Shown here: positions 1 through 21,502 of the stretch, one piece after another
Layout of the letters: every line of letters begins with the position of its first letter
Numbering within the stretch: the first letter of the stretch is position 1
Virus record (IMG/VR): IMGVR_UViG_3300030118_005390
Location: 15,578-37,079 of that record
Direction: 5' to 3' (one strand)
DNA: 21,502 bases
Source: a virus
The notes under the pieces: generated by a model
The model's database searches: none
Told to the model about the DNA's origin: nothing
Seen by the model: only the letters and a program-made list of their open reading frames with translations
Translations under genes and position numbers: made by a program

Positions 1-381
1 AAGAAAACACAAGCCTATAAACAAGCGGAAAGAAAAATACATTGTGTATGGGATGATTGGGGAAAATGGTATATATCACCCGAAGGGTTAGTATTTAGAT
101 GTTGTTGGACGGGTGGTCACTACTATGACACAGGTCAAAAACGGTTTTACTATCCTCCTAAGTTTGAACGTATGTTTAATGGATTTCATGTTCCCATCGA
201 AAAAATTATAAGTTATGATTATTGGAGTAAGTTAAGAAATTTTTTAGATGGTTATGAAAGATCATTTTCACTATGTAAATCACAGTGTGGAAAAATCGTT
301 TCATCAATCGAAAAAACAGAAGAAAACTTAAAAACAGGAGAAAAAACTGTATTTGATTCGTCAAATCAATGGGGTAACTAA
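1..381 (+). CDS. Radical SAM/SPASM-type protein, C-terminal part (5' end outside window)
   Basis: The frame is open from base 1, so this is the last 126 residues of a longer protein. An internal ATG at 172 is not needed as a start. The fragment has the cysteine layout of a SPASM/twitch auxiliary iron-sulfur domain: Cys15 in HCVW, a strand 'YISPEGLVFRCCW' with the CC pair at fragment residues 34-35, and a later C-x3-C at 92-96. In the family, this domain follows an N-terminal radical SAM barrel carrying CxxxCxxC, which would lie left of the window. Such proteins typically modify peptides or carbohydrates, and the substrate here is unknown. The gene ends in TAATG, overlapping the next start by one base, so translation is probably coupled. 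A second, complete radical SAM/SPASM gene lies at 17054-17974. The family call rests only on the C-terminal motif. Confidence 0.6.
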   Translation, partial: KKTQAYKQAERKIHCVWDDWGKWYISPEGLVFRCCWTGGHYYDTGQKRFYYPPKFERMFNGFHVPIEKIISYDYWSKLRNFLDGYERSFSLCKSQCGKIVSSIEKTEENLKTGEKTVFDSSNQWGN

Positions 382-593
382 TGAGAGCAAAAACTGTTAG
401 CAAAATTGGAAAATTCAAGTTTTTAAGATTCCCGAATCGGGGGATTCGCAGAAATGAACGAATTACAAAACTTGCCACGGGTGGAAAATTAAGTTATTCT
501 ACACTTGAAAAATTTATCAACAAAGAGCGAGGTTTAGGATATCCGATAAAGTATTCTAAACCAATAGGATTTAAAAGAAAGAAGAGAAACTAA
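381..593 (+). CDS. Small basic protein of unknown function (70 aa)
   Basis: The gene starts at the ATG of a TAATG junction with the upstream radical SAM-type gene and ends just before the riboswitch-like RNA. The 70-residue product is very rich in Lys and Arg, with a C-terminal tail ending KRKKRN, and has no transmembrane segment or signal peptide. The composition suggests binding to nucleic acid or to an acidic partner, but no family was recognised. Coupling to the upstream gene is the main evidence that it is real. Its stop codon directly abuts the P1 stem of the downstream RNA element. Confidence 0.5.
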   Translation: MRAKTVSKIGKFKFLRFPNRGIRRNERITKLATGGKLSYSTLEKFINKERGLGYPIKYSKPIGFKRKKRN

Positions 594-643
594 CGTTCAT
601 CCCATAAGGGGACGGAAGTAAGCAATCATGCTGAAGGAACGCA
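594..643 (+). promoter_or_regulatory. Glutamine riboswitch-like aptamer (glnA / Downstream-peptide type)
   Basis: This RNA has the three-way junction and conserved blocks of the L-glutamine aptamer. P1 pairs CGTTC (594-598) with GAACG (637-641). P2 is a TCCC/GGGG hairpin (600-603/608-611, loop ATAA, one G-U pair). P3 is AGCA/TGCT (621-624/629-632, loop ATCA). Between the helices are GACGGAAGTA (611-620) and GAAGGAACGC (633-642), which match the remembered family consensus. Downstream-peptide RNAs typically precede very short ORFs in marine cyanobacteria and related marine sequences. Here the next ORF starts 30 bases after P1 and encodes 49 residues, which fits that class. Control of the downstream gene by glutamine is inferred from the family. 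Confidence 0.88.
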
Positions 644-669
644 CTTTAACCTAACAGAAGGGAGAAGTG
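642..669 (+). promoter_or_regulatory. Possible expression-platform hairpin enclosing the Shine-Dalgarno site
   Basis: Directly after P1 of the aptamer, CACTT (642-646) can pair with AAGTG (665-669). Inside it CCT (650-652) can pair with AGG (659-661) across a 3x3 internal loop. The Shine-Dalgarno stretch AGAAGGGAG (656-664) would sit in and beside this hairpin, three to eleven bases before the ATG at 672. Stacking on P1 could couple ligand binding to ribosome access. This is drawn by eye from complementarity, and the inner stem is weak. Confidence 0.35.
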
Positions 670-671
670 TT

Positions 672-821
672 ATGAATAAATATGATTTTAATATTTTTCG
701 TAAGCAGGCAAGGAGAGCAAAAGCATACTTAAGATTGGCTAAATATGCAATCAAGCAGTATAAAACACCTCGCGCCGAGAGAAATATTCTTTCAAACGAT
801 CCACGATTACAAAGGATATAA
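672..821 (+). CDS. 49-aa basic peptide immediately downstream of the glutamine riboswitch-like RNA
   Basis: The ATG at 672 follows a strong Shine-Dalgarno sequence (GGGAG at 660-664). The frame runs to TAA at 819-821, giving a 49-residue peptide that begins MNKYDFNIFRKQARRAKAYL. It is strongly basic in its first half (RKQARRAK, YLRLAKYAIKQYK), probably as an amphipathic helix, and has no signal peptide or cysteines. Its position fits the short ORFs that Downstream-peptide RNAs are known to precede, so it is the likely direct target of the riboswitch. The next gene starts one base after its stop, so the two are probably co-translated. Its function is unknown. The strong SD, spacing and riboswitch argue that it is real despite its length. 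Confidence 0.6.
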   Translation: MNKYDFNIFRKQARRAKAYLRLAKYAIKQYKTPRAERNILSNDPRLQRI

Positions 822-822
822 C

Positions 823-1164
823 ATGAACAAAGTTAAAGATGGTCATACAGATGTTGCCTCTGCTAGAAGACAGTGTGCTAATATTATTGAAGATTGTAAA
901 GATATAATGAATGCTTTACCAGCTGATGATGAAGCATCTTTACCAACCTGGTGGACTAATAAACTTGCGGTAGCCGCTGCATATTTAAACTCTGACAGGG
1001 ACTATTTAGTCTACACTATGCAGCAAGCCTCAGACACAGAGGCTACTGCAAATAGTGATGATGATCAACAAGTAACAATAAATTTTACAGCCGATGAGGA
1101 TGATATGATGCCTCCATCTGCTAAAATGGTTAAAGAGAGTCAAAATGCCTCTGAAGAAGGGTAA
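823..1164 (+). CDS. Acidic hypothetical protein, probable virion-associated (113 aa)
   Basis: The start chosen is the ATG at 823, which has AAAGGA (811-815) upstream and lies one base after the 49-aa ORF. An ATG at 745 in the same frame would overlap that ORF by 77 bases and lacks a good ribosome site. The N-terminal 60 residues carry the pattern 'ASLPTWWTNKLAVAAAYLNS', resembling small proteins I remember from structural operons of marine myoviruses. The C-terminal third is acidic and low in complexity (ATANSDDDQQ, FTADEDDMMPP). Its strong acidity contrasts with the very basic proteins on either side. Its precise role is unknown. Confidence 0.65.
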   Translation: MNKVKDGHTDVASARRQCANIIEDCKDIMNALPADDEASLPTWWTNKLAVAAAYLNSDRDYLVYTMQQASDTEATANSDDDQQVTINFTADEDDMMPPSAKMVKESQNASEEG

Positions 1165-1348
1165 ATCTCAAAAAACCATTTCTGGAAATATAAAAGAGCT
1201 AATGAAAAAACCTTCAAAGGCTCGAGCTAAAGGCATTGGCACTTTAGCAAAGAAACAAGGTATTACGCGTAAGGAGGCTCAGCGTCGTCAAGCAGTTGCA
1301 ATAGCACTTAGAGCGGCAGGAAAACCTCTTAGAAAACGTAAGAAATAA
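1145..1348 (+). CDS. DUF6496-like small basic protein (67 aa)
   Basis: The protein begins MPLKKGKSQKTISGNIKELM and ends with a 'RRQAVAIALRAAGKP' segment. Both ends resemble the short DUF6496 family of phage and bacterial proteins (MPL.KGKS..TI..NI...., ...QAVAIAL..AGK). It is rich in Lys and Arg throughout and has no membrane segment. It overlaps the end of the upstream gene by 20 bases, with GAGAG (1135-1139) inside that gene as a possible ribosome site. Compared with the form I remember, an insert of about 25 residues (roughly 20-45) separates the two conserved ends. The role is unknown. Confidence 0.6.
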   Translation: MPLKKGKSQKTISGNIKELMKKPSKARAKGIGTLAKKQGITRKEAQRRQAVAIALRAAGKPLRKRKK

Positions 1349-1351
1349 ATT

Positions 1352-1380
1352 TTGACATAACTAAATATATTTGTGAAAAT
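1352..1380 (+). promoter_or_regulatory. Sigma70-like promoter before the beta-helix gene
   Basis: A perfect TTGACA (1352-1357) is followed 17 bases later by GAAAAT (1375-1380), which has TG one base upstream (1372-1373), giving an extended -10. The predicted start near 1387 would leave a leader of about 26 bases with AAAGGAG before the ATG at 1413. It lies in the 64-base gap between genes. A T4-late-like AATAAATC near 1390 is an alternative, since the downstream gene is probably late. Confidence 0.45.
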
Positions 1381-1412
1381 ACACTCACAATAAATCTTTA
1401 AAGGAGAAAGCT

Positions 1413-2054
1413 ATGGCTCTTGTCTACAATATTGGAGGTCCGAACCCAAATTTTAAAGATCTAAACGATATAGATTCTACAACTTTGACTCAGGGCGACA
1501 ACACTATTCAAATATACCCAGGTACATACACCGCACCACTAGGTATGGTGGCAACAGATGTATCATTCAAAGGTATGGGTGACCGTGATGCTGTTATTAT
1601 CGAAGCTAACTCAGCTCTTGGTATGACTATTGCAAATACATCATCAGGTTCAATCACTTTTGAAAATTTAACTATTAAAGGTCAAGACGATGTCGTAACT
1701 GGTAATCCAGCAGGTGCAAACACTGGTATTACAAAGTTAGGCGCTGCATCTACACCACTCGTATTCCGTAATGTTAAATTCATTAACTGTGAGCACGCTG
1801 TGACACATAATGCAGAGAGAGCGTTTGCTACTACAACAGATCAAGTAGAAATGCACTATTGTCAGGCCGATGTTGATAAAGCAATTCAATCAAACTCAAA
1901 TGTTCATGCAACATATTCATTGTTTGGTGCAAATGCCTATCATACAGCATTATCAGGAAGTGCTCCAGCGATTCATGTTAAGACACTATTATGTGGTCCT
2001 AATACTGCAAATGTTGGTAACGCAACTGAAACAATCCAAGCAACAATTGCTTAA
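1413..2054 (+). CDS. Beta-helix (pectin-lyase-fold) protein, probable virion component (213 aa)
   Basis: The ATG at 1413 follows a strong AAAGGAG. The product has the rhythm of a right-handed parallel beta-helix, with repeated short strands ending in N/D/G turns: GDNTIQIYPGTYTAP, TDVSFKGMGDRDAVIIE, SITFENLTIKG, PLVFRNVKFINCEHAV. No lyase catalytic triad is evident, so a structural or receptor-facing role on the particle is more likely than an enzyme. The first residues (MALVYNIGGPNPNF) look like a mature, unprocessed N-terminus without a signal peptide. It may be under its own promoter and is followed 22 bases later by a Gly-rich gene. A tail, neck or head-fibre location is inferred from neighbours only. 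Confidence 0.6.
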   Translation: MALVYNIGGPNPNFKDLNDIDSTTLTQGDNTIQIYPGTYTAPLGMVATDVSFKGMGDRDAVIIEANSALGMTIANTSSGSITFENLTIKGQDDVVTGNPAGANTGITKLGAASTPLVFRNVKFINCEHAVTHNAERAFATTTDQVEMHYCQADVDKAIQSNSNVHATYSLFGANAYHTALSGSAPAIHVKTLLCGPNTANVGNATETIQATIA

Positions 2055-2064
2055 TTATAATTAA
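2051..2064. repeat. 14-base perfect palindrome overlapping a stop codon
   Basis: TTAATTATAATTAA is its own reverse complement. It includes the stop codon of the beta-helix gene and ends just before the AAGGAG that serves the next gene at 2077. It could be a weak protein-binding site or simply an AT-rich chance event, and the AT-only content makes chance plausible. Confidence 0.3.
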
Positions 2065-2076
2065 GGAGAATTAATT

Positions 2077-2412
2077 ATGGCTATGATTAATAAAACTGCA
2101 AAGCAGCCGATGGAGCAAAAAGCTAGTTACGCTAAAGTTAGTGACACAGCTGGTGGTGGAACACAAAGAACTGGTTTCACTGGTTCAAACGATCCACGTG
2201 GGGCAGGTATGTCAGGTCAAACAAAAATGCTCAAAGAGGCAAAAGGTTTGATTGACCAAGGTCCAGATACAATGGATCTGTCTGCTAAGTATGGTGATCA
2301 GTATGTTTCTGGCGGTCCAAAGTCTGGAGGTAACATGGGTGGTATGGTAAGCCCAGCCAAAGAAAATGTTACATCAGGTATGGGTGGCAAAGTCATCAAG
2401 GACATGAAGTAA
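2077..2412 (+). CDS. Gly/Lys/Met-rich hypothetical protein (111 aa)
   Basis: AAGGAG (2063-2068) precedes the ATG at 2077. The protein is low in complexity and rich in Gly, Ser, Met and Lys (e.g. TAGGGTQRTGFTGSNDPRGA, GGPKSGGNMGGMVSP), with no hydrophobic segment and no cysteine. The composition suggests a mostly disordered protein. Its place in the short late-gene run suggests a minor virion or assembly protein, but no family was recognised. Two bases separate it from the next gene. Confidence 0.6.
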   Translation: MAMINKTAKQPMEQKASYAKVSDTAGGGTQRTGFTGSNDPRGAGMSGQTKMLKEAKGLIDQGPDTMDLSAKYGDQYVSGGPKSGGNMGGMVSPAKENVTSGMGGKVIKDMK

Positions 2413-2413
2413 A

Positions 2414-2614
2414 ATGGCTAGAACATCTTATGGAAGTGGTATAGGCGAAGGTAAAGTGGAACGTATTGGCGATAGTCGATATGGCGCTCGTGAAATGTAC
2501 GATGATGCTGAAATGCAAAAAACTAAAGAGTATTATCGTAAAGGCGACACTATGACAGTCAAAGAAGTAAAAAATCCACTTCTGCAAACTGTTAAGACAG
2601 TTAAGGCAAAATGA
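2414..2614 (+). CDS. Hypothetical 66-aa protein
   Basis: The ATG at 2414 lies two bases after the preceding stop, with no strong ribosome site of its own, so translational coupling is likely. The product begins MARTSYGSGIGEGKVERIGD, is charged and hydrophilic, and ends in a Lys/Val-rich tail (TVKTVKAK). There is no membrane segment or recognised motif. Its stop overlaps the next ATG (ATGA at 2611-2614). It is probably part of the same late operon, with unknown function. Confidence 0.55.
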   Translation: MARTSYGSGIGEGKVERIGDSRYGAREMYDDAEMQKTKEYYRKGDTMTVKEVKNPLLQTVKTVKAK

Positions 2615-2706
2615 GTATTGCTCCAGACGTATTTAAACGCTCAATGCCTAAATACAAAAAACGAGCTAAGAAAAAGAAGCGTAAAGCTACGAAAAAGAAG
2701 AAATAA
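2611..2706 (+). CDS. 31-aa extremely Lys-rich peptide
   Basis: The frame starts within an ATGA junction (2611-2614) and runs to TAA at 2704-2706. The 31 residues begin MSIAPDVFKRSMPKYKKRAK and continue almost entirely as Lys and Arg, ending KKKK. About half of the residues are Lys. The start-stop overlap supports coupled translation. Charge suggests DNA or RNA binding or condensation. It is too short for family assignment. Its last 20 bases overlap the convergent gene on the other strand. Confidence 0.5.
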   Translation: MSIAPDVFKRSMPKYKKRAKKKKRKATKKKK

Positions 2707-3241
2707 GGTTACGTAACCATGTTTTATCATAAGGCGCACAGATATTAACTTGCGCCTTACTCGTTTTTATAATTTTTTCTATTATTTTTTTATTCTCAAC
2801 ATCAACTGATATAAATATCAAATCATCTATCCCTAACCAGGAATAATCATAATCAATGGCATCCACATTTACAATTTTAATTGCGTTTTTGCAAGGACTC
2901 GCTCTGATTAGTTTTTTACTTATCACACACCTATTCTCATCAATTTCTATTCCTATTTGATTTATATTAGGATATTGTCTGTGTACATCAAACATGGAAT
3001 AAGGGTACATTCCACTGCCTATCAGCACTAAATTTTTACATGAGTTAAATTTATATCTTTGTTTTTTGTCTCTTAATGTTCTAACAATCCAAGCGTTTTT
3101 CTCTGCCATATCATACGGTTTAGAGTAATCTTTTTCAATAAGATAAGATTTTAAGAGAGATATCTCACTTTGTACAATATACTCTTTCCACTTTATTTCT
3201 TCATTTTTTAAATCATTCATTGTGTATTTTTTTGATGACAT
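2687..3241 (-). CDS. SAM-dependent methyltransferase-like protein (nicotianamine-synthase-like Rossmann domain)
   Basis: The start at 3241 has CGGAG seven bases upstream; ATGs at 3262 and 3220 lack a site. This gives 184 residues. The middle holds a class I methyltransferase core: 'NLVLIGSGMYPYSMF' (glycine-rich SAM loop), 'INQIGIEIDENRCVISKKLI' (acidic end of strand 2), then 'IVNVDAIDYDYSWLGIDDLIFIS'. The GSG-x-x-P loop and overall plan recall nicotianamine synthase and related aminocarboxypropyl or methyl transferases. The N-terminal 60 residues are helical and charged. It overlaps the glycosyltransferase gene upstream by 29 bases, so the two are probably co-translated. It is the last gene of the leftward block and overlaps the plus-strand late operon by 20 bases. 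The substrate is unknown. Confidence 0.6.
   Translation of the reverse strand: MSSKKYTMNDLKNEEIKWKEYIVQSEISLLKSYLIEKDYSKPYDMAEKNAWIVRTLRDKKQRYKFNSCKNLVLIGSGMYPYSMFDVHRQYPNINQIGIEIDENRCVISKKLIRASPCKNAIKIVNVDAIDYDYSWLGIDDLIFISVDVENKKIIEKIIKTSKAQVNICAPYDKTWLRNLISSFS
2730..2768 (+). terminator. Probable intrinsic terminator of the plus-strand late operon
   Basis: TAAGGCGCA (2730-2738) pairs with TGCGCCTTA (2751-2759) in a nine-base GC-containing stem with a 12-base loop. Five T follow at 2764-2768 after a four-base spacer. It lies 24 bases after the last plus-strand stop. It is embedded in the C-terminal codons of the convergent minus-strand gene, where the hairpin bases also encode NICAPYDK. 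On the minus strand no T-run follows, so it should act only on rightward transcripts. Confidence 0.6.
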
Positions 3242-4319
3242 TTGCTGACTCCGAGGCTCCATTTAATTTAAAATTAAATTTTTTTGGCTTATCACATAAA
3301 ACTTTTTTTAATGTTTTACCAATACTTGATAACTCCTGATTGTTAACCACTTTATAAAAATTGTAAGGTTCGAACGTATATGCTCTTATAAATTGTTCCA
3401 TTTTCTGTCCATCTTGTCTAGGAATAATGATTGAGGGTATGCGACTTTTAAGTATTTCAACCGTAGCATTATATCCACCATAGGTAATGTATGCTGCACA
3501 ATCAATTAGTTTATTACGTAAATTAGGAATATAATCTGCCATAATAACATTATTTTTCTGTTTAGTTTTTGTGTTGATATACCTATTAGCAACTGTCATT
3601 ATAAATGTGTAATCTTTAAAGTCTTTTGCTACTTGTAAGAGATATTTGAACAATAATAAACCCTCTTCTTTATTTAACCCTGTGCTAACATAAATAATAT
3701 TATTTTTCTTTTTGTGTAAAGGCATAGATTCATCACAAACATAACCCGTGTAATAAATTTTATCAGACAAATCGTTTATTATTGCAACCCCATTAGCTTG
3801 TCTACGTCTATCAGGGTATAAGGGCATAATATTAGGATCTCCATGCACAAGAACTTTTTCTGCATAGTGTTTACATATTAGGTTTTGGGTGTATAAAACC
3901 CAGTCTTGTAAAGAGTTGTCATGAGGCTCATCCCAAGGGAAGTCTCTTACAGATATGATAATTTTAATATTTCTTTTTTTGCATTCCTCAAAGTATCTAA
4001 TATATTCATGTGCAAATTGATGCCTACAAAAAGGAAAGCCTTCGCAAACTAACGTTTTAACTTTATACTTTTCTATATTTTCTATGAACATTTTGATGCG
4101 AAAATTTATCAATGTTTCCTGCATTATAAACTGAAACATATTATTTACGTCACCAACATTATAATCTTTTAAAAATGCTGTGTGAGGGACTTTATAGTCT
4201 AAGGGTGGGCAGAAAAGTTGGTCTAATATTATTACATTATCTTTTATAGCCTCTGCGATAAATTTTATTCTTTGAGAATGTCCTAACCCTCTATAGTATT
4301 GGGTTAAAAGAGCTATCAT
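3213..4319 (-). CDS. GT-B glycosyltransferase, MurG/GT28-like (368 aa)
   Basis: The N-terminus carries 'LLTQYYRGLGHSQRIKFIAE', matching the GxGH nucleotide-sugar transferase loop of the MurG/UGT superfamily. A C-terminal half contains 'AAYITYGGYNATVEILKSRI' followed by 'PSIIIPRQDGQKMEQFIRA', the donor-binding Gly-rich turn, Pro and DGQ-x-E segment of GT28. There is no membrane segment, so it acts in the cytoplasm. The start overlaps the thyX stop by four bases (ATGA). Phage glycosyltransferases of this fold may decorate modified DNA bases, proteins or host glycans. Position beside ThyX and a methyltransferase-like gene permits a DNA-modification role but does not show it. Confidence 0.72.
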   Translation of the reverse strand: MIALLTQYYRGLGHSQRIKFIAEAIKDNVIILDQLFCPPLDYKVPHTAFLKDYNVGDVNNMFQFIMQETLINFRIKMFIENIEKYKVKTLVCEGFPFCRHQFAHEYIRYFEECKKRNIKIIISVRDFPWDEPHDNSLQDWVLYTQNLICKHYAEKVLVHGDPNIMPLYPDRRRQANGVAIINDLSDKIYYTGYVCDESMPLHKKKNNIIYVSTGLNKEEGLLLFKYLLQVAKDFKDYTFIMTVANRYINTKTKQKNNVIMADYIPNLRNKLIDCAAYITYGGYNATVEILKSRIPSIIIPRQDGQKMEQFIRAYTFEPYNFYKVVNNQELSSIGKTLKKVLCDKPKKFNFKLNGASESANVIKKIHNE

Positions 4320-4969
4320 TCAAATGTATATGGAAATATTTTTGAGATAGCCTCTCCGCAGGCTTTAGCAATTTCCATATGCTCTTTTTGCGTACCATTA
4401 GCGCTACGCAACTGTATATAGTGAATCCAACTTCTGATAGTGCCATTCATATATAATTTGGATTCCATCATCCCTTCAGGCAGAACAGCCCTTGCCTGTT
4501 CTTTAGCAATTCCCATTTCAATAGCCCATTTATATGCTTTGAACGCTGCTAACCAAACTGCGTCTTGTTGTATGATCCAATCGTTTTGTAACTCATCATC
4601 GTTAACTTCGACAGAGTTTTGCCTATTTTTTAGATCCTGTAGCCTAGCCTCTCTGTTAACTCTTTTTAATGATTCGGTTGGATCTGCATATCTTTGACTA
4701 AATTCTTGAAAGCTAAAACTGCGATGTCTTAATATTTGTCTAGCAATGTCTCTGGTGGTTGTTATTTCTAAACAAGCGCTTACCATTTCAAACGGTGACC
4801 AGTGCTGATGTTTAATTAAATATTTTAATAATCTATCTACAGTTTCTTTATTCTTTTGATTGTCAGGGTTTGACACCCTTGCAGCATAAGCTATTAATTC
4901 TTTAGCGTTCCAATCTGTAAAAACATCATCCTTTAAAGGTTGTGAGTAACTTATAAGTTTAACTTTCAT
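4316..4969 (-). CDS. thyX: Flavin-dependent thymidylate synthase
   Basis: This enzyme makes dTMP from dUMP using methylene-tetrahydrofolate and reduced FAD. The signature RHRxxSxxxxSxR is intact as RHRSFSFQEFSQR (residues 81-93), preceded by 'HQHWSPFE' (54-61) as in the family. The C-terminal half has 'QARAVLPEGMMESKLYMNGT' and 'LRSANGTQKEHMEIA', corresponding to the family's RxxLP and R-x5-Q-x-E segments. At 217 residues it is normal in length. It overlaps the dUTPase-fold gene upstream by 11 bases. It shares the operon with a serine hydroxymethyltransferase, ribonucleotide reductase and glutaredoxin, so dTMP supply during DNA replication is the clear context. Confidence 0.95.
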   Translation of the reverse strand: MKVKLISYSQPLKDDVFTDWNAKELIAYAARVSNPDNQKNKETVDRLLKYLIKHQHWSPFEMVSACLEITTTRDIARQILRHRSFSFQEFSQRYADPTESLKRVNREARLQDLKNRQNSVEVNDDELQNDWIIQQDAVWLAAFKAYKWAIEMGIAKEQARAVLPEGMMESKLYMNGTIRSWIHYIQLRSANGTQKEHMEIAKACGEAISKIFPYTFE

Positions 4970-5567
4970 TATGACTCCTAATATATTTATCTATATCTTC
5001 TCTTGAGTAAAACTCAGATAAACGTTGTTTTTTAATATCGTATATTTCAGGTGATACTTTTTTCTTAATTTCCTGAATAAATTTTTTTGAAGTTCTAAAA
5101 TTAATATTAGATTCTTCTATCACATCAACGTAATTTATTACCATTTGAGGTAGTTGTCGAACAGAAAAAGTTGCTAGTTTTTTTGTCGGTTGTATAATCT
5201 GTGCTTCATTAAAATTATTTTTAATTAGCATCCACATTTCATTTCTAAATGTATAACTAAAAAGCATGGGTGAATCAAAAATAGTTAATCCCTCATTATA
5301 TGCAACATCATGATCCGTGCCAACTTCTACAATAAAATTTGGACTTATTAGTTGTAAATACATTCCTGTCGGCACTGGCAATACTTCTCCAGGCTCTATG
5401 CTTATGTCCTTAATTATACACGCTCTTAAATGATGATAAGAGTCAAGTGGCGTTTCTTGGCTAAATCCCCATTCAATTCCGTATACTTTTTCTAATGTTT
5501 TGGCTAATGAACTTTTTTCTATATTTATCTTACATACTTTTGAGTTTTTCAAGAGGATCGTCTCCAT
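4959..5567 (-). CDS. dUTPase/dCTP-deaminase-fold protein, probably catalytically degenerate
   Basis: The body follows the trimeric dUTPase plan: 'HHLRACIIKDISIEPGEVLP', 'VPTGMYLQL', 'GLTIFDSP' and 'RNEMWMLIKN'. However, the Arg-Ser-Gly of motif 2 is absent (GTDHDVAYNE instead), and the motif 3 segment expected as G-x-I-D-x-D-Y-R is MLFSYTFR, so the catalytic Asp is not visible. It may be a regulatory or structural relative rather than an active dUTPase. The start is uncertain: the ATG at 5567 is used; a GTG at 5594 and a TTG at 5552 (with GGAG nine bases before it) are alternatives. It overlaps the 5' nuclease gene upstream and thyX downstream. A pyrimidine-nucleotide role fits its place beside thyX. 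Confidence 0.62.
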   Translation of the reverse strand: METILLKNSKVCKINIEKSSLAKTLEKVYGIEWGFSQETPLDSYHHLRACIIKDISIEPGEVLPVPTGMYLQLISPNFIVEVGTDHDVAYNEGLTIFDSPMLFSYTFRNEMWMLIKNNFNEAQIIQPTKKLATFSVRQLPQMVINYVDVIEESNINFRTSKKFIQEIKKKVSPEIYDIKKQRLSEFYSREDIDKYIRSHNES

Positions 5568-6378
5568 ATTTACCAGCACATATCGCCTCTTCACAATATC
5601 TTCTTAAGTTTATAAGTTTTTCATTTCTTATTAGAGTTTCTTTACCTGCATTTAAATTTTGAATATATTTAGCTCTGCCCTTAATTGGGAGTGCATCTAT
5701 TAAATTAGGTAAAGTTTTGTATTCTTTTGCAAGTGCTTGTGCCCGCTTAGGACCGATTCCTTCAATACCTAATATGTTATCGCTTTTATCTCCTTCAATA
5801 TATCTTGATAGTAAATATAGTTCAGGAGAGATATTCATATCTTCGTGCATAGTTGTATTGGTTATTTCACGTCTACCAAAAATATTAAATATACTAGTTT
5901 TATCACTTACTAGTTGATACAAGTCTCTATCTGAAGATATTATCCATATATGATCGTAATCATTAGTTTTTTCATATTTTTTTACCATGTAGGCTAAGAT
6001 ATCATCTGCCTCAACCCCTCTAAATTTTAATACTTCTTCATCTAGTTGGTCTGGTAAATCATTTAGAACTGCAAAAAATTCTTCGTATTTTTTTATTTCT
6101 TCTTCATCTTGTGGCTTTTTACGAGTGCCTTTATATTCATCAAGCATATCCATTCTGTAATAACTTTTTCCAAAGTCAAAACAGACTACTGTTCGTTTAG
6201 CTTCATATGATTTTGAAAGGGATTGAATAGTGCGAATAAAATCGTCACCAAAAGATGAATAATTAGGTCTTTGTAACCATCTGTAAGAAAGGTTGTTTGC
6301 GTCAATCAATAGTAAGTTATTATACGCATCATAATCGGGCGACTGCAAGTCAGCTAAGTCATTCCAAGATTTTGTCAT
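5530..6378 (-). CDS. 5'-3' exonuclease / flap endonuclease (T4 RNase H-like)
   Basis: This nuclease removes RNA primers and 5' flaps. Acidic metal ligands are in place: Asp26 in LLLIDANN, Asp68 in CFDFG, Glu123/Asp125/Asp126 in GVEADDI, Asp150/Asp152 in SSDRDLYQ and Asp197/Asp200 in GDKSDN. A helix-three-turn-helix DNA-binding segment, 'GDKSDNILGIEGIGPKRAQA', follows. The helical arch has the expected basic stretch (EYKGTRKKP, 81-89). A good AGGAG stands ten bases before the ATG. At 282 residues it is the size of a stand-alone phage FEN, without a polymerase domain. It is separated from the nuclease gene upstream by 45 AT-rich bases, which could hold an internal promoter. Confidence 0.92.
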   Translation of the reverse strand: MTKSWNDLADLQSPDYDAYNNLLLIDANNLSYRWLQRPNYSSFGDDFIRTIQSLSKSYEAKRTVVCFDFGKSYYRMDMLDEYKGTRKKPQDEEEIKKYEEFFAVLNDLPDQLDEEVLKFRGVEADDILAYMVKKYEKTNDYDHIWIISSDRDLYQLVSDKTSIFNIFGRREITNTTMHEDMNISPELYLLSRYIEGDKSDNILGIEGIGPKRAQALAKEYKTLPNLIDALPIKGRAKYIQNLNAGKETLIRNEKLINLRRYCEEAICAGKYGDDPLEKLKSM

Positions 6379-6423
6379 TGATATATCTCCTGTAATTTAT
6401 AATTAAATATATCAACTTTTTAA

Positions 6424-6876
6424 CTAAGTAGCAAGGTCAGTTTGATCTTTAATGCAGGTTAACCAGTCATCTAATTTTGTTACTTTAAAGTGACAACCAA
6501 ATGATTTCACCTCAATATAGAAGTCAACACTTAACTCATCATCAAATGCCACAAAATCTTTTGAACGATTCCATCTAAATATTAGTAGTGGTTTCTTTTT
6601 CATAACTTCTGCCTCACGAACTGCTTGCCTCCAAAATTGTAGCATATCAGTTGTTTTAGAAGTTAATAGATTATTCCATTCAATATCTTTATAATGCTTA
6701 CATTCAATAGCGTAAGGCCACCATGCGGTATCATGAGGTGTCCATATGTCCCCTTTTAAATAATCTATTGATCCAGATAAGGGAACTCTTCTAAACTCTT
6801 TTCCAAACTCAGATGTGAGACGAGTTGCTATTTTTTGCTCATAAGCTGAGCCTTTGGCTTTACTTTTATTGGCCAT
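6424..6876 (-). CDS. PD-(D/E)XK nuclease, Holliday-junction-resolvase-like (Hjc type)
   Basis: The order of motifs matches Hjc-type resolvases and related phage PD-(D/E)XK nucleases: 'KAKGSAYEQKIATRL' with Glu13, 'RRVPLSGSIDYLKGDI' with Asp43, and 'AIECKHYKDIEW' with Glu58 and Lys60. These supply the E...D...ExK metal site. It is 150 residues long, close to single-domain resolvases. The start shares bases with the SHMT stop (TAATG), which supports coupling. A role in resolving branched replication intermediates, or in host DNA breakdown, is likely. T4 uses the unrelated gp49 for resolution, and no gp49 homologue is seen in this window. Confidence 0.75.
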   Translation of the reverse strand: MANKSKAKGSAYEQKIATRLTSEFGKEFRRVPLSGSIDYLKGDIWTPHDTAWWPYAIECKHYKDIEWNNLLTSKTTDMLQFWRQAVREAEVMKKKPLLIFRWNRSKDFVAFDDELSVDFYIEVKSFGCHFKVTKLDDWLTCIKDQTDLAT

Positions 6877-8021
6877 TACCTATCAAGTAAATTACAGATC
6901 TTATGTGCTATAGTTTTAAAATCTGCTTCTTTAAGTCCTCTAGTGGTTTCTGCAGCAGTTCCGATTCTAAACCCACTTGTTTCAATAAAATTACGTGGAT
7001 CATTTGGTACACCGTTTTTATTAACTGTTATACCATTAGCTTCTAATTTATCTGCAGCTTCTCTACCACTATACTCACTATCACTTAAGTTGACAAGAAT
7101 TATATGACTGTCTGTGCCATTGGTCTGAATTTTAAGTCCTCTATCATTAAAAACTTCACACATCGCTTTAGCATTAAGAATAACCTGTTTTATATAGTCT
7201 ATAAAAGAATTATCAAGAGCCTCTAAATAACACTGAGCCTTAGCTGCAATTATATTCATTAAAGGGCCTCCCTGTGTTCCAGGAAATATTGCACTATTTA
7301 TCTTTTTAGTATAACGACTATCATTCCAAAGTATCATACCACCACGTGGACCACGTAATGTTTTATGGGTCGTGCTAGTAACTACATCTGCATATGGTAA
7401 AGGACTATCGTATTGTTTTGCAGCAACTAATCCGCTGTAGTGTGCCATGTCACAAACAAGTTTTGCCCCCACCATGTCAGCTATTTCTCTAAATGCTTTC
7501 CAATCTATTTGTCTCGGATATGCACTTGCTCCTGCCACTAAGACATGAGGTTTATATTGTGCAGCTATTTTGGCAATCTCCTTATAGTCCAATAACCCAT
7601 CTTCATTAACTCCATAAGTTATAGATTTATAAACTTTGCCACTTAATGTTGGAGGGGCTCCATGACTTAAATGTCCACCACTAGCTAAATCCATGCCCAT
7701 TAAAATATCACCTGGATTCATTAGTGCCTGATAAACAGCAGTGTTTGCATTAACTCCGCTATGCGGTTGCACATTTGCAAATAAACAATCATATAGTTTA
7801 GTAACAGATTCAATAGCCAAATTTTCAATCTCATCCATTTGTTCACAACCATTATAGTAACGTTTACCTGGGTATCCTTCAGCATATTTATTTGTAAATA
7901 CGCTACCACATAAGTCCATAACAGCCTGACTTGCAAAGTTCTCACTTGCTATTAATTCAACAGTGTCTTGTTGTCTTTTATACTCATTTGTTAATATAAA
8001 GCTAATTTTTGGGTGTGTCAT
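6876..8021 (-). CDS. glyA: Serine hydroxymethyltransferase
   Basis: This PLP enzyme turns serine and tetrahydrofolate into glycine and methylene-tetrahydrofolate. The protein aligns along its length with bacterial GlyA: 'ELIASENFAS', 'TNKYAEGYPGKRYYNGCE', 'FANVQPHSGVNAN', 'GGHLSHG', DMAH (Asp191, His194), the PLP lysine in 'TSTTHKTLRGPRGG' (Lys220), and near the end 'VNKNGVPNDPRN' and 'TSGFRIGTAA' with the substrate-binding Arg. At 381 residues it lacks about 35 C-terminal residues present in E. coli GlyA and a few at the N-terminus. All active-site motifs remain. ATGA overlap with the thermonuclease gene and TAATG with the next gene place it firmly in the operon. Its product is the one-carbon donor for ThyX encoded about 2 kb downstream. 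Confidence 0.95.
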   Translation of the reverse strand: MTHPKISFILTNEYKRQQDTVELIASENFASQAVMDLCGSVFTNKYAEGYPGKRYYNGCEQMDEIENLAIESVTKLYDCLFANVQPHSGVNANTAVYQALMNPGDILMGMDLASGGHLSHGAPPTLSGKVYKSITYGVNEDGLLDYKEIAKIAAQYKPHVLVAGASAYPRQIDWKAFREIADMVGAKLVCDMAHYSGLVAAKQYDSPLPYADVVTSTTHKTLRGPRGGMILWNDSRYTKKINSAIFPGTQGGPLMNIIAAKAQCYLEALDNSFIDYIKQVILNAKAMCEVFNDRGLKIQTNGTDSHIILVNLSDSEYSGREAADKLEANGITVNKNGVPNDPRNFIETSGFRIGTAAETTRGLKEADFKTIAHKICNLLDR

Positions 8022-8425
8022 AATGTAACTAATTTCCTATTATTAAGATGTGCTTGTTCTATATCCTCTTTAGATTGTCCATAGTAAGCTACTGCATGGT
8101 GTTTTTCTATCATATAATTATTTATAGACTGATCTGCAAAGTTGGTTGTTCTCCAAACTTCTCCTAGTATTCTTCCAAATTTACCTCTTTCGTCTTTATG
8201 AGTTTTTAGTATAAGGTGTGAATCATCTAACATTTCAGTCAAAAAGGCCTTTGCAGCCAATCCATATTTTTTTTCTTCTAAGTCACGAGTTCTTGATTCT
8301 GGAGTGTCAATACCGTACATTCTAATTCTCTGCTTACGTAACCAAACCCCAAATCCTAAATCTATATCAATATCAATGGTATCGCCATCAATAACTTTTA
8401 TTAATTTACATTTATATTCAAACAT
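8018..8425 (-). CDS. Thermonuclease-like (SNase family) nuclease
   Basis: A single SNase domain of 135 residues. 'VIDGDTIDIDIDLGF' opens the fold. 'RIRMYGIDTPES' places Arg35, Asp40 and Glu43 at the same numbers as the Staphylococcus enzyme, and 'DERGKFGRILGEV' supplies the second catalytic Arg (Arg85). No signal peptide is present, so it should act inside the infected cell, most simply in degrading host DNA or RNA for nucleotide recycling. AGGAT six bases before the ATG is the ribosome site. It abuts phoH with no spacer and overlaps glyA by four bases. Confidence 0.9.
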   Translation of the reverse strand: MFEYKCKLIKVIDGDTIDIDIDLGFGVWLRKQRIRMYGIDTPESRTRDLEEKKYGLAAKAFLTEMLDDSHLILKTHKDERGKFGRILGEVWRTTNFADQSINNYMIEKHHAVAYYGQSKEDIEQAHLNNRKLVTL

Positions 8426-9127
8426 TTAATATCCTAACTTATATTTTTCTACAATATACTCTTTTAAAAAATCACTTCTAACAATGTCTGGTATTTTAAA
8501 TTCTACTGTTACAAAATCGTCTAAACCTTTAAGAATTTTCATAAAATTTAATAATCCAGAGCGATCCGTTTCCCTAGTAAGATCTGTTTGTGTGTAGTCA
8601 CCACAAAAAATTATTTTACTATTTTTGCCAACTCTTGTAATTATACTATCAAGTTCATGAAAATTTAAATTCTGACATTCATCAACTATTATAACTGCAT
8701 TGTTAATTGTAATGCCTCTAATAAATGAAGTACTCATAAATTTAACATTGTTTTGTTGTTTTAAAGAATCATAAGCATCTTTTAAACCAAAAAGCTCTCT
8801 ACAAATTGACCTATAGGGAGCTTCATAAATTGATACTTTCTCTTGTTCATCTCCAGGTAAAAAACCGATGTCTCTAGTCGATACTACTGATCTAACAATA
8901 AAAACATCATCATATACTGTTGATGGGTCTAATACTTCTTCTAAAGCAAGATATAAACTTAGAAATGTTTTACCTGTACCTGCAATACCGTGCAGAAGTA
9001 GATGCTTTCCTTTTTTATATGAGTTATAGGTTATTTCTTGATTATTTGTGATAGGTGAGAAAGTAAGTAAGTCATCAATTCTGACTCGTTTTAAATGGTG
9101 TTTACCATTACCGTTGCCGTTGGGGAT
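8426..9127 (-). CDS. phoH: PhoH-like P-loop ATPase with non-canonical start codon
   Basis: The frame is open from a stop at 9158-9160 down to TAA at 8426-8428 and encodes a full PhoH core. Walker A is GIAGTGKT (residues 47-54 from 9127), followed by 'VFIVRSVVSTRDIGFLPGDE' and Walker B 'AVIIVDECQN'. The only in-frame ATG (8737) would remove Walker A. A strong AAGGAG (9134-9139) lies six bases before an ATC at 9127, exactly where ATG is expected, and no in-frame ATG, GTG or TTG lies nearby. The start is therefore either a real AUC codon or a one-base change or error. PhoH is common in marine phages, and its exact job there is unsettled (RNA helicase or phosphate-stress related roles have been proposed). 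Confidence 0.88.
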   Translation of the reverse strand: MPNGNGNGKHHLKRVRIDDLLTFSPITNNQEITYNSYKKGKHLLLHGIAGTGKTFLSLYLALEEVLDPSTVYDDVFIVRSVVSTRDIGFLPGDEQEKVSIYEAPYRSICRELFGLKDAYDSLKQQNNVKFMSTSFIRGITINNAVIIVDECQNLNFHELDSIITRVGKNSKIIFCGDYTQTDLTRETDRSGLLNFMKILKGLDDFVTVEFKIPDIVRSDFLKEYIVEKYKLGY

Positions 9128-9133
9128 ACAAAT

Positions 9134-9139
9134 CTCCTT
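9134..9139 (-). promoter_or_regulatory. Ribosome binding site that fixes the phoH start
   Basis: On the minus strand AAGGAG is followed by ATTTGT and then ATC (9127-9125). The six-base spacing is ideal for the ATC. The ATT directly next to the site is too close. It sits at the very end of the 19-base gap after the glutaredoxin stop and is the main evidence for where phoH translation begins. Confidence 0.6.
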
Positions 9140-9146
9140 TTTTGAG

Positions 9147-9407
9147 TTAAACTGAAGCTAAATGCTTCATTAATTCAGTATAGCCTCCAATGTGTTTATC
9201 CTCAATAAATATTTGCGGAACTGAGCGTGCATTGGGGACAACTTCTAATAGGTCTTCTTTTGTAAACATTTCTACCTTTAACTCTTCAGAGGTTGTTGGC
9301 TCTATAATTTTTTTGATTGTAACATTATAGTTTCTACCTTTTAATTCTGCGATAGCCAAATTACAATAACCACAAGTTTCTTTACTCCAAACTGTTGCGT
9401 CAGCCAT
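9147..9407 (-). CDS. Glutaredoxin
   Basis: An 86-residue thioredoxin-fold protein with active site CGYC (Cys12, Cys15), cis-Pro segment 'SVPQIFIEDKHIGGYTEL', and no extra domains, as in single-domain glutaredoxins. It would reduce the ribonucleotide reductase made from the same operon, two genes upstream, as T4 NrdC does. The start shares the A of the MazG-like stop (TAATG). It is cytoplasmic. Confidence 0.93.
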   Translation of the reverse strand: MADATVWSKETCGYCNLAIAELKGRNYNVTIKKIIEPTTSEELKVEMFTKEDLLEVVPNARSVPQIFIEDKHIGGYTELMKHLASV

Positions 9408-9805
9408 TAAAGATCCCCCTCTTTTCTATTCTCTGAATAGTGAACGTCAAAAGAGCCTCCTGGATATCTTGCTTTTAGTTTTTCAACATTTTCTGCTATT
9501 ACTTCATTTGGATCAAGATCTAGGGCTCTGCACGAGTTAATCCAATACCACATAATATCACCTAATTCTCTTTTCATGTGAAACTTTGTATCTGCATCCA
9601 TAGGCTTTCCTTGAAATGTTACTTTTTTCACAATCTCTGAAAATTCTCCACCCTCACTTGCAATTCCGATTGCTCCTGTTAATAATAATGAAATATTAAT
9701 CTCATCATTCAATTCGTGCAAACGAGCTTGTGTATACGCCCAATCATTAGACTCTTCAGAAGTTACTTCTTTTACAAAGTCTTTGTATTTATTTAAATCT
9801 ATCAT
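9407..9805 (-). CDS. mazG: MazG-like NTP pyrophosphohydrolase
   Basis: The MazG metal-binding pattern is present as 'ASEGGEFSEIVKKVTFQGK' (ExxE) followed by 'MKRELGDIMWYWINSC' (ExxD), in a single 132-residue all-helical domain. Family members hydrolyse (d)NTPs to monophosphates. Phage versions have been proposed to lower ppGpp or to trim nucleotide pools, but direct evidence here is absent. The ATG overlaps the nrdB stop by four bases, and glutaredoxin follows directly, so it belongs to the dNTP-supply operon. Confidence 0.85.
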   Translation of the reverse strand: MIDLNKYKDFVKEVTSEESNDWAYTQARLHELNDEINISLLLTGAIGIASEGGEFSEIVKKVTFQGKPMDADTKFHMKRELGDIMWYWINSCRALDLDPNEVIAENVEKLKARYPGGSFDVHYSENRKEGDL

Positions 9806-10923
9806 AAAGAAAACCCTTTAAAACTATCTTGCGTGATATCTTGTTTAGTGCCTCCAATAACATAACTGGAAATCTCTGTTTCTTGAGGAGCAACTTGCAC
9901 CTCTGAACCGCTAATCCATTTTTGTGTCCACGGTAAAGGATTAGCTCTTGGAACCGTGTAAGGTGACTTAACTCCCACTGCTGTCATGCGTTTATTAGCA
10001 ATCCACTCAATGTACCCATCTAACAGTTCTTTATTTAATCCTATCATTGAACCATCAGTAAAAAGATATTCTGCCCATGCTTTTTCTTGATCAACTGCAT
10101 CGACAAACATTTGAATACACTCATCTTTTGTCTCTTCTTTTATTTTAGCAAAGTCTGGATCATCTTTAGGTAAAAGTTTTAAAAGTTGTTGTGTAGAACC
10201 TAAATGAACATTCTCATCACGAGCAATAAACTTAATTATTTTGGCATTACCCTCCATTTTTTTAAGTTCTGCAAATGCCCAACTACAAGCGAAGGATACA
10301 TAGAATCTTACACCTTCTAAAATATTAACGCTCATTAAAGTTTTCCATAAAAGTGTTTTTAGATCATACATATCAATAACTATTTCTTTACCGTTTACAA
10401 TATGTGTTCCTTCTCCTAATAGATTATAGTAAGAGCTTTTAGTAATAAGTTCATCATAACATTCTGTAATGCTATCTGCGCAATCTACAATTTCTTTAAT
10501 ATCCATCATTTCATCAAATATCTTACTTGGATTACTATAGATATTTCTGATAATATGCGTATAACTCTTACTGTGAATAGTTTCACTAAAAGTCCATGTA
10601 GTAATCCAATTTTCTAATTCTGGTAAACTAGTGATTGGATTAAATGCCTCTGCTGGGGCACGACCTTGTACACTATCTAAAAGTATTTGTCTTTTTAGAT
10701 TGCTTGTAAAAATATGCTGTTCATGCTCGTTTAGCTCTTTAAAATCTTTAGCATCTCGTAGAACATCAACTTCTTCAGGTCTCCAGAAAAATCCTAATTG
10801 CTTATCCGTTAATTTATCAAAAGCTCTGTATTTGACGGTATCGTATCTTTGCATACCTAACTCTCCATCAAAAAATGCTTTTTTCTCTGTATGATCAAAT
10901 TTACTTGTATTTAGTACTGACAT
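9802..10923 (-). CDS. nrdB: Ribonucleotide reductase class Ia, beta subunit
   Basis: This is the radical-generating subunit. The diiron and tyrosyl-radical residues are all visible and almost in E. coli numbering: Asp83 (LLDS), Glu114 and His117 with radical Tyr121 in 'SETIHSKSYTHI', a Glu in 'EGVRFYVSFACS', and Glu/His in 'ARDENVHLGSTQ'. It is 373 residues long, which is normal, with no intron or homing endonuclease. TAGGAG precedes the ATG by six bases. nrdA lies nine bases upstream, so the pair is co-transcribed with mazG and glutaredoxin. Confidence 0.96.
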   Translation of the reverse strand: MSVLNTSKFDHTEKKAFFDGELGMQRYDTVKYRAFDKLTDKQLGFFWRPEEVDVLRDAKDFKELNEHEQHIFTSNLKRQILLDSVQGRAPAEAFNPITSLPELENWITTWTFSETIHSKSYTHIIRNIYSNPSKIFDEMMDIKEIVDCADSITECYDELITKSSYYNLLGEGTHIVNGKEIVIDMYDLKTLLWKTLMSVNILEGVRFYVSFACSWAFAELKKMEGNAKIIKFIARDENVHLGSTQQLLKLLPKDDPDFAKIKEETKDECIQMFVDAVDQEKAWAEYLFTDGSMIGLNKELLDGYIEWIANKRMTAVGVKSPYTVPRANPLPWTQKWISGSEVQVAPQETEISSYVIGGTKQDITQDSFKGFSL

Positions 10924-10932
10924 TTTTATCTC

Positions 10933-13215
10933 CTATAGTACACAGCTTTCGCAGTCATCATCATTATTTATTTCTTCGGCAGGTAGATTATCTAATTTAC
11001 TTACATCTATTTCTCCCTGACCGTCATTTGTATTAAAATAATACAATTGTTTTCCCCCAAACTTATAAAACATTAATAGGTGTTGAATCATGGTGCTCAT
11101 TGGTATTTTTTCATCTTCATAATGAACAGGATTATAGCTAGTATTAACACTGATACCTTGATCGATATACTTTTGTAAAATAGCCATAATCTTTAAATAA
11201 CCTTCAGGGGACTTTTGCTCCCATAACAAGTCATATTTACTTCTTAATTTATGTATTCCTGGAACTACTTGTTTTAATATTCCATCTTTACTTTGCTTTA
11301 CGCTAACAAAACTTCTTGGTGGCTCAACACCATTAGTGGCATTACTTATTTGTGCTGATGTTTCACTTGGCATTAAAGCCATTAGTGTACTATTACGAAT
11401 CCCGTGCACTTGTAATTGCTTACGTAAATCAGTCCAGTCCATACGTTCTATATAAGGCACTAACTCATCTACATCTAATTTTCTAGTGTCTATTGGAACA
11501 ATTCCTTTACCATATTTAGTTTCATCATTCAAAGGACATGGTGATTTTTCTTTAGCTAGTTTTATAGATGCTTTGATCAAATAATAACTCCAGGCTTCAG
11601 CATATTCATCTATCAATTTGAGGTTTGGGTTTTGGTATGAAGTATCATTTTTTGCCAACCAATATGCTAAGTTTATTATCCCTATACCAAGTGGTCGTCT
11701 GTTCATTGTGCTTTTTTCAGCTGCTTTAACTGGGTAGTTTTGATAGTCTAATAAAGCATCTAAACCTCTAACAGCTAGTTCACAAGGTTTTTCAAAGTCT
11801 GACGGATTACGAATGTTTCCCCAATTTATTGCACTGAGAGTACATAATGCTATTTCTCCATTTTCATCATTAAAATCATTCAAGGGCTTTGTGGGTAAAT
11901 CAATCTCACAACACAAATTTGATTGGTGAATCGGAGCTAGCTTTTCATCAAAACTACTATGCGTATTAGCATGATCAACATTCATAAGATAGATACGACC
12001 TGTATTTTTACGTTCCTCCATAAATGAACTGAATAGATCAATTGCAGGAATCTGCTTTTTACGAATATTAGGATGTACCTCTGCCTTTTCATATAAATAT
12101 TTAAATTGATCTTGGTCATTAAAAAATGATTCATATAATCCAGGCACATCACTAGGACTAAACAAAGTTATTTTTCCTCCGTTTAACAATCTTTCATACA
12201 TTAATTTATTAAACTGTACTCCATAGTCCATATGCCTAACTCTATTATCTTCGGTTCCTTTATTATTTTTAAGAACTAATAGATCCTCAACTTCAAGATG
12301 CCAAATAGGATAGTAAAGAGTAGCAGCACCATTACGTACTCCACCCTGGCTACAACTTCTAGTTGCACTTTGAAACATTTTATAAAAGGGAACAACGCCT
12401 GTGTGAAAAGCATCTCCACTGCGTATGGGAGATCCTAGTGCTCTTATACTCCCTGCTCCTATTCCAATTCCTGCTTTTTGACTTACATACTTAACGATGC
12501 TACTAGTAGTAGCATTAATACTGTCCAAGCTGTCTGCAGTTTCAATGAGTACACAGGACGAAAACTGCCTCTGCGGCGTTCTAACGCCAGCCATGACAGG
12601 AGTAGGCAAGCTAATATCAAAGGTAGATATTGCATCATAATATTCCTTTATAGTTTTAATTCTATCCTCGCTGTAATGTTGAAATAGCGTCATAGCAATA
12701 AGCATATATGCTATCTGAGGAGTTTCAAATATTTCTTTAGTTACTCTATTTTGAACTAAATATTTACCTCTAAACTGTTCCATTGCAGCGTAGGTTAAAT
12801 TATCATCTCTTTGATGTTTAATGTACGAGTTTAGTTTATTAAACTCTGCTTTTGTGAAAGACGATAAAATTTCTTCATCATAAAATCCACGCTCTACATT
12901 TTTTAAAACTATACCATGCAAGTGAGGAGGATCAAATTGTCCATAAACCATTTTTCTTAAGTGGTAGTTAATTAATCTACCTGCAACCCATTGATAATTT
13001 GGTGTTGCTTCACTTATTAGATCAGCGGCAGATTTTATTAATGTTTCTTGCACATCCTCAGTTTTTATTCCATCAAAAAACTGTATCTGACTATTTAATT
13101 CTACTTGACTAGCACTCACACCAGCTACATTTTCACAGGCAAAAGATACAACTTTGTGTAACTTTTCAATATCTAAAGATTCTTTATTACCATCTCTTTT
13201 AATAACTTCAGTCAT
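10933..13215 (-). CDS. nrdA: Ribonucleotide reductase class Ia, alpha subunit
   Basis: This is the catalytic subunit reducing NDPs to dNDPs. The N-terminal ~90 residues look like an ATP-cone allosteric domain (EVIKRDGNKESLDIEKLHKV). Active-site cysteines are in place: Cys221 in 'RQFSSCVLIETADS', the thiyl Cys with Glu in 'SNLCCEIDLPTKPL', and the partner Cys in 'ALCTLSAINWGN'. The C-terminal redox pair is CxxC in the tail 'DDCESCVL', a shorter spacing than the E. coli CxxxxC. At 760 residues it is full length and uninterrupted by an intein, although phage nrdA is a frequent intein or intron site. AAGGAA stands seven bases before the ATG. Confidence 0.96.
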   Translation of the reverse strand: MTEVIKRDGNKESLDIEKLHKVVSFACENVAGVSASQVELNSQIQFFDGIKTEDVQETLIKSAADLISEATPNYQWVAGRLINYHLRKMVYGQFDPPHLHGIVLKNVERGFYDEEILSSFTKAEFNKLNSYIKHQRDDNLTYAAMEQFRGKYLVQNRVTKEIFETPQIAYMLIAMTLFQHYSEDRIKTIKEYYDAISTFDISLPTPVMAGVRTPQRQFSSCVLIETADSLDSINATTSSIVKYVSQKAGIGIGAGSIRALGSPIRSGDAFHTGVVPFYKMFQSATRSCSQGGVRNGAATLYYPIWHLEVEDLLVLKNNKGTEDNRVRHMDYGVQFNKLMYERLLNGGKITLFSPSDVPGLYESFFNDQDQFKYLYEKAEVHPNIRKKQIPAIDLFSSFMEERKNTGRIYLMNVDHANTHSSFDEKLAPIHQSNLCCEIDLPTKPLNDFNDENGEIALCTLSAINWGNIRNPSDFEKPCELAVRGLDALLDYQNYPVKAAEKSTMNRRPLGIGIINLAYWLAKNDTSYQNPNLKLIDEYAEAWSYYLIKASIKLAKEKSPCPLNDETKYGKGIVPIDTRKLDVDELVPYIERMDWTDLRKQLQVHGIRNSTLMALMPSETSAQISNATNGVEPPRSFVSVKQSKDGILKQVVPGIHKLRSKYDLLWEQKSPEGYLKIMAILQKYIDQGISVNTSYNPVHYEDEKIPMSTMIQHLLMFYKFGGKQLYYFNTNDGQGEIDVSKLDNLPAEEINNDDDCESCVL

Positions 13216-13225
13216 TTTTAATTCC

Positions 13226-15052
13226 TTATTTTATTGAACTAATGTTCTCTTGTTTTTCAATAGATATTTTTTCTATCAGTGGGTGAGTAAAATCATGAGA
13301 AATCAAAAACACATTGAGATTACCCTCATTCTGTAATACTTCTATGAGTTTCTCTTTTCCTTCATCATCTAACACTCCTGTTATTTCATCAAGGAATAAG
13401 AGATTTATACTACTTCCACCTAATTTTGAAAGTAGGCTACGGATTGCTAATAGTATAGATGTTTGAATTCGGGAGAACTCTCCGCCAGAAACAGTCTCTA
13501 TAGGTGTTCCGATGCCATTGTTGATAACCGAAATATTCAGTTTCTCTTTGTCTAATTTGAACTCAACCTGAAACTGTCCATCACTTAATAAAGATAAGTA
13601 ATGATTTATCGTAATTTCTAATTCTTTTGTTAAATTCTCTAATTTAAAGGCTACGATCCCAGACGTTGAAAAAGCCTTTTTTAAAATATTTAAAGAATTT
13701 AGCTGATTTTGTAAAGATACAGTATCATTTTTTAGACTAACTTGTCTATTTTTAAAATCTTCTTTTTGATCAAGTAGAGCATCGACTTTAGCATTATGTG
13801 CTGAGACACTATTATTATGCTGCATTGCTTCTTCATGGTTTAATTTCTGAGTATTGTAAATATCAGTAAGACTTTTTATTTCGTTTTTTATTGAGTCTAC
13901 ATTTGGGTATTCACTAGGCATATTTTTATCTATTAATTGCGATAATTGTTCAAATCTTTCAATGGCTTTTTGATTCTGTTCATATACTCTTTGAGCACTT
14001 TGATATTTCCTAAGCTCATCTTCTAATTCCCATATATTTTTAGTGTATATATTTGCATTACCTTCTTGTTGATATATCTTATTCTGTAAATTATTTTTTA
14101 GAGTAATAGCCTTTTGATTATCAATTGATTGTCCGCAAGTTGGGCAAGTGTCTCTGTCATCTATACCCTGTAACTCTCGTTTCATACTTTTTATTTCATT
14201 CTGCTCAACTAACAAGTCATCTTTCATTTTAAACAGTTTGTCACTATGTTCAAAAGGATCTGGCTTTGATATGTCAACTCTAAAAGATAGATTATCTCTC
14301 TCAGAAATATACATATTATTTCTATCAATCTTTTTACAAGTTTCATTATAGTTATCAAGTTCTGCCGCTAAAACTCCGATTTTTCTCTGAAGGTTGGGGT
14401 CTATCTCTGGAACTTGAATCATTTCTTTTTTATCAGGAATGTCAGTAAACTTTAAAAAGTCATCAACTGATTTTAATTCACCCTGTAATTTAAGAGCTTC
14501 CCTATCTGTGGCAGTTGATTTACTCTTTATCTTTTCTCCTATCTGAATGTATTTTTCTAAGTTAAAAAGATTGATTAAAAACTTTTTACGATTTGTATCA
14601 GTAGCTTTCAAAAATTCTAACAAGTCTGTTGATGACTGATATGTAAGTTGTGAAAAAACTTCAAAATCTAATCCTACAATTTGTTGTATTTTTTTGTATG
14701 TATCAAGAACTTTATGATCTGAAATATCAATTCCATTTTCTAAAAGTTTAACTTTAGTTTGAGCTCCACTTCTGGTTACAGACACTTCATAGTTTTTATC
14801 ACCAACTCGAAACTCAAGCACTCCTGACCACTGCTTTGTTTTTATCCACCTATTTAAAATATCAGACTTCTTAATTCCCTTAACATTTTTATTAAATAAA
14901 ATCTCTTGAATTATCATTGCGATTGAAGATTTTCCACTACCGTTAGGAGCTGTTAACTGAGTGATTCGGTTTTTGTGTAACTCCATTTTGTTGTTAGTTC
15001 CATAAGAGAACATATTAGAAAATGATAAATTTTTTAATTCAATGTTAGGCAT
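13226..15052 (-). CDS. 46: Recombination endonuclease subunit, Rad50/SbcC-like (gp46)
   Basis: The start chosen is the ATG at 15052, which follows AAGGAAAATATT; the in-frame ATG at 15103 adds 17 unrelated residues and overlaps the upstream gene more. This gives 608 residues. Walker A is PNGSGKS (36-42). A Lys/Glu/Gln-rich coiled coil is broken near residue 302 by a zinc hook 'DTCPTCGQ'. The C-terminal half has the ABC signature 'VSGGEFSRIQTS' and Walker B 'INLLFLDEITG'. With gp47 it forms the nuclease complex that resects DNA ends for recombination-dependent replication. It is separated from gp47 by a PP-loop gene. Confidence 0.93.
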   Translation of the reverse strand: MPNIELKNLSFSNMFSYGTNNKMELHKNRITQLTAPNGSGKSSIAMIIQEILFNKNVKGIKKSDILNRWIKTKQWSGVLEFRVGDKNYEVSVTRSGAQTKVKLLENGIDISDHKVLDTYKKIQQIVGLDFEVFSQLTYQSSTDLLEFLKATDTNRKKFLINLFNLEKYIQIGEKIKSKSTATDREALKLQGELKSVDDFLKFTDIPDKKEMIQVPEIDPNLQRKIGVLAAELDNYNETCKKIDRNNMYISERDNLSFRVDISKPDPFEHSDKLFKMKDDLLVEQNEIKSMKRELQGIDDRDTCPTCGQSIDNQKAITLKNNLQNKIYQQEGNANIYTKNIWELEDELRKYQSAQRVYEQNQKAIERFEQLSQLIDKNMPSEYPNVDSIKNEIKSLTDIYNTQKLNHEEAMQHNNSVSAHNAKVDALLDQKEDFKNRQVSLKNDTVSLQNQLNSLNILKKAFSTSGIVAFKLENLTKELEITINHYLSLLSDGQFQVEFKLDKEKLNISVINNGIGTPIETVSGGEFSRIQTSILLAIRSLLSKLGGSSINLLFLDEITGVLDDEGKEKLIEVLQNEGNLNVFLISHDFTHPLIEKISIEKQENISSIK

Positions 15053-15962
15053 AATATTTTCCTTCAAATCCTTTTTGTACAAATATTTTTCTGATAAAGG
15101 CAAGTGTGTATTCTTCCCAGGTTATAAATGACTGGTATCTAAAATTTGCTGACTCTCTTATACAATTTGTTAATTCACCTACTAATTTAACACTTTTTTC
15201 CCAACCTGTCATTTTAATTCGTCGTTTGAGATGTGGAAACGCTTCATACAAAAAGTCATTATTCTTGTGTCCTGGTTGATCTCCGTCATAGTTAGCTGCA
15301 TAGTGACAAAAGATCGGTTCAATAGACGTAAATGTAAAAAATTTATAGTGCTTAGCGATTGCATATTTAACAATATTAGGAGAGTCTTCCCACCAACCAA
15401 TGCCGATAGATGGATGAAAATCAGGATTGTGTCCTGAATTAATTAAAATTTCTTTTTGTCTGTCTATGTAATTAAACATATTACACAAAGCTATTTGAGA
15501 ATAAGAGTGTGTAAACTGTCCGTGCTTTACTGCGTCGGGTATGATTTCCTTTTTCAATTTTTCAACACTTAAATCTATAATTTTAAATGGTATGTTTCTT
15601 TGCTGACAGAACTTTACAGCAAATATAATATCATGGTCGTTAGCTCCTTTAAACAATCGCTGAATTACCGCTCTAAAAGGTATATTACACTGATAAAAAG
15701 TTTCTGCAGTTACTTCTGAATCTATACCTCCAGATAACGAGATAACATATTGATAATTAGGATATTTTTGTGCAAAGGCTTTTACTAGTGTGGTTAAATC
15801 TGCATGAAAAGACTTGCTACGACGTTTGTAAACTGGAACTGTGGCACGAACACCCATGCAAGGTATTAAGGATGAGCATAGGTAATTGTGATAAGGTCTA
15901 AGATATGATTTGTTTTGCACATATTCCCAGTAAACGCGATTAAGCGATAGATCGATATTCAT
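15045..15962 (-). CDS. PP-loop ATP pyrophosphatase-like protein of unknown specificity
   Basis: The PP-loop SGGIDS is at residues 77-82 within 'YQYVISLSGGIDSEVTAETF', as in N-type ATP pyrophosphatases (asparagine synthetase C-domain, NAD synthetase, QueC, TilS, sulfurtransferases). There is no N-terminal glutaminase domain (the start is MNIDLSLNRVYWEYVQ), so it is not a whole asparagine synthetase. No clear QueC-type zinc cysteine cluster is visible near the C-terminus. It adenylates some carboxylate, carbonyl or related substrate, which cannot be named. It overlaps gp47 by 23 bases and gp46 by eight, so it is translated with the recombination nuclease pair. GGTGA three bases before the ATG is a weak ribosome site. 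Confidence 0.7.
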   Translation of the reverse strand: MNIDLSLNRVYWEYVQNKSYLRPYHNYLCSSLIPCMGVRATVPVYKRRSKSFHADLTTLVKAFAQKYPNYQYVISLSGGIDSEVTAETFYQCNIPFRAVIQRLFKGANDHDIIFAVKFCQQRNIPFKIIDLSVEKLKKEIIPDAVKHGQFTHSYSQIALCNMFNYIDRQKEILINSGHNPDFHPSIGIGWWEDSPNIVKYAIAKHYKFFTFTSIEPIFCHYAANYDGDQPGHKNNDFLYEAFPHLKRRIKMTGWEKSVKLVGELTNCIRESANFRYQSFITWEEYTLAFIRKIFVQKGFEGKYYA

Positions 15963-16896
15963 TCATCACCGTTTCAACATCTGCAACTTTGATATGATTT
16001 AAGTATATCTCAAGTTCTTCATAAATGGTTTTTCCTTTTAAATCTAAAGTAGAATCGTCAGCAGGTTTTTCCACCATCTTTTTATCTAGCAAAGCTGTGT
16101 TTTCAATTTTTGCTAACTCGTCTAAAGATCCCTTTACTTCATAGATAACATGATTCTTTGCATCTGTGGGCATCGGCTCTCCAGCTGCAATTGTACGTCT
16201 AATAAGTTTTGGAAGGTTGAGATTGTGAAATCTTCTGTCAAACGTACCATCTGAGTGATAGTCGTATAAATCAACTCCATATTCTCGTGCATCATCTCTG
16301 TCAAATGTAGTGTTTAGTGGGCTACCAGGATAGTAACAGTTAGTGTCACCATAACGATGATTAAAGTGTAAATCGCCAAGTAAACATAAGCCCCAAGGCG
16401 AGAGACGGGAAAAATCATATTCTGGAGATATATGTGGCGGCACTTCTCCGCGAATATGCGTAACGAGTATGTCACCTCTATGATACTGCGGCAAATTATT
16501 GTTTTGCATTTCCCCGTACGGAAAAAAGCAAAAATTCGCTTCACCAACACTCGCGCGTCCATTGCGCGTATAAACATGAACGTTTTCATTCTTGATAGCG
16601 TTCTCTTGAGTAAAGTATTCAAAAAATGATTCTCCTTTTCTTGTAGCTTCGTGATTGCCTGGGATGATGTAGGTAGGTATTGTGACTGAATTGATATAGC
16701 TGAGGAACAAACAGATTTCATCTGGCTCTGGTTTTTTATCAAATATGTCACCAGCTATAATATGCACATCACAGCTTTGTTCAAGTGCGATCAGCTTTCT
16801 AAACATTTCACGGAATCGATTCACTTGCCAATCATATGGAACCTTCTTTTTGTGAAGAATTATGTGCCAATCAGCTGAACATAAAATTTTTATCAT
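15940..16896 (-). CDS. 47: Recombination endonuclease subunit, Mre11/SbcD-like (gp47)
   Basis: A calcineurin-like metallophosphoesterase with the ligands in order: Asp9 and His11 in SADWH, 'IIAGDIFDKKPEPDE', 'YIIPGNHEA', 'ILVTHIRGE' and 'LLGDLHFNHRY'. The C-terminal 80 residues match the capping and partner-binding part of gp47. It is 318 residues long, close to T4 gp47. AAAGGA seven bases before the ATG is the ribosome site. It follows a 157-base gap with several hairpins, the largest gap in the leftward block, so a promoter or processing site may lie upstream. Confidence 0.93.
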   Translation of the reverse strand: MIKILCSADWHIILHKKKVPYDWQVNRFREMFRKLIALEQSCDVHIIAGDIFDKKPEPDEICLFLSYINSVTIPTYIIPGNHEATRKGESFFEYFTQENAIKNENVHVYTRNGRASVGEANFCFFPYGEMQNNNLPQYHRGDILVTHIRGEVPPHISPEYDFSRLSPWGLCLLGDLHFNHRYGDTNCYYPGSPLNTTFDRDDAREYGVDLYDYHSDGTFDRRFHNLNLPKLIRRTIAAGEPMPTDAKNHVIYEVKGSLDELAKIENTALLDKKMVEKPADDSTLDLKGKTIYEELEIYLNHIKVADVETVMNEYRSIA

Positions 16897-17000
16897 TGCA
16901 TTTCCTTTAAATCTATGCTAATTTAGTGAGTAGCTATTGAACAACGCATCCAACGTAGTTGAAAAGCTGTTGAACACGGCTCGCCTGTATGGGTTAGCGT

Positions 17001-17015
17001 GGGCACGGAGTGCCC
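17001..17015. repeat. Strong 6-bp GNA-triloop hairpin
   Basis: GGGCAC and GTGCCC flank the triloop GGA with no mismatch. It is the most stable of the hairpins in the gap between the radical SAM and gp47 genes. C-GNA-G triloops are known to make unusually stable single-stranded DNA minihairpins. Confidence 0.7.
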
Positions 17016-17021
17016 CAGCAA

Positions 17022-17034
17022 GGAACGTAGTTCC
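17022..17034. repeat. 5-bp GNA-triloop hairpin sharing AACGTAGTT with a second copy
   Basis: GGAAC and GTTCC flank GTA. The core AACGTAGTT recurs at 16952-16960 inside another hairpin (16951-16961), so the loop and inner stem are repeated while the outer stem bases differ but still pair. Confidence 0.6.
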
Positions 17035-17053
17035 GCAGTATTGTAATACGTCA

Positions 17054-17974
17054 CTATTGCGCCCATTTTTCTACTCTGATGTCTGGCCCACAGAGGCATT
17101 CGTTAAAAGGACAAGTTAAGTACGATTTAGGCTTTATTATATTCTTTTTGTAAATATTTCCCATTCTTGCACCTCTGTAATTTAATAAACAAGCACTAGG
17201 ATATACATCACCATTTGGTTTGATGTGTAGTCTTGTAAATCCAACTGCACATTTCATACCTTTGAAGTTACTATATTTATCTCTAATAACTTGTATTGAT
17301 GGATTAGTTATTTTTCCATCTATTTGTAGTTTAATATACTTATTTTTCTGTTTATTTGTATTGAAAAAATTAAGTTGATCTTTTGTATAACTAATAAACC
17401 CTGATGAAATACTAACATCACTTGTAAATTCATCTTTTATTTTACTAGAACTAACCTTACCTGCCTGCTTAAGTTTCTTATATTGTTCCATTGATGTTTC
17501 CCAGGTTTTTGGGTTAGGTAGAAAGGTAATACTTTTTAAATAACCATGATTATTTAGCAGTTTAGCGTTCTCAACAAATACGTCTATATTTGCAAATTCA
17601 GTATGAAAACTAGCGATGATGAATTTTTTTAGTTTTGGGTTAAGTTTATTTATATAAGTTTTAACAGGTACAGATAAATTCGTGGTTAGTTTTAAAACAT
17701 AATTGTATTCAACTAACCAGTTTACTAAATCTACCCATTGTTTGTATAAAGTTGGCTCTCCCCCTAAAAAACTTAATTTAATTGTTTTATTACCAAAATA
17801 ATCTGATAAATATTTAAAGCAATCTATATATTCTTCTATTGTTTTAAAGTTGAAGGGTTGAGAATTATCATAACTTGCACAGTAAGAACATGAATAGTTG
17901 CATCTCTGAGTTATGTCCCAATCAACTTCAACTTGAAACTTAGGATTTTCGTATTTAAGACTTTGAAGTGCCAC
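17054..17974 (-). CDS. Radical SAM protein with SPASM-like C-terminal domain
   Basis: The radical SAM cluster motif CxxxCxxC is Cys25, Cys29 and Cys32 in 'DITQRCNYSCSYCAS', followed by the SAM-binding 'LSFLGGEPTLY'. The C-terminal part has 'MKCAVGFTRLHIKPNGDVYP' and a cysteine cluster 'CPFNECLCG', typical of SPASM auxiliary Fe-S domains. Translation appears to begin at GTG 17974, since no in-frame ATG precedes the motif, within a 20-base overlap with the glycosyltransferase gene. SPASM enzymes often modify peptides or form cross-links. No precursor peptide gene is obvious next to it, so the substrate is unknown. It is one of two such proteins in the window. Confidence 0.85.
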   Translation of the reverse strand: MALQSLKYENPKFQVEVDWDITQRCNYSCSYCASYDNSQPFNFKTIEEYIDCFKYLSDYFGNKTIKLSFLGGEPTLYKQWVDLVNWLVEYNYVLKLTTNLSVPVKTYINKLNPKLKKFIIASFHTEFANIDVFVENAKLLNNHGYLKSITFLPNPKTWETSMEQYKKLKQAGKVSSSKIKDEFTSDVSISSGFISYTKDQLNFFNTNKQKNKYIKLQIDGKITNPSIQVIRDKYSNFKGMKCAVGFTRLHIKPNGDVYPSACLLNYRGARMGNIYKKNIIKPKSYLTCPFNECLCGPDIRVEKWAQ

Positions 17975-18770
17975 GATTAATAATCTTACCTACATCACCT
18001 TCAAAAGTATAAGTGCCAATATGGTTTAACTTTGTATTTGGGTCTAACCATATTTCTCCACCAATCTTTTGCCATCTACGACAGAAAGTATAATCTTCTG
18101 ATAAGTAACGATTATCGTCAGGATCGTGAATCGTATCAAAAAATGAATAACAATACTTGTTATATTTAGGGTCAATATTAGAATCATTTTTATAATGTAG
18201 TTCTGGATATGCGTTCATCATTTTCTCAATTACTTCGCGTTTAACTAGAAAAAATCCTGTTGATGCGTCTAAAACCTCTACAGCACCATTTTCAATTCTA
18301 ATCTGCTTTGTGGCTTGATCGATAAATTTAAAATTAATAGCGTACTGCACTGGTAATGCTTTTTTAGGGTATGCTGCTGCCATAATAGGCTTATCATAGG
18401 CTAAAGCTCTAAGCACTGATTCAGAATCAAATTCTATATCAGCATCAATAAACATTAAATGAGAACACTCTGATTCTAAAAACATAGCAGTAAGAATATT
18501 CCTTGCACGAGTTACTAATGACTCATTTCTTAATGTAGTGATTCGAAAATTTATTCCATGCTTCATTAAGTCTTGAGTTACTCTAAACATAGATAAAAAG
18601 AACTGATCTGTTACCATTCCTCCGTAACAAGGAGTCGCAAAAAATACGTTATGCTTTCTTAAGATATCAAGGTCTATCTGAGCTTGACTTCCTTCCACGC
18701 TTGTAAAAGCACCAAAGGATTTCTTCGGTGCTTTATCAGCAGTGGTCATATCTGCTAAGGATTTCTTCAT
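17955..18770 (-). CDS. GT-A glycosyltransferase-like protein
   Basis: A 271-residue protein of the glycosyltransferase-like family common in marine phages. It has 'FATPCYGGMVTDQFFLSMF' near residue 44, 'ARNILTAMFLES', the metal/donor motif 'MFIDADIEFD' (Asp109-Ala-Asp111), and 'STGFFLVKREVIEKM' later, with 'LSEDYTFCRRWQKIGGEIWL' as the acceptor-side ED motif. There is no membrane segment. It overlaps the gp32-like gene upstream by four bases (ATGA). The sugar donor and acceptor are unknown. The protein may modify virion proteins, DNA or host surface sugars. Confidence 0.75.
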   Translation of the reverse strand: MKKSLADMTTADKAPKKSFGAFTSVEGSQAQIDLDILRKHNVFFATPCYGGMVTDQFFLSMFRVTQDLMKHGINFRITTLRNESLVTRARNILTAMFLESECSHLMFIDADIEFDSESVLRALAYDKPIMAAAYPKKALPVQYAINFKFIDQATKQIRIENGAVEVLDASTGFFLVKREVIEKMMNAYPELHYKNDSNIDPKYNKYCYSFFDTIHDPDDNRYLSEDYTFCRRWQKIGGEIWLDPNTKLNHIGTYTFEGDVGKIINRGTSKS

Positions 18771-19426
18771 GCTAAGTCATCCACATCTTCTTGAGGTTTA
18801 AACTCATCTGAAACATCTCCAGCAAAATATGAGGTATTTTGAAGTAACCACTCTTTTTGCTCTTCGTATGTTTGACGCTTATAAATCTTTGAAAGATCAA
18901 AAAGTTCTAATGCTTTTTCATCTTCTGTAAGAGGTGAATTATTACGGGCAGGTAAGCAAGAGTACTTTACATTTTGCGGTAAAGGACCAGTCTTTTCCTT
19001 TTTAATAGTAATATCATAACCATCTGATTCCCCAGCTGGGTTTCCATAATCTGGATTAGTTGCATAGTCTACAATCTGTGAGTAGATTGTTGAACGCAAA
19101 TCAAATAGTTTGATTTTACCATCAGCACGATCTATCACATTACAGACATATGAAAACTGTGGTTTATCTGAAAAAATTGACTCGTCAATTTCTTTGAAAG
19201 GGTCTTGAGCAGAGTTATCAAATGATTCAGTTTCTCTACTAAACTGTAAGCACTCCACAGGCATTTTTTTGCCCTCTGTAGTGACTACCCAATAGCAGTA
19301 TCTTGGCATTACATCGCCTACCAATCTAACTTTAGTATCTCCGATACTCATAGTTAATCTTTCGATTTCTCTTCTTTGCTGATTTCCAGTGGATTGCTTT
19401 CCTTTGGCTTTATCCCATGCGACCAT
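18767..19426 (-). CDS. 32: Single-stranded DNA-binding protein, gp32-like
   Basis: The ATG at 19426 is chosen because AAAAGGAG lies six bases upstream; an in-frame ATG at 19498 would overlap the preceding gene and add 24 odd residues. The 219-residue product starts MVAWDKAKGKQ and has an OB-fold-like middle with 'DITIKKEKTGPLPQNVKYSC' and 'LPARNNSPLTEDE', resembling gp32-type proteins of marine T4-like phages, and an acidic tail (DEFKPQEDVDDLA) as in gp32. The T4 zinc finger cysteines are not evident. A gp32 role in replication and recombination fits its neighbours gp46/47. T4 gp32 represses its own translation; a similar leader is noted here but unproven. Confidence 0.7.
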   Translation of the reverse strand: MVAWDKAKGKQSTGNQQRREIERLTMSIGDTKVRLVGDVMPRYCYWVVTTEGKKMPVECLQFSRETESFDNSAQDPFKEIDESIFSDKPQFSYVCNVIDRADGKIKLFDLRSTIYSQIVDYATNPDYGNPAGESDGYDITIKKEKTGPLPQNVKYSCLPARNNSPLTEDEKALELFDLSKIYKRQTYEEQKEWLLQNTSYFAGDVSDEFKPQEDVDDLA

Positions 19427-19463
19427 ATTTGTCTCCTTTTCTGTTGAACGTTGGTTCTTTGGT

Positions 19464-20213
19464 TTAGGTATTCCTCGATGCCGAGGACTGTAATTCATTG
19501 TATAGTAAGTTTGCTATCTTACTGTGTGATTCTTTTGTAGGGTGTTGTGATATCGGATTGACTAATTTATTTTTTAGTGCGGTTTTTATTTTTCTATCCG
19601 TTGCTTCAGCCCAAACACTTTTATGGTATTGATCATTCTTTTTATAATCATTAATTAAAACTGATAATAAAGAATTTCCGTTAAATAAAATATTATCTAC
19701 TTTATTTGGGTAATCGTGATCATTAAATATATTAAACCAGTAATTTTTAATACCAATAGACTTAAAGAAGTGATTAAATAATTCAATATTATAATACAGT
19801 TTTTCAACTTCTACTTCTTCACTCATATATCTTACACTTAAAACTTTAGATAAAACTATATCACGTGTTACGTCAGGAATAAAAAAGTTTTCATAATCAT
19901 TTAGTTTTGTATTGAAAAATTCATTTCTATATACAGATGTTAAACCCCATAAAACAATACTATTTTTGATAACGTTTTTATCTCTTAAGAAATACTCCGA
20001 AGCACGTCTAAATTGTTTTTGGTTTGATGACGCACCTCTTGAAAAATTAATATTTTGTAAGCCCATCCTTTCAGCTAATAATATTCTAAAACTACAATTT
20101 ACAAATTCATCAGAGTCTAGACTACTTTCGTATATCTCTTTGGTTACTGGGCTATCGTACGTATATCCTGCGCCAACTCCATAAACCCAACTATCCCCAA
20201 AAGTTATTAACAT
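19464..20213 (-). CDS. SGNH/GDSL-like hydrolase domain protein
   Basis: The N-terminus carries block I 'LITFGDSWVYGVGAG' with the nucleophile Ser8 of the SGNH family, and block II is suggested by 'NINFSRGASSNQKQF'. The C-terminus has 'ISQHPTKESHSKIANLL', matching the HP...H..iA pattern of block V, but the Asp normally three residues before the catalytic His is not present (Ile there). It is therefore either a divergent esterase or acetyl-hydrolase, or an inactive relative. It has no signal peptide. The gene overlaps the 141-aa gene upstream by seven bases and is followed by a 37-base leader before the gp32-like gene. Confidence 0.65.
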   Translation of the reverse strand: MLITFGDSWVYGVGAGYTYDSPVTKEIYESSLDSDEFVNCSFRILLAERMGLQNINFSRGASSNQKQFRRASEYFLRDKNVIKNSIVLWGLTSVYRNEFFNTKLNDYENFFIPDVTRDIVLSKVLSVRYMSEEVEVEKLYYNIELFNHFFKSIGIKNYWFNIFNDHDYPNKVDNILFNGNSLLSVLINDYKKNDQYHKSVWAEATDRKIKTALKNKLVNPISQHPTKESHSKIANLLYNELQSSASRNT

Positions 20214-20632
20214 TTACTTTCTTGTGGAAAATAAATTTTATTACCTTTTATAGAGATAAAAGGATTTTGTAAATCTTTTCTAATATAGTTTTTAGCTATA
20301 TAATCATGTTTTTCACTAATTCTACGCATAGACAACATTTGTATATATTCTGTCTTTTTAATTATAGAAACATTTTGAGTCATAAAATATGGGTTCTTTA
20401 TATAACTCATTGGCTCCTGTGTTTTATAATGACAGACTAAGCTGTCTTGTTTTTGCTCTAATATACCCCATGTAAATAAATGTATAGGTATGTGATTTAT
20501 TTTTAAGGCTTTCATTAAACCTTTAGTTGTATATGGATTATACAATGAAGTTTGGGCAAAAGTCAAGATCAATATCGCCGTTTGATCCTTTCTTGCCTTA
20601 GATAAAATTTCAAACCAATTAAAGTAAAACAT
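20207..20632 (-). CDS. Hypothetical 141-aa protein, first gene of the leftward block
   Basis: No family was recognised. The product starts MFYFNWFEILSKARKDQTAI and has a hydrophobic strand 'TAILILTFAQTSLYNPY' followed by mixed alpha/beta composition, with basic segments near the end (RRISEKHDYIAKNYIRK). There is no clear membrane helix. The putative ribosome site AAAGG directly abuts the ATG, which is too close, so translation may be leaderless or begin elsewhere. It diverges from the oxygenase-like gene at 20713, and its stop overlaps the SGNH-like gene by seven bases. Confidence 0.5.
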   Translation of the reverse strand: MFYFNWFEILSKARKDQTAILILTFAQTSLYNPYTTKGLMKALKINHIPIHLFTWGILEQKQDSLVCHYKTQEPMSYIKNPYFMTQNVSIIKKTEYIQMLSMRRISEKHDYIAKNYIRKDLQNPFISIKGNKIYFPQESKC

Positions 20633-20637
20633 CCTTT

Positions 20638-20666
20638 ATATTACAATTTTTAATACACCTTGTGAA
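20638..20666 (-). promoter_or_regulatory. Sigma70-like promoter of the leftward block
   Basis: Read on the minus strand, TTCACA is followed after 17 bases by TAATAT, and then AAAGG and the ATG at 20632. The expected transcription start falls at or within a base or two of the ATG, leaving almost no leader. It partly faces the rightward promoter at 20679-20706. The -10 match is only four of six, so confidence is modest. Confidence 0.35.
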
Positions 20667-20678
20667 GCGTAATTTAGC

Positions 20679-20706
20679 TTGCAAAACTCAAATAGTAGTG
20701 TATACT
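20679..20706 (+). promoter_or_regulatory. Sigma70-like promoter, possibly giving a leaderless mRNA
   Basis: TTGCAA (20679-20684) and TATACT (20701-20706, five of six matches to TATAAT) are separated by 16 bases. The ATG at 20713 begins six bases after the -10 box, where the transcript itself should start. No Shine-Dalgarno sequence is seen before that ATG (TTTAGAA). Confidence 0.45.
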
Positions 20707-20712
20707 TTAGAA

Positions 20713-21201
20713 ATGATATATCACATAAATTACAAAGTAAATAAACAAAAATATAGAGACATATTCTATAACAATATTCAGAAATATGGACAATGGCATT
20801 GGCTTTGTCCAAAAAGACAAGAATTATTTTGGTATCAATTGTTTATAAAAGACTCTCATCCCTTAAAACCTTTAATCGAACCAGTTGAAAAAGAATTGGG
20901 TATTCTTGGTATGAACAATTATCCAAGATTTAGTTATCAATTTCCAAATACTAAATTGGGTCATCATAAAGATGAGGACAATATGGTTAGTATAAATATT
21001 AACTTAATGGAAACAACACCAATAATTCATATTGAAGAAAGACCTTATCCATATGAATGTGCTTATATAAAAGTTGGACAGCATATGCACGGAGTAGAGC
21101 CTGATAAAAATGCTAGACTTATTTTAAAGTTTTGTTTAAGACATCCATGGCAACAAGTTTATGATATTTTAAACAAAAAAGGTTTACTTATTACACAATA
21201 A
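20713..21201 (+). CDS. 2OG-Fe(II) oxygenase-like protein
   Basis: The start is set at ATG 20713; an in-frame GTG at 20662 would run through the promoter-like region and adds 17 unrelated residues. The 162-residue product has the cupin metal and cosubstrate pattern: His85-x-Asp87 in 'TKLGHHKDEDNMVSININL', then His126 in 'GQHMHGVEP' and Arg135 in 'DKNARLILKFCLR'. This matches HxD...H...R of 2-oxoglutarate/Fe(II) dioxygenases, perhaps nearest the aspartyl/asparaginyl beta-hydroxylase-like group. Such enzymes are frequent in marine T4-like phages, with mostly unknown substrates (nucleic acid or protein hydroxylation are options). It is divergent from the leftward block and convergent with the next gene, overlapping it by 18 bases. 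Confidence 0.65.
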   Translation: MIYHINYKVNKQKYRDIFYNNIQKYGQWHWLCPKRQELFWYQLFIKDSHPLKPLIEPVEKELGILGMNNYPRFSYQFPNTKLGHHKDEDNMVSININLMETTPIIHIEERPYPYECAYIKVGQHMHGVEPDKNARLILKFCLRHPWQQVYDILNKKGLLITQ

Positions 21202-21502
21202 AAGTTTTCTATTTTTATTTCTTTTATCATCAAGTGATTGATTATTGACTATTTCAATGTTAAAATAATTAGATAAAAAATTAATCTGTTCTTGTTGATT
21301 GGATCCATTTGTTTCAAACAGACAAGCGTTACAGTGTATTCCTATCCAATTAACATACGTTTCCCACTTTCTTATCCATCGACTCATTGATAACATCAAT
21401 ACAATATCAAACGGTCCATACCAGTTTAAATTTAAAATATTCATGGTATCGAGATCATGTGTGTAAAAGTTTAAGTTATGCGATTGATCGTGGCACTTAA
21501 GA
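21184..21502 (-). CDS. Class I methyltransferase-like protein, C-terminal part (5' end outside window)
   Basis: The frame is open to the right edge of the window, so the ATG at 21444 is likely internal; no ribosome site precedes it. The visible 105 residues follow the second half of a class I SAM methyltransferase: 'NFYTHDLDTMNIL' (strand with Asp), 'YGPFDIVLMLSMSRWIRKW' (motif IV and following helix), 'HCNACLFETNGSNQQEQ' (strand with 'FE.NG') and a final hairpin region ending in its own stop. The glycine-rich SAM loop would be to the right. The substrate is unknown. Its 3' end overlaps the convergent oxygenase-like gene by 18 bases with no clear terminator between them. Confidence 0.6.
   Translation of the reverse strand, partial: LKCHDQSHNLNFYTHDLDTMNILNLNWYGPFDIVLMLSMSRWIRKWETYVNWIGIHCNACLFETNGSNQQEQINFLSNYFNIEIVNNQSLDDKRNKNRKLLLCNK

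Follow-up and report, generated by a model that had tools for sequence, protein, structure and literature searches.

The stretch of DNA analyzed here (the window, 21,502 nucleotides) comprises bases 15578-37079 of a 37,079-base IMG/VR virus record. On its plus strand, a 70-aa gene is followed by a glutamine-type aptamer, a ribosome site, a 49-aa open reading frame and a 113-aa gene (Table 1). Virion and tail genes lie upstream of the element on the same strand (locus L121), which makes its placement in a phage late operon, as given in the original prediction, plausible. A scan with the Rfam covariance models bore out the glutamine riboswitch-like RNA that had been predicted at this site. The RF01739 model (Glutamine, glnA leader) was matched in full (model positions 1-53) with 60.0 bits (E 3.2e-11), compared to a gathering score of 35, and this was the one match above threshold in the whole window (cmscan). 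The predicted conserved blocks are present as GACGGAAGTA at 611-620 and GAAGGAACGC at 633-642; taken together as one pattern, they are found at a single site in the window and in none of 100 shuffles. Alignment to the RF01739 model also recovers the P1/P2/P3 three-way junction with the conserved CGGAAGUA and GAAG/GAACGC blocks. Our numbering of the aptamer bases follows, by analogy, that of the 61-nt crystal construct (PMC5393176) with its G23-C60 pair (PMC11477058).

The aptamer had also been likened to the Downstream-peptide class (RF01704, now Glutamine-II). That model scores 16.2 bits in the window against a cut-off of 33, which rules out this class, and its cut-off was passed by none of 19 riboswitch-bearing records. 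Because the RF01704 score is below the cut-off, the aptamer is assigned to type I (glnA). On folding, the window leader is more stable than shuffled sequence (z -3.4), and across 48 phage leaders the changes in P2 are compensatory, while P1 is invariant. From its sequence, the window RNA would be expected to bind L-glutamine. It is highly improbable that the element is a degenerate or chance aptamer-like sequence devoid of function: the match reaches 60 bits, the core is conserved in many phages, and covariation, in the form of compensatory changes in both P2 and the ribosome-site hairpin, already contradicts such a reading.

Table 1. Features of the window locus and of related loci. Positions are those of the window unless a locus is named.
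Feature	Position	Strand	Basis or remark
70-aa gene	381..593	+	stop codon 591-593 abuts the aptamer
Type-I glutamine riboswitch aptamer (RF01739)	592..645	+	cmscan
Inserted cassette, aptamer and peptide (approximate extent)	594..822	+	comparison with relatives
P1 (predicted)	594-598/637-641	+	alignment to RF01739
P2 (predicted)	600-603/609-612	+	alignment to RF01739
J2/3 CGGAAGTA	613-620	+	junction guanines, G22/G23 equivalents, at 614-615
P3 (predicted)	621-623/630-632	+	alignment to RF01739
Linchpin C60 equivalent	642	+	analogy to crystal construct
Ribosome-site hairpin (predicted expression platform)	641..670	+	minimum-energy fold, covariation, matched versus mismatched strands
Shine-Dalgarno AAGGGAG	658..664	+	sequence and fold; partly within the hairpin
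49-aa basic microprotein MNKYDFNIFRKQARRAKAYLRLAKYAIKQYKTPRAERNILSNDPRLQRI	672..821	+	viral relatives, dN/dS, predicted helices
113-aa gene	823..1164	+	starts 1 nt past the peptide stop; ribosome site AAAGGA inside the peptide's last codons
Melnitz 32-aa ORF	L342 (MZ577097), 970-1068		deposited sequence
Second CGTTCATC copies	L122, L124, L125, L126, near locus position 3000-3060		
Peptide family, window type			C-terminal motif RPRAEKNILSxDPRLQKI
Peptide family, aromatic basic peptides			28-38 aa
Peptide family, 64-65 aa type			GTSGY..K.G.N.GKV stretch
Peptide family, LPxYIxxNPxYP type			
Peptide family, YRG types			weak DUF4278 match, 19.7 bits, below cut-off

A ribosome-site hairpin that shares bases with the aptamer

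The region between aptamer and start codon is predicted to fold into a hairpin in which 641-647 (GCACTTT) pair with 664-670 (GAAGTGT), with inner pairs at 650-652/659-661. It begins with two bases that also serve the aptamer: 641, the final base of P1, and 642, the linchpin cytidine. The minimum-energy fold without ligand has no P1; in it, the full hairpin is formed and closes off the stretch between the ribosome site and the start codon. An alternative in which the ribosome site pairs with the 5' UUCAUCCC strand, noticed by eye, was rejected, as the minimum-energy fold and the covariation favor the GCACUU/AAGUG hairpin. A transcription-termination platform was likewise discarded, there being no terminator-like site on the plus strand near the leader.

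The hairpin was evaluated in 48 distinct phage leaders, chosen from 69 non-redundant ones after the result on 83 leaders was known; the 21 left out have mostly other arrangements. Within this set, 97.0% of the cells are paired, a favorable figure because the leaders were selected, and C-G is exchanged with U-A. Changes on both sides occur in three of five pairs, and versions with slid strands are at most 63% paired. The covariation was 0.429, compared to 0.256 ± 0.022 for shuffled partners, a value that none of 500 shuffles reached, the shuffles having been made within the same chosen set. When all 83 leaders were taken without selection, the mean stem score was 12.1 for matched strands and 9.6 ± 0.3 for strands mismatched between phages. 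Roughly one in four of the 83 leaders, YRG types for the most part, fails to form the hairpin. Upon forcing P1 and blocking the C60 equivalent, the mean unpaired fraction of the ribosome site rose from 0.40 to 0.58 (69 leaders, with an increase in 65), a gain that follows in part from the constraint itself.

In the glutamine-bound crystal structure, G23 is inserted and pairs with C60 (PMC11477058), and the cyanobacterial glutamine riboswitches tested, of both types, activate expression on glutamine binding (PMC6316151). Since the bound state and the hairpin both use the last base of P1 and the C60 equivalent, the two would compete for 641-642. Without glutamine, G641, C642 and the bases from A643 onward would pair with those between the ribosome site and the start codon, leaving the ribosome site closed and P1 broken. 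With glutamine, P1 would close and C642 would be taken by the linchpin pair with the junction guanine (G615 equivalent), so that the hairpin would lose its lower pairs and the ribosome site would open. We consider it probable that this type-I glutamine riboswitch turns on translation of a phage basic microprotein when glutamine is plentiful, and that aptamer and peptide form a recurring cassette. The ON switch is the best model, given the shared bases and the activating cyanobacterial switches, from which we infer the direction of switching. Hairpin and bound aptamer have no more than two bases in common, and with glutamine bound the hairpin could still keep four or five of its pairs, for which reason the gain on glutamine binding may be modest or its sign may differ. 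In the window, a terminating ribosome could also disturb the aptamer, because the stop codon of the upstream gene abuts P1.

The opposite direction, in which a glutamine-closed P1 stacks on the ribosome-site hairpin and stabilizes it, such that the peptide is made only at low glutamine, appears unlikely. P1 and the hairpin are immediately adjacent, coaxial stacking is possible, and the four or five pairs from A643 on are compatible with P1. Yet, G641 and C642, without which the full hairpin cannot form, are engaged in P1 and in the G23-C60 linchpin when glutamine is bound (PMC11477058); the ligand-free minimum-energy fold has the full hairpin and no P1; and, in the cyanobacterial switches tested to date, glutamine activates expression (PMC6316151).

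The 49-aa microprotein

The predicted 49-aa downstream ORF with its ribosome site is present as described. At least 265 viral loci encode relatives of the peptide (search with seven related peptides). In a 24-row alignment of the family, M1, N2, D5, P33, N38, D43, P44, Q47 and I49 are invariant. The dN/dS of the window peptide against its closest relative (L155) is 0.15, and the median for 186 within-family pairs is 0.22; by these sequence comparisons, the ORF is a true gene under purifying selection. AlphaFold2 predicts that residues 3-31 form a long basic helix and residues 34-40 a short one, followed by a loose tail (mean pLDDT 83, pTM 0.47). The predicted structure has no match in the PDB, and the sequence profile yielded at best a chance-level ribosomal match there (E 0.28). 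The peptide matched none of the Pfam and PHROGs families (for Pfam, none even at E 1), including DUF4278 of the IF17-like proteins (PF14105). It presumably acts as a protein late in infection.

Pairing of aptamer and peptide across phages

The best 80 of the at least 265 viral relatives were kept for a check of the upstream sequence, and the aptamer is directly upstream in 75 of them. These 75 include a variant with P2 changed to GGC/GCC, as well as tandem aptamer copies. Homologues free of the riboswitch are the other five of these 80 IMG/VR loci and those of phages HTVC023P, HTVC103P and HTVC104P, so the peptide can do without glutamine control. A scan of genome contigs returned one more riboswitch-free window-type peptide (L315, 4001-4153); its contig is binned as a Thermoplasmatales archaeon but may come from a misbinned phage.

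Scanning IMG/VR for the exact aptamer core yielded at least 119 stretches. Among the matches listed, 110 of the 111 sites with enough downstream sequence precede an ORF of 13-78 aa (median 42), which starts 16-36 nt past the core. The aptamer-linked ORFs are usually very basic, with a charge per residue of 0.145 compared to 0.006 for other small ORFs with ribosome sites on the same contigs (p 6e-18, a nominal value because the members are related). Several families can be told apart among them, none evidently similar to another (Table 1). Across 29 virus records in which RF01739 is matched one or more times, the aptamer, single or tandem, sits in one place each, with the exception of a single record (G006) with two places, and no window-type peptide was seen in genomes carrying other peptide classes. 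This fits one slot per genome with interchangeable contents, most of the records being fragments. Taken together, the 75 of the best 80 relatives, the 110 of 111 listed sites and the hairpin that shares bases with the aptamer suggest that the glutamine-class aptamer most likely controls the small basic peptide, as had been proposed.

Cultured phages that carry the module

Among isolates, window-type peptides occur only in the SAR11 phages Mosig, HTVC023P, HTVC103P and HTVC104P. In Mosig, an RF01739 aptamer (50 bits) directly precedes a 51-aa window-type relative, MDLLKEIRALKKEKQKEISAKAQLRKRSKESLARPRAKKNLFTDDPRMQGI. In related gene blocks of the pelagiphages HTVC104P, HTVC023P and HTVC106P (L317, L319 and L334), beside membrane-span proteins and M15 peptidases, the small basic peptide found at the corresponding position belongs to one or the other of two dissimilar families.

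The OM43 phage Melnitz has an RF01739 aptamer at 46398-46446 (52.8 bits), and its authors describe a tmRNA controlled by a glutamine riboswitch (PMC9004378). We find an unannotated 32-aa ORF, MTLYQQWCYLKAQKEYRRRQKILMYFRIRLKG, which has a ribosome site and starts at 46469, 22 nt past the aptamer match; the record annotates an opposite-strand 33-aa ORF instead (46492-46593). The leader of the 32-aa ORF has the same GCACTT/GAGTGT hairpin as the window, and its product closely resembles the IMG/VR peptides MTMYQVWCFRKAQEEHRRRQKVLMYLKLLRKG and MTLYQTWCYRKALEEWKKQKILDILFRSRFEG. The target of the Melnitz riboswitch is thus likely to be the 32-aa ORF and not the tmRNA.

The cassette and its neighboring genes

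In approximately 20 relatives of the window phage, the 70-aa gene shares an ATGA overlap with the 113-aa gene or all but abuts it. In the window and in L235, these two genes are separated by aptamer and peptide, an arrangement also seen in the closest relative. Because the flanking genes overlap or abut in those ~20, aptamer and peptide are an inserted cassette. At a third locus (L236, 3631-4000), a riboswitch and an unrelated 83-aa ORF are followed by a remnant of the window-type peptide, RFSKDPRL, before the same 113-aa gene. In our reading, a cassette of ~230 bp recurs in unrelated marine phages, and several dissimilar basic microproteins take up its peptide slot.

A simple scan picked out no promoter near the window element, and the window module appears to be read through from upstream. 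In several T4-like relatives the module comes directly after the major capsid gene, and in others it is elsewhere. A late-promoter-like TAAATA box is found 11-16 nt before the aptamer in 16 of 20 T4-like relatives, and a sigma-70-like promoter, read by eye, is seen past the peptide stop; on account of these two elements the module would be an independent late unit in these phages. In the window, the 1-nt gap makes coupling to the gene at 823 possible. One could thus regard the peptide as a leader ORF, with the switch in reality controlling the gene at 823 by translational coupling, a reading aided by the location of that gene's ribosome site within the last codons of the peptide. We regard this as quite improbable. 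The peptide is under purifying selection and has homologues without the riboswitch, the flanking gene varies between phages, and, of 80 relatives of the 113-aa gene, 78 lack an aptamer in their vicinity. The same contrast, between the 1-nt gap in the window and the separate promoter in the T4-like relatives, leaves the suggested control of the following structural genes weak. The 113-aa gene had no match in cultured phages.

A cyanophage origin of the window was rejected, as the proteins it encodes have their best matches, at moderate identity, in phages that infect a wide variety of bacteria. The cyanobacterial frame of the original prediction fits poorly with the cultured homologues, which are found only in SAR11 phages, and it is the peptide alone that hints at SAR11 as the host of the window phage. 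Elsewhere in the window, a phage-encoded serine hydroxymethyltransferase (6876-8021, minus strand, 483 bits) lies near thyX, nrdA and nrdB, suggesting a folate and nucleotide module.

Candidate functions of the peptide

Our leading guess, held tentatively, is that the peptide is an accessory of the lysis region with a glutamine-tuned output, an idea related to the lysis timing considered in the Melnitz paper. The riboswitch-free homologues adjoin predicted membrane-span proteins in HTVC023P and HTVC104P, an M15 peptidase lies two genes on in HTVC023P and another is nearby in HTVC106P, and a different peptide class stands at the corresponding place of the same gene block in HTVC106P. Against this, the membrane-span neighbors are at most candidates for a lysis role, lysis-type genes are rarely near the riboswitch-linked copies, and no lysis gene was recognized beside the peptide in the window. 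A general link of riboswitch loci to lysis genes was looked for across the loci and was not found.

A role akin to that of the cyanobacterial glutamine synthetase inactivating factors, with the peptide damping host nitrogen assimilation at high glutamine, is doubtful too, though it ranks close behind the lysis guess. The switch, the small size and the strong positive charge are shared with these factors: the cyanobacterial type-I switch controls IF17, and its usual targets are DUF4278 proteins (PMC6316151). The YRG peptides that follow other viral aptamers match DUF4278 weakly (19.7 bits, below cut-off). In contrast, the C-terminal motif of the window peptide is not that of DUF4278, the peptide matches no Pfam or PHROGs family and no solved chain, and the cultured hosts of its relatives are SAR11.

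More broadly, we entertain, at less than even odds, the following account. Unrelated marine phage lineages would share a cassette, usually one per genome, whose glutamine switch governs the output of one of several interchangeable basic microproteins; by this means the virus would read host nitrogen status late in infection and adjust a common process, be it lysis timing or the host nitrogen enzymes, and the tmRNA reading in Melnitz would be a mis-assignment. Such a system would be a compact model for RNA-based sensing of host nitrogen status by phages of very abundant ocean bacteria. It names the controlled gene, which earlier phage reports missed or assigned elsewhere. The short leader (~90 nt) gives clear mutational predictions, and because two cultured phages, Mosig and Melnitz, carry the module, the idea is testable in the laboratory.

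Comparison with known glutamine riboswitches

Glutamine riboswitches in phages have been published (PMC9004378, PMC9964418), as have glutamine switches before short ORFs (PMC2864571). Within the literature that we searched, what appears to be new is the dedication of a type-I switch to basic microproteins in many marine phages, the window-peptide family and the correction for Melnitz. The shared-base hairpin over the ribosome site also appears to be new in that literature.

The gifB leader of Synechocystis (type I, RF01739) has the same aptamer fold and core and likewise precedes a gene for a small protein, and activation by glutamine is presumably common to both (PMC6316151). The two differ in that the window target is a phage microprotein unrelated to DUF4278/IF17 and in that the cultured phage carriers infect SAR11 and OM43, not cyanobacteria. 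The Downstream-peptide RNAs (type II, RF01704) have the same layout, a glutamine aptamer and then an ORF of 17-100 codons (PMC2864571), whereas the window aptamer remains below the cut-off of that model. In the cyanophages P-SSM7, S-PM2, S-H25, S-MbCM7 and DSL-LC02, a glutamine aptamer-like RNA precedes a small hypothetical gene, but these leaders match RF01739 more weakly than does the window (27.7-35.6 bits at the best site of each) and the peptides are different. In four of the five (P-SSM7, DSL-LC02, S-MbCM7 and S-H25), a second copy of CGTTCATC, the 5' strand of the aptamer, adjoins the start codon; because GGAACG could pair with either copy, a self-competing start-codon switch is possible there. 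In the fifth, S-PM2 (L123, 2993-3135), two tandem glutamine-type aptamers are located before a YRG-repeat hypothetical protein. The riboswitches of Melnitz and Mosig (PMC9004378) are like that of the window, each with an RF01739 aptamer at a similar spacing from a small basic ORF.
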